From Prevotella sp. (lineage in GTDB: Bacteria > Bacteroidota > Bacteroidia > Bacteroidales > Bacteroidaceae): a stretch of 58,966 nucleotides of DNA. Where the stretch lies: the NCBI GenBank assembly GCA_017619375.1, contig JAFZSL010000002.1, positions 87,679-146,644 on the forward strand, written 5' to 3'. A program made the position numbers and the translations under genes. Below are positions 1 to 58,966 of the stretch, piece by piece (the stretch's first letter is position 1; the number at the start of each line of letters is the position of its first letter). A model generated the notes under the pieces. The model ran no database searches. It had not been told where the DNA came from and worked only from the letters and a program-made list of their open reading frames with translations.

Positions 1-32
1 GCGGGTCATGGGATTCCATGGCCCGCCTTTTT
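1..32 (+). terminator. Rho-independent terminator of an upstream gene
   Basis: Bases 1-11 pair with 16-26 (11 bp, one T-G wobble) around a GATT loop, followed by five T at 28-32. The gene it ends lies outside the window. Confidence 0.75.
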
Positions 33-46
33 GCTGGGGTTTATAG

Positions 47-126
47 TCTTCATAGTTTTCCTAGTTTTCCTAGTCTTCCTAGTTTTCCTAGTCTTTCTAG
101 TCTTCCTAGGGCATCCTAGGTATCCT
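47..126. repeat. Tandem 9-bp repeat, unit TAGTTTTCC
   Basis: About eight or nine imperfect copies of TAGTTTTCC / TAGTCTTCC fill the space between the terminator and the promoter of the GH98 gene. The same unit forms an independent array at 52372-52431, so it is a dispersed intergenic repeat family. Function unknown. Confidence 0.8.
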
Positions 127-172
127 TGGAAACGTTTTGAAACGAGATGAAAAGCCATTGAAACGTCCTCTC

Positions 173-203
173 TTGGGTGTCTCAAGCTTTATGCCTACCT
201 TTG
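173..203 (+). promoter_or_regulatory. Bacteroidota-type promoter for the GH98 gene
   Basis: TACCTTTG at 196-203 fits the TAnnTTTG -7 element of the Bacteroidota primary sigma factor, and TTG at 173-175 lies 20 bp upstream as the -33 element. The predicted transcript starts about 80 nt before the ATG at 291. Confidence 0.6.
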
Positions 204-290
204 CCGCCGAAAACGAGCCATTGCTCAGAACATAATCATCCTTTTTATCGAGAGGGTCACTCATAGAACAAATCATCCAAAAGCCATAAC

Positions 291-3200
291 ATGAACAACA
301 GACTACCCCGCATCCTCCTCATGCTTTTCGTGGCATGGTGGAGCGTCCAGACAACGACGGCACAGTCACGTCGTCCCATCGATTCCAAGCACCCGCTCTG
401 GCTTGTACACATCGATGTGTGGAACAAGGCCGACCCCCAGAAAATCATCGACCTCATCCCCGAAGACCTCAAGCCCTACGTTTGCATGAACCTCTCCCTT
501 TCGTGCCAATACGACACAGAGAAGAATGTTTACAAGATGCCACAAAACGCCGTGCGCACCTATAAGTCGTGGGGCACCGTATGCCAGCAGAATGGCTTGT
601 GGTTCACCTGTCAGCCCGCCAGCGGGGGACACACCCATATCCAGGACGACGACCTCGAGACTTTCGAGTATTTCTACAAACGTTATCCCAACTTCCTTGG
701 ATGGAACTATGCCGAGCAGTTCTGGGGGTTTGACGAACCCAACGACCGTAGTTCGAGTTCCCAGGCCTCCCGCATCGCACTTTTCGCCAAACTCGTCCCC
801 ATGGCCCACAAGTATGGCGGTTTCCTCACCATTTCCTTCTGTGGTAACATTTGGTCACACCCCCTCAACCCCATGGGGATGATGAAGCGCAACAAGGACT
901 TGCTCGCCGCTTGCAAAGACTACCCGGATGCCATTCTCTGGCTCTACAAATACACCACCTCCTCCTGCTTTTACAATAACGAGAGTGTCACCTTCGGTCC
1001 CTTCTTCTCCGGACTCGCCAAAAACTATGGCGTGCGCTACGACAATTGCGGATGGAATGGCGCACTCGATGCATTGCTCGGTGATGGGCATGGCAAGAAA
1101 TACCCCGTCGCCGCCGGCATCGGCACCGTGATGGAACAGACCGCCGTCAACGGTGGAACAGTGTGGGATGGACCGGAACTCATCTGGACCGAAGATTTCC
1201 AAAATCTCAACAACAGCACAGTGGAGGGCTACACCCGCCGCAACTGGGGCACCTTTCCGGGCTTCAGGAACGCTTGGATAGACATGTTCAGGAAGATCAT
1301 CGACGGCACCATATACATCCCCACCCGTGAGGAAGTGGTGGAAAAGACGAAAATCGTTGTCATCAACGACGTCAACTCTGGCAATGACGAGCAGAAATAT
1401 GCCACGTGGGGCAGTCTCTACGATGGCCTTTACAAACAGAACGACCCCTTCAACAGAGGCAACGGACAATGGATGGACAACTTCTGCTATTTCAAGAAGA
1501 CAGGACGCTATGCCGCCATCCCCCTCGTCATCGGGCTTTACGACGACGTGGCCAACGCCGTGCCGGTCAAGGTGAAGAAGTCCAACTACACCTCCAGATG
1601 GGGAACGCAGTCGAAGAAGGTTGCTGATTTCAACGAGCAATACCCAGAAGTGAGCAAGGGAGACCTCTATGTCTCGCGCATGAAAAACCAATTGGTCACC
1701 TACACGCCCTACACCTATATGAATGCGAAGAAGACCGCTACAGGCGAGGTGCCACTGCTTTACAACACTTGCGACAGCCTCAAACTCACCTTGGGAAAAC
1801 TCAGCAGTGGACTTGTCAGGGAATATGCCGACCACATCAATCTCTACCTCAACAACTACAGGAACGACACTACGGCACAGGTGCTCGACAAAATCGTGGT
1901 TACAGGAGTCACCTCGCAACCCTCATACAAGATGACAAAACGCATGCAAGCCACGGCAAGTGCTTCCGCCAACTTCGATGAGACCCAGGGCGTGTTCACC
2001 CTCGAGGTCAAGCACAACGGACCGGTGGATGTCACCGTCAATTGTTCGGGGGCTGCCTCTGACAAGAGCACCGATTTCCTCAACGATGCCGAGTTGTCCC
2101 TTGACCTGCCCAAGCAGCCAGAGGACTACAAGGGGGAAATCATCATCGAGGCAGAAGACATGGATTTCAAGAGCATCAAGAGTTGCGTCACCGACCCATA
2201 CGGATGGTATCCCAACGTCAGGGGGCATTCTGGAAACGGTTTTGCCGACATGGGCACCAACACCTCCGGCTCACTCCGTCACCGCATCAACATCAAGCAT
2301 CCGGGAGATTACAACATCGCCATACGATACACTTCCACGCAGCGTACGGGCAACCTTTCCGTCAAAGTGAACGGGACCGCTCAACCCGTGTCGTGCGTGA
2401 AGACCGCCACCAATCAATGGAGGAAGGCCATCCTCGCCGCCAACCTCGTGGAAGGAACCAATGAGTTGATCATCAACAACACCAGCGGCATCAACATGTA
2501 CATCGACCAGGTGGTCTACACCCCGGCCGACGTGGAGAGCGAGCAATTTGCAGTGACCCTCAGGCAAGCCGAGCATGCCTATGTGGTGGCCGACGTCGAC
2601 TCCGCCACAGAGGGGCAGACGGTGACTCTCACCGTGACACTCGATGAGGGATATGCCCTCCAAGGATGGAACGTGCTGCACGGAGATGTCATCATCAACG
2701 AGGACGGAACGTTCCTCATGCCCGATGACAATGTCACCATCCAGCCTGTGATTATCGACAAGAGCGCTGTCTACACCCTTGACTTCACCAACGTGCTTGC
2801 CGGAAATGTCCCGGAAGGATGGCGCATGGTGCAGGAAGACAATGCTGTGCATGAATATCCCAACAATTACGGTTCGGGGGCAAGGACTTTCTCCGGTTTC
2901 GCAGGATATCAGGGAAAGGCCCTCTACTGGCGTGTGAACAATTGTGAATATGGGCGGCAGAACGCATTCCCGCTCTTGCTTGAAGAGGGTGAATACAAAC
3001 TCACCTTCGCCATGGCAGCATGGAAGGAGAAGCCCTCTTACAAGGCTCGCATCCTCAACTCCTCCAATGCAGTGATTGCCACTACGGAGGTGCTGGCAGC
3101 CACACCCAATGCCGACGGCAACTCTGCCGCCAACCTCGCCTCTGCGACCTTGTATGAACTGCCCTTCGAGGTGGCACAGAAAGGCAACTACGTCATCAGT

Positions 3201-3407
3201 TTCCTCAACAATGGGACAGGCTTTGATGAGTTCCTCCTTCTCGAATGCCGTGTCAACATGACAGGGGCCACGGGCATCCATGAGCATGAAATCACCACCA
3301 TGCCCGCAGGCATTTACAGCATGCAGGGAGTCCGTCGCGAAAGTCTCCAGCGCGGAATCAACATCGTCGTCACGCCAGACGGGAAGACGAAGAAGATACT
3401 ATATTGA
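291..3407 (+). CDS. Secreted glycoside hydrolase family 98 protein with CBM and sorting signal
   Basis: Predicted 1038-aa exported enzyme. A signal peptide ends near residue 25. Residues about 33-330 resemble the GH98 catalytic barrel (HPLWLVHIDVWN, GWNYAEQFWGFDEP, RYDNCGW, DGPELIW); GH98 members are endo-acting galactosidases or xylanases that cut complex glycans with inversion. Glu142, Asp251 and Glu296 are candidate catalytic residues by position. A CBM6/35-like module (about 614-745, IIEAEDMDF), a small beta-rich repeat domain (about 750-825) and a second jelly-roll-like region (about 828-990) follow. The last 40 residues (AGIYSMQGVRRESLQRG...) match the short C-terminal segment common on secreted Prevotella proteins, so export by the type IX system at 30.5-36.6 kb is likely. 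The exact glycan cannot be told from sequence. Confidence 0.85.
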   Translation: MNNRLPRILLMLFVAWWSVQTTTAQSRRPIDSKHPLWLVHIDVWNKADPQKIIDLIPEDLKPYVCMNLSLSCQYDTEKNVYKMPQNAVRTYKSWGTVCQQNGLWFTCQPASGGHTHIQDDDLETFEYFYKRYPNFLGWNYAEQFWGFDEPNDRSSSSQASRIALFAKLVPMAHKYGGFLTISFCGNIWSHPLNPMGMMKRNKDLLAACKDYPDAILWLYKYTTSSCFYNNESVTFGPFFSGLAKNYGVRYDNCGWNGALDALLGDGHGKKYPVAAGIGTVMEQTAVNGGTVWDGPELIWTEDFQNLNNSTVEGYTRRNWGTFPGFRNAWIDMFRKIIDGTIYIPTREEVVEKTKIVVINDVNSGNDEQKYATWGSLYDGLYKQNDPFNRGNGQWMDNFCYFKKTGRYAAIPLVIGLYDDVANAVPVKVKKSNYTSRWGTQSKKVADFNEQYPEVSKGDLYVSRMKNQLVTYTPYTYMNAKKTATGEVPLLYNTCDSLKLTLGKLSSGLVREYADHINLYLNNYRNDTTAQVLDKIVVTGVTSQPSYKMTKRMQATASASANFDETQGVFTLEVKHNGPVDVTVNCSGAASDKSTDFLNDAELSLDLPKQPEDYKGEIIIEAEDMDFKSIKSCVTDPYGWYPNVRGHSGNGFADMGTNTSGSLRHRINIKHPGDYNIAIRYTSTQRTGNLSVKVNGTAQPVSCVKTATNQWRKAILAANLVEGTNELIINNTSGINMYIDQVVYTPADVESEQFAVTLRQAEHAYVVADVDSATEGQTVTLTVTLDEGYALQGWNVLHGDVIINEDGTFLMPDDNVTIQPVIIDKSAVYTLDFTNVLAGNVPEGWRMVQEDNAVHEYPNNYGSGARTFSGFAGYQGKALYWRVNNCEYGRQNAFPLLLEEGEYKLTFAMAAWKEKPSYKARILNSSNAVIATTEVLAATPNADGNSAANLASATLYELPFEVAQKGNYVISFLNNGTGFDEFLLLECRVNMTGATGIHEHEITTMPAGIYSMQGVRRESLQRGINIVVTPDGKTKKILY

Positions 3408-3461
3408 GATAGGAGACAGGAACATGCTTGCAGGGATGTCGTCAAGAGTCATCTTTGCAAG

Positions 3462-3491
3462 CTTGGCAGACTTCAAACGTGCAAGGTCTGC
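3462..3491. repeat. Degenerate copy of the GCAGAC...GTCTGC hairpin repeat
   Basis: GCAGAC at 3466-3471 pairs with GTCTGC at 3486-3491, next to an AAGCTTGG segment. It resembles better copies at 30458-30484 and 58643-58670. Confidence 0.5.
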
Positions 3492-3511
3492 ACTCTCCGA
3501 CTCACAACTTG

Positions 3512-3576
3512 GAAGATTGGAGATTGAAAAATGCATTTTTCAATCTCCAATCTTCATTTTTTTGTTTTTTTTTCGT
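3512..3576 (+). terminator. Terminator built on a perfect 44-bp palindrome
   Basis: Bases 3512-3533 are the exact reverse complement of 3534-3555 (22-bp arms meeting at ATG|CAT), followed by a T-rich tail to about 3576. It ends the GH98 transcript. The arms contain GATTGAAAA, so the palindrome looks like the heptamer repeat in inverted arrangement. It overlaps any upstream extension of the next reading frame, supporting the ATG at 3606. Confidence 0.75.
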
Positions 3577-3605
3577 ATTTTCGCCCCCGAAGAAACCAAA
3601 CGCAC

Positions 3606-5702
3606 ATGACAATGGACATACTCAACTATAAAAATCATCCCCAATGGATTTCCATCATCACCAGTGCCATATTGGCTGTCATCACCACGCTTATCATTGT
3701 GGTTTTCCTGCCGAAGAAAACCGAGGTCAATTACAGTTATGATTTGGGCAGGCCATGGACTCATGGCAAACTCATTGCGGAATTCAATTTCGAAATCTTC
3801 AAGTCACCACGAGCCATAGAGAAAGAGAGGGACTCATTGCTCAAGAGTTATCAGCCTTATTATCAGATGGACACCCTTGTGGTCAAGAAGGCTTTGGCTG
3901 ATTTCGAGCGTGATGTCTCAAACGACACCACCACCGTCATGGCAAAATACAGTTCCATCTTGGAGCGACGCCTCCATTTCCTTTACGAAAAGGGCATCAT
4001 GGAGGATGCCGACTACGACAAGCTCATACTCGACTCCATCAGTGCCATACATATTGTCAAAGACAAGTTCGAGTCACAAGAGGAGATGGCTGGCATCATA
4101 CCGGTGAGGGTGGCCTACAATCGCTTGTTCGACGACGAGGAACTTAAGGACCACATCGACCAACTCAACAATTCCCACCTCTTGTTTTATGTGAGAGCCA
4201 ACTTGAAAGACGATACCGAACGCAACAGCATAGCAAAGGACGAACTTCTGAAAAGTGTTGGTACCTCCATAGGGAAAATAACAAAGGATCAATTGATTAT
4301 CGACCAAGGACAGCTTGTCGATGAAGAAAAGGCAGCGCAGATAGAGTCGTTGAAGGAAGAACTCAATAAAAAAAATGAGGCCAAGGGCGGAAAAACCCGC
4401 GGGGTCGGACAGACTATCTTCGTGGGCATTTTCATCCTGCTTTTCACTTGTTACCTGCATATTTACAGGAGAAGATTCTTCGTCAAGCCTCCCAACATCA
4501 TCATGCTGTATGTGCTTATCGCCATCTTCCCCATCTGCATGTCGGAAATGGTCCAACATTCCACCGTCAGCATCTACATCCTTCCTTTTGCCATGGTGCC
4601 CGTCATCACACAGGTGTTCTTTGATTCACGAACGGCTTTCATCACGCTTGCCACATCCGTGTTCATCTCAGCCATCGCAGCCAACTACCAATATGATTTC
4701 ATCATTATCGAGATGGCAGGGGGAATGGCGGCCATCTATGCCCTCAGCGACATGTCGAAACGTTCCGAACTGATGATAGCCACCGTGGTGGCGACGCTAT
4801 GTTCCGCCCTTGTCTATTATGGCATCACGCTCTTCACCAGCAAATCCTATATCCCACAGCAATGGGGGATGTATGTCTATATTTTAATCAGCGGTGTGCT
4901 GCTGTTCCTTGCATACCCCCTTATGTACATCATAGAAAAAATGTTCAACTTCACCTCCAACATCACTCTCTTCGAACTCTCCGACACCAACCAGAAATTG
5001 CTGCGGATGCTGAGTGAAAAGGCGCCAGGCACCTTCGTCCATTCCACCACCGTGGGAAATCTCGCAGCCGAGGTGGCCAGAAGGATCAAGGCCAACGCCC
5101 TTCTTGTGAGGACCGGCGCCCTCTACCATGACATCGGGAAGATGGACAACGCAGTCTTCTTCACGGAAAACCAGGTGGGTGTCAACCCCCATGACAAACT
5201 CTCCGAAAAGGACCGTGAGAAGGAGAGCGCCCGCATCATCGTCAGCCATGTCACCAATGGCCTCAAGCTTGCAGAGAACGAAAACCTGCCTGATGTCATC
5301 ACCGATTTCATACGCACCCACCATGGTACGGGTATGGCGAAATACTTTTACATCCAATATAAGAACAAGCACCCCGAGGAGGAGGTTGACCCCAAACCTT
5401 TCTCTTATCCCGGTCCCAATCCAGAGACGCGTGAACAGGCTATTCTCATGATGGCAGACACCGTGGAGGCAGCCACCAAGTCACTGGATTTTTATAGTGA
5501 TGAGATCATCAGTAAGAAAGTCAACGAACTCATCGACGCACTTGTGAAGTCAGGGCGTTTCGAAGAGTGTCCCATCACCTTCCGCGACATCGCCATAGCA
5601 AAGCAAGTGCTCGCCGACAAACTCAAAAGCATCTATCATACACGTATCACTTATCCCAAACTCAACGAGGAGGAAAACGCTGAGAAAATAGAGGATAGAT
5701 GA
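3606..5702 (+). CDS. 7TM-HD family cyclic dinucleotide phosphodiesterase (PgpH-like)
   Basis: Predicted 698-aa membrane enzyme. A transmembrane helix at about 13-35 is followed by a large extracytoplasmic region (about 45-255), seven membrane helices (about 270-455) and a cytoplasmic HD phosphohydrolase domain carrying YHDIG (His508-Asp509) and IRTHHG. This is the order of 7TMR-HDED / 7TM / HDIG proteins; the characterised member, Listeria PgpH, hydrolyses c-di-AMP, so a role in c-di-AMP turnover is inferred. The reading frame is open upstream to 3531, but that part lies in the terminator palindrome; the ATG at 3606 (MTMDILNYKNHP) directly precedes the first helix. It stands alone between a terminator and the promoter of the next gene. 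Confidence 0.85.
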   Translation: MTMDILNYKNHPQWISIITSAILAVITTLIIVVFLPKKTEVNYSYDLGRPWTHGKLIAEFNFEIFKSPRAIEKERDSLLKSYQPYYQMDTLVVKKALADFERDVSNDTTTVMAKYSSILERRLHFLYEKGIMEDADYDKLILDSISAIHIVKDKFESQEEMAGIIPVRVAYNRLFDDEELKDHIDQLNNSHLLFYVRANLKDDTERNSIAKDELLKSVGTSIGKITKDQLIIDQGQLVDEEKAAQIESLKEELNKKNEAKGGKTRGVGQTIFVGIFILLFTCYLHIYRRRFFVKPPNIIMLYVLIAIFPICMSEMVQHSTVSIYILPFAMVPVITQVFFDSRTAFITLATSVFISAIAANYQYDFIIIEMAGGMAAIYALSDMSKRSELMIATVVATLCSALVYYGITLFTSKSYIPQQWGMYVYILISGVLLFLAYPLMYIIEKMFNFTSNITLFELSDTNQKLLRMLSEKAPGTFVHSTTVGNLAAEVARRIKANALLVRTGALYHDIGKMDNAVFFTENQVGVNPHDKLSEKDREKESARIIVSHVTNGLKLAENENLPDVITDFIRTHHGTGMAKYFYIQYKNKHPEEEVDPKPFSYPGPNPETREQAILMMADTVEAATKSLDFYSDEIISKKVNELIDALVKSGRFEECPITFRDIAIAKQVLADKLKSIYHTRITYPKLNEEENAEKIEDR

Positions 5703-5757
5703 GAGACATGGGAACGATGGGTGATATGGGAGCCATGAGAATAGAAAGATATGCACA

Positions 5758-5791
5758 TTTTTGGTTGGTTCGCATTATTTCACTATTTTTG
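5758..5791 (+). promoter_or_regulatory. Promoter for the phosphatase/ABC transporter operon
   Basis: TATTTTTG at 5784-5791 fits the -7 element, and TTTTTG ending at 5763 is placed 20 bp upstream as the -33 element. The start codon is at 5812. Confidence 0.65.
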
Positions 5792-5811
5792 CACAGCATT
5801 AAATCGGTAAG

Positions 5812-8211
5812 ATGAAACTACCTCGCATTTTTCGCTGGAAAAGTTCGATAGCAGTACGTCTGACATGGCGGGTTGTCGGCACGATGCTCTTGATATTCAC
5901 CCTTGTGTCCACCTTGGTCCTCTTGATGGTCTGGGGCATAGGGATGGCATTGCTTTCCGGTCTTTTCTGGACAGCGATGAATGTGTCGAATGAGAAAATC
6001 AACAATGCTCTCTCGGTGGTGGAGACAGCAGTGTCCAACAACACCTCTGAAGCGATAGAAAGCATCGGGGTGGCAGGTCGCAAGTATTTCGCCACGGAAC
6101 ATTTCCTGGAGTTGAATCCCAGCATCATAGGGGCCGCCCTTGCACTCAACCCTGAATACGAACCTATGAAAGGGCGGCAATTCGCCACCTATTCCTATCG
6201 TGACTCATCCGGCATCAAGAGCAAGATGCTCGATGGCAAGGAATATGACTATTTGCACAAGGAATGGTATGTGGAACCCATCGATAGCGGGAAAGGTGTT
6301 TGGTCTGAACCCTACATCGACAAGGGTGGGATGATGGTGATCACTTACTCGATGCCGTTGAAAAACCTCAAGGAACAGAAATTTGCCGTGCAGACTGCCG
6401 ACATCTCACTCGACAGGATTGCCCATATGGCTCAAGAACTTGACAGCTTGAACAATCGGGATTTCTATCCGTGGAATGACCTCAACGGGAGATTGCATAC
6501 CCGCAGTTTCATCGTCACCAAGAAAGGCACCTTTGTCGTGAACCCCGACAAGAAGACGGATTTGAAAGAGACCATTCACGACTTCTTCAAGAAAACACCT
6601 TCGCCCACCGACGACGGCATTGCCGATGAAATCCTTAGCGGGAAAAAATCCTTGGCCCTCATCCGTGATGAAACAGGCAATATGATGATGGTCTCCTATT
6701 CGCCCCTCAAACGTCAAGGTTGGTCGATGGGCATTATAGTGCCTTTGAGCGATATCTTGCAACCCGTCAACTTCTTTGCCAAGCTCTTGGGCGTCATCAT
6801 ACTCTTGGGCATCCTCGTTGTTGCCTTGGTTTGCAGCAGGGCCATCCATCGAGTCACCAAGCCGTTGTCACGGTTCGCCGACTCCGCCGATGAGATAGCC
6901 AAGGGCAACATCCAAGCCGAACTGCCTGTCATCAAGACCAAGGACGAGATGCTTCGCTTGCATGAATCTTTCGCCATGATGCAAAAGTCGCTCGTAGGAC
7001 AGATGGAGCAAATCAAGACGGTGAACGAGGAGAAGGGACGCATGGAAGGCGAGTTGCATATCGCCCGCAACATCCAGATGTCGATGATACCAAAGACGTA
7101 TCCAGCCTTCCCCGGTCGCACCGACATCGATGTCTTCGCGCAAATGACCCCAGCAAGGGAGGTCGGAGGCGATCTCTACGATTACCACATTCGCGATGAG
7201 AAGTTGTTCTTCTGCATCGGCGACGTCTCGGGCAAGGGCATCCCCGCCTCGCTCGTCATGGCAGTCACCAGGGCGTTGTTCCGCTCCTTGTCAGCCCATG
7301 AGAGCAATCCAGGCAAGATAGTCGGTGGCATCAACAACCAACTGTCGGAAGATAACGACTCCGACATGTTTGTCACCTTGTTCCTTGGTGTGCTCGACCT
7401 GCCGACAGGCCGTCTGCGCTACAGCAATGCCGGGCATAACGCCCCGATGTTGGTCGGCAAAGCCGGGATTGAGGTGCTGCCCTGTGACTCCAACTTGCCC
7501 GTGGGCATCATCAAAGGACAGAAGTTCACCACCGAGGAGATGGTTTTGGAGCCCCATACCATCATCTTCCTTTATACCGACGGCCTGACAGAGGCCGAAA
7601 ATGCCAGCCATATGCAATTCCAAGAGGAGCGGGTCTCCAAGATAGCACAAAAGGCTGAACGACATCCACAAATGCTAATAAGACAAATGATGAATGAAGT
7701 GAACCATTTTGTTGGTGATGCCGAACAGAGTGACGACCTGACCCTGCTCGCCATCGAATATGCCAAGCAGGGCGGTCAGGAACAAGCAGGGCAAATACAA
7801 CGCAGCATCACCCTCCCCAACAATGTCGATGAGGTGCCGCTTTTGGCAGAATTTGTCGAGGGGGTCTGCGAGGAAGCAGGCATCGACATGAGCACGACCA
7901 TGAGTTTGAACCTCGCCATTGAAGAGGCCGTCGTCAACGTGATGAGCTACGCATATCCCACCAATACGACGGGCAAGATCCTCATCGAAGCCATCTTCTG
8001 CAACCAACAGCTACGATTCGTCATCATCGACAACGGCAAGCCTTTCGATCCGACCTCCATGGATGAAATCGACACGACGCTGTCTGTGGAAGACCGTGAC
8101 ATCGGAGGCCTGGGCATTCATCTGGTCCGCCAGATCATGGACAGCATCAACTACGAGCGCATCGATGGCAAGAACGTCCTGACACTAACCAAGAAAATCG
8201 AATTCCAATAA
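5812..8211 (+). CDS. SpoIIE-type PP2C phosphatase fused to an RsbW-like kinase domain
   Basis: Predicted 799-aa membrane regulator. Two transmembrane helices (about 22-45 and 318-342) enclose an extracytoplasmic Cache-like sensor. A HAMP segment (about 342-395), a SpoIIE/PP2C phosphatase domain (about 430-645; REVGGDLYDY, GDVSGKGIPASL, YTDGLTEA) and a C-terminal GHKL ATPase domain (about 667-799; NLAIEEAVVNV, IIDNGKPFDP, GGLGIHLVRQ) follow. In partner-switching systems the phosphatase activates and the kinase inactivates a STAS antagonist; here both are on one chain, and a STAS protein is encoded at 12147. The ABC transporter gene starts one base after its stop, so the two are probably co-translated. 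The ligand is unknown. Confidence 0.88.
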   Translation: MKLPRIFRWKSSIAVRLTWRVVGTMLLIFTLVSTLVLLMVWGIGMALLSGLFWTAMNVSNEKINNALSVVETAVSNNTSEAIESIGVAGRKYFATEHFLELNPSIIGAALALNPEYEPMKGRQFATYSYRDSSGIKSKMLDGKEYDYLHKEWYVEPIDSGKGVWSEPYIDKGGMMVITYSMPLKNLKEQKFAVQTADISLDRIAHMAQELDSLNNRDFYPWNDLNGRLHTRSFIVTKKGTFVVNPDKKTDLKETIHDFFKKTPSPTDDGIADEILSGKKSLALIRDETGNMMMVSYSPLKRQGWSMGIIVPLSDILQPVNFFAKLLGVIILLGILVVALVCSRAIHRVTKPLSRFADSADEIAKGNIQAELPVIKTKDEMLRLHESFAMMQKSLVGQMEQIKTVNEEKGRMEGELHIARNIQMSMIPKTYPAFPGRTDIDVFAQMTPAREVGGDLYDYHIRDEKLFFCIGDVSGKGIPASLVMAVTRALFRSLSAHESNPGKIVGGINNQLSEDNDSDMFVTLFLGVLDLPTGRLRYSNAGHNAPMLVGKAGIEVLPCDSNLPVGIIKGQKFTTEEMVLEPHTIIFLYTDGLTEAENASHMQFQEERVSKIAQKAERHPQMLIRQMMNEVNHFVGDAEQSDDLTLLAIEYAKQGGQEQAGQIQRSITLPNNVDEVPLLAEFVEGVCEEAGIDMSTTMSLNLAIEEAVVNVMSYAYPTNTTGKILIEAIFCNQQLRFVIIDNGKPFDPTSMDEIDTTLSVEDRDIGGLGIHLVRQIMDSINYERIDGKNVLTLTKKIEFQ

Positions 8212-8212
8212 G

Positions 8213-11101
8213 ATGACCGACATCATACTTTCCAGTTTCATCAGTCTTTTCGCTCTTTTCGGAAAAGAGGAACAGGTGGACGAGGCACCTGCCAAGCAGA
8301 TGCTCTCGAGTTATCTTCGCCGGCATTTCGGCATCCGCAACATCGACCTGTACTTGAACCTCTACAGCGACATGCGCATGGCTTACGAGATGACCGACGA
8401 CCTCGATAGCGAGGAAACCGTCGCCTCCATCTGTTCCGCCCTTCACGGCAAGATACGCCCCAGCGAGGAGGCTTTGTTGTTGTTGAGATTGATGGAATTC
8501 TGCAGCGATGACGGTTTGCAAGCCAACACCCTGTTCAGCACGCTGGCAAGGCAGTTCCACATCACAGACGAGCAATACAACGATTTCACCGACTATGTGT
8601 ACAATCGTGAGTCGGCATGGGTCAAGTTGCATCACATGGAGGGATTTGACGGGACCCTGAAAACTTTGCTTGAGCGTCAGACCGGCCTGCTCATCTTCAC
8701 CTATCTGGGCAGCGACACGGTGAATCTTAACGATGTCCCCGTCCTTGCCGGCACCTACCAGGTGTGGCAGCAGAGCAGCGTGCTGAAAAGTGCCAGTGGG
8801 AAGCCGGTGTATTATTCCTCCATCATAGGCTCATATGAGAATGACGGTTCCTCGACCCAGCAAGTGGAGTTCTGCGGGCGCGATATCAATTTCCGCTTCC
8901 CCAACAGCGACAATGGCATGCACAACCTGAGTTTCACGTTGAGAAACGGAGAGATGCTGGCCATCATGGGCGGTTCCGGAACAGGTAAGACCACACTTCT
9001 CTCCCTGTTGAACGGCAGTCTTAAACCGCAGGAAGGCAGCATCACCATTAACGGACACGACATCTCCGAACCTGCGGCGAAGGCCTTGATCGGCTACGTG
9101 CCGCAGGATGACCTGCTCATCGAGGAACTCACGGTGTATCAAAACCTTTGGTTCACCGCGAAGTTATGTTTCGAAGGGTTGTCCGACCAGGATATCGACG
9201 CCCGTGTGGTGAAGACCTTGAAAGATTTGGGACTGTATGCCTCCAAAGACTTGAAAGTAGGTTCCGCCATCAACAAGACCATTTCCGGCGGGCAACGCAA
9301 GCGCTTGAACATCGCCTTGGAGCTGATTCGCGAGCCTGCGGTGCTCTTTCTCGACGAACCCACCTCCGGATTGTCTTCAGCGGATACGGAGAGGGTCATC
9401 CTGCTCCTGAAGGAACAGACTCTGAAGGGAAAACTCATCATCGTCAACATCCACCAGCCTTCAAGCGATGTGTACAAACTCTTCGACCGTTTGTGGCTGC
9501 TCGACAAAGGCGGCTATCCGGTTTTTGACGGCAACCCCATCGACGCCATCACCTACTTCAAAGAGGCCGCCAACTATGCCGATGCAGAGACCAGCGCCTG
9601 CCCCACCTGCGGCAATGTCAACCCGGAGGTTGTACTCAACATCATTGATGAGAAAGCGCTCAGCAACACGGGGGAGCCATCCGACGAGCGTAAGCAGACT
9701 CCCCAGGATTGGCATGAGTTGTATCTGAGCCACAGAGGGGGGATGGCAACTCCGGCTGTGAGCGACGTGCCGCCTTCAGACCAAAGGAAGCCCGGAGCTC
9801 TTAAGCAGTTCCTTATCTTCCTCCAACGCAACATCAAGACCAAGGCCACCAACGTGCAGTATCTCTGCATCACCGCGGCTGTGGCACCCCTTCTTGCTGT
9901 CATCTGCGCATTGCTCACCCGCTTCTCTCCACCGGAGGGATACTCGGTGATGGACAACAAGAACCTGGTGAGTTATTTCTTCATGGCTGTCATCGTGGCC
10001 ACCTTCATTGGCATGAGCGGCAGCGCAGAGGAAATCATCAAGGACCGCGCTCTGCTGAAGCGGGAACGTTTCCTCAACCTCTCCTATGGAAGCTACATCT
10101 GGTCGAAAATCGTTTTCATGGCCGGGGTGTCGCTCATACAGACCCTGCTCTTCATCCTGGTGGGAAACACCATCATGGGGTTGGGGCTCTTCTGGCAGTG
10201 GTGGCTCATCCTTTTCGTCACTGCCTTCCTGGCCAACCTGACCGGCTTGTTGCTCTCGCAATGTCTTAACTCCGTGGTGGCCATCTACATCTGCATCCCC
10301 TTGCTGCTCATTCCCCAGATTCTGCTCTGTGGACTGGTCGTGAGTTTCACCGACCTGACACCAAAGAGTAAGACAGGCAATGTGCCGCTGGTGGGCGATC
10401 TCATTCCTTCACGATGGTCATATGAGGCATTGGCAGTCACGTCTTTCACCGACAATGCCTACGAGTCCATGTTCTTTGAGAGCGACCGGGAAAAATATGA
10501 GACGCAATATTACAATTTGGGATACCTTTACGAACTGCAGTCACAGTTGGAGACGATGAACAGCGAAGAGAAAAACGGCAAGACCGTCGACCCTTCGCAC
10601 ATGGAGGTCATCAAAACCAACCTGCCCTTGGTGACGGAGTATTGCGGCATGCAACCTTACCAAGGCGACTACTCCTATGCATCTCTGAAGGAATACATGG
10701 CAGAGGCGGAGGGCATCCTTGCCAAACGCAGCAACCAGACGGTTCTACTGGCTGATGCACAGGTGTCAAGTTTCATCCGCGAGCATGGCAAGGAAGCATT
10801 GATGCGGTTGAAGCGTGACAATTACAACCTGAACCTGGAGGACTGTGTCGTCGGTGCCAACGAGCAACGTATACTCGATGTGGTGGACGGGCACATCGTA
10901 CCTCGCTCCGGACAGATTTTCCTCACCCCCCACAGTAGCAACGGTCGTGCGCCTTTCTACAGCAGTGTGAAAATCATTGGACCATGGCATGTGAAGACCT
11001 TGTGGTTCAACATAGCCATCCTGCTGCTGATGTGTGTCATCATGACATCCCTTCTTTTGACGGATTTTCCTGGAAAATATGTCAGAAAGGAGGTTCAATG
11101 A
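8213..11101 (+). CDS. ABCG-type ABC transporter, ATPase and permease on one chain
   Basis: Predicted 962-aa protein. An N-terminal helical region (about 1-150) has a TerB-like look, followed by an ABC ATPase domain with Walker A GGSGTGKTT (near 252), signature SGGQRKRLN (near 358), Walker B VLFLDEPTSG (near 376) and an H-loop His in NIHQPS. The C-terminal half (about 530-950) holds ABC-2 type membrane helices with a large insertion between the fifth and last helices. ATPase-before-permease order is that of ABCG/White half-transporters, which dimerise and usually export. The substrate is not evident. The gene follows the phosphatase/kinase by one base, so this transporter is probably controlled with, or by, that signalling protein. 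Confidence 0.85.
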   Translation: MTDIILSSFISLFALFGKEEQVDEAPAKQMLSSYLRRHFGIRNIDLYLNLYSDMRMAYEMTDDLDSEETVASICSALHGKIRPSEEALLLLRLMEFCSDDGLQANTLFSTLARQFHITDEQYNDFTDYVYNRESAWVKLHHMEGFDGTLKTLLERQTGLLIFTYLGSDTVNLNDVPVLAGTYQVWQQSSVLKSASGKPVYYSSIIGSYENDGSSTQQVEFCGRDINFRFPNSDNGMHNLSFTLRNGEMLAIMGGSGTGKTTLLSLLNGSLKPQEGSITINGHDISEPAAKALIGYVPQDDLLIEELTVYQNLWFTAKLCFEGLSDQDIDARVVKTLKDLGLYASKDLKVGSAINKTISGGQRKRLNIALELIREPAVLFLDEPTSGLSSADTERVILLLKEQTLKGKLIIVNIHQPSSDVYKLFDRLWLLDKGGYPVFDGNPIDAITYFKEAANYADAETSACPTCGNVNPEVVLNIIDEKALSNTGEPSDERKQTPQDWHELYLSHRGGMATPAVSDVPPSDQRKPGALKQFLIFLQRNIKTKATNVQYLCITAAVAPLLAVICALLTRFSPPEGYSVMDNKNLVSYFFMAVIVATFIGMSGSAEEIIKDRALLKRERFLNLSYGSYIWSKIVFMAGVSLIQTLLFILVGNTIMGLGLFWQWWLILFVTAFLANLTGLLLSQCLNSVVAIYICIPLLLIPQILLCGLVVSFTDLTPKSKTGNVPLVGDLIPSRWSYEALAVTSFTDNAYESMFFESDREKYETQYYNLGYLYELQSQLETMNSEEKNGKTVDPSHMEVIKTNLPLVTEYCGMQPYQGDYSYASLKEYMAEAEGILAKRSNQTVLLADAQVSSFIREHGKEALMRLKRDNYNLNLEDCVVGANEQRILDVVDGHIVPRSGQIFLTPHSSNGRAPFYSSVKIIGPWHVKTLWFNIAILLLMCVIMTSLLLTDFPGKYVRKEVQ

Positions 11102-11149
11102 GTGAAAAGCAACAAAAAGATGAAGTAAAATTGATAAAAGAGGATGGAA

Positions 11150-11184
11150 TTTGATGTATTTCTCAAAACTTTTATCTATTTTTG
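11150..11184 (+). promoter_or_regulatory. Promoter for the lipoprotein gene
   Basis: TATTTTTG at 11177-11184 fits the -7 element; TTTG at 11150-11153 is a slightly distant -33 candidate. The start codon is at 11281, leaving about 90 nt of leader. Confidence 0.55.
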
Positions 11185-11280
11185 CATCGGAGTAGCCGAT
11201 GGCCTTCAGGAAAAGTCGGTCCCATTGATTCGAAAATTCAAATCAAGAACTTATAAATCAATTATTTAAACCTAAAAGCA

Positions 11281-12078
11281 ATGAAGAAATTAACGTTATT
11301 AGCTATTGCATTCGTAGCTTTCGCCTTGGTAGCATGCAAAGGCAGCAAGGACCCCAAAGCCGAGGAGAAAACCGAGCCAAAGAGTTTTGAACAAGAGCAA
11401 GTAGAAGCCAAGATCAAGCAGGAGGTGGACAGCATCGCCGCCCTGGTTGGCAAACTCAAGCAATTCCCCTTCGTACAGGAAGGCACCAAGTTCGAGTTGA
11501 CCAAGGAAGAGAAGCAAGTGCAGCCTGATTACCTTCTCGATGCAGCAGTGGCAGAACAAGCTCAAACACTGGCAGAGAAATACCGCATCCTGAGCGCTCT
11601 TAGCGTGGACAAGAAAATCGCCGCCCTCTATGACATGCCTGTCGATGCTTATGACAAAGCCATCGCCAAACTGTCTGCCGATATCGATGATCCTTCCTTC
11701 AAGGTGATCGACCAGGCCAATTCTCTTTTCGAGACCACCGACACTCTGTATAAGACCATGGAGCAGAATGGCCGCATCAACCAGTTCTGGCAGCTCGCTT
11801 CAGCCGGTCTTGTGGAGCAGCTCTTCGTCATGAACAAGAATGCCGAGAAGTTCCTCACCGTATTCGACGACCAGGCCGCATCTGACGTGACCTATCGCAT
11901 CGTCTTGGTGCTTGACGCTCTGGACCGCCTCACACAATACGACCCCGAGGTGAAGCCCGTCGCCGAAGCTCTTGTTCCTTTGAAGGAACTCAACGCCACC
12001 TCTGTGAAAGAATTTAAAGACCAACTTGCCAAGGCCAGCGACAAAATCGATGCTGCACGCAAGGCTTTGATCAAGTAA
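11281..12078 (+). CDS. Hypothetical lipoprotein, 265 aa
   Basis: A hydrophobic leader ending in ALVAC (lipobox; Cys at residue 19) predicts a lipid-anchored envelope protein. The mature part is highly charged and helical (EEKTEPKSFEQEQVEAKIKQEVDS region) with no domain I recognise. It has its own promoter and is followed by a perfect hairpin at 12102-12129, between the transporter and the STAS gene. Its place inside a phosphatase/transporter/STAS cluster suggests, but does not show, an envelope-signalling role. Confidence 0.8.
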   Translation: MKKLTLLAIAFVAFALVACKGSKDPKAEEKTEPKSFEQEQVEAKIKQEVDSIAALVGKLKQFPFVQEGTKFELTKEEKQVQPDYLLDAAVAEQAQTLAEKYRILSALSVDKKIAALYDMPVDAYDKAIAKLSADIDDPSFKVIDQANSLFETTDTLYKTMEQNGRINQFWQLASAGLVEQLFVMNKNAEKFLTVFDDQAASDVTYRIVLVLDALDRLTQYDPEVKPVAEALVPLKELNATSVKEFKDQLAKASDKIDAARKALIK

Positions 12079-12101
12079 TTCCCATTCACCTTACCCCTAA
12101 A

Positions 12102-12129
12102 GACATACCCTCCGGTCGGAGGGTATGTC
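12102..12129 (+). terminator. Perfect 12-bp hairpin between lipoprotein and STAS genes
   Basis: GACATACCCTCC (12102-12113) pairs perfectly with 12118-12129 around a GGTC loop. No T run follows, so it may be a transcript-stabilising or processing hairpin rather than a full terminator; it lies 17 nt before the STAS start codon. Confidence 0.55.
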
Positions 12130-12146
12130 ATCAATAAGCAAGTACT

Positions 12147-12449
12147 ATGACTTTGGACATCAAAGAACATCAAGGAGGCTTGACCGCCACCATCACAGGG
12201 CGGTTGGACACCCCGTCTGCCGTCAAGGCCCAGCAGGAAATAACCCCCTTGCTGGAGAATGCCGACAAGGAAATCATCCTTGACTGCGAAAAGCTGGAAT
12301 ATATCAGTAGTTCCGGCCTTCGTCTGTTCCTCTCCATCCGGAAGGAGACTGCAGCCAAGGGGGGCAAGGTGATCGTCGAGCACATCAACGATGACATCAA
12401 GAAGGTATTCACGATGACAGGTTTCATCAAATTGTTTGATGTGCGCTGA
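12147..12449 (+). CDS. STAS domain anti-sigma factor antagonist (SpoIIAA/RsbV-like)
   Basis: This 100-aa protein is a single STAS domain: N-terminal strands (GLTATITGRLDTPSA), then LEYISSSGLRLFLSIRKE. The Ser in the SSSG segment is where SpoIIAA/RsbV proteins are phosphorylated by their anti-sigma kinase. It is the natural substrate of the phosphatase/kinase fusion at 5812-8211, which carries both opposing activities. No sigma factor is encoded in the cluster, so the downstream target is unknown. Confidence 0.85.
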   Translation: MTLDIKEHQGGLTATITGRLDTPSAVKAQQEITPLLENADKEIILDCEKLEYISSSGLRLFLSIRKETAAKGGKVIVEHINDDIKKVFTMTGFIKLFDVR

Positions 12450-12525
12450 CATTCGAGTTCTTGCACCTTTGCAAATCCATCACGACATCAACCATTTATT
12501 ACTTTACAAAAACAACACATAAGTT

Positions 12526-13518
12526 ATGGCATTTTTGACAAACGAGAAATTGACAATCGTCGGCGCAGCCGGCATGATTGGCTCCAACATGGTTCAGACC
12601 GCCCTTATGATGGGCTTGACCAACGACATCTGCCTTTACGACGTCTTCTCTCCCGAAGGAGTGGCAGAAGAGATGCGGCAGAGCGGCTTTGGCAATGTGA
12701 CCATCACCGCCACCACCGATGCCGCAGAGGCATTCACCAACGCCAAATACATCATCTCCAGTGGTGGCGCACCCCGCAAGGAAGGAATGACTCGTGAGGA
12801 CCTTCTCGCCGGCAACTGCAAGATTGCCGAGGAACTGGGTTGCAACATCAAGAAATACTGCCCTGACGTGAAGCATGTCGTCATCATCTTCAACCCCGCC
12901 GACCTCACCGGTCTGGTGACATTGCTCTATTCCGGTTTGAAACCCGGCCAGGTGACCACCCTCGCCGGCCTTGACACCACACGCCTTTTGTCGGCTCTGG
13001 CTAAGAAGTTCAACGTGATGCAGGATGAGATCACCGGATGCGCCACCTATGGAGGCCACGGCGAGCAGATGGCCGTCTTTGGCAGCCACGTGGAGATTGC
13101 AGGCCGCAAGCTCATCGACATCATCGGCACCGATGAATTCCCCGAGGCTGAATGGGAGCAGATGAAGAAGGATGTGACCCAAGGTGGTGCGCAAATCATC
13201 AAGTTGCGTGGACGCTCGTCATTCCAAAGCCCCTCCTACCTGTCCGTGGAGATGATTCGCGCCGCCATGGGTGGAGAGCCTTTCCGCTTCCCCGTAGGTA
13301 CCTATGTGAAGACCGACAAGTATGACCATATCATGATGGCCATGAAGACTTGCCTCACACCAGAGGGAGCCAAGTTTGAAGTGCCAGAAGGCACTCCTGA
13401 GGAGAACGCCAAACTCGACGCTTCATACGAGCACCTCTGCAAGATGCGCGACGAATTGGTCACTCTTAACATTGTTCCTCCCATTGACGAGTGGAACAAG
13501 ATCAACCCGAACTTGTAA
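12526..13518 (+). CDS. mdh: Malate dehydrogenase
   Basis: This 330-aa cytoplasmic protein starts with a Rossmann NAD-binding motif (VGAAGMIGSNMVQTAL) and contains the LDH/MDH features LAGLDTTRLLSALAKKF and GGHGEQMAVFGS, with the catalytic His in GGHGEQ. It interconverts malate and oxaloacetate with NAD(H), in Bacteroidales mainly on the reductive branch toward succinate. It is monocistronic, with a GC-rich hairpin just past the stop. Length and start are usual for the family. Confidence 0.92.
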   Translation: MAFLTNEKLTIVGAAGMIGSNMVQTALMMGLTNDICLYDVFSPEGVAEEMRQSGFGNVTITATTDAAEAFTNAKYIISSGGAPRKEGMTREDLLAGNCKIAEELGCNIKKYCPDVKHVVIIFNPADLTGLVTLLYSGLKPGQVTTLAGLDTTRLLSALAKKFNVMQDEITGCATYGGHGEQMAVFGSHVEIAGRKLIDIIGTDEFPEAEWEQMKKDVTQGGAQIIKLRGRSSFQSPSYLSVEMIRAAMGGEPFRFPVGTYVKTDKYDHIMMAMKTCLTPEGAKFEVPEGTPEENAKLDASYEHLCKMRDELVTLNIVPPIDEWNKINPNL

Positions 13519-13536
13519 TCGTCAATAGTATAGATG

Positions 13537-13567
13537 CGAGGGGGGGCAAGTCATTGCTCCCCTCGTT
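13537..13567 (+). terminator. Hairpin after mdh
   Basis: CGAGGGG pairs with CCCCTCG and, inside it, GCAA with TTGC, separated by a small internal loop. The T run is weak (CGTTTCATTG). Confidence 0.5.
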
Positions 13568-13631
13568 TCATTGTATGATATCGTTCATACTTGATGTTAT
13601 TTTACTTTGTATTTTATCATTCATAGTTCAC

Positions 13632-14399
13632 ATGAAAGCAAATGTATTGACCCTTGCATTGGTGATGATTGCATTCACAGCCAATGCCCAGCAGAAAGCG
13701 AAGACGTTTTCCATTACACCGAAGGTAGGTATTACAGCAAGTAGCTTTTCAGGGAATATGCCGGCAAGTATCTCATACGCCATTATTCCGGATGATAATC
13801 ATATAACGGAGGGTATGCTCCAACCAGTCGACCAAAGTAAGTATCCACGGATTGGAGTCATGTCTTTCGGCGACATCAAGAACAAAGTGGGCTTCACCAT
13901 AGGCGCGGAAGGGCAATACCAATTTACATCTGTTGTCGGTCTCTCCTTTGGTGCCTTCTATACACAAGAGGGAGCAGCCTACAACACAAAGGGTTATTCC
14001 TCGGATTTCAACGATGTGAAAGTCAACATCAAAGATGATTTGAAAATCAATCTCAACTGCATCACCTTGCCTGTTCTGGCCAATGTATATGTGTGGAAAG
14101 GACTTGCCCTCAAAGCTGGCTTGCAACCAGAATTTGCCATTGGGAAAAAGCTCAAGGGCGATGTTACAGTAGAGTATGAGGGACAGACATTTCATGGCGT
14201 GTCGGCAGATGCCGACATCAAGTCATTCTCCCTTTCCCTTCCCATAGGCATAAGTTATGAATATAAAAATTTTGTGACCGATATCAGATACTCTATGGGC
14301 TTGACCGACCTGCATAAAAGCAGAGATTCAGGATTTGAAGGACACACCTCTGGCCACAACCGTGTGCTGTCATTCACACTTGGATACAAGTTCCCGTGA
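13632..14399 (+). CDS. Outer-membrane beta-barrel protein (PorT-like fold)
   Basis: A 255-aa protein with signal peptide MKANVLTLALVMIAFTANA and then alternating amphipathic strands (KVGITASSFSGN, GFTIGAEGQYQF, ISYEYKNFVTDIRYSMGL) ending in an aromatic-terminated strand (VLSFTLGYKFP), typical of small Bacteroidota outer-membrane barrels. The frame is open upstream to 13491 but that would overlap mdh; the ATG at 13632 gives the signal peptide. Function unknown. Confidence 0.8.
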   Translation: MKANVLTLALVMIAFTANAQQKAKTFSITPKVGITASSFSGNMPASISYAIIPDDNHITEGMLQPVDQSKYPRIGVMSFGDIKNKVGFTIGAEGQYQFTSVVGLSFGAFYTQEGAAYNTKGYSSDFNDVKVNIKDDLKINLNCITLPVLANVYVWKGLALKAGLQPEFAIGKKLKGDVTVEYEGQTFHGVSADADIKSFSLSLPIGISYEYKNFVTDIRYSMGLTDLHKSRDSGFEGHTSGHNRVLSFTLGYKFP

Positions 14400-14410
14400 A
14401 TCAGAAGGGG

Positions 14411-14446
14411 GACATTGGCGAGCTGGTGTCGTCGCCAGCGAATGTC
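14411..14446 (+). other. Interrupted hairpin after the barrel gene
   Basis: GACATT (14411-14416) pairs with AATGTC (14441-14446), enclosing GCTGG / CCAGC. It precedes the stronger terminator at 14482. Confidence 0.4.
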
Positions 14447-14479
14447 GCTTCTCTTCCATGGCGACTAACGATACACAAT

Positions 14480-14518
14480 AAAACGACCGACGGCTGTCAG
14501 CCATCGGTCGTTGTTTTT
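14480..14518. terminator. Bidirectional-looking terminator between convergent genes
   Basis: AACGACCGA...GGCT pairs with AGCC...TCGGTCGTT (one C-A mismatch) and is followed by TTGTTTTT. It lies between the barrel gene (+) and the HMA-like gene (-). Confidence 0.75.
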
Positions 14519-14560
14519 AGGTGGGGCACAGGACATGTGCCGTATATGTTGTTGTAATTC

Positions 14561-14641
14561 TCAGTTCACTGCTGCCTTGATCGTCCGTGAAGATGTCTTG
14601 TGGGCATCGTAGGTCACGGTCATCATGTTGGTGCGTGGGTT
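14561..14641 (-). other. In-frame continuation of the HMA-like reading frame after a TGA
   Basis: Reading through the TGA at 14642-14644 in the same frame gives 26 more codons (NPRTNMMTVTYDAHKTSSRT...) before the next stop at 14561. The V-T-V-T-Y-D strand and following helix are exactly the second half expected of an HMA fold, so this stretch appears to be a severed C-terminus. Confidence 0.6.
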
Positions 14642-14923
14642 TCATTTGACCTCCTTCACGCCATGGATGGCTTCCACCTTCGCCACGATGTTCTTCTTCT
14701 TGGAGGCCTTGTGGCTGACCTTGAAGGAAATCACCTCGATGGCTGCGGCATGGTGGTCATGTTTTTTGTACGTTTTCTTGTCTACATTCTTGCCGGGCTT
14801 GCGGTCCGTCATCTCCTTTTTGACAGGCTTGGTGTTTCTATCCACGTTGTTTCCTGCAAAAACCGGGGCTGTTGTGATGACCATGATCATCATGGCTACG
14901 ATCACTTTATACATTGTCTTCAT
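14642..14923 (-). CDS. Small secreted HMA-like protein cut short by an in-frame TGA
   Basis: 93 aa as read. A signal peptide (MKTMYKVIVAMMIMVITTAP) is followed by a very basic linker (residues 25-59) and the first half of a ferredoxin-like HMA fold (VISFKVSHKASKKKNIVAKVEAIHGVKEVK). Two points are odd. The metal-binding CxxC loop expected after the first strand is replaced by HKASKK, so copper or zinc binding as in CopZ is unlikely. The domain is then broken by TGA while the missing half is still encoded in frame downstream. A consensus promoter precedes the gene. It may be a recent nonsense mutation, a sequencing error or readthrough. Confidence 0.65.
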   Translation of the reverse strand: MKTMYKVIVAMMIMVITTAPVFAGNNVDRNTKPVKKEMTDRKPGKNVDKKTYKKHDHHAAAIEVISFKVSHKASKKKNIVAKVEAIHGVKEVK

Positions 14924-14993
14924 AATTGTTTCCTTTCCTTATTTTAAGTTGTACTTATGTTTCTTTAAACAGATTTATCTCTGATTTCTGATG

Positions 14994-15024
14994 CAAATGT
15001 AAGCACATTTCCATGACCTGCAAA
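14994..15024 (-). promoter_or_regulatory. Consensus promoter for the HMA-like gene
   Basis: On the minus strand TTTG (15024-15021) and TACATTTG (15001-14994) are separated by 19 bp, a near-ideal Bacteroidota promoter. It leaves about 60 nt of leader before the ATG at 14923. Confidence 0.65.
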
Positions 15025-15110
15025 GAGAAGATTCCTACAATTAATATGACTTTTCCCTATTTTGTATGGGGAAATCCCGAAGCATGGCTCCATTATTCCA
15101 AAATTTTGAC

Positions 15111-15118
15111 TAATTTTG
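15111..15118 (+). promoter_or_regulatory. Possible -7 element for the cysteine-rich membrane protein
   Basis: TAATTTTG at 15111-15118 fits TAnnTTTG; no clear -33 element is seen. Confidence 0.4.
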
Positions 15119-15215
15119 CAATCATATCTCAGACCTCGGCAGAGTATAACATAATCAACAATAATAGAGACCATTGTTTTTCATTGAACTCACTTTATTA
15201 AATTTTCAAATACAT

Positions 15216-17033
15216 ATGAAACAGGAAGACATAAATAGATTAAGGGAACTGTTAGACGGTTATGCCGAGGAGCATGCCCCCGAACACATGCGCCACTTTG
15301 CCGATGACGTATCTTTTCAGGACCTGATTATACATCCCATCATGCTTTGTCGCGTGGTATCACAATTCGATGAGCGACATTGTCTGTCGGTCAGCAAGCC
15401 ATATAAGGGTGAAAAGGTGGATGCCCAGACTGTCCGTTCGGTCAATGTATGGGATTATAAGATGCTTGATGTCGGCGATGAATGGGTGGTAAACGAAGAT
15501 AATGGGGTTGTGTCGGGTTCCCATCATCTGGAGGGTTGTGTCAAATGTCAAGGAAAAGGCCGCCTGATTTGTCCTACCTGTAAAGGAAAGGTGAAAGTAA
15601 CCTGTGGCTGCAACCACGGTCGTACGAAGTGCAGCACCTGTGGCGGCACCGGTAAAGTGAGTTGCAGTCATTGCGATGGTGGCCATGTAGAATGCACCAG
15701 TTGCCATGGAACCGGTAAGACAAGCGAGTCCTGCCAACATTGCAATGGTCGTGGCTTTGTGACAAAATCGAGAAGGGTCGAAGAGTCCTATAATCATCCT
15801 ATCGGCGGTTTAAAAACCGAGGTGAGATACCGACAGGTGACAAAGTATTATGATGAGCAATGCCCCGTTTGTCATGGAAAAAGAACTACGAATACGGGTC
15901 AGTGCCGCAAGTGTGGAGGCAGAGGCCATACGGATTGTACCTACTGTGGTGGCTCGGGCAAGCTGACCTGTTCGACTTGTGGAGGTAAGGGGAATGTAGA
16001 ATGCCCTATCTGTCGTGGAACAGGCCTCAAGTTCTGTCAAACATGCTATGATCAGTCACCAAGAGGGACGGTGGCTTGTAAAGATTGTGCTGGTTCGGGC
16101 AAGTTGCTCCATTATCTCAGAATCTCTCAGTCACTCTACTACGATGATGAAGAGCAGATTGTCTGCCACGACGATTTTTTCGATACGAAAGTGGCTCATT
16201 TGTCTTGGCAAGAGGAGGCCGACAATGAGGAGTTGTTTGGCATAGTGGCAGATGTCTTGGGTGGCGACATCTATCCCGACGATGTCGATGTTAATGAGGC
16301 ACTGAACCGGATGGCTGAGCAACAGGCCCAGCACGCCAATCCCAACAAACGGCTATTAAAACAAGGAGCATGGGTCACATGTTACTATGCTCAGGAAGTC
16401 TGCTATCAGTATAAGGGGAAGGACTATAACGGCATCATTCTTGGCGATCATCTATATTTGGAGGTATCGCCGGTTACTGATTACATTGAGAATGTTGCCG
16501 AGGAGAGCGAGAGGAAAATCAGCAGACAGGGTTCGGCAGCAGCCTTGAAGGATATAGAGGAAGCCATGCAACTGGAAACCGGCGACCAAGAGAAGCTTGA
16601 GCTTTTGTGGTATGAAGCAAAGGATCGTCTGGAAAAAAAGGTGAAGTTGGGTGAGAATCTCTTCTTCTGGCCATCATTACTCTTTCTGGCTCCATTGGTA
16701 TATAAGTTCTATGCTGTCGTCAATCCTGTCATAGGTTACGCAAGTATCGTCAAAGACCCGTCGTGGAGAGGCCACGACCTGTTGCCCATTACCCAGGCCG
16801 TCATTTTTGTTGTCCTCTACGGTTTTGTCGCATTCGTCATCCGTATCATGTCCAAATATAATTCTACCTATGGCAGTCGCGATGTCAACTATGTTTTGGC
16901 AGGCATGGGACGCATGGTACTGGCAGCCGTAGGTGCGTTTGCCGTCTTGGTGCTACTCAATTACCTGGGGCTTAGTTGGCTGACGACTTGGATTGCCGTC
17001 ATTATCAACCACCTTCTGAAAGCCATTATATAG
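15216..17033 (+). CDS. Membrane protein with a large DnaJ-type CxxCxGxG zinc-finger array
   Basis: 605 aa. An N-terminal region without recognised domain (1-105) is followed by a cysteine-rich block (108-296) with about 13 CxxC motifs, many as CxxCxGxG (CSTCGGTG, CTYCGGSG, CPICRGTG, CKDCAGSG). DnaJ has four such motifs in its two zinc centres; here there are over three times as many and no J domain. An acidic middle part and three predicted membrane helices (about 485-605) follow. Such repeats normally bind zinc and non-native polypeptides, so a membrane-tethered, chaperone-like or disulphide-related role is possible. The frame is open back to 15174, but the ATG at 15216 gives a plausible soluble N-terminus. 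Base composition is more AT-rich than neighbours. Confidence 0.75.
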   Translation: MKQEDINRLRELLDGYAEEHAPEHMRHFADDVSFQDLIIHPIMLCRVVSQFDERHCLSVSKPYKGEKVDAQTVRSVNVWDYKMLDVGDEWVVNEDNGVVSGSHHLEGCVKCQGKGRLICPTCKGKVKVTCGCNHGRTKCSTCGGTGKVSCSHCDGGHVECTSCHGTGKTSESCQHCNGRGFVTKSRRVEESYNHPIGGLKTEVRYRQVTKYYDEQCPVCHGKRTTNTGQCRKCGGRGHTDCTYCGGSGKLTCSTCGGKGNVECPICRGTGLKFCQTCYDQSPRGTVACKDCAGSGKLLHYLRISQSLYYDDEEQIVCHDDFFDTKVAHLSWQEEADNEELFGIVADVLGGDIYPDDVDVNEALNRMAEQQAQHANPNKRLLKQGAWVTCYYAQEVCYQYKGKDYNGIILGDHLYLEVSPVTDYIENVAEESERKISRQGSAAALKDIEEAMQLETGDQEKLELLWYEAKDRLEKKVKLGENLFFWPSLLFLAPLVYKFYAVVNPVIGYASIVKDPSWRGHDLLPITQAVIFVVLYGFVAFVIRIMSKYNSTYGSRDVNYVLAGMGRMVLAAVGAFAVLVLLNYLGLSWLTTWIAVIINHLLKAII

Positions 17034-17148
17034 ACATTCATTGCATTGACCCTTTTCATTCGCACTATGAGACATCATCTTCCAACCGCTCAAATATAGC
17101 GGGGTAAGAGCAAAGATTCTCTGATATACTTAAGAGAGCACCCTGGAA

Positions 17149-17640
17149 CTATAGTATTTCTCTTGCAATCCACGCACATGCCTCTGCATCGGCAAGAGCG
17201 TGGTGATGATGTGCCAAATGGTAGCCACAGGCGGCAGCCACGGTATGAAGTTGGTGGTTTCCCAGATAGGGGAATGCTCGCCGTGAGACCCGGAGCGTGT
17301 CGTAGAACTCATAGTCGGGATAATCCATCTGATAGACACGGAACACCGCTTTCAGGCAACCTTCGTCGAAGGGTTTGTTGTGGGCGACAAGCGGAAGGCC
17401 TTCAATCAGCGGCTCGATTTTCGCCCATACCTTAGGGAACACAGGGGCTTCCTCTGTGTCTTCGCGTGTCAAACCATGCACCCGCGAACACCAGTAGTTG
17501 TAATAGTTGGGTTCCGGTTGGATGAGAGAATAGAATGAATCTACAATCTCATAATCACGAACAATGACAATGCCCACGGAGCAAACCGAACTGCGCTCAT
17601 TGTTGGCTGTCTCAAAGTCTATTGCAGCAAAATCTCTCAT
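17149..17640 (-). CDS. DEDDh-type 3'-5' exonuclease (DnaQ/PolC epsilon-like)
   Basis: A 163-aa protein consisting of one RNase-T/DnaQ exonuclease domain. The four metal-binding acidic residues and catalytic His can be placed: Asp8 and Glu10 in AAIDFET, Asp92 in AHNKPFD, and His146 with Asp151 in HHALADAEA. Stand-alone proteins of this size trim 3' ends of DNA or RNA; whether it proofreads is not shown. It converges with the cysteine-rich gene and is divergent from the DUF3737 gene. Confidence 0.85.
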   Translation of the reverse strand: MRDFAAIDFETANNERSSVCSVGIVIVRDYEIVDSFYSLIQPEPNYYNYWCSRVHGLTREDTEEAPVFPKVWAKIEPLIEGLPLVAHNKPFDEGCLKAVFRVYQMDYPDYEFYDTLRVSRRAFPYLGNHQLHTVAAACGYHLAHHHHALADAEACAWIAREIL

Positions 17641-17749
17641 TGTTCAACCATATATGAAACCTCATGCTGCAAAGTTACAAAATAGTTATGCAAAAACAAG
17701 GCTTTTCGAAAAAGTTGATTGTTTTTATTCTCTTATCCTTTTTTTTCAC

Positions 17750-17757
17750 TACATTTG
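17750..17757 (+). promoter_or_regulatory. -7 element for the DUF3737-patB transcript
   Basis: TACATTTG at 17750-17757 fits TAnnTTTG and lies 45 bp before the ATG at 17803. No -33 element at ideal spacing was found. Confidence 0.45.
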
Positions 17758-17802
17758 CAAATGTATAGATAATAATACGACATCACCCCGTAACCCTTGA
17801 AC

Positions 17803-18651
17803 ATGCAAATCATCAAGAACCAGTCCTTTGGAGGCGAGCGCCCTCTTTTCGAGTCCCACGGTCTCCGGTTGGAGCACGTCACCATCACCGATGGGGAGTC
17901 AGGCATCAAGGAATGCAGCGACATCGAGTGCGACCACTGCCGTTTCGAGGGCAAATACCCCTTGTGGCATGTCGACCGCAGCATCATCACCCATTGCTAT
18001 TTCGCCCCTGGCTCCCGTTCCGCCATCTGGTACTCCAACGACATGGTGATGTCCGACTGCGTCATCGACGGTCCCAAATTCTTCCGTGAAATGCGCCAAC
18101 TCGAACTGCGTGATGTGGTTATCAACGATGCCGACGAGACGTTCTGGAACATCGATGGGTTGGTGCTCCGCAACGTGAAGCTCCACGAAGGCACCTATCC
18201 CTTCATGGGGAGCCGCCACATCCGCATAGACCACCTTGAGAGCGACAGCAAATACGTGTTCCAATATGTGAAGGACGTGGAAATCCACGACGCCCACATC
18301 GTCACGAAAGATGCCTTCTGGGAAGTGGAGGATGTCACCATCTACGACTCTTTCCTCGATGGGGAATATCTGGGATGGCACTCCAAGAATCTTCGCTTGG
18401 TGAACTGCCATATCGGCGGCGAGCAACCCTTGTGCTACGCCCATGACCTGGTTTTGGAAAACTGCACCTTCGACCCGGCTTGCGACCGCGCCTTCGAATA
18501 TTCCACCGTCCGCGCCGATATCCGCGGACATATAGAAAGCGTGAAGAACCCCGCCAGTGGCATTATCATCGCCGACAGCATCGGCGAGGTCATCCTCGAC
18601 GAGAACATCAAGGGGCCCGCCGACTGCAAAATCATCATCAGAAACTCCTGA
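17803..18651 (+). CDS. DUF3737 family protein, pentapeptide/beta-helix type
   Basis: A 282-aa protein of the DUF3737 family, recognisable from QIIKNQSFGGERPLF, CRFEGKYPLWHVD and NPASGIIIADSIGEVILDENIK. It is built of repeated short beta strands ending in C/V/I-x-I-x-D/N, which suggests a right-handed beta-helix. No catalytic activity is known for the family. The open frame begins at a TTG at 17797; the ATG two codons later matches the family N-terminus. It ends three bases before the patB-type gene and is probably in the same operon. Confidence 0.8.
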   Translation: MQIIKNQSFGGERPLFESHGLRLEHVTITDGESGIKECSDIECDHCRFEGKYPLWHVDRSIITHCYFAPGSRSAIWYSNDMVMSDCVIDGPKFFREMRQLELRDVVINDADETFWNIDGLVLRNVKLHEGTYPFMGSRHIRIDHLESDSKYVFQYVKDVEIHDAHIVTKDAFWEVEDVTIYDSFLDGEYLGWHSKNLRLVNCHIGGEQPLCYAHDLVLENCTFDPACDRAFEYSTVRADIRGHIESVKNPASGIIIADSIGEVILDENIKGPADCKIIIRNS

Positions 18652-18654
18652 ACC

Positions 18655-19812
18655 ATGCGACACGATTTCGACATACCCGTCGACCGCCGGGGAAGCGGTT
18701 GTGTGAAATGGGACTGCGAGGAGGCCCGTGACGCCATCCCCATGTGGGTGGCCGACATGGACTTCCGCGTGGCGCAACCCATCATCGACGCCCTGCACCA
18801 GCGTGTGGAGCACGGCGTATTCGGCTACACGCAAGTGTCGGATGCCTATTACGAGGCTGTCATCTCTTGGTTCCAACGCCGGCACGGTTGGAGCATCAGC
18901 CGTGAGTGGATGCTCTACACCTCAGGCGTTGTTCCCGCACTCTCCGCCACCATCAAGGCTCTCACCAGCCCCGGCGACAAGGTGCTGTTGCAGACACCTG
19001 TCTACAACTGTTTCTTCTCCTCCGTTCGCAACAACGACTGTGTGCTGGTGGAGAACCCACTCATTTATGAAGACGACACCTACCACATCGACTTCGACGA
19101 CCTTGAACGGAAAGCCGCCGACCCCAAGGTCAAACTCCTCGTCTTCTGCAACCCCCACAACCCCGCCGGACGACTCTGGACGGCAGAAGAGATGGAACGT
19201 GTGAACGACATCTGCCTGCGTAACGGTGTGAAGGTGGTGGCCGACGAGATACATTGCGAACTGGTGATGCCTGGCTATCGCTATACTCCTTTCGCCTCCG
19301 TCTCCAAAGCCTGCCAGGACAACTCCGTCGTCCTCAACTCACCCTCGAAGTCGTTCAACACGGCGGGGTTGCAAATCGCCAACATCATCAGCAACGATGA
19401 AGTGATACGCCAACGCATAGACCGAGCCATCAACGTCAACGAGGTATGTGACGTCAACCCCTTCGGTGTGGTGGCCACCATCGCCGCCTACAACCAATGC
19501 GAATATTGGATAGACCAACTCTGCACCTACTTGTACGAAAACTACCTCGTTCTCAAGGAACACATCGCACGCCACCTACCACAGGCACGAGTGACACGCT
19601 TGGAAGGCACCTACCTCGTCTGGCTCGACATCCGTGCTTTGGGCATCACCTCCGACGAGTTCACCCGCCGTCTTCTGGAAAAAGGAAAGGTGTTGGTCAA
19701 CAGCGGCACGATGTATGGTGAAAAGGCCGGCGAGGGTTTCATCCGCATCAACATCGCTTGTCCGCGACAACAATTGCTACAAGCCCTTAAACAATTAATA
19801 ATTAATAATTAA
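18655..19812 (+). CDS. PatB/MalY-type PLP-dependent C-S lyase (cystathionine beta-lyase)
   Basis: A 385-aa fold-type I PLP enzyme. Family hallmarks: PMWVADMDF near the N-terminus, NPHNPAGRLW, ADEIHCEL and SPSKSFNTAGLQIAN, with Lys232 as the Schiff-base lysine. MalY/PatB enzymes cleave cystathionine or cysteine conjugates to a thiol, pyruvate and ammonia. The last residues, LIINN plus the TAA stop, are encoded by the AT-rich repeat that starts at 19794, so the native C-terminus may have been altered by repeat insertion. It follows DUF3737 by three bases. Confidence 0.88.
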   Translation: MRHDFDIPVDRRGSGCVKWDCEEARDAIPMWVADMDFRVAQPIIDALHQRVEHGVFGYTQVSDAYYEAVISWFQRRHGWSISREWMLYTSGVVPALSATIKALTSPGDKVLLQTPVYNCFFSSVRNNDCVLVENPLIYEDDTYHIDFDDLERKAADPKVKLLVFCNPHNPAGRLWTAEEMERVNDICLRNGVKVVADEIHCELVMPGYRYTPFASVSKACQDNSVVLNSPSKSFNTAGLQIANIISNDEVIRQRIDRAINVNEVCDVNPFGVVATIAAYNQCEYWIDQLCTYLYENYLVLKEHIARHLPQARVTRLEGTYLVWLDIRALGITSDEFTRRLLEKGKVLVNSGTMYGEKAGEGFIRINIACPRQQLLQALKQLIINN

Positions 19813-19817
19813 TAATT
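19794..19817. repeat. AT-rich repeat, left arm (AATTAAT array)
   Basis: About three and a half copies of AATTAAT/AATAATT. The reverse complement matches the right arm at 20184-20223, so the four-helix-bundle gene sits between inverted copies. It supplies the stop codon of patB (19810-19812). Confidence 0.75.
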
Positions 19818-20183
19818 ATGATTAAGCAGAATGTCGTCATTGATAAGGGTAAGGCATTTGCTATTCGGATAATCCGAATGTACCAATGGCTATCTAAGGA
19901 AAAGCGAGAGTTTGTGTTGAGTAAACAGTGCCTGAGAAGTGGAACCAGCATTGGGGCTAATCTATATGAAGGGGTGAGTGGTCAAAGTACAGCCGATTTC
20001 ATCGCTCGACTCCACATCGCACTTAAAGAAGCAAATGAAACCACTTATTGGCTGGAATTGATGAAAGAAACAGATTACATCACTCCTGAAATGTATGAAA
20101 GCATCAATACCGACTGCGTAGAGTTAATAAAACTCATCACCTCCATCATCATAACAACGAAACAAAACAACAATTATAAATAG
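19818..20183 (+). CDS. Four-helix bundle protein (S23 / rRNA-intervening-sequence family)
   Basis: A 121-aa helical protein of the family first found in 23S rRNA intervening sequences (TIGR02436-like), recognisable by FVLSKQCLRSGTSIGANLYEG and FIARLHIALKEANETTYWLELM. Members are small positively charged bundles related to the Avd accessory proteins of diversity-generating retroelements; a nucleic-acid-binding role is presumed. Here it is not in rRNA but is squeezed between patB and the carbonic anhydrase gene, five bases after one stop and flanked by AT-rich inverted repeats. The same AT repeats occur alone elsewhere in the window, so this may be the gene-carrying copy of a mobile repeat. No reverse transcriptase is nearby. 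Confidence 0.85.
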   Translation: MIKQNVVIDKGKAFAIRIIRMYQWLSKEKREFVLSKQCLRSGTSIGANLYEGVSGQSTADFIARLHIALKEANETTYWLELMKETDYITPEMYESINTDCVELIKLITSIIITTKQNNNYK

Positions 20184-20223
20184 TAAATTATTAATTTTTA
20201 ATTGTTAATTATTAATTATTTAA
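20184..20223. repeat. AT-rich repeat, right arm
   Basis: AATTATTAATT-type array that reaches exactly to the ATG of the carbonic anhydrase gene. It is inverted relative to the left arm at 19794. Confidence 0.75.
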
Positions 20224-20742
20224 ATGGCACTTATCAAATCAGTAAAAGGTCTGACTCCGAAATGGGGCAAGGACTGTTATTTCAGTGAAAACGCCACCAT
20301 TGTGGGCGAAGTGGAGATGGGCGACGAATGCTCCATCTGGTTCAATGCCGTTGTCCGTGGCGACGTGGCCTACATCCATATGGGCAACCGTGTGAACGTG
20401 CAGGATGGCGCATGCGTACACGTCACCTACGAGATCGGCCCCACCATCATCGAAGACGATGTTTCAATCGGCCACAACGCCACCGTCCATGCCTGCACCA
20501 TCAAGCGCGGCGCCCTCATCGGCATGGGCGCCACCGTCCTCGACAACGCCGTGGTGGGTGAAGGTGCCATCGTGGCTGCCGGAGCCCTCGTGCTGCAAGG
20601 CACGCAAATCGGTCCCCACGAGATTTGGGGCGGCGTGCCGGCGAAGTTCATCAAGAAGACCCGCCCCGACCAGGCGGAGAGTTTCGCCGCCCATTACGTG
20701 GGTTACTCCAAATGGTATCTTGAAGAAGACAAAAAAGAGTAA
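20224..20742 (+). CDS. Gamma-carbonic anhydrase family protein
   Basis: A 172-aa left-handed beta-helix protein built of hexapeptide repeats. The family metal ligands are present as His66 (CVHV), His84 and His89 (SIGHNATVHA), with Arg45 and Asp47 in VVRGDV. Gamma-class carbonic anhydrases form trimers with metal at subunit interfaces; bacterial YrdA/PaaY-like members may have other or weak activity. It is followed 14 bases later by the flippase gene, although no functional link is obvious. Confidence 0.88.
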   Translation: MALIKSVKGLTPKWGKDCYFSENATIVGEVEMGDECSIWFNAVVRGDVAYIHMGNRVNVQDGACVHVTYEIGPTIIEDDVSIGHNATVHACTIKRGALIGMGATVLDNAVVGEGAIVAAGALVLQGTQIGPHEIWGGVPAKFIKKTRPDQAESFAAHYVGYSKWYLEEDKKE

Positions 20743-20756
20743 CATCGGCGACATCC

Positions 20757-22202
20757 ATGTCCACACTGAAGGAGAAGACGGCAAAGGGCCTCTTATGGGG
20801 AGGTTTGAGCAACGGCTTGCAGCAGTTGCTCAACCTTGTCATCGGCATCTTTCTGGCTCGTAGGCTCTCGGAGGACGACTACGGCATGGTGGGCATGGTG
20901 ACCATCTTCACCGCCTTGGGGGCGTGCTTGCAAGAGGGTGGCTTCATTTCCGCGCTGAACAAACGGAAGGATGCCACCCATCGTGACTTCAATGCAGTCT
21001 TTTATACCAGCGTGGCCATCGGCCTGGCGTTCTACACTATCCTCTTCTTCTGCGCCCCTCTTATCTCACGATTTTATGGTGTTCCCGAACTCACCCCTCT
21101 GACCCGCTATGTCACGCTGAGTTTTGTCATTTCCAGTTTCTCCACTGCGCCAAGGGCGTGGCTCTTCCGCAACATGATGGTGCGTGAGACCTCTCTGATG
21201 ACCCTCATCGCCCTTGCCATATCTGGCATCGTGGCCATCGCCATGGCCTATGGCGGAATGGCCTATTGGGGTATCGCCACTCAGAACATCGTCTATATCA
21301 CCATCCTGACCTTTCTGAGCTTTTATTTCTCCAAGTGGCGCCCCACCAAACCGGAAGACTTCACCCCTGTGCGGGAGATGATAGGTTTCAGTAGCCGACT
21401 CATCATCACCAACGTGTTCACCATCATCAACAATAACCTTTTCTCCGTCATCCTGGGTAAACTCTACACCACACGCGACGTGGGCAACTATACACAGGCG
21501 AACAAATGGAACACCATGGGGTCGTCGCTCATCTCGAACATCATCTACGGTGTGGCACAACCCGTATTCACCCGGGTGGAAGACGACCGCGAGCGACAGA
21601 AGGCCGTGTTACGCAAGATGCTGCGTTTCACCGCCCTGGTCACCTTCCCCTTGATGCTCGGCCTCTCGTTGGTGGCGAAGGAGTTCATCGTCATCCTCAT
21701 CAAGGAGAAATGGCTTGACAGTGCGGGAATCCTGCAGATGCTCTGTCTGGCAGGAGCCTTCTTTCCCATCTGCACCCTCCTCTCTCATCTCGTCATCAGC
21801 CGTGGCCATTCGGGAGCCTACATGTGGGCGACCATCGGCCAATGTCTGGCGGGACTGGCCGTGGCATTGTCGCTGTCGTCTTTCGGCATCCAGGTAATGA
21901 TTGGGGCATACGTGGCAGTAGGCATACTATGGACCGGAGTATGGCTGTGGTTGGTTCATCGGGAGACGGGGCTGACGCTGATGGAATTCCTGAGAGATAT
22001 CTCGCCCTACCTGCTGCTCGCCGCCTTGTTGTGCGTGGGCGCACATTTTGCTGCCAGAGGCATCGACAACATCTATCTGCGTTTCCTGGCGAAGGTGCTC
22101 CTGGTGGCAGTGCCTTACATTGGTGTTCTCTGGCTGTTGGGCAGCACCATCCTCCATGAAAGCATCAAATACCTGCTTGGGAGATTGAAAATTGAAGATT
22201 GA
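20757..22202 (+). CDS. Wzx/TuaB-type lipopolysaccharide flippase (MATE superfamily)
   Basis: A 481-aa inner-membrane protein with about 12-14 hydrophobic helices. The N-terminus KGLLWGGLSNGLQQLLNLVIG and the following RRLSEDDYGMVGM are typical of polysaccharide flippases (Wzx, WzxC, TuaB), which move lipid-linked oligosaccharides across the membrane. No glycosyltransferase operon surrounds it; two glycosyltransferases are 34 kb away. The last residues (RLKIED) and the stop are encoded by the heptamer array beginning at 22182. Confidence 0.87.
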   Translation: MSTLKEKTAKGLLWGGLSNGLQQLLNLVIGIFLARRLSEDDYGMVGMVTIFTALGACLQEGGFISALNKRKDATHRDFNAVFYTSVAIGLAFYTILFFCAPLISRFYGVPELTPLTRYVTLSFVISSFSTAPRAWLFRNMMVRETSLMTLIALAISGIVAIAMAYGGMAYWGIATQNIVYITILTFLSFYFSKWRPTKPEDFTPVREMIGFSSRLIITNVFTIINNNLFSVILGKLYTTRDVGNYTQANKWNTMGSSLISNIIYGVAQPVFTRVEDDRERQKAVLRKMLRFTALVTFPLMLGLSLVAKEFIVILIKEKWLDSAGILQMLCLAGAFFPICTLLSHLVISRGHSGAYMWATIGQCLAGLAVALSLSSFGIQVMIGAYVAVGILWTGVWLWLVHRETGLTLMEFLRDISPYLLLAALLCVGAHFAARGIDNIYLRFLAKVLLVAVPYIGVLWLLGSTILHESIKYLLGRLKIED

Positions 22203-22279
22203 AGATTGAAAATTGAAGATTGAAGATTGAAGATTGAAAATTGAAGATTGAAGATTGAAGATTGAAGATTGAAAATTGA
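22182..22279. repeat. RATTGAA heptamer array
   Basis: About 14 tandem heptamers, alternating irregularly between GATTGAA and AATTGAA. It starts inside the last codons of the flippase gene and gives it its stop. Other arrays of the same heptamer are at 24174-24211 and 47121-47155. Confidence 0.9.
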
Positions 22280-22404
22280 CCTTAAGCAAGCTTGGAGATT
22301 TGAAATAGGGCCTTCCTATAACGTCCTACAGCTTCCTATATCTTCCTAAAACGTCCTATAGTAAAAAAATCTTATCTGTTAATAATATATAAAGGAGAAC
22401 CTTG

Positions 22405-22439
22405 TTTTGTGGAAATTTAGAACAATAATGTTACCTTTG
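22405..22439 (+). promoter_or_regulatory. Promoter for the FadL-like gene
   Basis: TACCTTTG at 22432-22439 is the -7 element; TTTTG at 22405-22409 is the nearest -33 candidate (22-bp spacing). Because the promoter lies at 22432, the in-frame codons before the ATG at 22479 are not translated. Confidence 0.6.
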
Positions 22440-22478
22440 CAAACAATTTCATATCTGGGTATATTTAAAAATCGTAAA

Positions 22479-24011
22479 ATGGGTAAAATTAGAATGTATT
22501 TGATGGCCATGGCCATCTTGGTTTCAGGAACAACATTTGCTGGCGGCATATTGACGAACACCAACCAAAGTGTGAGTTTTCTTCGCAATCCCGCTCACGA
22601 CGCATACATAGGTATCGATGGCATATACACCAATCCCGCAGGCGTCATCTTCCTCGGTGATGGTTTCCATATTGGTTTCAACTGGCAATATGCCCGTCAG
22701 ACACGTACCATCACAACCTTTAACCCCGACTTTGCGCTGGGGTTGAGAAACAATGGCAATACGACAAAAGAATTTGAGGGTATTGCCAATGCCCCGTTCG
22801 TACCATCCATCCAAGCAGCATACAATAAAGGGAAATGGAGTTTCCAAGGCACTATCGCCATCACCGGCGGTGGCGGAATGTGTGAGTTTTCCGATGGCAT
22901 CGGTTCATTTGAGAGTGCTGTGGGAGCCATTGCCAGTGCACTGCAACCGCTTGGAGCCACTGGCTATGACGTTGACGGATATATGCGCGGAAAGCAATTC
23001 TACATTGGCTTCACATTGGGCGCTTCCTACAAACTCACCGAAAACCTTTCCGTCTATGGTGGTGCACGCCTGCTCTATGGAATAGCATCCTACAAGGCAA
23101 GACTCAACAATATCATGGTGAATACGGCAGAAGGAGCAGTGCCTTTTGGCACATTCCTCGACAATGCCAACACAAAGATTGCCGGTGGCATCATGCAATA
23201 CGCCAATGGCATCAGTCAGTTGGAAGCCGGCATCGCACAATATACTGCTGCCGGTGTTACAGCACCTGAAGAGTTGACCGCTAAATTGGCAGAGGCCCAG
23301 GCAGCAAAAGCCCAATTGGAAGGCACCCAACAAAGTTTGCAGACCTTGGAAGTATACCGTGAGGGTGTCAGCCTGATGTCCGACCAGACGGGTCTTGGCG
23401 TTGCTCCAATCGTCGGTATAGACTACAAGGTGGGTGACTTCAATTTCGCCGCCAAGTATGAGTTCAAGACACGCATGAGGATGAAGAACAGTTCCACGGT
23501 GAAGGAAGCCCATGCCATCGACGCCGTGAACAAATTCCGCGACGGCACCAGTGTTCCCGAGGACCAGCCCGCCCTGTTCACCGTAGGTGCCCAATGGTCG
23601 GTCATCCCGAGTGTTCGTGTAAGCGCCGGCTATCACTTGTTCTTCGACAAGCAAGCCCACTGGTACAACCACGATGAGAAGAAACTCGACGGCAACACAT
23701 GGGAAATCAACGGTGGTGCCGAGTGGGATGTCACCGACAAGTTGCAAATCAGTGGCGGTTTGCAGAAGACCAACTATGGCTTGTCTGACGAGTATATGAA
23801 CGATATGTCATTTGTTGTTAGCAGTTACACTTTTGGATTTGGTGTCGGTTACAAAGTGACGGACAAGGTGAAGGTGAATGCAGCATATTTCCAAACCAAC
23901 TACGACACGTATAATCAAGATGTTGCTCCAACGGCAACCAACCATACCACACACAATGACTTCACTCGTACCAACAAAGTCTTCGGCTTGGGTGTGGAAC
24001 TGACGCTCTAA
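22479..24011 (+). CDS. FadL-like outer-membrane transport protein
   Basis: A 510-aa protein with a signal peptide (MGKIRMYLMAMAILVSGTTF, cut near AGG) and the N-terminal SVSFLRNPAHDAYIGIDGIYTNPAG segment of FadL/OmpP1 barrels, in which a plugged 14-stranded barrel carries hydrophobic compounds over the outer membrane. A helical, alanine-rich insertion (ELTAKLAEAQAAKAQLEGTQQ region) in the middle is longer than in E. coli FadL. The last strand ends VFGLGVELTL. The gene is monocistronic, with its own promoter and a strong terminator. Confidence 0.85.
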   Translation: MGKIRMYLMAMAILVSGTTFAGGILTNTNQSVSFLRNPAHDAYIGIDGIYTNPAGVIFLGDGFHIGFNWQYARQTRTITTFNPDFALGLRNNGNTTKEFEGIANAPFVPSIQAAYNKGKWSFQGTIAITGGGGMCEFSDGIGSFESAVGAIASALQPLGATGYDVDGYMRGKQFYIGFTLGASYKLTENLSVYGGARLLYGIASYKARLNNIMVNTAEGAVPFGTFLDNANTKIAGGIMQYANGISQLEAGIAQYTAAGVTAPEELTAKLAEAQAAKAQLEGTQQSLQTLEVYREGVSLMSDQTGLGVAPIVGIDYKVGDFNFAAKYEFKTRMRMKNSSTVKEAHAIDAVNKFRDGTSVPEDQPALFTVGAQWSVIPSVRVSAGYHLFFDKQAHWYNHDEKKLDGNTWEINGGAEWDVTDKLQISGGLQKTNYGLSDEYMNDMSFVVSSYTFGFGVGYKVTDKVKVNAAYFQTNYDTYNQDVAPTATNHTTHNDFTRTNKVFGLGVELTL

Positions 24012-24029
24012 CGTGTATGAACCATCTAC

Positions 24030-24060
24030 AAAAAAAGCGGGCAAGCGCCCGCTTTTTTTG
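24030..24060. terminator. Strong rho-independent terminator after the FadL-like gene
   Basis: GCGGGC (24037-24042) pairs with GCCCGC (24047-24052) around AAGC, with seven A before and seven T after, so it could act in both directions. Confidence 0.92.
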
Positions 24061-24085
24061 TGTCTATGGAATCCATCTTTGGTTT

Positions 24086-24114
24086 TCGGGCGGGCACGAG
24101 ACCCGCCCCTACGA
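24086..24114. repeat. GC-rich dispersed hairpin repeat, copy 1
   Basis: A CGGGCGGGCAC...CCGCCCCTACGA element with self-complementary GGCGGG / CCCGCC arms. A second copy with two changes is at 45693-45721. Confidence 0.75.
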
Positions 24115-24173
24115 CCGGGGGATTCTTGGTGTGACCAAGGATTCGAAGTTGCGATTAAGCGAGAACCGGAGGT

Positions 24174-24211
24174 CAATCTTCAATCTTCAATTTTCAATTT
24201 TCAATCTTCTT
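24174..24211. repeat. Heptamer array (minus-strand RATTGAA)
   Basis: Five heptamers, CAATCTT or CAATTTT on the plus strand. The stop codon and last codons (KIEN) of the FAD/Fe-S oxidoreductase lie inside it. Confidence 0.85.
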
Positions 24212-27200
24212 CGTCGTGCATTCATTCACCAGGTATACGATGCTCATGTAGGGGATGCCGGTGTTTGACTGCAGGCCTATCTCGCAAGTGCGGCTGTTGG
24301 AATATCCTACTTCGATGTGATGCTCCTCAATCTGCGGGCGTAACTTCCTCAAGGCATAGCTGTTCATCTCCGGGAAGGTGAAGCCACGGTCGCCGGCGAA
24401 GCCGCAACAACCCACTCCTTCGGGTAGATAGACGTTGTTGCTGCACAACTTCGCCAATGCGATGAGATCGTCGGCGACCCCCATCTCACGGGTGGAACAG
24501 GTGAGGTGCAATGCGATGCGGCGGTCGATGGGGTGGAAGTCGAGACGGTCCACCAGGTATTTCATGATAAACTCCGCCGGTTCATACAGTTTCATCTTGC
24601 TGATTACCTTGCGCATGCGGTGGAGGCAGGGGCTTTGTGCACAGAGCACGGGATAGCGGCCTTGTTCGCTGGCCTTCCACAGTGCCTCCTCCAGTTCGCC
24701 GCTCTTGCGGTCGGCGATGTCGAGCATTCCCTTGCTCTCCCAGATCTGTCCGCAGCACATCTTGTCCATGTTCTCGGGGAAGATCACCTCGTAGCCAGCC
24801 TTGTTGAGCAGGTGGCACACCTCGTCGACGAGTGGGTGCTCCACGGGAGCCTCCTTCGACAGGCCCATGGTCTGGTTGATGCAGCTTGGGAAGTAGACCA
24901 CCTTGAGGTCTTCCTTCTCCGCCTTTCCCACGTGGGAGCCGGGTTTCGGCTGTTTCTTCTTCTTCGGCATGGCGGTGGTCCATAAAGGCAACCCCATCTT
25001 GTTCATGCCGCGGCATATGCTCGTCATCATTGAGGAGCCGAGGGTGAGATGCCCCAGGTGGGCCACGTCGAGCACCACGCGGAGGCCTTGCTTGATGCCT
25101 CCCATGTGGTTGGCGGCGAACTCACCCACTTTGTAGCCCATCTTGTTGTCGAGCATGTCCATCTGGCGGATGAGGTGGGTCAACTCGCCCGTGTTGATTT
25201 TCATCGGACACGAGGTGGAGCAGAGACCGTCGGTGGCGCAGGTCTGGTCACCATAGTATTTGTATTGTTTCTTCAAGGTCTTCACGCGCTCGGGGTCGGC
25301 GCCGGTGTTCTCCAACTCACGGATTTCGCGCTGGATGGCGATGCGCATGCGTGAGGAGAGGGTGAGGCCGCACGACATGCAGTTCACCTCGCAGAAGCCG
25401 CACTCGATACACTTGTTCGCACGTTTCACCGCTTCGATGGTCTCTTTCGCGGTCGACACCTTGCCCTCGCCGAGTTTGAGGTATTCGCCGCCGTCGGGGA
25501 CGCGTGCGAAGTCGTAGTCGAGCACGGGCAGCGGTTTGAGGCATTTGATGAAGCATTCCGGGTCGTCGTTGAAAATCACCCCTTGGTTGAGCAGCCCTTC
25601 GGGGTCGAAGATGGCCTTCAGTTCCTTCATCGCCTCGTAGGCCTTGTCGCGCCATTCATAGCGCACGAAGGGAGCCATGTTGCGACCCGTGCCGTGCTCT
25701 GCCTTCAACGAACCATCGTATTCCTCCACCACGAGGCGGGCGACGGCACGCATCATCTCCTCGTAGCGGCGCACCTCGCTCTCGCTCTTGAAACTCTGGT
25801 TGAGGATGAAGTGGTAGTTGCCCTCGAAGGCGTGGCCGTAGATGCAGGCGTCGGAATAGCCATGGTCGGCAATGAGTTTCTGCAACTTCACCGTGGCTTC
25901 GGGAAGGTCCTCGATATGGAACGCCACATCCTCGATGAGACACGATGTACCAACGGGCCGTGTGCCACCCACGGAGGGGAAGATGCCGGAGCGGATGGCC
26001 CAGTATTTGCCATAGACGGCAGGGTCTTCGGTGAACTCGGCCGGGATGTATAGGCGGAAAGACTTCAGGCATTCCTGGATGGTCGCTATCTTTTCCAAGA
26101 GTTGTTCGTGGGTGATGCCTTTTGTCTCGGTGAGGATGGCGGTGAGGTTGTGATAATCGCCGGGAGCCACACCCTCGATGCGTCCGGCATCCACATCCTC
26201 CTTGTATTTCAGGAAGACAGGGTCGTCGACGGAGTTGAGCGACATGTAGTCGAGCATCTCGGCGCTCTTCACCACGAGGTTCTCGGCGCTCATTGCCAGG
26301 TCTTCTTCGCCGGCTTTCAACTTCTTCATCGCCACCACGGCCTCGCAACTCTCTTTCATCGTGAGGAAATAGACCATGGCAGAGGCCTTGTACGGATAGT
26401 CGCGGAGGGTGCGCATCGTCACTTGTGAGAGGAAGGCGAGGGTGCCCTCGGAACCCACGAGGGAGTGGGCCATGATGTCGAAGGGGTCGTCGTAGGCGAC
26501 AAGGGGCCTGAGGTTGAGTCCGGTGACGTTCTTGATGCTGTATTTCGTGCGGATGCGGTCGGCCAGTTCCTTATCGGCGCGCACCTTGTCGCGGAGGTCC
26601 TCTATCTTCTGGAGGAAATCGCCATGGCTTTTGCGGAATTCCTCTCGGCTACGCTCGTTTCCGGTGTCGAGTATGGTGCCGTCGGTGAGTATCATGCGCG
26701 CACTCACCATCATGCGGTCGCTATTGGCATGCACGCCGCAGTTCATGCCGGAAGCGTTGTTCACCACGATACCGCCCACCATGGCGCTGCCGATGGAGGC
26801 AGGGTCGGGTGGGAACACGCGGCCGTAGGGTTTCAACAGTTCGTTCACCCTTGAGCCCACGATGCCGGGTTCCAGTTGGATGGTTTCTTGGTTGGGACCG
26901 ATTTCATAGCGTTCCCAGTGCTTTCCGGCGACAATGAGGACGGAGTCGCTGATGCTCTGTCCGGAGAGGGATGTTCCGGCTGCCCGGAAAGTGAAAGGCA
27001 GGTGGTGTTTCTTGCAGCAGCGTATGAGTTTCGCCACTTGTTCTTCGCTGTCGCTTCGTACGACAACTTTGGGAATCTGGCGGTAGAAGCTGGCGTCGGT
27101 GCCCCAGCCGAGCGTGCGTAGTTCATCGGTGTAGATGTTGTCGGCAGGCACGAAGGATTTGATTTCTGTCACGAAAGCGTCATATCGCTTGCGACTGTCG

Positions 27201-27229
27201 CTTGTGTTTGGAGAGTTGGTTGTTGTCAT
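24194..27229 (-). CDS. FAD-linked oxidase fused to Fe-S / CCG domain subunit (GlcD-GlcF, YdiJ-like)
   Basis: A 1011-aa fusion. The N-terminal half is a VAO-type FAD-binding domain (FRAAGTSLSGQSISD, DPASIGSAMVGG) and FAD-oxidase C-terminal domain; the second half carries cysteine clusters CIECGFCEVNCMSCG and CATDGLCSTSCPM for two 4Fe-4S centres and two CCG motifs (CCGQIW, CCGFAGDRG). This layout is that of YdiJ and related 2-hydroxyacid (lactate, 2-hydroxyglutarate) dehydrogenases passing electrons to the quinone pool; the substrate is not determined. The final residues KKIEN and stop lie in a heptamer repeat. Confidence 0.87.
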   Translation of the reverse strand: MTTTNSPNTSDSRKRYDAFVTEIKSFVPADNIYTDELRTLGWGTDASFYRQIPKVVVRSDSEEQVAKLIRCCKKHHLPFTFRAAGTSLSGQSISDSVLIVAGKHWERYEIGPNQETIQLEPGIVGSRVNELLKPYGRVFPPDPASIGSAMVGGIVVNNASGMNCGVHANSDRMMVSARMILTDGTILDTGNERSREEFRKSHGDFLQKIEDLRDKVRADKELADRIRTKYSIKNVTGLNLRPLVAYDDPFDIMAHSLVGSEGTLAFLSQVTMRTLRDYPYKASAMVYFLTMKESCEAVVAMKKLKAGEEDLAMSAENLVVKSAEMLDYMSLNSVDDPVFLKYKEDVDAGRIEGVAPGDYHNLTAILTETKGITHEQLLEKIATIQECLKSFRLYIPAEFTEDPAVYGKYWAIRSGIFPSVGGTRPVGTSCLIEDVAFHIEDLPEATVKLQKLIADHGYSDACIYGHAFEGNYHFILNQSFKSESEVRRYEEMMRAVARLVVEEYDGSLKAEHGTGRNMAPFVRYEWRDKAYEAMKELKAIFDPEGLLNQGVIFNDDPECFIKCLKPLPVLDYDFARVPDGGEYLKLGEGKVSTAKETIEAVKRANKCIECGFCEVNCMSCGLTLSSRMRIAIQREIRELENTGADPERVKTLKKQYKYYGDQTCATDGLCSTSCPMKINTGELTHLIRQMDMLDNKMGYKVGEFAANHMGGIKQGLRVVLDVAHLGHLTLGSSMMTSICRGMNKMGLPLWTTAMPKKKKQPKPGSHVGKAEKEDLKVVYFPSCINQTMGLSKEAPVEHPLVDEVCHLLNKAGYEVIFPENMDKMCCGQIWESKGMLDIADRKSGELEEALWKASEQGRYPVLCAQSPCLHRMRKVISKMKLYEPAEFIMKYLVDRLDFHPIDRRIALHLTCSTREMGVADDLIALAKLCSNNVYLPEGVGCCGFAGDRGFTFPEMNSYALRKLRPQIEEHHIEVGYSNSRTCEIGLQSNTGIPYMSIVYLVNECTTKKIEN

Positions 27230-27267
27230 GGTAACCGAGGTGTTATGTGTTTTACATATTTATTGGG

Positions 27268-27297
27268 CAAATATAGTAAAAAAATGGGAAAGTGCAA
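27268..27297 (-). promoter_or_regulatory. Promoter for the FAD/Fe-S oxidoreductase gene
   Basis: On the minus strand TTG (27297-27295) and TATATTTG (27275-27268) are 19 bp apart. The start codon at 27229 follows by about 39 bp. Confidence 0.6.
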
Positions 27298-27358
27298 TAG
27301 TTTTTCCAGGAAATTATAGGAAAACCAGAAAAACCAACTCTCTTTGGAAAACCGCCCT

Positions 27359-29626
27359 TTACATCGGATCCACGTCGTAATACATCTGTATGAGGCGGAA
27401 TCGTGGGTCGGCCATGAGCATTTCTTGTGCTTTGCGCAGGTATTGGCGGGCCAGTGAGAGGTTGATGCCGGTTTCCAGTTTCACCACCAGTTTTCGGATG
27501 TGGAGTGTCTTCACCCTTGCCACGACGGGTTTGTCGGGTCCCAGCACCCTGTGTGCGAACCATTGCCTCAGGTATCCTCCGAGCAGAATGGATGCCGACT
27601 CCACGACGGGGTCGTCGCGGTGCTTGATGAAGACGTTGACGATATGGGTGAAAGGTGGGTACTTGAAGGCCTGTCTCTCTTCCAGCATATCTTGGAAGAA
27701 GCCCTCGTAGTCGTGTTCCACCACCTGTTGTATGACGGGATGGTCCGGCTTTTTCGTCTGCAGCAGCACCAGTCCTCTCTTGCCCTTTCTTCCTGCGCGT
27801 CCGCTCACCTGCGCCATCATCATGAAGGCGTGTTCTGCGGCTCGGAAGTCGGGGTAGTGGAGTATGCTGTCGGCCTGGAGTATGCCCACGACGCTGACAT
27901 GGTCGAAGTCGAGGCCTTTCGACACCATCTGCGTTCCCACGAGGAGGTTGGTGCGCCCTTCGGAGAAGTCGTTGATGAGGCGGGAGTAGGCCGACCGACT
28001 ACGGGTGGTGTCGAGGTCCATTCGTGCAATGCGGGCTTCAGGGATGATTTCGCGGATGCTGTCCTCCACCTTCTCCGTGCCGAAGCCTCGCCCTCTCAAG
28101 TCTTTCCCTTCGCAGCATGGGCATTGTTGCGGCACGGCGTAAGTGTATCCGCAATAGTGGCAGGTGAGGGTGTTCATGGTTTTGTGCAGCGTGAGGGACA
28201 CGTCGCAGTTCTGGCATTTGGGCACCCATCCGCAGGCGCGGCATTCCACCATCGGTGCGAAGCCTCGTCGGTTCTGGAAGAGGATGGCTTGCTCGCCTTT
28301 GGCAAGAGCTTCTCTTACGGATGTGAGCAGTTGTGGTGAGAACGGGCCGTTCATCATCTTCCGTCGTTGCAGGTCTGCGATGTCCACCACTTGTATGTCG
28401 GGCAGTTCGATGTCGCTGTAGCGTGTGGTGAGTGTGACGAGTCCGAATTTCCCTGTCTTGGCGTTATGGTATGACTCCATTGATGGCGTTGCCGTGCCGA
28501 GGATGGTCTTGGCGCCGGCCATTGCCGCCATCATGATGGCCACCGACCGTGCGTGGTATCTTGGTGCAGGGTCTTGCTGCTTGAAAGACGGTTCGTGTTC
28601 CTCGTCGATGATGACCAGTCCGAGGCGTTGGAAAGGGAGCAGGGTGGCGCTCCTCGCCCCGAGCACCACGTCGTAGGGGTTGGCGGAGAGTTGTTTCTTC
28701 CAAATCTCCACGCGTTCCGCGTCGCTGTATTTGGAGTGGTAGATGCCCAGCCGATGCCCGAAGACGCGTTGCAGACGCTGTGTCATCTGTACGGTGAGCG
28801 CGATTTCCGGCAGGAGGTATAGCACCTGCTTGTGGTCGTCAAGAGCTTTCTGTATGAGATGGATGTAGATTTCGGTCTTCCCGCTGGAGGTGACGCCGTG
28901 TAGCAGCACGACGTTCTTGCGCAGCATTTGGAAGAGCAGTCCGTTGTAAGCCTCAAGTTGAGGTGCGTTAAGTTTGCGGATGTTTTCGGGGTGTGGGTCG
29001 CCGCCTTGGTTGAGTCGTCCCACTTCCCGTTGGTAGGTGGTGAGGATATGCCTGTCGACAAGCGCTTTCACCGTGCTGGTCTTGCAGTGGGAGAAGTTCA
29101 CAAGTTCATCTCTCGACACCTCTACGATGGTTTCCTTGCATACGTTGCCTTCCATGGCGTCGTAATGTGACATGGCGAGGAAATCGACGAGCACTTTTTG
29201 CTGTTGGGGCGAGCGTGCCAGCATGTTAAGAGCCACGTGGAGCGACGCTTCGTTGCGGAATTGCTGGGTGAGTGTGATGCAGGTTTCGTATTTTGGATGG
29301 TAGCTCTCGTCCTTCAGTCCGGCGGGAAGTGCGGCGTTGTACACCTCTCCCAACGGTGCCATGTAGTAGTCGGCCATCCATTGCCATAGCTTCAGCTGTT
29401 CCGGCCTGACCATCGGCTGTGGGTCGCATGTTTCAAGGATGTCTTTCGTGCCGAATTCGGGTTTTCGCTCGTGCACCTCCATCACCACGGCGGTGTAGGT
29501 CTTGTTCTTCCCCAATGGCACCTTCACGCGCATGCCCGGCACAACAGCATCTTGCAGGTTGCCGGGCACGGAATAGGTGAACAGCCCCTCAAGGGGCAGT
29601 GGCAATATGACATCTACATACATCAC
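27359..29626 (-). CDS. priA: Primosomal protein N' (replication restart helicase PriA)
   Basis: A 755-aa helicase. An N-terminal DNA-binding domain (YVDVILPLPLEGLFTYSVP) is followed by a superfamily 2 helicase with Walker A GVTSSGKTEIY and DEEH in VIIDEEHEPSF. An inserted zinc domain has four Cys pairs between CRACGWVPKCQNC and CPCCEGKDL, and the helicase C-terminal motifs end in QVSGRAGRKGKRG. PriA reloads the replisome at collapsed forks. The start is ATG-ATG; either could be used. Confidence 0.93.
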   Translation of the reverse strand: MMYVDVILPLPLEGLFTYSVPGNLQDAVVPGMRVKVPLGKNKTYTAVVMEVHERKPEFGTKDILETCDPQPMVRPEQLKLWQWMADYYMAPLGEVYNAALPAGLKDESYHPKYETCITLTQQFRNEASLHVALNMLARSPQQQKVLVDFLAMSHYDAMEGNVCKETIVEVSRDELVNFSHCKTSTVKALVDRHILTTYQREVGRLNQGGDPHPENIRKLNAPQLEAYNGLLFQMLRKNVVLLHGVTSSGKTEIYIHLIQKALDDHKQVLYLLPEIALTVQMTQRLQRVFGHRLGIYHSKYSDAERVEIWKKQLSANPYDVVLGARSATLLPFQRLGLVIIDEEHEPSFKQQDPAPRYHARSVAIMMAAMAGAKTILGTATPSMESYHNAKTGKFGLVTLTTRYSDIELPDIQVVDIADLQRRKMMNGPFSPQLLTSVREALAKGEQAILFQNRRGFAPMVECRACGWVPKCQNCDVSLTLHKTMNTLTCHYCGYTYAVPQQCPCCEGKDLRGRGFGTEKVEDSIREIIPEARIARMDLDTTRSRSAYSRLINDFSEGRTNLLVGTQMVSKGLDFDHVSVVGILQADSILHYPDFRAAEHAFMMMAQVSGRAGRKGKRGLVLLQTKKPDHPVIQQVVEHDYEGFFQDMLEERQAFKYPPFTHIVNVFIKHRDDPVVESASILLGGYLRQWFAHRVLGPDKPVVARVKTLHIRKLVVKLETGINLSLARQYLRKAQEMLMADPRFRLIQMYYDVDPM

Positions 29627-29703
29627 GCTTTATTCTTTCGGTGTCAGCAATGGTTTTTCCTGAAGCCTCAGATGTCCTGAAAGCTTTAGATATTAGATAA
29701 TTC

Positions 29704-30342
29704 TTAGAAATAAATGGCAGCCCCCAACTGCCAGGCATTGGCTTTCGACTCATGTTTCCTGGCTGTCTGATAGGCGTCGTCCACCGTCATCTCTCCCGAC
29801 TTTCCGCAGTCGATGTTGTAGTTGAAGGAGACCTGCACGGCATTGACCAATAGGATGCCGGCTCCCAAATTGACGCTGAAGTTGGAATCTTCATAAGTCC
29901 AAGTGCGCGCTTGGTCTTTCAGAGGATCCTTGTCGTTGATGTTGAAACCGAATTGCGGGCCGCCAAAGAGGTATAGTGCGAGAGTCTTGCTGTTGCCAAA
30001 GGTGAAGCGGAGGTTGACGGGTATGGTCACTTGCTTGAGTTTCACCTTCATGGGGGAGATTTTGATATTGAACTCGCCTTGCACCTCTTCGCCGGTCTCA
30101 AACTCCCTTTCATCATAGAGAGCGGAGATGTCGAATCCTATTGGAAGCGTCGGCAGTGCGAGTTTGAGCGTAGGGCCAACGAAGAAGCCCGAACGGTCCT
30201 TGTGGGCCAACTCCCCATTGGTATACTTTATATGGGTGTAGTTGATGCCACCTTTCACACCCAATTTCAGCACTTGGGCGTGGGCCGTGGTGGCTATGGT
30301 CAGTCCTGCCACGAGCAGGGTCGTCAAGATGGTCTTTCTCAT
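29704..30342 (-). CDS. Small outer-membrane beta-barrel protein (porin family)
   Basis: A 212-aa protein with signal peptide MRKTILTTLLVAGLTIATTA cut after HAQ. The mature part opens with LKLGVKGGINYTHIKY and ends in LGAAIYF, the pattern of OMP_b-brl / PorT-type barrels of 8-10 strands. It lies between the type IX secretion operon and priA on the same strand but is separated from gldN by 175 bp containing a hairpin repeat, so it is probably not part of the operon. Confidence 0.8.
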   Translation of the reverse strand: MRKTILTTLLVAGLTIATTAHAQVLKLGVKGGINYTHIKYTNGELAHKDRSGFFVGPTLKLALPTLPIGFDISALYDEREFETGEEVQGEFNIKISPMKVKLKQVTIPVNLRFTFGNSKTLALYLFGGPQFGFNINDKDPLKDQARTWTYEDSNFSVNLGAGILLVNAVQVSFNYNIDCGKSGEMTVDDAYQTARKHESKANAWQLGAAIYF

Positions 30343-30425
30343 ATTGGGGTGGTTTTTTGGGGGGTAGTAGGTCGGAGTAGTTGAATGGGGTGGAATATTC
30401 TAAGTACTCTGATACCCATTTCCCA

Positions 30426-30490
30426 ATTTTAGCTTCGCTGATTTTTGTCACGACTCGGCAGAGTTCAAGCAAGCTTGACTCTGCTCTCGC
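30426..30490. repeat. Dispersed hairpin repeat block, copy 1
   Basis: GCAGAG-T-TCAAGC (30458-30470) pairs with GCTTGA-CTCTGC (30473-30484) around AA. The 40 bases 30426-30465 recur with two changes at 47081-47120. Confidence 0.75.
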
Positions 30491-30517
30491 TGCTCCAAAA
30501 ATTCAATTTTCAATAAA

Positions 30518-31564
30518 TCAATGTCTTTCCCTTCTGACGGAGACTCTGGCGGGACTGGAAGACGATGAAGGCCTTGACGATTTTCTTGTCTTGGTCACTT
30601 TCTCCTCAGAGTCGTCTGCCTTGGCGGCACGGCGGTTTTGCTTCTTCTCCTTTTTGGTCTTCACCTCGGCTTGTGCGTTGGCGATGCTGTCGAGAGAGTC
30701 TTTTTTCGCCTGGTCGCCGAAGATGTTGTTCTCGAAATCGAGGAGTTCTTGTTCTATGCGTTGCTGCTCCTTGGCCATGGCGGAGTCGTCGGGGCAGTAT
30801 TGTGCAAGTGTCCGTCCGAGCATGTTGGTGGTTTTGTAAATCTTCCCTTGGTAACGGTTCATGGTGAAGAAGTCGTCGATGCTCATGGTGGCAGCATTGT
30901 TGACGTTGCTCGTCATGATGGTCTGTTTGCTCAAGAACGGTGCCACGTCGTCATATTTCACCCAGAACAGTGGATACTTGGTGGCTCCATCGCCGAAGTC
31001 GTCCATTCTCATCATGATGGGGCATAGTGCGATGACCTTTCTGTGGAATGTGGCAGTGCCTTGGTCGTAGTATGCGCTTTCCTTGATGTAATAGCCTTTC
31101 ACCTCGCTGGAAGGGATGTCGCTGTTGTCGATACGCACCTTTCCGTTGTTCTTCTCATAATAGATGTGGTAGTTGTCGAGGAAGTTGAGTGGTTTCACCC
31201 TTGCGGAGTCCTCGAAATTCTCGTTGCCGTCGAGTCGGTATTCGTAACATTTGATGTTGCCCGTCATCATCAGTTTGAAGAGGTAGGTGAAGAGGTTCAT
31301 TTGCGTGCCTACGGGCTCCACGGGGTAATAGAGTCCGGCATTGGCCTCATCTTCAAGGTTCATCTCCCTGTAGATGTCGCGTCTCCACACCACGTCCTCC
31401 GACATGGTGGCGGTGGTGGGGAATGCTATTTTCGCCCTTGTGGTGATGTTGTTGGCGTTGCTTTTTGTGGTTTGCTGTTGTTGCCTGTTGCGCTGTGACT
31501 GTGGTTGTGCCACGGCCATTTGAGCCAGGCAAGCCATTAGCGATATGATCAGGATTCGTCTCAT
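30518..31564 (-). CDS. gldN: Type IX secretion protein GldN/PorN
   Basis: A 348-aa periplasmic protein with signal peptide (MRRILIISLMACLAQMAVAQ). The core (VVWRRDIYREMNLEDEANAGLYYPVEP, SVTFHRKVIALCPIM-like, LFWVKYDD) is the conserved GldN/PorN domain, which with PorK forms the ring under the outer membrane in type IX secretion. After residue about 295 it carries a basic, serine-rich tail (KKEKKQNRRAAKADD, RPSSSSSPARVSVRRERH) not needed by the fold and unusual for the family. Last gene of porP-gldK-gldL-gldM-gldN; starts 15 bp after gldM. Confidence 0.9.
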   Translation of the reverse strand: MRRILIISLMACLAQMAVAQPQSQRNRQQQQTTKSNANNITTRAKIAFPTTATMSEDVVWRRDIYREMNLEDEANAGLYYPVEPVGTQMNLFTYLFKLMMTGNIKCYEYRLDGNENFEDSARVKPLNFLDNYHIYYEKNNGKVRIDNSDIPSSEVKGYYIKESAYYDQGTATFHRKVIALCPIMMRMDDFGDGATKYPLFWVKYDDVAPFLSKQTIMTSNVNNAATMSIDDFFTMNRYQGKIYKTTNMLGRTLAQYCPDDSAMAKEQQRIEQELLDFENNIFGDQAKKDSLDSIANAQAEVKTKKEKKQNRRAAKADDSEEKVTKTRKSSRPSSSSSPARVSVRRERH

Positions 31565-31579
31565 GTTCTGAATGGTATG

Positions 31580-33136
31580 TTAGTTGACGATGATCTCCAT
31601 GGCACCCGGCAGTTTTCTTGTGATGCCGTCGGGTCCCGTGGCGGTGACGTTGGTGATGTAGAAGCGCTTGTTGCGTGAGAGTTTGCGGAAGGCGTCTTTC
31701 TGCTTTTCGGTGAAGGAAGAGCCCGCGGATGCCATGGGCACGGCGTTGCCCATGTTGTCGTAGAAGACTGTCTCGAAGCTCACCACATGGAACTCGATGT
31801 CGAGCAGTCCGTCGTCGATGGCGGCCCTGAGGTTGTTGACGTTCATCAGCGAGCCCTTGGCCAGGCGTCCGCCTTTGAAACGGTCGGTGCCCAGTGCGAT
31901 GTATGCGGTGGGGTCGGGGAGCTTGCGCACATGGAAGGTGGCGGAGCCCATGGTTCGGCTCTGTCCCCGGTCGGTGCCGGTGACGGTGAAGGTGACGTCC
32001 TGTCCCACTGCAGATGGTACTGCGATGTAGTGTCCGTCGCCTTGTGAGGTGAGTGACCCGCCGCTCATGGAGAGCGAGATGGCATTTTGTGGGATGCCTG
32101 AGCAGGTGACGGAGATGGGGTTTTGGAAACCTGCATACAGCACGTTCATCAAGTCGGCGGCGATGGTTGCTCCGCTTGGTGGTTGTATGACGTTGTATTT
32201 CTGTTTGAATTCTCGTCGAATGACGTTTCCCTCTGCATTGCGCATGAGGATGTATCCTCCGAAGGTGTGTTCTCCCACGCCTCCTGCGGTGAACGAATAG
32301 GTGCCGTTGGAGGAGTTGATGCGTGCGCCATTGACATATATTTCCGGCTGCTGTGTGGTGTCCACTGCCGCCATGATGATGTTGGCGGTGAGCCTCTCGC
32401 CGGGGTATAGCGTGGTCTTGTCAGGCACCACGAAGGCATCGAGTTTGTTGACGCGGATGTCCTTCACGCCCACGTTGGCGAGGAGTGAGTGGAGCACTTC
32501 TCCTTCGGCGTACCGGATGTCGCTCTGCAATTTGGATAGCATGGTGACGGCTGCAGCCACCGGCATTTGCTCGAACATGTATTCCTGCCAGTTCTTGCCC
32601 ACCGACTTGCTGCTTTTGGGCACCTCGGTGGAGAGGTTGCTGGCGATGATTTCTTTCTGCACAGGGTCGGTGACCTGCAGGAGGATGCGTTCGCGGTATG
32701 AGTTGACGGCGTTGAAGAGAGCTTTTCCCTTTCCTACGCCTGGTGCGAGCATCACGTGGCTTGCGGCCTCCAGGTCTTCCTTGTTCTTGATGTTGTCAAG
32801 GGTGCCTTCAGGACCGTCGGACTCCTTGACGATGGCCTCCTTGAGTTCCTGCGCCATGTTGTAGAGGGAGTCGCTGATGTCCTTCACGTATTTCGCCTTC
32901 TCATACCACTCGCGCACCTTTGCGGGGTTGTCAGCCATTTGAGCGTCGAGTTCGTTCATGATGGCGAGGTTCTGCTTGGCGGAGTTGGCTGTGGTGCGTT
33001 TGAGGCTTTCCTCCACGATGGAGAAGCCGTCGAGCACCTCTGTCGAGACGTTCAGCGCGAGCATGGCCATCAAGACGACGTACATCAGGTTGATCATCTT
33101 TTGGCGTGGCGAGACGGGTCTTTTCTTTATTGCCAT
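31580..33136 (-). CDS. gldM: Type IX secretion / gliding motor protein GldM/PorM
   Basis: A 518-aa inner-membrane protein. The N-terminus RQKMINLMYVVLMAMLALNVS is the single GldM transmembrane helix that packs inside the GldL pentamer, followed by the four periplasmic domains that span to the GldK/N ring. GldL and GldM together make a proton-driven rotary motor that energises protein export. The length matches the family. It is 24 bp after gldL and 15 bp before gldN. Confidence 0.93.
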   Translation of the reverse strand: MAIKKRPVSPRQKMINLMYVVLMAMLALNVSTEVLDGFSIVEESLKRTTANSAKQNLAIMNELDAQMADNPAKVREWYEKAKYVKDISDSLYNMAQELKEAIVKESDGPEGTLDNIKNKEDLEAASHVMLAPGVGKGKALFNAVNSYRERILLQVTDPVQKEIIASNLSTEVPKSSKSVGKNWQEYMFEQMPVAAAVTMLSKLQSDIRYAEGEVLHSLLANVGVKDIRVNKLDAFVVPDKTTLYPGERLTANIIMAAVDTTQQPEIYVNGARINSSNGTYSFTAGGVGEHTFGGYILMRNAEGNVIRREFKQKYNVIQPPSGATIAADLMNVLYAGFQNPISVTCSGIPQNAISLSMSGGSLTSQGDGHYIAVPSAVGQDVTFTVTGTDRGQSRTMGSATFHVRKLPDPTAYIALGTDRFKGGRLAKGSLMNVNNLRAAIDDGLLDIEFHVVSFETVFYDNMGNAVPMASAGSSFTEKQKDAFRKLSRNKRFYITNVTATGPDGITRKLPGAMEIIVN

Positions 33137-33160
33137 CTTCTTGCTTTTCCTCTACTGTTA

Positions 33161-34162
33161 CTAAAGGTTCGTCAGGTTGGGGGTGGGTGGCGGTGTACCG
33201 CCGCGCATGTTGACTGTCATCGCCTCGATCATGCGTGCGTAGATTTGGTTGAGCTGCTCTATCTGTTGGGCGAGTTTCCTCGACTGCTCGTTGATTTGGT
33301 CGATGGTGCCGATTTGCTGGCTGGCGCCCTTCAACTGCATTTCATACACCTTGCTGATACCGGTGAGCGTGCGGTTGAGGTTCTCCATTTCCTCGGAGTC
33401 ACGTTGCAGGCGTGAACTCTGGTCGTTGACGGCGACAAGCAGTTCCGTGAGTTTCTTCAACTCTTCCACATAGTTCTCCGTGGCCTCCGCCATCTCCGGG
33501 GACACTTGTTGTTGCTGGGCGACCCATGCCATGTTGGAGCCGGTTCCTGGCGTCACGCCGCCGGCGGCCGGGCCGTTTGCTGCTGCCACTTGCCCACCTT
33601 CTGTGCCTTGGCCGGAGAGAACTTCCCCTCCTCCGCCGAAGCCGCCGCCGATGATGATGGTGCCTCCACCGCCACCGCCGCCGATGGTGCCTCCGCCTTC
33701 GACAACACCGCCTTCTCCGGCAGGCATGCCTCCGCCACCGATGACGATGCCTCCGCCACCGCCACCTCCGTAAGCGGCAGCCACTTGTCCTTGTTCTTGT
33801 CTTTCTTCTGTCTCGTCGCCGATGACGATGCCTTCGCCCTCTTCGTCCTCAAGGTCCAACTTGTCGGACTTGTCTTGGTTCGTTGCGGAGGGAGCGCCGT
33901 AATGGGTTTGCAAGTCCATTCCGTCGGTGGTCTTGTCAAACGGACGGTCGAATGCGGAGATGAAGAACACGAACACCTCGGTGCCCATTCCTATGAAGAG
34001 CATGAGGTTGGCTCCTTCGATGTGGGTGAGTTTGAAGAGCGTACCAAGGATCACGATAGATGCTCCCCAGCTGTAAGCGTAGTTGAGGAAGGTCTGGCCT
34101 GGGACGCTGTCCATCCACTTCTGCAGCCAGTAGACGATGTTGAATTTGCTGTATCTGGTCAT
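33161..34162 (-). CDS. gldL: Type IX secretion motor protein GldL/PorL with a glycine-rich insert
   Basis: A 333-aa protein. Two N-terminal transmembrane helices (about 30-46 and 52-70: GTLFKLTHIEG, LMLFIGMGTEVFVFFISAF) include membrane Glu62, matching the essential glutamate of the GldL proton channel. The C-terminal part (about 235-333) is a predicted coiled coil. Between them, residues about 125-205 form a long low-complexity stretch dominated by Gly runs (GGGGGG several times) that the family does not usually have at this length. It begins four bases after gldK and is translationally close to gldM. Confidence 0.9.
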   Translation of the reverse strand: MTRYSKFNIVYWLQKWMDSVPGQTFLNYAYSWGASIVILGTLFKLTHIEGANLMLFIGMGTEVFVFFISAFDRPFDKTTDGMDLQTHYGAPSATNQDKSDKLDLEDEEGEGIVIGDETEERQEQGQVAAAYGGGGGGGIVIGGGGMPAGEGGVVEGGGTIGGGGGGGTIIIGGGFGGGGEVLSGQGTEGGQVAAANGPAAGGVTPGTGSNMAWVAQQQQVSPEMAEATENYVEELKKLTELLVAVNDQSSRLQRDSEEMENLNRTLTGISKVYEMQLKGASQQIGTIDQINEQSRKLAQQIEQLNQIYARMIEAMTVNMRGGTPPPTPNLTNL

Positions 34163-34166
34163 AGTG

Positions 34167-35627
34167 CTATTTCTTCTTGGTTGCTTTTTGTCTGATGCTG
34201 GTTGACGTGGCGATGCTCCTTACGCAGCGGAATCCGATGTAGGAGCGTGGCTGGTTCTGGTATTCCCATGACCTCCATGCCGACCTGATGTATGACTCGG
34301 GGTCTTTCCATGAGCCGCCTCTTACGCTTTTCTTCTTCAGGCGGTAGGGGTCTTCTTTCGCTGCCTTGTACTCCAACTGTGGGTTCAGGTCGTTCATGGC
34401 ATCCACGCCGGCCTCGGTGTAGATGGTGCTGGTCCATTCCGCCACATTGCCTGCCATGTCGAAGAGTCCGTTGGTGTTGGCGGAGTAGATGCCCACCTTG
34501 CTGGTGATGAGGTTGCCATCTTTCGTGTAGTTGCCCTTGTCGGGCTTGAAGTTGGCGTAGAAGCATCCGTCTCCGCTCTTCACGCTTTCGTTCTCCCATG
34601 GGAACTCATTGCCGTCCTTTCCTCGTGCGGCATACTCCCATTCTGCTTCGGTGGGAAGGCGGTATCGTTGCACATAACGTGCCTCGGGTCCCAGTCCCTT
34701 GAGCAGGTAGTCGGTGCGCCATGCGCAGAAGGCGTTGGCTTGTTCCCAGGAGACGCCCACCACCGGATATTCGTTGAAGGCGGGGTTGCTGAAGTAGTTG
34801 CGGAGGTAGATTTCGTTTTCCGAGTTGCGGAAGTCGTTCACCCAGCACGTGGTGTCTGGGTAGATGTTGATGATGTAGGTGTTGAGGAAGTCCCACGGTC
34901 CGCTGAGTGGCCTGTTGATGGTTTCCCTGACGATGTGTCCTTCGTCGTCGATGTAGGCGGTGTCCTTCGAGATCATCACCACTTCATTGGGGTCCACCAC
35001 ATAGTCGGTGTTGAGGTTGCGCTCTTCAGGATTGAGGCGGTTGCGTCTCAATGCTGCCGTGGTGTAGTCGTAGATTTCGTAGCGGTAGTTCATCTGGCTG
35101 GCGTCAAGCATCTTCTCACCAGTCACAGGGTTGGTGACATACACGCTTTCGATGGCTCGAAGTTCGTCTTCGTTGGGTTTTCTTGGTAGCGACTTCTTCC
35201 AGTCGAGGTGCGGTGTTACGGGGTCGCCGTTCTTGTCCTCAGTAATCATGTAGGAGTCGTCGCCGCCGTATGCCGGGTCGGCGAGCCGCTCGCGGATGAT
35301 GGAGTCGCGCACCCAGAAGACAAACTGCTTGTATTTGGAGTTGGTCACCTCTGTCTCATCAATCCAGAAACCGTCGACGGAGATTTCTTTCACCGGTGTC
35401 TGCTTGCCCCAAAGACTGTCTTGCTGGTCGATGCCCATCTTGAGGAATCCTCTCTTCACCATCGTCATGCCAAAGGGTGCTGGCTCCTTGAACGAGCGGT
35501 TGCCACCCACACCGATCACTTCGCCGCCACGTCCGGAGGAGGAGGCGGAGCCGGCGCTCATGCAGCCGGTGAGGATGAGGGCGGCCAAGGAGAGGATGGC
35601 TGCGAAGAAATTGCTTGTTCTCATCAT
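34167..35627 (-). CDS. gldK: Type IX secretion lipoprotein GldK/PorK
   Basis: A 486-aa outer-membrane lipoprotein: leader ends LAALILTGC with lipobox Cys. The body is a formylglycine-generating-enzyme (FGE-sulfatase) fold (DGFWIDETEVTNSKYKQFV, PVVGVSWEQANAFCAWR, RLPTEAEWEYAARG, RGGSWKDP, IGFRCVR), lacking enzymatic role in this family. With GldN/PorN it forms the periplasmic ring of the system. The frame begins at a GTG (35642) in a tandem repeat; the ATG at 35627 gives a better lipoprotein leader, and a second ATG follows immediately. Ends four bases before gldL. Confidence 0.92.
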   Translation of the reverse strand: MMRTSNFFAAILSLAALILTGCMSAGSASSSGRGGEVIGVGGNRSFKEPAPFGMTMVKRGFLKMGIDQQDSLWGKQTPVKEISVDGFWIDETEVTNSKYKQFVFWVRDSIIRERLADPAYGGDDSYMITEDKNGDPVTPHLDWKKSLPRKPNEDELRAIESVYVTNPVTGEKMLDASQMNYRYEIYDYTTAALRRNRLNPEERNLNTDYVVDPNEVVMISKDTAYIDDEGHIVRETINRPLSGPWDFLNTYIINIYPDTTCWVNDFRNSENEIYLRNYFSNPAFNEYPVVGVSWEQANAFCAWRTDYLLKGLGPEARYVQRYRLPTEAEWEYAARGKDGNEFPWENESVKSGDGCFYANFKPDKGNYTKDGNLITSKVGIYSANTNGLFDMAGNVAEWTSTIYTEAGVDAMNDLNPQLEYKAAKEDPYRLKKKSVRGGSWKDPESYIRSAWRSWEYQNQPRSYIGFRCVRSIATSTSIRQKATKKK

Positions 35628-35632
35628 CTTGT

Positions 35633-35690
35633 ATATTCTCACACTTTATATTATTCTCACACTATCTATAATACTCTCACACTTTTGTGT
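35633..35690. repeat. Tandem ~19-bp CTCACACT repeat at the porP-gldK junction
   Basis: Three imperfect units, each with CTCACACT and a TATA-rich tail. On the minus strand it encodes the last residues (SVRVL) and stop of porP and the upstream GTG of gldK. Confidence 0.7.
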
Positions 35691-36640
35691 TTGTTCTTTC
35701 CTTTCTTTGTCAGGTTGATGTCGGTCTGATAGTTGACAAACAACTCATGGCTGCCGTTACCCAGGCTGATGCCGGAGGTGTAGAACTCATAGCTATACCC
35801 CAGTTGTATGCCTTGGAAACTGCCGCCAATGAACGCTGTGACGGAGTTGCCGGGACTGTATCCTGCACCCAGGTACATGTGCTTGTTCTCGTTGTTGTAC
35901 TCCAGTCTTGCTGTCACATCGCCCCTATATTCCACGCCGTCGTAACGCACAAGCATGGAGGGGTGTATAGTTAGAAACGGATTTCTTAACTTAATATTGT
36001 ATCCACTTGTCAAATAAAAGGTGGCGTCCACCTTCAATTCGTTGGTTTCGCCCAGTTCGATGGTGGGTGAGGTGAGGTGCTGGCCGGAGACGCCCACATA
36101 CCAACGGCCGCGGGTGTAGTAGAGGCCGGCGCCAAAGTCGATGGTCTGGCCATTGACTTCTGAAGTGCTGAAAGCGGGGTCGCCGGTCTGGTCGAGGTCA
36201 AGTTCCGAACCATCAAGTTTCTCTGTCAACAGGCCCGCCTGGACACCCACGCTGAGCGTGCCGCCCAAAAGTTTCTTCTTATGGGCGAATTGCGCTGAGA
36301 TGCGCTGGTGGGTGAACAAACCTATCTGGTCGCTCATCAGCTGAAGGCCAACGCCGTTGACGGAATTGCCAAGGGTGAACGGCATGTCGCCACTGAAATA
36401 CATCGTCTTGGGGTTGTTCTCGAACCCCACAAAACTCATGGCGTAGGCAGCGGCGACGTTCAACTTCGCCTCCTTGCCCACTGCACCGGGATTGAAATAT
36501 GGTTCCATGCCCCAATAATGACTGAAGGGCACATCGTATTGGGCTTTGCCGCACAAAGGGATAAGCACCAACACCAACAGAAGGATGATTTTTGGTCTAA
36601 ACACGTGATTATAACGCGATATTGCCTCATTTATTGCCAT
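35666..36640 (-). CDS. porP: PorP/SprF family type IX secretion outer-membrane protein
   Basis: A 324-aa barrel with signal peptide (KIILLLVLVLIPLCGKAQ) and family motifs DVPFSHYWGMEPYFNPGAVG, FTHQRISAQFAHKKKLLGG and YSPGNSVTAFIGGSFQGIQLGY. PorP/SprF proteins are barrels that associate with the secretion machinery or anchor cell-surface adhesins. First gene of the operon, in the same order as in Porphyromonas gingivalis. Its last codons fall in a CTCACACT tandem repeat, so the C-terminus may differ from relatives. Divergent from the TonB-type receptor. Confidence 0.9.
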   Translation of the reverse strand: MAINEAISRYNHVFRPKIILLLVLVLIPLCGKAQYDVPFSHYWGMEPYFNPGAVGKEAKLNVAAAYAMSFVGFENNPKTMYFSGDMPFTLGNSVNGVGLQLMSDQIGLFTHQRISAQFAHKKKLLGGTLSVGVQAGLLTEKLDGSELDLDQTGDPAFSTSEVNGQTIDFGAGLYYTRGRWYVGVSGQHLTSPTIELGETNELKVDATFYLTSGYNIKLRNPFLTIHPSMLVRYDGVEYRGDVTARLEYNNENKHMYLGAGYSPGNSVTAFIGGSFQGIQLGYSYEFYTSGISLGNGSHELFVNYQTDINLTKKGKNKHKSVRVL

Positions 36641-36693
36641 TTTGTTGGCAAAACACAGAAAGAAACACGCTGAATGCTTCTGGGATATATGAA

Positions 36694-36776
36694 AGAGTAG
36701 GAGGTTTTAGGAGATTTTAGGAGAGAGTAGGAGGTTATAGGAGAAAGTAGGAGGTTTTAGGAGGGAGTAGGAGACT
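36694..36776. repeat. Tandem ~20-bp GTAGGAGGTTTTAGGAG repeat
   Basis: About four imperfect units upstream of porP. A shorter array of the same unit is at 54142-54186. Confidence 0.8.
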
Positions 36777-36806
36777 CGGATTCCTTTCACTGGAATCCAG
36801 GTCTGA

Positions 36807-36844
36807 CTTTAAGGTCCTTAGGGTCCTTAGGGTCTTTAGGGTCA
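36807..36844. repeat. Tandem 9-bp TTAGGGTCC repeat
   Basis: Four units between the porP and receptor genes. A related CCTTAAG-type array is at 51713-51748. Confidence 0.7.
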
Positions 36845-36916
36845 TTTGTATCGAGAATGTTGAATTTTTTCCAATTGTATTAAACTTTTAAGCCTTTAAA
36901 GTGTCAAATATTTGTT

Positions 36917-39442
36917 ATGAATCGATTTTATTTATTTATCTTATTTGTTTTACAAGTGACTTGCGCTGCGGCGCAAGGAGTGGTGAAAGGAAAAGTACAC
37001 GACAAAGGAACCAATGACCCATTAGGTTACGTCAATGTCGTTGTCACGAAGGCGGGAGACGACAAGATGGTGAAAGGAGCCATCACCGACGAGAATGGTG
37101 AATTCAACATCACCGACCTGCCCAATGGCAACTATGACCTCAACATCTCATTCGTGGGTTATAAGACGCTCACGAAGCATTTTTCCATCACTGCAGCAAA
37201 ACCCACCCATCATCTTACCAACCTCTTCCTCGCCGAGGACACACAGCAACTCAAAGAGGTGACTGTCACGGGACAGAGGGCCATCATGAAACTTGAAGTG
37301 GACCGCAAGTCGTTTGATGTCACACAGGACATCTCCAACGCAGGTGGTTCGGCCAGCGACGTGCTGGAGAACATCCCCTCCGTCGAGGTGGACAACGACG
37401 GCAATGTCTCGCTGCGAGGCAACACCAGCGTGGAGGTGTGGATCAATGGCAAGGCCAGCGGACTGACGTCTGACAACAGGGCGGAAATCCTCCAACAACT
37501 GCCGGCGGAAAGCATCGAGCGCATCGAGGTCATCGACAACCCGTCGGCGAAATTCTCTGCAGAAGGAAGTGCCGGCATCATCAACATCGTGCTCAAGAAA
37601 GACCGGCGTGCCGGTTATTACGGCTCATTCCAAGTGGGGGCAAGCACCTTGAAAATGGCCAATACCAGTTTCAACATCAATTATAACAGTTCGCTCCTCG
37701 ATGCCTTCTTCAACGTCGGATACCGGCACAGGCACAACGAGGGAGAGAGTATCAGCAGGCAGGAATATCTCACGACCAACACATACCAAAATTATAACGG
37801 CACCAACACCGGGCAAGGCAACAACCTCTTCATGAGAGGAGGCGTCACTTTCCACGTGTCCAAAAACGACGACCTCTCTCTCACCGGCATGTTCATGCAC
37901 GGACAGAACAAAGGATGGAACCTCACACCCTATCATTACGGTGTCATCGGACAACCACAAGACCAAAGGATGATGTTCAGAAGGTCCACCTCGAGAGGAG
38001 ACATGGACATGAGAAACATCGAGTTCGACTACAGGCACAACTTCGGCAGCGACATGCATTTCCTCGAACTTGTGGTGAGTAATGGGAAGTTTGGTGGAGA
38101 CAACAGCAACGTCTATCAGGACTCTACCGTCTATTATACCGGAGGGCTGCCCACCACCTACGACTATCTCTACAGGCCGGTTGATATGAACAACAAAAAC
38201 TGGGAGATAAAACTCGATTACGAAAACCCCATAACGGAGAATTTCAAAATCCAGGCTGGCTACAACGCAAGACTCTCACGTGAGAACACCCCTCAGGAAA
38301 GTTTCGCCGACAGTACTTCGTGGAACGGCAGCAACCTCCAGGAGGACAAGAAATACTTCAACCGCTTCATCTACGACAACGACATCCACGCCCTCTATGC
38401 CACACTCAACTACAAGATTGGCAATTTTGGCATCATGGCCGGACTCAGGGGCGAATACTGGAAGGTGAACACAAAGAGTTATGACTGGGACCAGGAACAC
38501 GACCCAGCCAAGAGGGAGGCACCGTTTAAGAAAGACTATTTCCAACTCTTCCCAAGCCTCTTCCTCTCTTATCAGATCACCCCCAACGACCAGTTGCAAC
38601 TCAACTATACGAGAAGGTTGAGGAGACCGTGGGGAGGACAGCTCAACTCCTTCAAGAACACCAGCGACGCCTCCACCGTGTCGTTCGGAAACCCCTTGCT
38701 TACGCCAGAGTACTCCAATTTGTTCTCGCTCAATTACCTCCGAACTTGGACTCTGCACTCGCTCCTCGTGAGCGCCTATTACAGGCCCACGTCCGACGTG
38801 ATGCAACGCATCAACTGGCAGAACTCCAGCGACGGACTGATGTACTCCACCACGGAGAACGTGTCGAAAAGCACCAGTTCGGGACTTGAACTGACGGCGA
38901 AGAACAAGTTCTTCAAGATTCTCGACCTCTCCACCTCCGCCAATTTCTTCTATTACAAGCTCGATGGTTTCTCATATCTCATAGACAACCAAACCGTCAG
39001 GGGAGAGGGAAATCACAGCTTCACATGGTTCGTACGCATGCAGGCAAGCCTCAGACTGCCCTACGACCTCTCCGTGCAAGCCACCGGCAACTATCGTTCA
39101 AAGCAGGTCATCTCGCAAGGACACAGGAAACCAGGATACGGCTTGGACCTCGGCATCAGGAAGACATTCTTCGACAAGAGACTCACCGTCTCGCTCAGTT
39201 GCCGTGACTTGCTCGACTCCCGTAAATTTGAGAACTACACCAGTAGCGAGACGTTCACACGTTATCAGAAGAACAGAAGGCAAAGCCGCAACTTCAGGCT
39301 CACCCTCACGTGGAGCTTTGGCAACATGAAACAGAAGAAGAGGGGAGAAGGCCGCGACGGCAGGGAAGGCGAGCAGGATGACCAGGACAACAACATCAAC
39401 AACAACGATATGCGGAATGACTTCAACGGCATGGACGACTGA
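36917..39442 (+). CDS. TonB-dependent receptor-like outer-membrane protein
   Basis: An 841-aa protein. The signal peptide ends at about residue 20 (VTCAAAQG). A carboxypeptidase-regulatory-like beta-sandwich (about 22-110; GVVKGKVHDKGTNDPLGYVNVVV) precedes the plug (about 120-240; NAGGSASDVLENIPSVEVDN, SLRGNTSVEVWINGK, IERIEVIDNPSAKFSAEG) and a barrel of the OMP_b-brl_3 type. This subgroup is widespread in Bacteroidota and is not tied to a SusD partner; none is present here. The substrate is unknown. The last 35 residues after the final strand are a charged, Asn/Asp-rich tail (DGREGEQDDQDNNINNND), unusual because barrels normally end in an aromatic residue. Confidence 0.85.
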   Translation: MNRFYLFILFVLQVTCAAAQGVVKGKVHDKGTNDPLGYVNVVVTKAGDDKMVKGAITDENGEFNITDLPNGNYDLNISFVGYKTLTKHFSITAAKPTHHLTNLFLAEDTQQLKEVTVTGQRAIMKLEVDRKSFDVTQDISNAGGSASDVLENIPSVEVDNDGNVSLRGNTSVEVWINGKASGLTSDNRAEILQQLPAESIERIEVIDNPSAKFSAEGSAGIINIVLKKDRRAGYYGSFQVGASTLKMANTSFNINYNSSLLDAFFNVGYRHRHNEGESISRQEYLTTNTYQNYNGTNTGQGNNLFMRGGVTFHVSKNDDLSLTGMFMHGQNKGWNLTPYHYGVIGQPQDQRMMFRRSTSRGDMDMRNIEFDYRHNFGSDMHFLELVVSNGKFGGDNSNVYQDSTVYYTGGLPTTYDYLYRPVDMNNKNWEIKLDYENPITENFKIQAGYNARLSRENTPQESFADSTSWNGSNLQEDKKYFNRFIYDNDIHALYATLNYKIGNFGIMAGLRGEYWKVNTKSYDWDQEHDPAKREAPFKKDYFQLFPSLFLSYQITPNDQLQLNYTRRLRRPWGGQLNSFKNTSDASTVSFGNPLLTPEYSNLFSLNYLRTWTLHSLLVSAYYRPTSDVMQRINWQNSSDGLMYSTTENVSKSTSSGLELTAKNKFFKILDLSTSANFFYYKLDGFSYLIDNQTVRGEGNHSFTWFVRMQASLRLPYDLSVQATGNYRSKQVISQGHRKPGYGLDLGIRKTFFDKRLTVSLSCRDLLDSRKFENYTSSETFTRYQKNRRQSRNFRLTLTWSFGNMKQKKRGEGRDGREGEQDDQDNNINNNDMRNDFNGMDD

Positions 39443-39444
39443 AG

Positions 39445-39475
39445 ATTAATTAATAATTCACAATTATAATAATTA
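39445..39475. repeat. AT-rich repeat, solo copy after the receptor gene
   Basis: ATTAATTAATAATT-type array two bases past the TGA of the receptor gene; same family as the arrays around the four-helix-bundle gene. Confidence 0.7.
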
Positions 39476-39521
39476 GTAACTGAGCATTCCCATCTGTTTA
39501 TCAAGAATTAGAGAATTATAG

Positions 39522-39560
39522 AATTAGGGTGTCCAATTTCCGATATTGGACACCCTAATT
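39522..39560. terminator. Perfect 16-bp hairpin between convergent genes
   Basis: 39522-39537 pairs perfectly with 39545-39560 around a 7-nt loop (TTCCGAT), between the receptor gene and metG. It can serve both transcripts, though T runs are weak. Confidence 0.7.
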
Positions 39561-39591
39561 GCTAATTGTAAATTATAAATTATTAATTATT
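39557..39591. repeat. AT-rich repeat, solo copy abutting the metG stop
   Basis: AATTATAAATTATTAATTATTT-like array that touches the TAA of metG (minus strand). It is inverted relative to the copy at 39445. Confidence 0.7.
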
Positions 39592-41655
39592 TTACATCAC
39601 TTGGCTTCCAGGCTTCACCTCGCGGTCGAGGGTGGTGACGCTGAGGTTGCCGTCGAAGTTCTCGGCGGAGAGAATCATGCCTTGGCTCTCGATGCCCTTG
39701 ATTGTGCGGGGTGCGAGGTTGGCGATGAAGAGCACGTCGCGGCCGATGAGTTCCTCTGGCTTGTAGAACTTCGCTATGCCGGAAAGGATGGTGCGGTCGG
39801 AGCCGCTACCGTCGTCGATGGTGAATTTCAGTAACTTGTCGGCTTTCTTCACCTTCTCGCAGTGCTTCACGCGTCCCACGCGGATGTCGAGTTTCTCGAA
39901 ATCGGCGAAGTCCACCACGGGTTTGATTTCCTTGGCCTTGTAGTTGGCGGCTTCATTGGCTTTCTTCGTGTCTTCCAGTTTCTTCAACTGTGCAGCAATC
40001 ACCTCGTCCTCGATTTTCTCAAAGAGTAGGGCGGGCTCTGCCAACTGATGTCCGGGCTTGAGGATGTCGGTATGTCCCAATTGTCCCCATTCGAAGGTGT
40101 CGATGTTGATCATCTCTCTCAGCCTGCGGCTGCTGAAGGGAAGGAAGGGTTCGAAGGCGATGGCCAGGTTGGCCACCAGTTGCAAAGAGATATAGAGGAT
40201 GGTCTCCACGCGCTTGGGGTCGGTCTTCCACACCTTCCACGGCTCACATTCGGTGATGTAGCGGTTGCCGATGCGTGCGAGGTTCATCGCCTCCTTTTGT
40301 GCGTCGCGGAACTTGAAGTTGTCGAGCAAGGCCTCCACCTTCTCTTTCACGTCCTTGAACTCGTCGAGTGCCTGCTGGTCCACAGGGGTGAGTTCGCCGC
40401 AGGCGGGTACTACGCCGCCCCAGTATTTCTTGGTGAGTTGGAGTGCGCGATTGACGAAATTGCCATAGACGGCCACCAACTCGTTGTTGTTGCGTTCTTG
40501 GAAGTCGCGCCAGGTGAAGTTGTTGTCCTTCGTCTCGGGGGCGTTGGCTGTCAGCACGTAGCGTAGCACGTCCTGCTTGCCGGGGAGGTCGACAAGGTAT
40601 TCATGGAGCCACACGGCCCAGTTCTTGGAGGTGGAGATCTTGTTGTCCTCCAGGTTGAGGAATTCGTTGGCTGGGACGTTGTCGGGCATGATGTATCCAC
40701 CGTGTGCCTTCATCATGACGGGGAAGATGATGCAGTGGAAGACGATGTTGTCCTTGCCGATGAAATGCACCAGCCGGGTGTCTTCGTCCTGCCACCATTT
40801 CTGCCAGGTTCCCCAGCGCTCCGGGTTGCTCTCGCACAACTCCTTCGTATTGGAGATATAGCCGATGGGGGCGTCGAACCATACATAGAGCACCTTGCCC
40901 TCCACGCCCTCGATGGGCACGGGGATGCCCCAGTCCAGGTCGCGTGTCATGGCGCGGGGCTGCAGGTCCATGTCAAGCCACGACTTGCATTGGCCGTAGA
41001 CGTTGGACCGCCATTCCTTGTGGCCTTCCAGGATCCACTGTTTCAGCCACTCTTGGTATTTGTTCAGGGGCAGATACCAGTTCTTGGTATCCTTCAGCAC
41101 GGGTGTGGAGCCGCTGATGGTCGATTTGGGGTTGATGAGTTCGGTGGGTGAGAGGTCGCGTCCGCATTTCTCGCATTGGTCGCCATAGGCGTTCTCGTTG
41201 TGGCAGTGGGGACATTCGCCCGTCACGTAGCGGTCGGCGAGGAATTGCTTGGCCTCCTCGTCGTAGAGTTGCGTGGTGGTTACTTCGGTCAGTTTGCCCT
41301 CGTCATAGAGTTTGCGGAAGAAATCAGCAGCAAACTGGTGATGTGTCTTGGAAGTGGTGCGTGAGTAGACATCGAAAGAGATGCCGAACTCCTCGAACGA
41401 CTTCTTGATCATCGTGTGATAGCGGTCCACCACGTCCTGCGGGGTGATGCCTTCGTTGCGTGCGCGCAAGGTGATGGGCACGCCGTGCTCGTCGCTGCCG
41501 CCGATGAACAATACTTCCTGCTTTTTCAGGCGCAGGTATCTCACATAGATGTCGGCCGGCACGTAAACGCCGGCCAAATGACCGATATGCACACCGCCGT
41601 TGGCGTATGGCAAGGCGGAGGTCACGGTCGTCCGTTTGTATTTCTTTTCTTGCAT
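39592..41655 (-). CDS. metG: Methionyl-tRNA synthetase
   Basis: A 687-aa class I synthetase that charges tRNA-Met. HIGH-type motif [10 protein letters not shown], zinc knuckle [18 protein letters not shown], and the KMSKS-type loop as KISTSKN. The C-terminal domain (about 580-687; [21 protein letters not shown]) is the tRNA-binding / dimerisation OB fold found in longer MetG forms. A TAATTTTG element at 41682-41675 on the minus strand is a likely -7 site. It is monocistronic, its stop touching an AT-rich repeat. Confidence 0.94.
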
Positions 41656-41772
41656 GGTTGTTGGTTGTTTGGTGCAAAATTAGCAATTATTTCGTGAATG
41701 GGCGAATAATAGGGGTGAAAAACGCTATTTTGCACGACAACTTTGCTTGATGGAAAAAAAACGGCTGAAGAT

Positions 41773-41803
41773 TTTGTCATTATCCCAACTTTCACTATCT
41801 TTG
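41773..41803 (+). promoter_or_regulatory. Promoter of the tRNA-Arg gene
   Basis: TTTG (41773-41776) and TATCTTTG (41796-41803) are 19 bp apart; the tRNA begins 13 bp later. Confidence 0.75.
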
Positions 41804-41816
41804 CACCCACATTGAT

Positions 41817-41888
41817 GGTCTGATAGTTCAATGGATAGAATAAGTCTCTCCTAAAGATTAGATCCGGGTTCGATTCCCGGTCGGACCA
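41817..41888 (+). tRNA. tRNA-Arg (anticodon CCT)
   Basis: A complete cloverleaf: acceptor GGTCTGA / TCGGACC, D arm with GTTC, anticodon stem AGTCT / AGATT with loop CTCCTAA (anticodon CCU), T arm CCGGGTTCGATTCCCGG, discriminator A. The 3' CCA is not encoded. It reads AGG codons and is followed by a terminator. Confidence 0.93.
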
Positions 41889-41894
41889 CAAGGG

Positions 41895-41934
41895 ATCCCA
41901 AATGCTTGAATGACAGGTGTTTGGGATTTTGTTT
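41895..41934 (+). terminator. Terminator of tRNA-Arg
   Basis: ATCCCAAA (41895-41902) pairs with TTTGGGAT (41920-41927), followed by a T-rich tail. Confidence 0.8.
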
Positions 41935-41951
41935 TAGAAAGATAGACAAAG

Positions 41952-43175
41952 ATGAGAATAAGACTATACCTGTTGGTGCTGATGCTCGCCACCGGCCTTC
42001 ATTCATGGGCGCAGGACGCCACCGGTGGCAATGCCGGCGGGGGCTATTCACCCTCGGATGACGCCTATTCCGCGTGGATCAATGGCACGAGGGGGCGGTT
42101 GGGGCAAATGCTCGGAGCGCCGTTGCTCGCCAAGACGCAGGTGGGGATGATGGTGTATGACCTCAATGCCGGACAGGTGGTCTTCGCCCACAATGAGCGG
42201 CAGCGGATGTGGCCTGGGGCAGTGCTGCAGGTCGTCACCGCTGTCACCGCACTCGACCTGCTTGGCGTCGACTACGGCTTCCACACCAGCCTGTGCCATA
42301 GGGGAAGGGTGGAAGGCGACACGCTTCGTGGCGACCTCTATTTCGTGGGAGGCTTCGACCCCACGCTCACCAGGGATGACTTGAAGGCTTTCGCCGACAC
42401 CATCCGCCGTTTCGGCATCCGTCACGTGGAAGGGATGTTGGTGGCCGACCTCTCGATGAAGGACACCCTGTCGAGGGGTGAAGGATGGTGCTGGGACATC
42501 GACTACGAGCGTCTCATACCGCTTCAGGTTGACAGGAAGGATGAGTTTATGAGAGTGATGATGCAAGAGATGCGTGCGGCCGGCATCAGCCTTGATGTGA
42601 CGCTTGCCAAAGGCAAGTTGCCGCAGGGATGCACGGAAATCTACAGGCATCGCACGGGAATGGAGAAAGTTCTCCGGCAGATGTTGAAAAAGAGCGACAA
42701 CCTCTATGCCGAGGCGATGTTCTATCAGATAGCGAAGGCCAACACCACGAAGGCAGCGAGGGCGTCGGATGCCTCGAAGGCGGAGAAACGGCTGGTGGCA
42801 AGACTGGGCTTTGACGATTCCATCTACACCTTCGCCGATGGCAGTGGCATCTCGCTCTATTCGTATGTCACCGCCGAACTGCTGGTGGGCATGTTGAAGC
42901 ATGGCTGTTACAATCGTGACTTTTTCACACGCATCTATCCCTCCATGCCTGTTTCCGGGATGGATGGCACGCTGGCCTCTCGCATGACGACGTCGCCTTG
43001 TCGTGGAAAGGTGCATGCCATGACGGGAGTGGCACCGGGACTGTCTACCATAGCCGGTTATTGCCAGGCTTCCACCGGGCACACCCTTTGCTTCGTCATC
43101 CTCAATCAAGGCTTGACGGTGCCGACCGACGCCATCGCTTTCCAAGACAAAGTCTGCGAGGTGCTTTGCAGATAA
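41952..43175 (+). CDS. PBP4-like (DacB, peptidase S13) protein lacking catalytic residues
   Basis: A 407-aa exported protein (signal peptide to about residue 20) whose whole length follows the D-alanyl-D-alanine carboxypeptidase PBP4 fold: GMMVYDLNAGQVVFAHNE, GDLYFVGGFDPTLT, KKSDNLYAEAM, DGSGIS, STIAGY. The active site is lost. The PASxxK motif is PGAVLQ (residues 88-93), so the nucleophile Ser is Ala90 and the general-base Lys is Gln93, and the KTG motif is MTG (357-359). Only SDN (248-250) remains. It therefore cannot acylate with peptidoglycan stem peptides by the known mechanism. The reading frame is intact, suggesting a retained non-enzymatic role such as muropeptide binding or scaffolding. 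Confidence 0.85.
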   Translation: MRIRLYLLVLMLATGLHSWAQDATGGNAGGGYSPSDDAYSAWINGTRGRLGQMLGAPLLAKTQVGMMVYDLNAGQVVFAHNERQRMWPGAVLQVVTAVTALDLLGVDYGFHTSLCHRGRVEGDTLRGDLYFVGGFDPTLTRDDLKAFADTIRRFGIRHVEGMLVADLSMKDTLSRGEGWCWDIDYERLIPLQVDRKDEFMRVMMQEMRAAGISLDVTLAKGKLPQGCTEIYRHRTGMEKVLRQMLKKSDNLYAEAMFYQIAKANTTKAARASDASKAEKRLVARLGFDDSIYTFADGSGISLYSYVTAELLVGMLKHGCYNRDFFTRIYPSMPVSGMDGTLASRMTTSPCRGKVHAMTGVAPGLSTIAGYCQASTGHTLCFVILNQGLTVPTDAIAFQDKVCEVLCR

Positions 43176-43211
43176 TCACAAAGACAAGGTCTGTCTCAGA
43201 TAATCACAAAG
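43169..43211. repeat. Direct 15-bp repeat at the end of the PBP4-like gene
   Basis: CAGATAATCACAAAG occurs at 43169-43183, spanning the stop codon, and again exactly at 43197-43211, next to the terminator hairpin. Confidence 0.7.
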
Positions 43212-43245
43212 GCGGGTCGGACGAGTTTGAATCGTCCGACCCGCC
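43211..43245. terminator. Perfect 14-bp hairpin between convergent genes
   Basis: 43211-43224 pairs with 43232-43245 around GTTTGAA. It separates the PBP4-like gene from the acyl-CoA ligase gene; T runs are weak on both sides. Confidence 0.75.
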
Positions 43246-43262
43246 TGGTTCGTCTTGCCTTC

Positions 43263-44915
43263 TCAAATCACCTCAATGCCCAGTTTCTCACAGAGTTTGA
43301 GGCTCATCTCCTTGAGTTTGAATTTCTGTATCTTGCCAGAGCCTGTCAAGGGGAACTCATCGATGAAGAACACGTATTTGGGAATCTTGTAACGGGCGAT
43401 TTTGCCACGACAGAACTCCTGCACGTCCTCCGGCTCCATTTTCACACCCTCTTTCAGGATGATGAAGGCACCCACCGCCTCGCCGTATTTCTTGGAGGGG
43501 ACGGCTGCCACCTGGACATCCTGGATGCCGGGCATGTGGTAAAGGAACTCTTCTATTTCGCGCGGGTAGACATTCTCGCCTCCACGGATGATCATGTCCT
43601 TGATGCGTCCGGTGATGCGGTAGAAGCCATCTTCGTCCTTCACACCCAGGTCGCCGGAGTGGAGGAAGCCGTTCTTGTCTATCACTTCCGCAGTGGCTTC
43701 CGGATTCTTGTAATAGCCTTTCATCACGTTGAACCCGCGGCAGCACATCTCGCCTTGCACGCCGACGGGGCATTCCTCGCCGGTTTCGGGGTCGATGACC
43801 TTCACTTCGACGAAGGGGAAGTCGCGGCCCACCGTGGTGCAGCGTTGCTCGAAGGAGTCGTGGATGTTCGATTGGGTCATGCCCGGCGACGACTCCGTCA
43901 GGCCGTAGACGCTTGTGATGGTCAAGAACATCTTTTCGCTCACCTGCTTCATCAGTTCCACCGGGCAGAGGGAGCCAGCCATGATGCCTGTGCGCAGCGA
44001 ACTCATGTCGAACATGTCGAACATGGGGTGGGTGAGTTCGGCGATGAACATCGTGGGTACGCCGTAAACGGCGGTGCAGCGCTCCTTGTGTATGGAGGCC
44101 AGCACCACCAATGGGTCGAATTTCTCCACCATCACCTGGGTGCAGCCGTGTGTGAGGCAGTTCATCGTGGCGAGCACCACGCCGAAGCAGTGGAAGAGTG
44201 GCACGCAGACGCACAACTTGTCGTCTTGTGTGAATTCCATGTTTTCGCCGGTGATGAATCCGTCGTTGGTGATGTTGTAATGCGTGAGCATGACACCCTT
44301 GGGGAAGCCGGTGGTGCCCGAGGTGTATTGCATGTTGACCACGTCGTGGCAGGTCACGTTCTTTTTCATTTCCAGCAGTACGTCGTCGTCGATGTTCTGT
44401 CCCAAGAGGAGCAGTTCGGCGGTGTTGAACATGCCGCGGTATTTCTCCCTGCCGATGAACACCACGTTCTTCATGCAAGGGAAGCGTTTGCTTTGAAGGT
44501 GCCCGCGCTCGCAGTTGCGCAGTTCGGGCAGCATCTTGTAGGTCATGTCCACGTAGTCGCACTCCCATGTGCCGTCGGTGATGCAGAGGGTGTGCATGTC
44601 GGAATTCTCGCAGAGATACTCCAACTCGCTTTGCTTGTAGTTGGTGTTGACGGTGACGAGCACGGCTCCGATTTTTGCCGTTGCGTAGAGGAAGGTGAGC
44701 CAGTCGGGCACGTTGGTGGCCCAGATGCCCACGTTGCTGCCTTTTTTCACGCCGATGGCGATGAGCCCCTTGGCCAGGTTGTCCACACGTTCGTTGAACA
44801 CCTTCCATGTGAAGCGCAGGTCGCGGTCGGAGTAGACGATGTATTCCTTGTCGGGCGTTGTTTCGGCCCAGTGCTCGAGCCAGCCGCCCAAGGTCCTTTC
44901 AAAAAGTTGTTGCAT
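43263..44915 (-). CDS. Fatty acyl-CoA ligase family protein (AMP-binding)
   Basis: A 550-aa ANL-superfamily enzyme: P-loop [28 protein letters not shown], the hinge [23 protein letters not shown] and the catalytic lysine in [12 protein letters not shown]. Such enzymes adenylate a carboxylic acid with ATP and transfer it to CoA. Similarity is to medium/long-chain acyl-CoA synthetases, but the chain length is undetermined. It is transcribed after the XRE-cupin regulator with only 12 bases between. Confidence 0.87.
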
Positions 44916-44927
44916 GGTGGGAAGAGG

Positions 44928-45506
44928 TTAGAAGGGGATGTAGACGACGGCAAGGATTTTGGCGGACTTTCCCGTGGCGCCATGCACGTGGTGGTTGACG
45001 ATGGAGTCGTAGAAGATGCTGTCGCCCTCGCGAAGCGTGTAGGTGGTCTTGCCATAGGCAATCTCCACCTCGCCGCTCATGACGTAGATGAATTCCTCGC
45101 CTTCGTGGGCGCTGAGTTTGAAATCTTTCTCCTCACTGGGTTGGATATCGATGATGAACGGTTCCATATGTCTTCCCATCTTCTTCTTGGCAAGAGAATG
45201 GTATACCATGTTTTTTCTGGCTTCAGCGGCGTCGTTGGAAAAACTGAGGCTGCTGTCGCGCTCTTCTGCGCGGCATACCACGGGACCCAATTCGTCGTTG
45301 TCGTCGAGGAAGGTGCCCAACCTAACGCCCAAGGCACGGGCGATTTTGATCAGTGGTCCCAACGAGGGGAGGAACTGGTCGTTTTCGATGGATGTGATTT
45401 GCTCGGTTGACAAGCCGGTGCGCTCGACCAACTCGCTGATGGAGATGTTTTTGGTTTCCCTGATGCTTTTGATTTTGGAACCAACAACGGTGCTGTTCTC
45501 TGTCAT
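44928..45506 (-). CDS. XRE family regulator with a cupin sensor domain
   Basis: A 192-aa protein: an N-terminal helix-turn-helix (VGSKIKSIRETKNISISELVERTG) and a C-terminal cupin barrel (about 120-190; FKLSAHEGEEFIYVMSGEVEI, YDSIVNHHVHG). The layout is that of small-ligand-sensing repressors. It is directly upstream of the acyl-CoA ligase, which it probably controls in response to a related carboxylate. The frame extends to 45548, but a -7 element at 45536-45543 lies inside that extension, so the ATG at 45506 is used. Confidence 0.85.
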   Translation of the reverse strand: MTENSTVVGSKIKSIRETKNISISELVERTGLSTEQITSIENDQFLPSLGPLIKIARALGVRLGTFLDDNDELGPVVCRAEERDSSLSFSNDAAEARKNMVYHSLAKKKMGRHMEPFIIDIQPSEEKDFKLSAHEGEEFIYVMSGEVEIAYGKTTYTLREGDSIFYDSIVNHHVHGATGKSAKILAVVYIPF

Positions 45507-45535
45507 GATGTTTGATGAATTTTTGAAATTGGGTG

Positions 45536-45543
45536 CAAAATTA
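45536..45543 (-). promoter_or_regulatory. -7 element for the XRE regulator-ligase operon
   Basis: TAATTTTG on the minus strand, 29 bp before the ATG; no clear -33 element. Confidence 0.5.
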
Positions 45544-45692
45544 CTCATAATATTTGAAAAAGCGTCATTTTTTTACTAAAAAACATCAAAAAGTGGTGTT
45601 TTGTCATTATTTTGGGCTTTTTATTAACAATTTCGTCTTCTGTAATCGGGTAAAAATTACATGGTGTGACAAATCGTGCGGCAATATGATTA

Positions 45693-45721
45693 TCGGGCGG
45701 GCACAAGATCCGCCCCTACGA
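45693..45721. repeat. GC-rich dispersed hairpin repeat, copy 2
   Basis: Same element as 24086-24114 with two changes (CACAAGATCC for CACGAGACCC). Confidence 0.75.
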
Positions 45722-45768
45722 CTTCGGGGGAAGACTTGCAAATGATAATCCGCATCTATCCTTATATG

Positions 45769-45963
45769 ACGCTGAAAGCGTTACCTCTCAATAACCGTAG
45801 TGTCCGTAGGACCTGCGGCACGCCAGAATGATTATCATACACTCTGAAAGAGTGCCCCAAGAGCAAACTTGGGTGACCCATTCAGGGTCAATGCCCCCCA
45901 TCGCATTACCATCCGGGGGTGCTACGCACACCCCGGCTACTGAAAGGTGACCCTTTTAGGGTC
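45769..45963. repeat. Chain of seven short hairpins with different but self-matching stems
   Basis: Consecutive stems: ACGCT-GAA-AGCGT (45769-45781); CCGTAG...CTGCGG enclosing GTCC-GTA-GGAC (45795-45818); CACTCT-GAA-AGAGTG (45840-45854); CCCAAG/CTTGGG (45856-45873); TGACCC/GGGTCA (45874-45890); CCGGGGGTGC/GCACACCCCGG (45913-45936); GACCC/GGGTC (45949-45963). Confidence 0.75.
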
Positions 45964-46080
45964 CCACACACTCTGGCTATAGAAAGATGACTTTTATGGG
46001 GTCCCGTGCACTCTGGTTATAGAAAGATGACTTTTATGGGGTCCCGTGCACTCTGGCTATAGAAAGATGACTTTTATGGG
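45961..46080. repeat. 40-bp tandem repeat, three units
   Basis: Units 45961-46000, 46001-46040 and 46041-46080 are almost identical; 45921-45960 is a diverged fourth unit in the same phase. There are no spacers, so it is not CRISPR. Confidence 0.92.
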
Positions 46081-46194
46081 CTTTACGGCAAATATCGGAT
46101 AATCATTATTTGCAATATTGTTGCAACAGCACTCTCAAGCGTTAATTCGTTTTAAAAAGCGTGGTGGGGAGGAGGATATTAGCCACCGTTTTTG

Positions 46195-46202
46195 TACCTT
46201 TG
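46195..46202 (+). promoter_or_regulatory. -7 element for the SGNH hydrolase gene
   Basis: TACCTTTG fits TAnnTTTG; no clear -33 element. About 80 nt of leader precede the ATG at 46290. Confidence 0.5.
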
Positions 46203-46289
46203 TACAGAATTAAAAAGACAGCTGGAATTTATTGGAATTACAAGACAGCTATATTTGAATATTTGAATTAGGATTAAAGGATAGCAAGA

Positions 46290-46979
46290 ATGAAAAGAAT
46301 GTTGATTACCCTGATGGCGCTGACTTGTTTGATGTCGGCGCATGCTTCTTCCTTATGGTGCGACAATGACACCACCGGGCAACGTGTGCTCGTTATTGGC
46401 GACTCCACCCTCGATGGTGTGGCTCGTCGATTTGCCGATTATGCAAGGGAGAACGGTTACTTCTTTTACTCTTCAGTGTGGTATGGCGCAACGGTTTACG
46501 ATTGGGCCTACACCACGGAGTTGCCCAATCTGATCAAGAAGGTGCAACCCACTTTTGTCGTCATCTCTCTTGGAACCAACGACTTGGGATATCATGACAT
46601 CTCCAAGCGTGCGAAAGCCGTGCAAGAGATTGTGAGGGAGGTGGGCGACATCCCCTTTGTGTGGATTGGTCCTATTTCCCTTAAGAGCATCAAGGGTGAG
46701 AACGCCGTGCCTGGCATGATACGCGACAACGTGGGTGTCGACAGGTTCTATGACAGTTACCATTTGAACATGGCACGTTTCCCCGACGGCATCCATCCCA
46801 CCTTCGAGGCCAGTGCCGTTTGGGTGGATGGTGTGGTGCGGTGGATGGGCGGTAATGCCTCCCTTTTCCCCATCATGATGAAAACGCCCAAAGCAAAGGC
46901 GCGCGCATTCACCCATAACGAGAAACACAACGTGAGATACAAGGGTGTGAAGAAAGGCGCTCTTGTCGCTTCCAAATAA
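46290..46979 (+). CDS. Secreted SGNH/GDSL-type hydrolase
   Basis: A 229-aa exported protein (signal peptide to about residue 20). It shows the SGNH blocks: nucleophile Ser in VIGDSTLDG, Gly in the following block, Asn in LGTNDLG, and Asp/His in FPDGIHPT. Such enzymes remove acyl groups from sugars, peptidoglycan or lipids. The compact size and lack of other domains do not reveal the substrate. Monocistronic, ended by a strong terminator; the last residues are basic (RYKGVKKGALVASK). Confidence 0.82.
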   Translation: MKRMLITLMALTCLMSAHASSLWCDNDTTGQRVLVIGDSTLDGVARRFADYARENGYFFYSSVWYGATVYDWAYTTELPNLIKKVQPTFVVISLGTNDLGYHDISKRAKAVQEIVREVGDIPFVWIGPISLKSIKGENAVPGMIRDNVGVDRFYDSYHLNMARFPDGIHPTFEASAVWVDGVVRWMGGNASLFPIMMKTPKAKARAFTHNEKHNVRYKGVKKGALVASK

Positions 46980-47043
46980 AAGAAAGGTATAGGAGCCTGT
47001 AAAATAGAAAATCCTGACAGGACATCCCCTTGTCAAAACAATG

Positions 47044-47085
47044 AGCCCGCTTGAAAGACTGCTTTCAAGCGGGCTTATTAATTTT
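47044..47085 (+). terminator. Terminator of the SGNH hydrolase gene
   Basis: 47044-47057 pairs perfectly with 47062-47075 (14 bp) around ACTG and is followed by TATTAATTTT. Confidence 0.88.
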
Positions 47086-47120
47086 AGCTTCGCTGATTTT
47101 TGTCGCGACTCGGCAGAGTC
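47081..47120. repeat. Dispersed hairpin repeat block, truncated copy
   Basis: 38 of 40 bases equal 30426-30465. It is cut off in the first hairpin arm by the heptamer array at 47121. Confidence 0.8.
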
Positions 47121-47155
47121 CAATCTTCAATTTTCAATCTTCAATTTTCAATCTT
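47121..47155. repeat. Heptamer array ending at the rseP stop
   Basis: Five heptamers (CAATCTT/CAATTTT), the last followed by CTA, the complement of the rseP stop codon. Confidence 0.85.
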
Positions 47156-48616
47156 CTACATCACCCCTATCCATCTCAGGATGTCGTTGAGGTTGGCCAC
47201 AATCATGAGGAGCAGGAGGATGCCCATGCCGATATATTGTGACACGATGAGCACTTTCTCGCTTGGCTTGCGACGGGTGATTCCTTCGTAGAGGAGGAAT
47301 ATCATGTGTCCGCCGTCGAGGGCGGGGATGGGCAGGATGTTCATAAAGGCGAGGATGATGCTCAGGAAGGCTGTCATGCTCCAGAACTGCATCCAGTCCC
47401 ACGTGGCGGGGAAGAGGTTGCCGATGGTTCCGAACCCTCCCAATGACTTGGCGCCGTCGGAGGTGAAGACGTATTTAAGGTCGTCCACATAGCCGCGAAG
47501 GATGTTCAGACCGTAACGGATGCCTGCGGGGAAACTTTCAAAGAAACCATAATGGACCTCTGTGGGTTTGTATATGTTCCAGATGGACTGTTGCAATACG
47601 CCAAGGCGCATGTCTTTGTCCAGTTTGGTGGTCACTTGCAAGGTGTCGCCGGCCGGATGCTTGATGGCCATGGTGATGGTGCGGTATTTGAGGCTGTCCT
47701 CCTTGGTCTCCTTGGCCGTCACGATGTCGTTCAACTGACTTATGGCCAAGGTGAAATCGTTCCAAGAGTTGATTTCCTTGCCATTCAGTGCCACGATTTT
47801 GTCGCCTTTCATCATATGAATGCTTGATGCCGGTGTTTCTGGCAGCACGCTGTCCACCACGCAGGGCACGAGTGGCACCACGAAGGTGGGTTGCTTCTTG
47901 AGCATGTCGAGGAGGTTCAGGTCGCCGGGAAGGTTCACCGACATCTTCTTGCCATCGCGGATGAGGTCCACGCGTTTGGCTTCGGAAAGGTTGCGGTAGA
48001 GGTCGATGCCAAACTCCTTGAATGTCTTGGTGTCAGTTCCCAGGAGGATGTCTCCATCCTTGAACCCCATGGCTTTTGCGTCGGCGTTGAATTGCATGCC
48101 CTGGGTCATGTTCTTTGTCTCGATATATGACTCTCCCCAAGTGTAAAGCACCATGGAGTAGATGAAGAGGGCCAGGAGGAAGTTCACCAGCACGCCGCCG
48201 GTGATGATGAGGAGGCGTTGCCAGACGGGTTTTGTACGAAACTCCCAGGGTTTGGGTTCGGCGTCAAGGTCCTGTGTGGTCTCGTCTATCATGCCTTCGA
48301 TGTCGCAGTAGCCGCCGAGTGGCACCCAGCCGATGCCGTATTCCGTGCCCACATATTCCTTTTTCTTGTGCTCATTGCCTTTCTCGTCTTTCTCTATCTT
48401 GACAGGCACCTCCACCGGTTCCTTTTTCATCAGTTTGCGGAACCATTTGTCATAGGTGCTGAAAAGATGGAATTTGGGGTTGAAGAAGATGTAGAACCTG
48501 TTGACTCTCACGCCAAAGATTTTCGAGAAGAAGAAATGTCCTCCCTCGTGTAGCAGCACGAGGAGTGAGATGGACAAGATGAATTGTACGAGTTTGATGA
48601 AAAATGCGCTGTCCAT
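47156..48616 (-). CDS. rseP: RIP metalloprotease RseP (site-2 protease)
   Basis: A 486-aa inner-membrane zinc protease. The zinc site is HEGGH in [11 protein letters not shown], and the second metal ligand is in [12 protein letters not shown]-like regions lie between (about 200-330). RseP cuts transmembrane anti-sigma factors after a first cleavage to release stress sigma factors, and removes signal peptide remnants. It is longer than E. coli RseP, with an added charged loop ([20 protein letters not shown]). Last gene of DUF4290-murA-rimM-dxr-rseP, 41 bp after dxr. Confidence 0.9.
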
Positions 48617-48657
48617 GTCGTTTGATGGAAGTTGTATTTAAGATGTGATGTTTTTTG

Positions 48658-49827
48658 TTATGCGTTGCTTGTCATGATTTCCCAGGCCACTTTCCTTGTT
48701 TCGGCGTCGGTGGCTACATAGGTGTCATAGGAAGGGTTGGGGTCGAAGGGTACGCGTTGCATGGCTTGCTCTATGACCTCGCCCATTTGCAGGAAGCCGC
48801 ATAGCCCGTCGAGGAAGCCACGGTTGACCACTTCGTTGGCGGCGTTGACGATGCAGGGCATGTTGCCACCCCGGCGTATGGCTTCGAAAGCGAGGGCCAG
48901 GCAGCGGAATTTCTCCAGGTCGGGCTCGAAGAACTCCAGTGGATGCTTGAAGAGGTCGAGGCGTTGTCCGTCCAAGGAGAGCCTTTCGGGGAAGGAGAAG
49001 GCATATTGTATGGGCAGGCGCATGTCGGGGACGCCGAGTTGTGCCTTCACGGAGCCGTCGATGAACTGCACGGCGCTGTGCACGATGGACTGTGGGTGTA
49101 TGAGCACTTGTATGCGTTCGACAGGCACCCCGAAGAGCCATTTCGCCTCGATGACCTCGAAGCCCTTGTTCATCATCGTCGCGCTGTCGATGGTGATTTT
49201 CGCACCCATGTCCCATGTGGGATGGCGCAGCGCGTCGGCCTTGGTGACGGTGGCCAGACGGTCGAGGGGCAGGGTGCGGAACGGGCCGCCGCTTGCCGTG
49301 AGGAGTATTTTCTCTATTTCGTTGGCATCCTCGCCCACCAGGCTTTGGAAGATGGCGGAATGCTCGCTGTCGACGGGGATGATGGGAGCATGGTGCTCCA
49401 TGGCCAGTTGGCAGATGAGTTCACCGGCCACCACGAGGGTTTCCTTGTTGGCAAGGCAGATTTTCTTGCCGGCCTTGATGGCGTGGATGGTGGGGGAGAG
49501 GCCCGCGAACCCTACCATGGCGGTGAGCACCATGTCGATGGGGGCGGCTTCCACGATGTCGTCGATGGCCTGCGCCCCGGCGTAGACGTTGATGTCGGGC
49601 AGGTCGGAAAGGAGTTGGCGCAGTTCGTCGTAGTGCTCCTCGTTGGCAATCACCACGGCGGCGGGGTGGAACTTGCGTGCTTGGGCGGCAAGCTCTTGCA
49701 CGCGGTTGTTGGCGGTGAGGCAGTAAGCCTCATAGAGGTCGGAATGACGCTCGATGACGTCGAGTGCCTGTGTGCCTATCGACCCTGTGGAGCCGAGGAT
49801 GCATATCTGTTGTTTTTCCAAAATCAA
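48658..49827 (-). CDS. dxr: 1-deoxy-D-xylulose 5-phosphate reductoisomerase
   Basis: A 389-aa NADPH enzyme of the MEP isoprenoid pathway, converting DXP to MEP. NADPH motif ILGSTGSIGTQALDVI at the start, LANKETLVVAG, VDSEHSAIFQ and SGGPFR follow. No ATG precedes the conserved N-terminus: the start must be TTG at 49827 or TTG at 49821. The AT-rich repeat begins immediately upstream, so repeat insertion may have replaced the original start. It follows rimM by 31 bp. Confidence 0.9.
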   Translation of the reverse strand: MILEKQQICILGSTGSIGTQALDVIERHSDLYEAYCLTANNRVQELAAQARKFHPAAVVIANEEHYDELRQLLSDLPDINVYAGAQAIDDIVEAAPIDMVLTAMVGFAGLSPTIHAIKAGKKICLANKETLVVAGELICQLAMEHHAPIIPVDSEHSAIFQSLVGEDANEIEKILLTASGGPFRTLPLDRLATVTKADALRHPTWDMGAKITIDSATMMNKGFEVIEAKWLFGVPVERIQVLIHPQSIVHSAVQFIDGSVKAQLGVPDMRLPIQYAFSFPERLSLDGQRLDLFKHPLEFFEPDLEKFRCLALAFEAIRRGGNMPCIVNAANEVVNRGFLDGLCGFLQMGEVIEQAMQRVPFDPNPSYDTYVATDAETRKVAWEIMTSNA

Positions 49828-49828
49828 A

Positions 49829-49866
49829 AAATAATTATAAATTATTAATTGTAAATTATTAATTAT
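49829..49866. repeat. AT-rich repeat between rimM and dxr
   Basis: An AATTATTAATT-type array filling the 31-bp gap. On the minus strand it encodes the last rimM codons (INN) and stop, and reaches to the TTG start of dxr. Confidence 0.8.
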
Positions 49867-50374
49867 TAATTCCCAACAGCCCCTCGGGGATGCGCATGGC
49901 GATGGTGCGGTTTTCCCGGTCGAGGTCGTCGATGAGGTCGTCGTTGGCGGGGATGAGTATTTGCCGTCCGTCGCTGGTGCGCACTTCGAAGAGCGTGTTG
50001 ATGGTGGAAAGGTCGATGGCGGTCACTTCTCCGATGGGTGTGCGGTCGGGGTTGGTGATGGTGAAACCCACCAGTTCCGCCCAGGAGAGTTCGCCATCCT
50101 CCTCGTCGCTCAATTCACGCGGGAAGAGCACGGTGCACCCCACCAGGTCGGCGGCGCGTGTGGCATCGTCTATGCCGTCGAATTTCACCAATGCCGTCGT
50201 CTCGCTGCGGAAGCGGTATTCTTCGAAGAAGAAGGGCACTTGCAGCCCGTCGATTTCCAGGAACACATAATCGGCGTCCACGCGGTCGAAGATGTCATCG
50301 GTGAAATGGAAGGTGATTTCGCCTTTCACGCCATGGGGTTTGCCCAGTCGTCCTATGGGGAAGGTGTCTGTCAT
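49859..50374 (-). CDS. rimM: Ribosome maturation factor RimM
   Basis: A 171-aa protein with the N-terminal RimM barrel (IGRLGKPHGVKGEITFHFTD) and a C-terminal PRC barrel (GFTITNPDRTPIGEVTAID). RimM assists processing of 16S rRNA and the 30S head. The start codon overlaps the murA stop by four bases (ATGA), so translation is coupled. The final GINN plus stop come from the AT-rich repeat, altering the natural end. Confidence 0.9.
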   Translation of the reverse strand: MTDTFPIGRLGKPHGVKGEITFHFTDDIFDRVDADYVFLEIDGLQVPFFFEEYRFRSETTALVKFDGIDDATRAADLVGCTVLFPRELSDEEDGELSWAELVGFTITNPDRTPIGEVTAIDLSTINTLFEVRTSDGRQILIPANDDLIDDLDRENRTIAMRIPEGLLGINN

Positions 50375-51681
50375 TTGCTTATGCGTGTGATGTCGGCGCC
50401 GAGGGCATTGAGGCGCACCTCGATGTTCTCGTATCCACGGTCGATTTGCTCGATGTTGGAGATGGTGCTTGTACCTTTCGCGCTCATGGCGGCGATGAGC
50501 AAGGCGATGCCCGCCCTGATGTCAGGACTGCTCATCCTGCGTCCTCGCAGTTGTATTTTGTGGTTGTGACCTATCACGACGGCTCTGTGCGGGTCGCAGA
50601 GGATGATTTGTGCGCCCATGTCGATGAGTTTGTCCACGAAGAAGAGGCGGCTTTCAAACATCTTCTGGTGGATGAGCACGCTGCCGTTGGCTTGCGTTGC
50701 CACCACGAGGAGCACGGAGATGAGGTCTGGCGTGAGTCCGGGCCATGGGGCGTCTGCCAATGTCATGATGGTGCCGTCGATGAACGATTCCACCTCATAA
50801 GTGTCATGCTTCGGGATGTAGAGGTCATCGCCGACGACATCGATGGTTATGCCCAATCGACGGAAAGCATCGGGGATGATGCCCAGGTTTCGCAAGGAGA
50901 CGTTCTTGATGGTGATGCCGTCGCCCACCATGGCGGCCATGCCGATGAACGACCCCACCTCGATCATGTCGGGCAGGACGGTGTGCTTTGCTCCATGAAG
51001 GCTTTTCACGCCGACGATGGTGAGCAGGTTGGAGCCGATGCCGCTGATGCTGGCACCCATTTGGTTGAGCAGGTGGCAGAGTTGCTGTACATAGGGTTCG
51101 CAGGCGGCGTTGTAGATGGTGGTGGTGCCTTCGGCGAATACCGAGGCCATGATGATGTTGGCTGTTCCGGTGACGGAAGCCTCGTCGAGGAGCATGTAGC
51201 ACCCGGTGAGTCGGTCGGCTTTCAATTCGAAGACATTGCGTCCTTCGATGCCTTCAAAGCTGGCTCCAAGTTTCTTGAATCCAAGGAAGTGGGTGTCGAG
51301 GCGCCGACGTCCGATTTTGTCGCCGCCGGGCTCTGCCACGATGGCTCTGTGGAATCGTGCAAGCAACGGTCCCATCATCAGCACGCTGCCGCGAAGCTCT
51401 GAGCAGTTCTTCACAAACTCGTCGCTGTCGAGGTAGTTGAGATTCAGTTTATCGGCTTGGAAAATATATTCACCAGGGGCGTTAGGGGTCACTTTCACCC
51501 CGATGTCCTTTAGCAGTTTGATGAGGTTGTTCACATCGCAGATGTTGGGGATGTTGCTGATGCACACCTGCTCTTCGGTGAGCAGGCAGGCGCAAATCAC
51601 CTGCAGCGCCTCGTTCTTGGCGCCCTGTGGGTGAATGGTGCCTTTGAGTCTGTGACCGCCTTTTATTTGAAATGACTGCAT
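50371..51681 (-). CDS. murA: UDP-N-acetylglucosamine 1-carboxyvinyltransferase
   Basis: A 436-aa enzyme of the first committed step of peptidoglycan synthesis: enolpyruvyl transfer from PEP to UDP-GlcNAc. Lys22-Asn23 (GAKNEAL) and RRRLDTH are as expected. The active-site loop residue matching Cys115 of E. coli MurA is Asp121 (EPGGDKIGR). A Cys-to-Asp change at this site is known from Mycobacterium and Chlamydia to keep activity but prevent fosfomycin alkylation, so natural fosfomycin resistance is expected. It overlaps rimM by four bases. Confidence 0.93.
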   Translation of the reverse strand: MQSFQIKGGHRLKGTIHPQGAKNEALQVICACLLTEEQVCISNIPNICDVNNLIKLLKDIGVKVTPNAPGEYIFQADKLNLNYLDSDEFVKNCSELRGSVLMMGPLLARFHRAIVAEPGGDKIGRRRLDTHFLGFKKLGASFEGIEGRNVFELKADRLTGCYMLLDEASVTGTANIIMASVFAEGTTTIYNAACEPYVQQLCHLLNQMGASISGIGSNLLTIVGVKSLHGAKHTVLPDMIEVGSFIGMAAMVGDGITIKNVSLRNLGIIPDAFRRLGITIDVVGDDLYIPKHDTYEVESFIDGTIMTLADAPWPGLTPDLISVLLVVATQANGSVLIHQKMFESRLFFVDKLIDMGAQIILCDPHRAVVIGHNHKIQLRGRRMSSPDIRAGIALLIAAMSAKGTSTISNIEQIDRGYENIEVRLNALGADITRISK

Positions 51682-51712
51682 GTTGTTTGCTTTTTGGATA
51701 GACCTCGATTGA

Positions 51713-51748
51713 CTATAAAGACCTTAAGTGCCTTGAAGACCTTAAGGA
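51713..51748. repeat. CCTTAAG/CCTTGAAGA tandem repeat
   Basis: About four imperfect 9-bp units between DUF4290 and murA, related to the array at 36807. Confidence 0.6.
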
Positions 51749-51750
51749 TG

Positions 51751-52344
51751 TTATTTCTTCTTCTTCCGTTTTTCAGTGAACTCCCTCTCATTGATTTTCT
51801 CAAAGGTGAAGTTGTCCAAGTCGAGTTGTATCACCCCGTCGGTGAAGTTGGCGATGTCCGACACCACTTTCTCGTCGTCGGCGGAGCCGTGGCTCCATTG
51901 GTAGAGGCAACGTTTCATATGGTTGGCGGTGAGGCGGGCCAGTTCGTCGCGCTCTGGTCCGGGAGGCATCGTCTTGAGTTTGTCAAACAACTCGTGCATC
52001 ATGTTCCCGTAGTGCCTCACGGGGATGTCTTGCATGGGATAGGCCATGGGTTCTGGCTTGGTGGCGATTTTGGCTGCCTGGCTGACGTCGAATGGCCAGT
52101 CGATGTCGAGTTTGAAATTGCTCATCAGTGCCAGGTGGTCCCACAATTTCCGTTTGTGGTCGGCCTCGCCGTTATGAGGGAACATGCGGCTCATGATGGC
52201 GATGATGGTCTCGGCGCATTGCTGACGCTCCTCGCGTGATTCCAGCGTGACGGCGTGGTCCACCATCTTTTGTATCTCACGACCGTATTCCGGCAGCACG
52301 AGATGCTCGCGCTGGGTGTTGTAGTCTAATCCTTCTATGTTCAT
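51751..52344 (-). CDS. DUF4290 domain-containing protein
   Basis: A 197-aa soluble protein typical of Bacteroidota (GLDYNTQREHLVLPEYGREIQ, FPHNGEADHKRKLWDHLALM, YPMQDIPVRHYGN). It is mostly helical with a lysine-rich C-terminus (TEKRKKKK). Function unknown. In this window it begins the block with murA, rimM, dxr and rseP, which is consistent with a cell-envelope or growth-linked role. Confidence 0.85.
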   Translation of the reverse strand: MNIEGLDYNTQREHLVLPEYGREIQKMVDHAVTLESREERQQCAETIIAIMSRMFPHNGEADHKRKLWDHLALMSNFKLDIDWPFDVSQAAKIATKPEPMAYPMQDIPVRHYGNMMHELFDKLKTMPPGPERDELARLTANHMKRCLYQWSHGSADDEKVVSDIANFTDGVIQLDLDNFTFEKINEREFTEKRKKKK

Positions 52345-52371
52345 TTTTTATCGATTTTTTTCTGGTTTTTT

Positions 52372-52431
52372 CCTAGGGTTTTTAGTATTCCTAGTATTCC
52401 TAGGTTGTCCTAGTTCTCCTAGTTTTCCTAG
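52372..52431. repeat. Tandem 9-bp repeat TAGTTTTCC, second array
   Basis: Six or seven units related to TAGTTTTCC, placed between tsaB and the DUF4290 gene. Same family as 47-126. Confidence 0.8.
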
Positions 52432-52436
52432 GGGGG

Positions 52437-53126
52437 TCATAGCATGGGTTTAGGGCGTTTTGCCACGTAGTCTTTCAGGTAGAAAGGTGTGAAATAGGCC
52501 ACGTCCTCATATTGCTCCATGGCGATGCGTTTCTCTGCCAATGGGAACATGTAGCGGGCCAGGGGCTTGATGTTCTCGATGAGATGGGCGTTGGGGTGGT
52601 TGATGGTTTCCATGCATTTCGCCGCCCCGTTGCCGAAGAAATACACCGGGTGCTGGTCGAGCCATTCCTTGTAGGTGTCAGCCTCCACGATGTCGGCACC
52701 GACAGGCCTCACCTGACGCAGCGCACGGTCGTAAATGGCGGCGTACACCTCCATGCGTCTCGCGTCAACCATGGGGCAGAGCAGGGCGTCGTCTTCCAAC
52801 TCCTTTCCCAGCAGCACGGGGACGCAGAGCAGTTCGAGGGTCGGTATGCCCAGCAGGTGCAGGTTGCGTCCATAACAGATGCCCTTGGCCATCGACACGC
52901 CGATGCGCAGGCCGGTGTAGGAGCCTGGCCCGCTGCTGACTGCCACCGCGTCGAAGGGTATGGCGTGGTTGTCTGTGAAGGACATCGCCTCGTCGACGAA
53001 GGTGCCCAACCGCTCTGAGTGGTTGGGTCCGGTGAGGTCTTCTTCGTGGTAGATGCACACGCCATCTTGGCTTACCGCCACGGAGCAGGCATCAGTGCTG
53101 GTGTCTATGTTTAAAATGCAAGACAT
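52437..53126 (-). CDS. tsaB: tRNA threonylcarbamoyladenosine biosynthesis protein TsaB
   Basis: A 229-aa ASKHA-fold protein (SCILNIDTSTDACSVAV; VSSGPGSYTGLRIGVSMAKG). TsaB partners with TsaD and TsaE in making t6A37 of ANN-decoding tRNAs. The open frame reaches 53225, but the ATG at 53126 matches the family start and a -7 element at 53164-53171 lies inside the extension. It is divergent from yicC. Confidence 0.9.
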   Translation of the reverse strand: MSCILNIDTSTDACSVAVSQDGVCIYHEEDLTGPNHSERLGTFVDEAMSFTDNHAIPFDAVAVSSGPGSYTGLRIGVSMAKGICYGRNLHLLGIPTLELLCVPVLLGKELEDDALLCPMVDARRMEVYAAIYDRALRQVRPVGADIVEADTYKEWLDQHPVYFFGNGAAKCMETINHPNAHLIENIKPLARYMFPLAEKRIAMEQYEDVAYFTPFYLKDYVAKRPKPML

Positions 53127-53163
53127 TGCAGGAAATATCGGTGATATGCTAAAATTTAAAGTG

Positions 53164-53171
53164 CAAAAATA
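53164..53171 (-). promoter_or_regulatory. -7 element for tsaB
   Basis: TATTTTTG on the minus strand, about 38 bp before the tsaB ATG. Confidence 0.5.
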
Positions 53172-53193
53172 CTGATTTTCCATCAAAAATGTG

Positions 53194-53201
53194 TATATTT
53201 G
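53194..53201 (+). promoter_or_regulatory. -7 element for yicC
   Basis: TATATTTG on the plus strand, 66 bp before the yicC ATG; back to back with the tsaB promoter. Confidence 0.5.
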
Positions 53202-53267
53202 CATAATTTTATAGCAAATTTTCACTATTAGGGGGGCTGAGGCTCGCCCTTCAATCTGTAAAACCCA

Positions 53268-54143
53268 ATGATACTATCGATGACCGGCTACGGGAAAGCC
53301 GTAGCGACATTCAAGGAGAAGAAAATCAATGTGGAGGTGAAATCGCTCAACAGCAAGGCGTTGGACCTCTCCACACGCATCGCCCCTCTCTATCGTGAGA
53401 AGGAGATGGAAATCAGGCAGAAAGTGGCTCAGACACTCCTCCGGGGGAAGGTAGACTTCTCTCTTTGGATAGAAAAGGATGCCGGAACCGACGCCACGCC
53501 CATCAACGGTGCCTTGGTGGAGAACTATTACCGCCAGATCAAGGACATCGCCCAGCAAACGGGCATCCCAGAGCCGCAGGAATGGTTCGCCACACTCCTC
53601 AGACTGCCCGACGTGACGGCGAAGACCGATGTCGAGGTGCTCTCCGACGAAGAGTGGGCGGTGGCGAGAGAAGCCATCGACGAGGCGTTGACACAACTGA
53701 TGGACTTCCGCCGTCAGGAGGGTGCCGCGCTGCAACGACGGTTTGAGGGCAACATCCAATGCATCGGCGAACTGCTGGCCTCCATCGAGGGTTATGAGAC
53801 CACGCGGGTGGAGAAAATCCGTGCACGCATCGTCGAGGGGTTGGCTGCCATCCCCGAGGTGGATTATGACAAGAACCGCTTGGAGCAGGAACTCATCTAC
53901 TACATTGAGAAACTGGACATCAGCGAGGAGAAGCAAAGGCTCGCCAACCACCTGGCCTATTTCAAGGAGACCATGGAAAACGGTGTGGGACAAGGAAAGA
54001 AACTGGGCTTCATCTCCCAGGAGATGGGTCGCGAAATCAACACCACCGGGTCGAAGAGCAACATGGCGGAGATGCAGAACATCGTCGTGCAGATGAAAGA
54101 CCAGTTGGAGCAAATCAAGGAGCAAGTGCTCAATGTGCTTTAG
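53268..54143 (+). CDS. YicC family endoribonuclease
   Basis: A 291-aa protein of the YicC/YloC family: N-terminal MILSMTGYGKAVATFKEKKINVEVKSLNSK and C-terminal DUF1732 segment (LANHLAYFKETMENGVGQGKKLGFISQEMGREINTTGSKSN region). E. coli YicC is an RNase involved in small-RNA turnover. Next to gmk, as in many bacteria. The TAG stop is read directly into a GTAGGAGG repeat. Confidence 0.9.
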   Translation: MILSMTGYGKAVATFKEKKINVEVKSLNSKALDLSTRIAPLYREKEMEIRQKVAQTLLRGKVDFSLWIEKDAGTDATPINGALVENYYRQIKDIAQQTGIPEPQEWFATLLRLPDVTAKTDVEVLSDEEWAVAREAIDEALTQLMDFRRQEGAALQRRFEGNIQCIGELLASIEGYETTRVEKIRARIVEGLAAIPEVDYDKNRLEQELIYYIEKLDISEEKQRLANHLAYFKETMENGVGQGKKLGFISQEMGREINTTGSKSNMAEMQNIVVQMKDQLEQIKEQVLNVL

Positions 54144-54186
54144 GAGCAAGTAGGAGGTTTTAGGAGCAAAGTAGGAGGCCTTAGGA
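54142..54186. repeat. GTAGGAGG-type tandem repeat
   Basis: Two units of the ~20-bp repeat also seen at 36694-36776; the first overlaps the yicC stop codon. Confidence 0.7.
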
Positions 54187-54207
54187 AAAATATGATTCCA
54201 AGGAAAA

Positions 54208-54252
54208 CCAGAAAAAAACCAGAAAAAAACCAGAAAAAAACCAGAAAAAACC
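54208..54252. repeat. 11-bp CCAGAAAAAAA tandem repeat before gmk
   Basis: Four units of CCAGAAAAAAA (last one shorter by one A), 15 bp before the gmk start. A related piece lies at 27321-27337. Confidence 0.85.
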
Positions 54253-54267
54253 ATAAATGACAAGACC

Positions 54268-54885
54268 ATGAACCAGGACAATCAAGACATCCTTTCACCC
54301 GAGGTGGAGAAGACGCGGGGGAAGATGCTCATCTTCTCCGCACCCAGCGGTAGCGGGAAAAGCACCATCATCAATTGGTTGAGGCAGGAGCACCCCGAAC
54401 TCAACCTCTATTTTTCCATCAGTTGCACCAGTCGTGCCCCAAGAGGCACTGAGCAGCACGGGGTGGAATATTTCTTCCTCTCCCTGGAGGAGTTCAAGGA
54501 GCGCATCGACAACGGGGAGTTCCTCGAATACGAGGAGGTGTATCCCGGCCGCTTCTACGGCACGCTGAAGGCCCAGGTGGAGAAACAGTTGGACGAGGGG
54601 CAGAACGTCGTCTTCGACGTCGACGTGAAAGGTGGCTGCAACATCAAGGCCCATTACGGTGATGAGGCCCTCGCCCTCTTCATCCAACCGCCATCCATCG
54701 AGGAACTGCGGCGCAGGCTCGTCAACCGTGGCACCGAGACGATGGAAGTCATAGAGGATCGGTTGTCACGTGCAGCATACGAACTTACCTTCGCCGACCG
54801 TTTTGATTGCGTCATCGTCAACGACGACCTGGCTACGGCGGAGGAGGAGACGTACCAAAAGGTGGCAGAATTTTTTGGTCTATAG
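54268..54885 (+). CDS. gmk: Guanylate kinase
   Basis: A 205-aa enzyme phosphorylating GMP to GDP. P-loop IFSAPSGSGKST, GMP-binding SRAPRGTEQHGVEYFF and lid region RRLVNRGTETMEVIEDRLS are intact. The first 12 residues before the conserved start are longer than usual (MNQDNQDILSPEVEKT). Its 5' leader is a CCAGAAAAAAA array, and a 20-bp repeat separates it from nadD. Confidence 0.93.
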   Translation: MNQDNQDILSPEVEKTRGKMLIFSAPSGSGKSTIINWLRQEHPELNLYFSISCTSRAPRGTEQHGVEYFFLSLEEFKERIDNGEFLEYEEVYPGRFYGTLKAQVEKQLDEGQNVVFDVDVKGGCNIKAHYGDEALALFIQPPSIEELRRRLVNRGTETMEVIEDRLSRAAYELTFADRFDCVIVNDDLATAEEETYQKVAEFFGL

Positions 54886-54933
54886 GACATCCTAGAAAAT
54901 CCTATGACATCCTAGAAAATCCTATGACATCCT
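54886..54933. repeat. 20-bp GACATCCTAGAAAATCCTAT repeat between gmk and nadD
   Basis: Two perfect units (54886-54905, 54906-54925) and a third start that runs into the nadD ATG (54934), so the nadD translation start is embedded in the repeat. Confidence 0.9.
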
Positions 54934-55572
54934 ATGCAAAAAACGACTGACAAGGTTCGCACCGGCATTTTCGGTGGGTCGTTCAATCCCATACACAACG
55001 GACATGTGATGCTCGCCTCAAAGCTGCTGAAAGCCGCGAGGCTCGATGAGGTGTGGCTTCTGGTGACACCGCAAAACCCTTGGAAGCAGGAGAATGAGTT
55101 GATGGACGACGAGGTGAGGCTGTGGCTTGCCAAGGAGGCTGTGAAGGACATTCCGGGGCTTGTCGCAAGCGACTATGAGTTCCATCTGCCCAAGCCTTCC
55201 TATACTTGGAACACCTTGCAGGCGCTCTCCAGTGACTTCCCCGAAAGGGAGTTCGTCTTGCTCATCGGTGGCGACAACATGGAACGCTTCGACAAGTGGT
55301 ATGAGCATGACAAGATTGTGGCTGGCTACGACGTCGTGGTCTATCCCAGGCAGGGGTGTCGAATAGACAGGAAGACATTGCCGCCAAGGGTGAGGGTCGT
55401 GCGGACGCCCCTCATCAACATCAGCAGCACCGACATACGCGCTCGAATCCGGCAGCACCTGCCCATCGACCACCTCGTACCGCCATCGGTGGCGGAGGCC
55501 ATCAGGGAGAAGGGTTTGTATGCTGAGAGTGTGCAACTTTCAGGAGTTAAAGAGGAGTTAAAGGGGAGTTAA
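54934..55572 (+). CDS. nadD: Nicotinate-nucleotide adenylyltransferase
   Basis: A 212-aa nucleotidyltransferase: GGSFNPIHNGH with the HxGH adenylylation motif, and ISSTDIRARIR near the C-terminus. It makes deamido-NAD from nicotinate mononucleotide in NAD synthesis. It is in the yicC-gmk-nadD order common in Bacteroidota. Confidence 0.93.
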   Translation: MQKTTDKVRTGIFGGSFNPIHNGHVMLASKLLKAARLDEVWLLVTPQNPWKQENELMDDEVRLWLAKEAVKDIPGLVASDYEFHLPKPSYTWNTLQALSSDFPEREFVLLIGGDNMERFDKWYEHDKIVAGYDVVVYPRQGCRIDRKTLPPRVRVVRTPLINISSTDIRARIRQHLPIDHLVPPSVAEAIREKGLYAESVQLSGVKEELKGS

Positions 55573-55624
55573 AGGGACATATGCTCACTATTACCGCTTC
55601 CATAGACACGGAGGAGTGACAGTC

Positions 55625-56515
55625 ATGAAGGTGCTGGCCATCATCGTTTCCTATCATTTCATGCCTTGGGTGGACAAATGCTTGCCCAGTCTGCAGGCAT
55701 CCACATACCCGATGGACATCATGGTGCTCGACAACGGGTCGGATGACGAGTCGGTGGAACATGTGCGCCGCAACTACCCGGACGTGACGGTGGTGGACAA
55801 CCATGCCAACCTGGGGTTTGGAAAGGCGAACAACATCGGCATGCACCATGCCATGGAGAAGGGCTATGATGCCGTGCTGCTCATCAACCAGGATGCGTGG
55901 TTGGAGGCCGACGCCCTGGGGAGACTGGTGGATGTGTTGGAGAGCCATCCCGACTATGGCATCGTCTCGCCTGTCCATAGGAATGGCGCGGGCGACAAGG
56001 TGGAAAAGGGCTTTTCCGACTATACCGGTCTGAAAGACCTCCGACAACTGCCCCATGACGTCGTCGTGGAGGTGCCGTTCATCAATGCCGCCATCTGGCT
56101 GGTGAGGATAGAGGCGCTCAAGAGGACGGGACTTTTCGCACCGCTGTTCTATCATTACGGGGAGGACAAGGACCTGGCCAACCGCATGGCTTACCACCAT
56201 TATAAAATAGGTTATGTGCCGTCGGCTTTCGGCTGTCACGACAGGGAGTTCCGTGAGATGGAAAGGCAAAAATTCTTCTGGACGGAGTATGTCTACCACC
56301 TCTCGGAATATGCCAATGTCAACCATTCCTCCCTCAAGGCTTTCGCCCGTGGGGTCCTGGCCGTGGTGAAGAAGGCTCTTGTCTCCGCCTTTCATGGTCG
56401 ATGGGGCGACACCGCCGCCTACATACGACTCGGATGGAGGCTCCTCTGCCGCAGCAACGCAGTGCGCAAGACAAGAAAAATGGCGAGGAATAGTGTGCAT
56501 ATCCCCTTCCCATGA
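55625..56515 (+). CDS. Glycosyltransferase family 2 protein
   Basis: A 296-aa GT-A fold enzyme (MKVLAIIVSYHFMPWVDKCL, LDNGSDDESVEHVRRNY, NLGFGKANNIGMHHAM, INQDAW as the metal-binding acidic site, and HYGEDKDLANRM). It is similar to rhamnosyltransferase-type GT2 enzymes of cell-surface polysaccharides. The reading frame begins at a GTG at 55616; the ATG at 55625, spaced from GAGGAG, is the better start. It is 52 bases past nadD and has no other sugar genes next to it. Confidence 0.85.
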   Translation: MKVLAIIVSYHFMPWVDKCLPSLQASTYPMDIMVLDNGSDDESVEHVRRNYPDVTVVDNHANLGFGKANNIGMHHAMEKGYDAVLLINQDAWLEADALGRLVDVLESHPDYGIVSPVHRNGAGDKVEKGFSDYTGLKDLRQLPHDVVVEVPFINAAIWLVRIEALKRTGLFAPLFYHYGEDKDLANRMAYHHYKIGYVPSAFGCHDREFREMERQKFFWTEYVYHLSEYANVNHSSLKAFARGVLAVVKKALVSAFHGRWGDTAAYIRLGWRLLCRSNAVRKTRKMARNSVHIPFP

Positions 56516-56562
56516 GATTCCTCAAGGGGAGAAGTAAGAATTTTGATCAGATAAAGTGGGTT

Positions 56563-56674
56563 GTGAGTATAAGGCGTGGCGCTCATATCTGTGAGTACAA
56601 GGCGTGGCGCTCATATCTTTGAGTACAAGGCGTGGCGCTCATATCTTTGAGTAAGGGGCTCGGTGCTCATATCC
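56563..56674. repeat. 28-bp tandem repeat, four units
   Basis: Units start at 56563, 56591, 56619 and 56647. The first three differ at two or three positions; the fourth is more diverged and runs into the 50-bp element. Confidence 0.88.
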
Positions 56675-56712
56675 CCTCCCCTCGAGGGGAGGGGCTGGGG
56701 TGGGGTCTTTGA
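56663..56712 (+). repeat. 50-bp palindromic element, copy A
   Basis: Begins GTGCTCATAT, ends GGGTCTTTGA, and contains a perfect 22-bp palindrome centred on CTCGAG (56673-56694). Identical to copies B and C. Confidence 0.92.
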
Positions 56713-56810
56713 CCCTCAGGTTACACCCTCTTGGTTAGTTCAAAAGGTTAGTTAGCCTATACCAGCCACCCTGACCATCAGACGGTGCGCATCTCGGTGA
56801 CTATCAGCCG

Positions 56811-56860
56811 GTGCTCATATCCCCTCCCCTCGAGGGGAGGGGCTGGGGTGGGGTCTTTGA
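56811..56860 (+). repeat. 50-bp palindromic element, copy B
   Basis: Identical to copy A; left bracket of the DUF559 gene. Confidence 0.93.
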
Positions 56861-56955
56861 CCTTTTGACCCTCTGACTCACAGAAGGTTAATCCCAGTGG
56901 ATAGGTCCCCAAACAACAGAATCCTCAAGAAATACAATCAAATCAACGATAAAAG

Positions 56956-57342
56956 ATGCAATATAAGTCAGCAAAGGCAAATCCTTCAGGTCAAAAGGAC
57001 CAACGCAAAAGTTTGCGGTATCGGATGACACACGCGGAGGTGGTCCTTTGGCTGGCATTGAAGAATCGAGGTGTTGGTGGTTACAAGTTTCGTCGACAAC
57101 AAGGCATTGGGCCATATATACTTGATTTCTATTGTTATGAGTTGAAACTATGTGTGGAATTGGATGGAAGTTCTCACGATTATAAATCTGATTATGACGC
57201 ACAACGAACGAAGTATCTTAACAATCAAGGAGTCAGAGTGATGAGGTTCAAAAATGAACAAGTCATAAACTGTCTTGAAGGAGTCATTGCAGATATCTTA
57301 CGCATTGGGGAGGAAATCAAAACACAAACTACCCCACTTTGA
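56956..57342 (+). CDS. DUF559 domain-containing protein, PD-(D/E)XK nuclease fold
   Basis: A 128-aa protein of the DUF559 family, related in fold to very-short-patch repair (Vsr) and restriction endonucleases: MTHAEVVLWLALKNRG, GYKFRRQQGIGPYILDFYC, LCVELDGSSHD and VRVMRFKNEQVI. Asp57 and the Glu68-x-Asp70 pair are candidate metal ligands. The DNA is clearly more AT-rich than its neighbours. It lies between exact inverted copies of a 50-bp palindromic element (B at 56811, C at 57457), with a decayed copy just after its stop. This resembles a gene-carrying repeat unit, and its product may act on the repeat. Confidence 0.82.
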   Translation: MQYKSAKANPSGQKDQRKSLRYRMTHAEVVLWLALKNRGVGGYKFRRQQGIGPYILDFYCYELKLCVELDGSSHDYKSDYDAQRTKYLNNQGVRVMRFKNEQVINCLEGVIADILRIGEEIKTQTTPL

Positions 57343-57361
57343 TATTTTTTTGCGTGGGAAA

Positions 57362-57384
57362 TCAAAGACCTCACATATGAACAC
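57362..57384 (-). repeat. Decayed 50-bp element lacking its palindromic core, copy D
   Basis: TCAAAGACCTCAC is joined directly to ATATGAACAC, the two ends of the element with the middle 27 bp missing. The flank GCGTGGGAAA resembles that of copy C. Confidence 0.7.
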
Positions 57385-57456
57385 CTACTGTAGCATGGGT
57401 TGTTGTACGGTCTGTTGGCTGTGGTGTTTGGAGGCGAGTGTTCTTGGCGTGGAAAA

Positions 57457-57506
57457 TCAAAGACCCCACCCCAGCCCCTCCCCTCGAGGGGAGGGGATAT
57501 GAGCAC
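57457..57506 (-). repeat. 50-bp palindromic element, copy C (inverted)
   Basis: Exact reverse complement of copies A and B; right bracket of the DUF559 gene. Confidence 0.93.
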
Positions 57507-57623
57507 GGGCTACTGCACTGCTGCACGGGCTACTGCACTGCTGCACGGACTATTGCACTACTGCACGGACTGCTACACGGACTGCTACACGGACTACTGC
57601 ACGGACTACTGCACAGGTTGTTG
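57504..57623. repeat. CACGGACTACTG tandem array
   Basis: Three 20-bp units (57504, 57524, 57544) followed by four 12-bp units (57564, 57576, 57588, 57600) and a degenerate fifth. The 12-bp unit is the 20-bp unit with eight bases removed. Confidence 0.88.
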
Positions 57624-57644
57624 TAGTGGCCTAAAGAAAAGGAT

Positions 57645-58607
57645 ATGGGAGAAGATAAGGATATAAGTAAAGAAAAGGATATGGAAAAAGAAAAGTCGCT
57701 GCTGGCGCCCATCTTGCTGTTCGCCTACAACCGCCCCGAACACTTGAAGCGGTGCGTGGAGTCACTGATGGCTAATGAACTGTCGGCGGAAAGCGACCTC
57801 TTCGTCTTCTCCGACGCCCCCAGGACGGAGGAGGACAAGGAGGGCGTGGCCCAGGTCAGGGCGTTCATTAGGAGAATCGTGGGATTCCGCAAGGTGAGCA
57901 TCGTGGAAAGGGATGAAAACTGGGGCTTGGCACGCAGCATCATTGATGGCGTGACGACCGTGGTGGAGAAGTATGGCAGGGTGATTGTCGTGGAGGATGA
58001 CCTTGTCCTGGCGCCCTTTTTCCTGCAATTCATGAACGACGCACTGGATGTGTATGAGGATGAACCGAGGGTGGGGCATATCCAGGCGTGCGACTTCACG
58101 CAAGACCCTTCGCTACCCGACACCTTCCTTATCAAATGGACGGGGAGTTGGGGATGGGCCACTTGGGGTCGTGCATGGAAGCATTTCAATTCCGATGGTA
58201 CGGAACTGCTGAGGCAGTTGGAGGAGCGCAAACTCACCCGGACGTTCGACTTCAACGGGAGATATGGCTTCACGCGTATGCTGCGCCGACAGATAGAGGG
58301 GAAGAACAACTCCTGGGCCATACGATGGAACGCCTCTTTGTTCCTCAAAGACGTCCTCTCGCTCAATGTGGGGCGGTCGCTTGTGAGCAACCAGGGTTTC
58401 GACGGTTCCGGCACCAACTGCGGCGGCGGCGGACTGTATGCCTCCAACCTCCATATGCTTCCTCTCCCCGTGACTCGCATCTCGCCGATAGAGGAAAACA
58501 CGGCGGCGCGCAAGGTGTTCGAGCGCTATTACGCCCGCACCAATTCCTTCTGGGCGAAAGTACGGCGACGCCTCGCCCGCATCTTGAAAGGTGATTTCGG
58601 ACGGTGA
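57645..58607 (+). CDS. Glycosyltransferase family 2 / GNT-I-like protein
   Basis: A 320-aa GT-A enzyme (LLFAYNRPEHLKRCVESL, LFVFSDAPRTEED, VVEDDLVLAPFFLQFMNDAL with the metal-binding acidic triad, WTGSWGWATWGRAW). This type occurs in Bacteroidota surface-glycan loci. Two starts are possible: ATG 57645 and ATG 57681; both lie in a triple AAGGATAT repeat, and the residues between them (GEDKDISKEKD) are outside the conserved fold, so the later one is also reasonable. Confidence 0.83.
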   Translation: MGEDKDISKEKDMEKEKSLLAPILLFAYNRPEHLKRCVESLMANELSAESDLFVFSDAPRTEEDKEGVAQVRAFIRRIVGFRKVSIVERDENWGLARSIIDGVTTVVEKYGRVIVVEDDLVLAPFFLQFMNDALDVYEDEPRVGHIQACDFTQDPSLPDTFLIKWTGSWGWATWGRAWKHFNSDGTELLRQLEERKLTRTFDFNGRYGFTRMLRRQIEGKNNSWAIRWNASLFLKDVLSLNVGRSLVSNQGFDGSGTNCGGGGLYASNLHMLPLPVTRISPIEENTAARKVFERYYARTNSFWAKVRRRLARILKGDFGR

Positions 58608-58642
58608 TGAAGATTGGGCTATGCCCGAAGTTGCTCTCGCTC

Positions 58643-58670
58643 GGCAGACTCCAAGCGAGCTTGGTCTGCC
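58643..58670. repeat. Dispersed hairpin repeat, best-formed copy
   Basis: GGCAGAC + CAAGC pairs with GCTTG + GTCTGCC around GA (a TC bulge). Outside it AAGTTGC (58628-58634) faces GCAACTT (58682-58688), giving a nested structure. Confidence 0.75.
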
Positions 58671-58733
58671 CTCGCTTAATCGCAACTTTGAAGATTGCGC
58701 ACCGCCATTTTCGAAGTTGTGAATGCACCCGGG

Positions 58734-58758
58734 GTGTTCATCTCCCCTCCCCTCGAGG
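58734..58758 (+). repeat. 50-bp palindromic element, copy E, truncated at its centre
   Basis: First 25 bases of the element with two changes; ends at CTCGAGG, the palindrome centre, where unrelated DNA starts. Confidence 0.75.
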
Positions 58759-58762
58759 CTAA

Positions 58763-58776
58763 TCTTATACACATCT
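58763..58776. other. Stretch matching the end of the Tn5/Nextera mosaic-end sequence
   Basis: TCTTATACACATCT equals the last 14 bases of the tagmentation mosaic end. It may be a residual adapter or chimeric join rather than genome. Confidence 0.45.
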
Positions 58777-58860
58777 CTTCTACAATCTTTGATTCACAAA
58801 ATGATTACAATAAAAAATAAAGAATATTAAAAAAGGAGGAAAAAGATATAAAAAGGAGGA

Positions 58861-58922
58861 AAATCGCGATTAAGCGAGAGCAGACGAAAGCTTGTTTTCA
58901 GTTTGCCGAGCGAGAGCGATTT
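58861..58922. repeat. Dispersed hairpin repeat, diverged copy
   Basis: AAATCGC (58861-58867) faces GCGATTT (58916-58922), enclosing GCGAGAGCAGAC...GTTTGCCGAGCGAGAG, as in the copy near 58643. Confidence 0.6.
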
Positions 58923-58966
58923 ATCCAAAAATGAAGATGGAAAAAGTGCCAAGGCACTCTCAAAAA

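Follow-up and report, generated by a model that had tools for sequence, protein, structure and literature searches.

Introduction

In REP/REPIN-RAYT systems short palindromes occur in inverted pairs, and a gene lies between inverted copies. CGTC-tagged REPs are palindromes that "apparently lack a dedicated transposase", in the wording of PMC3733652, and Rickettsia palindromic elements (RPE) are described as standing in frame in metabolic genes (PMC10969869). As to DUF559 nucleases, one such gene has already been filed in the EDxHD homing family in the intein section of a Thermosynechococcus paper (PMC9403480), and the Caulobacter protein VsrA is presented as a DUF559 protein that damages DNA in vivo (PMC12907096). 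Among the titles and opening lines of abstracts in the open-licence literature we found none linking DUF559 to hairpin repeats or to in-frame insertion into housekeeping genes; PMC1189080 does not mention DUF559.

Here we analyze a stretch of 58,966 nt from Prevotella sp. (hereafter the window) that contains a DUF559 gene between inverted palindromic elements. The earlier note on this DNA likened the arrangement to REP sequences with their RAYT transposases. The likeness holds for the layout, a gene framed by inverted palindromes, but not for the enzyme: with no PF01797 (Y1/HUH) match at E 0.001 in the genome of the window (G000), a RAYT/IS200 system was rejected.

Results

Palindromic elements in the window

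The features of the locus are collected in Table 1.

Table 1. Repeat elements, the nuclease gene and a reference junction in the window.
Feature	Position	Strand	Remarks
28-bp tandem repeats	56564..56660	+	repeat family D2; like the outer element arm
Copy A, 50-bp element	56663..56712	+	repeat families D5, I2, I6
Hairpin of copy A, CCCCTCCCCTCGAGGGGAGGGG	56673-56694	+	G-run tail after the hairpin
Copy B, left frame of the gene	56811..56860	+	hairpin 56821-56842
DUF559 (PD-(D/E)XK/EDxHD-like) nuclease gene, 128 aa	56956..57342	+	profile match, conserved residues
Element copy without palindromic core	57357..57386	-	repeat family D8 is the shared side; gap by eye
Copy C, inverted right frame of the gene	57457..57506	-	hairpin 57475-57496
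Broken element copy	58733..58758	+	palindrome interrupted at its centre by the insertion-sequence-like end that runs from 58759 to the end of the contig
yicC-gmk junction of the window, without DUF559	54144..54267		yicC, gmk named by eye

Copies A, B and C are identical over 50 nt, and repeat comparison within the window extends the agreement of A and B to 54 nt; chance does not account for three exact copies of 50 bp. Each element contains a 22-nt perfect palindrome, CCCCTCCCC-TCGA-GGGGAGGGG, with an all-pyrimidine 5' arm, followed by a G-run tail, GGGGAGGGGCTGGGGTGGGG, which by sequence resembles a G-quadruplex motif. Folded as single-stranded DNA, the element forms a hairpin with a 9-bp stem (-10.7 kcal/mol; z -2.2 for copy B). 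The core-less copy just past the gene matches copy C on both sides of a gap that, by eye, corresponds to the palindrome. The earlier note had described the three identical copies, the opposite orientation of B and C around the gene, the core-less copy and a truncated copy at 58734, and all of these were recovered (Table 1).

The 28-bp tandem repeats resemble, by eye, the outer part of the dispersed element considered below. No GTAG foot was present on either strand of the 50-bp element, and Rfam gave no match above the gathering score within 56400-58966.

It should be mentioned that the window ends with its contig, close to the broken copy. An insertion-sequence-like end (CTAATCTTATACACA...) adjoins the element at the palindrome centre here (58759-58966) and in L021, L024 (749) and L032, mostly near contig ends, and the insertion sequence with the end CTAATCTTATACACA seems to target element palindromes. 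Two inverted-repeat pairs, I3 and I4 (80% and 86% complementary), surround the broken element (58628-58689, 58860-58922), and 20- and 12-bp tandem repeats (D1, D4) follow straight after copy C (57503-57626).

The DUF559 protein

The ORF matches DUF559 (PF04480, Pfam E 1.8e-36) over residues 13-116 of 128; the overlapping MTES_1575 match is under its cut-off. The protein carries the conserved residues D57, E68, D70 and H74, and the strict catalytic motif is present in 171 of 179 DUF559 proteins. The nearest solved relative outside DUF559, by sequence as well as by Z in structure comparison, is I-Bth0305I, and the nuclease domain has the fold of the homing enzymes. Vsr is the third entry by Z, and in Foldseek E-value order two mitoribosomal proteins stand ahead of I-Bth0305I. 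As to an extended DNA-binding region beside the catalytic domain, no added Pfam domain was found in the 128-aa protein. A known defence system was considered and rejected, PADLOC giving weak matches only (E 0.0036 and 0.0048). No DNA match was found on plasmids.

The element in the genome and at the same site in relatives

A 35-nt core of the element occurs at exactly three places in the 4.26-Mb genome, all in the window, and at three more with 1-3 mismatches. A looser 22-nt core was found at 24 places, vs none for a reversed control pattern, and three of the 24 adjoin the gene. The same gene occupies the same site in the close relatives L284 (an uncultured Prevotellaceae) and L285 (Prevotella sp. 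RGIG6036). Both neighbour genes are in common with the window in the latter; the former, whose contig begins just upstream of the gene, shares the downstream neighbour. In both relatives forward copies lie upstream and reversed copies downstream, in differing numbers, so the spread is local and not genome-wide. The identical copies are thus a local array that grows and shrinks at a site common to three species. The earlier note had taken their identity as a sign of recent spread; a recent spread through the whole genome is not supported, the exact cores being confined to the window and the arrays varying between the relatives.

Framing of DUF559 genes in other genomes

PF04480 is patchily distributed, being found by profile search in 87 of 150 genomes of the genus. 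The matches listed go down to about E 1e-28, so that counts per genome are lower bounds and "none listed" is not the same as none.

An exact inverted repeat of at least 12 nt spans 42 of 60 DUF559 genes but only 1 of 655 control ORFs from the same loci; the 60 loci were hand-picked from the listing, mostly from well-assembled or multi-copy genomes, after hairpins had been noticed at 31 loci. The supposition of the earlier note that DUF559 genes lie nearer to such elements than other genes is borne out by this comparison. Among the listed genus genes with enough flank the repeat was present in 111 of 146, vs 78/858 when the downstream flank came from another locus and 1/142 when flanks were taken 500 bp further out. 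The phylum set gave only 7/27, vs 5/155 (swapped) and 2/24 (shifted).

We further counted hairpins, defined after viewing examples by a perfect stem of at least 7 bp, a pyrimidine 5' arm and a loop of at most 10 nt. The genus set for the repeat and hairpin counts consisted of 150 units (the listed genes plus L002) minus those with short flanks, and the short-flank loci dropped numbered 2/150 in the genus, 1/29 in the phylum, 2/22 in the wide and 4/28 in the second wider set, from which two weak matches among 30 loci had also been left out. A hairpin lies within 350 bp of 126 of 148 genus genes, on both sides in 109, vs 74 of 2975 control windows; 22 genes have none by this definition, and the opposite, purine-first type was found at one of the 148. 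In the phylum set the hairpin accompanies 23/28 genes (19 on both sides; controls 1/78), and in wider bacteria 17/24 (8 on both sides; controls 2/66; purine-first 0/24). The wider set covers Cyanobacteria, Deinococcus, Alphaproteobacteria, a deltaproteobacterium, Desulfuromusa, Anaerolineae, Anaerolineales, a spirochaete, Oscillospiraceae, Armatimonadetes and one unnamed bacterium. Of a separate set of 20 "wide" loci, three are from Bacteroidota; the 24-gene wider set also contains most of the remaining genes. The hairpin sequence varies from host to host, while the pyrimidine-purine pattern is constant.

Outside all these counts, with a laxer 6-bp stem and without a control, we read loci from Neisseria, E. 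coli, Methylobacterium and Photobacterium: three have a pyrimidine-purine hairpin of at least 7 bp on one side, and E. coli has a 6-bp stem only. No dRS3-like pattern occurred at the single DUF559 locus of Neisseria that was read.

Two side observations concern these samples. On Deinococcus plasmids of two species (L301, L302) DUF559 lies between hpaB and hpaE, with other genes beside, which makes another common site. In G691 two DUF559 frames (L421, L428) have 4 and 7 in-frame TGA codons, as where TGA encodes an amino acid.

The class II subclade and the dispersed elements

The window gene belongs to a 25-member clade, class II (quick tree, support 82), in which the hairpin tends to lie on the outer side and the G-rich tail on the inner. 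A score of the side of the C- or G-rich tail gave the window type on at least one side in 8/25 members and the other type in 4/25, vs 13/154 and 39/154 elsewhere; most units were undecided by this score, so the two layouts are a tendency and not a rule.

Dispersed elements accompany this clade. At least three were found in 12 of 20 class II genomes, 3 of 56 genomes with other listed DUF559 genes only and 3 of 74 with none listed (150 genus genomes). When the count is confined to the 71 genus genomes of at least 90% completeness, the class II gene and at least three elements coexist in 11; one (G030) has the gene only, none has the elements only and 59 have neither. The possibility, raised in the earlier note, that the element is equally frequent in genomes without the gene is not what these counts show. 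Kinship weakens the association: a yicC tree of 69 of the 71 genomes, on which the two traits need 6 and 5 changes in all, has only two independent pairs on supported branches. On average the traits coincide in 1.9 of these 2, and so small a number of pairs cannot reach significance.

The co-occurrence in all 11 element-rich genomes at least 90% complete would fit a RAYT-like system, in which the hairpins would be the target of DUF559 and the dispersed copies would be moved or maintained by it; so would the lack of a Y1 transposase match in G000 and the inverted element pairs, which by eye are arranged as in REPINs. We nevertheless hold such a system to be unlikely. No more than three of the 24 places in the genome are by the gene; G030 has the gene without elements; and six genomes, all less than 90% complete, have at least three elements without a listed class II gene. 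Moreover, a search of 19 loci and the window end for dispersed copies yielded three complete ones in G000, of 193-198 bp (L022 1387-1582, L026 1390-1582, L031 1385-1582), with outer inverted repeats of their own, GAGTCCACTT...AAGTGGACTC, and two inverted hairpins inside. Two of the three are bounded outside the outer repeats by exact 6-bp target duplications. With these duplications and repeats, a conventional transposase is the simpler mover, and the dispersed copies were probably moved by another enzyme. The proposal of the earlier note that DUF559 proteins may mobilise such repeats is not supported for the dispersed ones.

Outer inverted repeats with target-site duplication are the marks of MITEs, and were found in the dispersed copies. 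One could suppose that all the elements are ordinary MITEs or array repeats served by a conventional transposase, with DUF559 a passenger between two copies, and the 6-bp duplications speak for this. We find it rather unlikely, since it does not explain why DUF559 is framed while 654 of 655 control ORFs are not, why the framing spans several phyla with different hairpin sequences, or why units at the same site are kin.

Insertion into host genes and empty sites

Among the 125 genus units that do not belong to class II, 10 are enclosed by an ORF (open for at least 100 codons on both sides of the unit), 34 run into a downstream frame, 4 into an upstream frame and 77 stand alone. Inside an ORF are 13 of 29 phylum units, whereas 22 of 25 class II units, including that of the window, stand alone. 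Pfam names the hosts LeuRS (L179) and DegT aminotransferase (L065), as well as the glycosyltransferases of the window; the remaining host and neighbour genes were named by eye. From their motifs we take further hosts to be MazG, an ABC-F protein, an epimerase, a helicase, MetH and HsdR, and the fusion partners presumably are GMK, IspF, RNase H and ArgB. The framing hairpins inside host genes contain no stops and are read through in frame, and in L062 a start codon near the right end of the unit is, by eye, in frame with the next gene. An intein was considered and rejected, as the fused ORFs scanned (L179, L065) gave no Hint-domain Pfam match.

The same sites are used repeatedly. By hand count, at least 16 of the 138 genus genomes that gave a yicC match have a listed DUF559 unit immediately downstream of this gene. 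At yicC-gmk, G145 carries a unit and G131 does not (95% identity in an 801-bp probe). The G145 unit begins immediately behind the stop codon of yicC and has its end within gmk: where G131 has 350 bp of native spacer and gmk start, G145 has 635 bp. The native 350 bp were replaced and not simply split, and no target duplication was found in this comparison. At the RNase H site, G131 is occupied and G145 retains the left hairpin only.

LeuRS was matched in 25 of 27 genomes of the genus of G202. Among the 24 readable genes, 5 contain an in-frame DUF559, 18 have a 31-residue stretch and one (G552) has 33 residues with a lone hairpin. The LeuRS probe finds one place per genome (in two genomes, two pieces side by side), which suggests that no second LeuRS copy accompanies the interrupted one. 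MetH, matched in 109 of 121 genomes of the genus of G524, was occupied in 5 and empty in 24 of the 29 genes readable among the best 30. In LeuRS and MetH most units take the place of about 8-10 residues in a variable loop or linker (G589 retains a few more), and no target duplication was seen there by eye. Class I sites thus recur and have empty alleles in close kin. The empty sites that the earlier note proposed to look for in sister strains exist at yicC-gmk, LeuRS and MetH; none was found at the window's own site among the relatives examined.

It should be mentioned that the lone in-frame hairpin in LeuRS of G552 (L354) stands where relatives carry DUF559; it would be a scar or a landing site. 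In several species (L347, L349, L351, L352, L363) AAAATTC-like tandem repeats make up the empty LeuRS loop, which may therefore be a place where inserts gather.

Kinship and transfer of units

In a tree built from 107 DUF559 domains (108 columns, many forks unresolved), 54 rows in 11 site groups require 11 changes, the minimum being 10 and the shuffled mean 40.3; single site groups require 1 to 4 (argC 4). Same-site units are thus mostly close kin between species, and those of one genome are scattered.

The LeuRS units of G202 and G545 are 94.9% identical, with flanks at 86.2% and 85.6%, and at four-fold sites the insert agrees in 58/68 vs 151/228 in the flanks (p 0.0023). This excess favours a putative transfer into the same site. 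The empty G555 is 87.0-89.8% identical in DNA to G202 and G545, above the flanks of these two compared with each other, but four-fold sites do not place G202 nearer to G555 (54/97, 81/123 vs 67/101, 84/127). The two measures disagree, so the species order is unsure; base composition may have raised four-fold identity. An insert with higher identity than either flank was seen in 6/10 LeuRS and 1/10 MetH pairs, and transfer is clear in one of these 20 occupied pairs.

Vertical inheritance with one entry per site, ongoing frequent losses and no present homing yields site loyalty too. It agrees with the clustering of same-site units on the tree and with the MetH inserts, less identical than both flanks in 7/10 pairs. 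Against it stands the G202-G545 insert, more similar than its flanks, and we regard this history as quite improbable.

That the nuclease is a host repair enzyme of the Vsr type, with the hairpins as its terminators or regulators, is very improbable: it is suggested by the rank of Vsr in structure comparison and by the DNA-damage response that the Caulobacter DUF559 protein causes, as described in PMC12907096, but the hairpins often flank the gene on either side in inverted orientation, they are part of the translated frame in LeuRS, MetH and others, and the distribution is patchy.

Discussion

We consider it somewhat probable that the window feature is one member of a widespread group of selfish, homing-endonuclease-like units, each consisting of a DUF559 nuclease gene between inverted hairpins with a pyrimidine arm and a purine arm. 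This reading starts from what was observed: the frame, its generality in the samples, the recurrent sites, the in-frame insertion into host genes and the empty sites in close relatives. Cutting by the nuclease, homing and the role of the hairpins are inferred, for the unit of the window by way of its relatives.

The nuclease would act as a homing endonuclease, cutting the empty site of a recipient or a bare hairpin, and repair from a donor with the same flanking genes would copy the unit into the cut. With stop-free framing repeats, and a start codon close to the right end in the frame of the next gene, translation of the host gene would continue and splicing would be needless. In the subclade of the window these hairpins are also present in local arrays and as dispersed copies. 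Against homing count the replaced native spacer at yicC-gmk, the single clear transfer pair, the unsure species order around G555 and the lack of an added DNA-binding domain of the sort found in homing enzymes with this fold. The site groups that require up to 4 changes, the genus genes without a hairpin by our definition and the mitoribosomal proteins ahead of I-Bth0305I in Foldseek E-value order count against it as well.

More tentatively, and with somewhat greater doubt than belief, these units may form an undescribed, bacteria-wide class of selfish elements that enter fixed loops and operon junctions in frame, without splicing or transposase, the hairpins being the recognised structure or landing site and lone hairpins a scar or target. 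If so, a very common "unknown" nuclease family would gain a life style, and many short GC-rich palindromes and odd in-frame inserts in essential enzymes such as LeuRS and MetH would be accounted for. The persistence of palindromic repeats without a known transposase would become directly testable. If the nuclease homes, it would be a compact cutting enzyme, with a gene that essential genes tolerate in their interior with no need for splicing.

Among known systems, the EDxHD homing endonucleases include the nearest solved relative outside DUF559, I-Bth0305I, and have recurrent sites and empty alleles in common with DUF559 units. They differ in that DUF559 units are hairpin-framed, without intron or intein, and lack the long DNA-binding region noted for EDxHD homing enzymes in PMC3943268. 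Caulobacter VsrA is likewise a DUF559 protein but figures in PMC12907096 as a Vsr-like enzyme of DNA repair that is linked with a methyltransferase. RPE are also palindromic and placed in frame, but they are about 150 bp long, and the word "nuclease" is absent from the paper's text (PMC10969869); DUF559 units likewise insert in frame into coding sequence, but the window's unit stands alone. The CGTC-tagged REPs are palindromes in some of the same phyla, with a different foot and stem by their description (PMC3733652), and a link between them and DUF559 units is a guess. With REP/REPIN-RAYT systems the locus shares short palindromes, inverted pairs and a gene between inverted copies, while here no Y1 enzyme was found in the genome, the element has no GTAG foot and the nuclease is PD-(D/E)XK-like.
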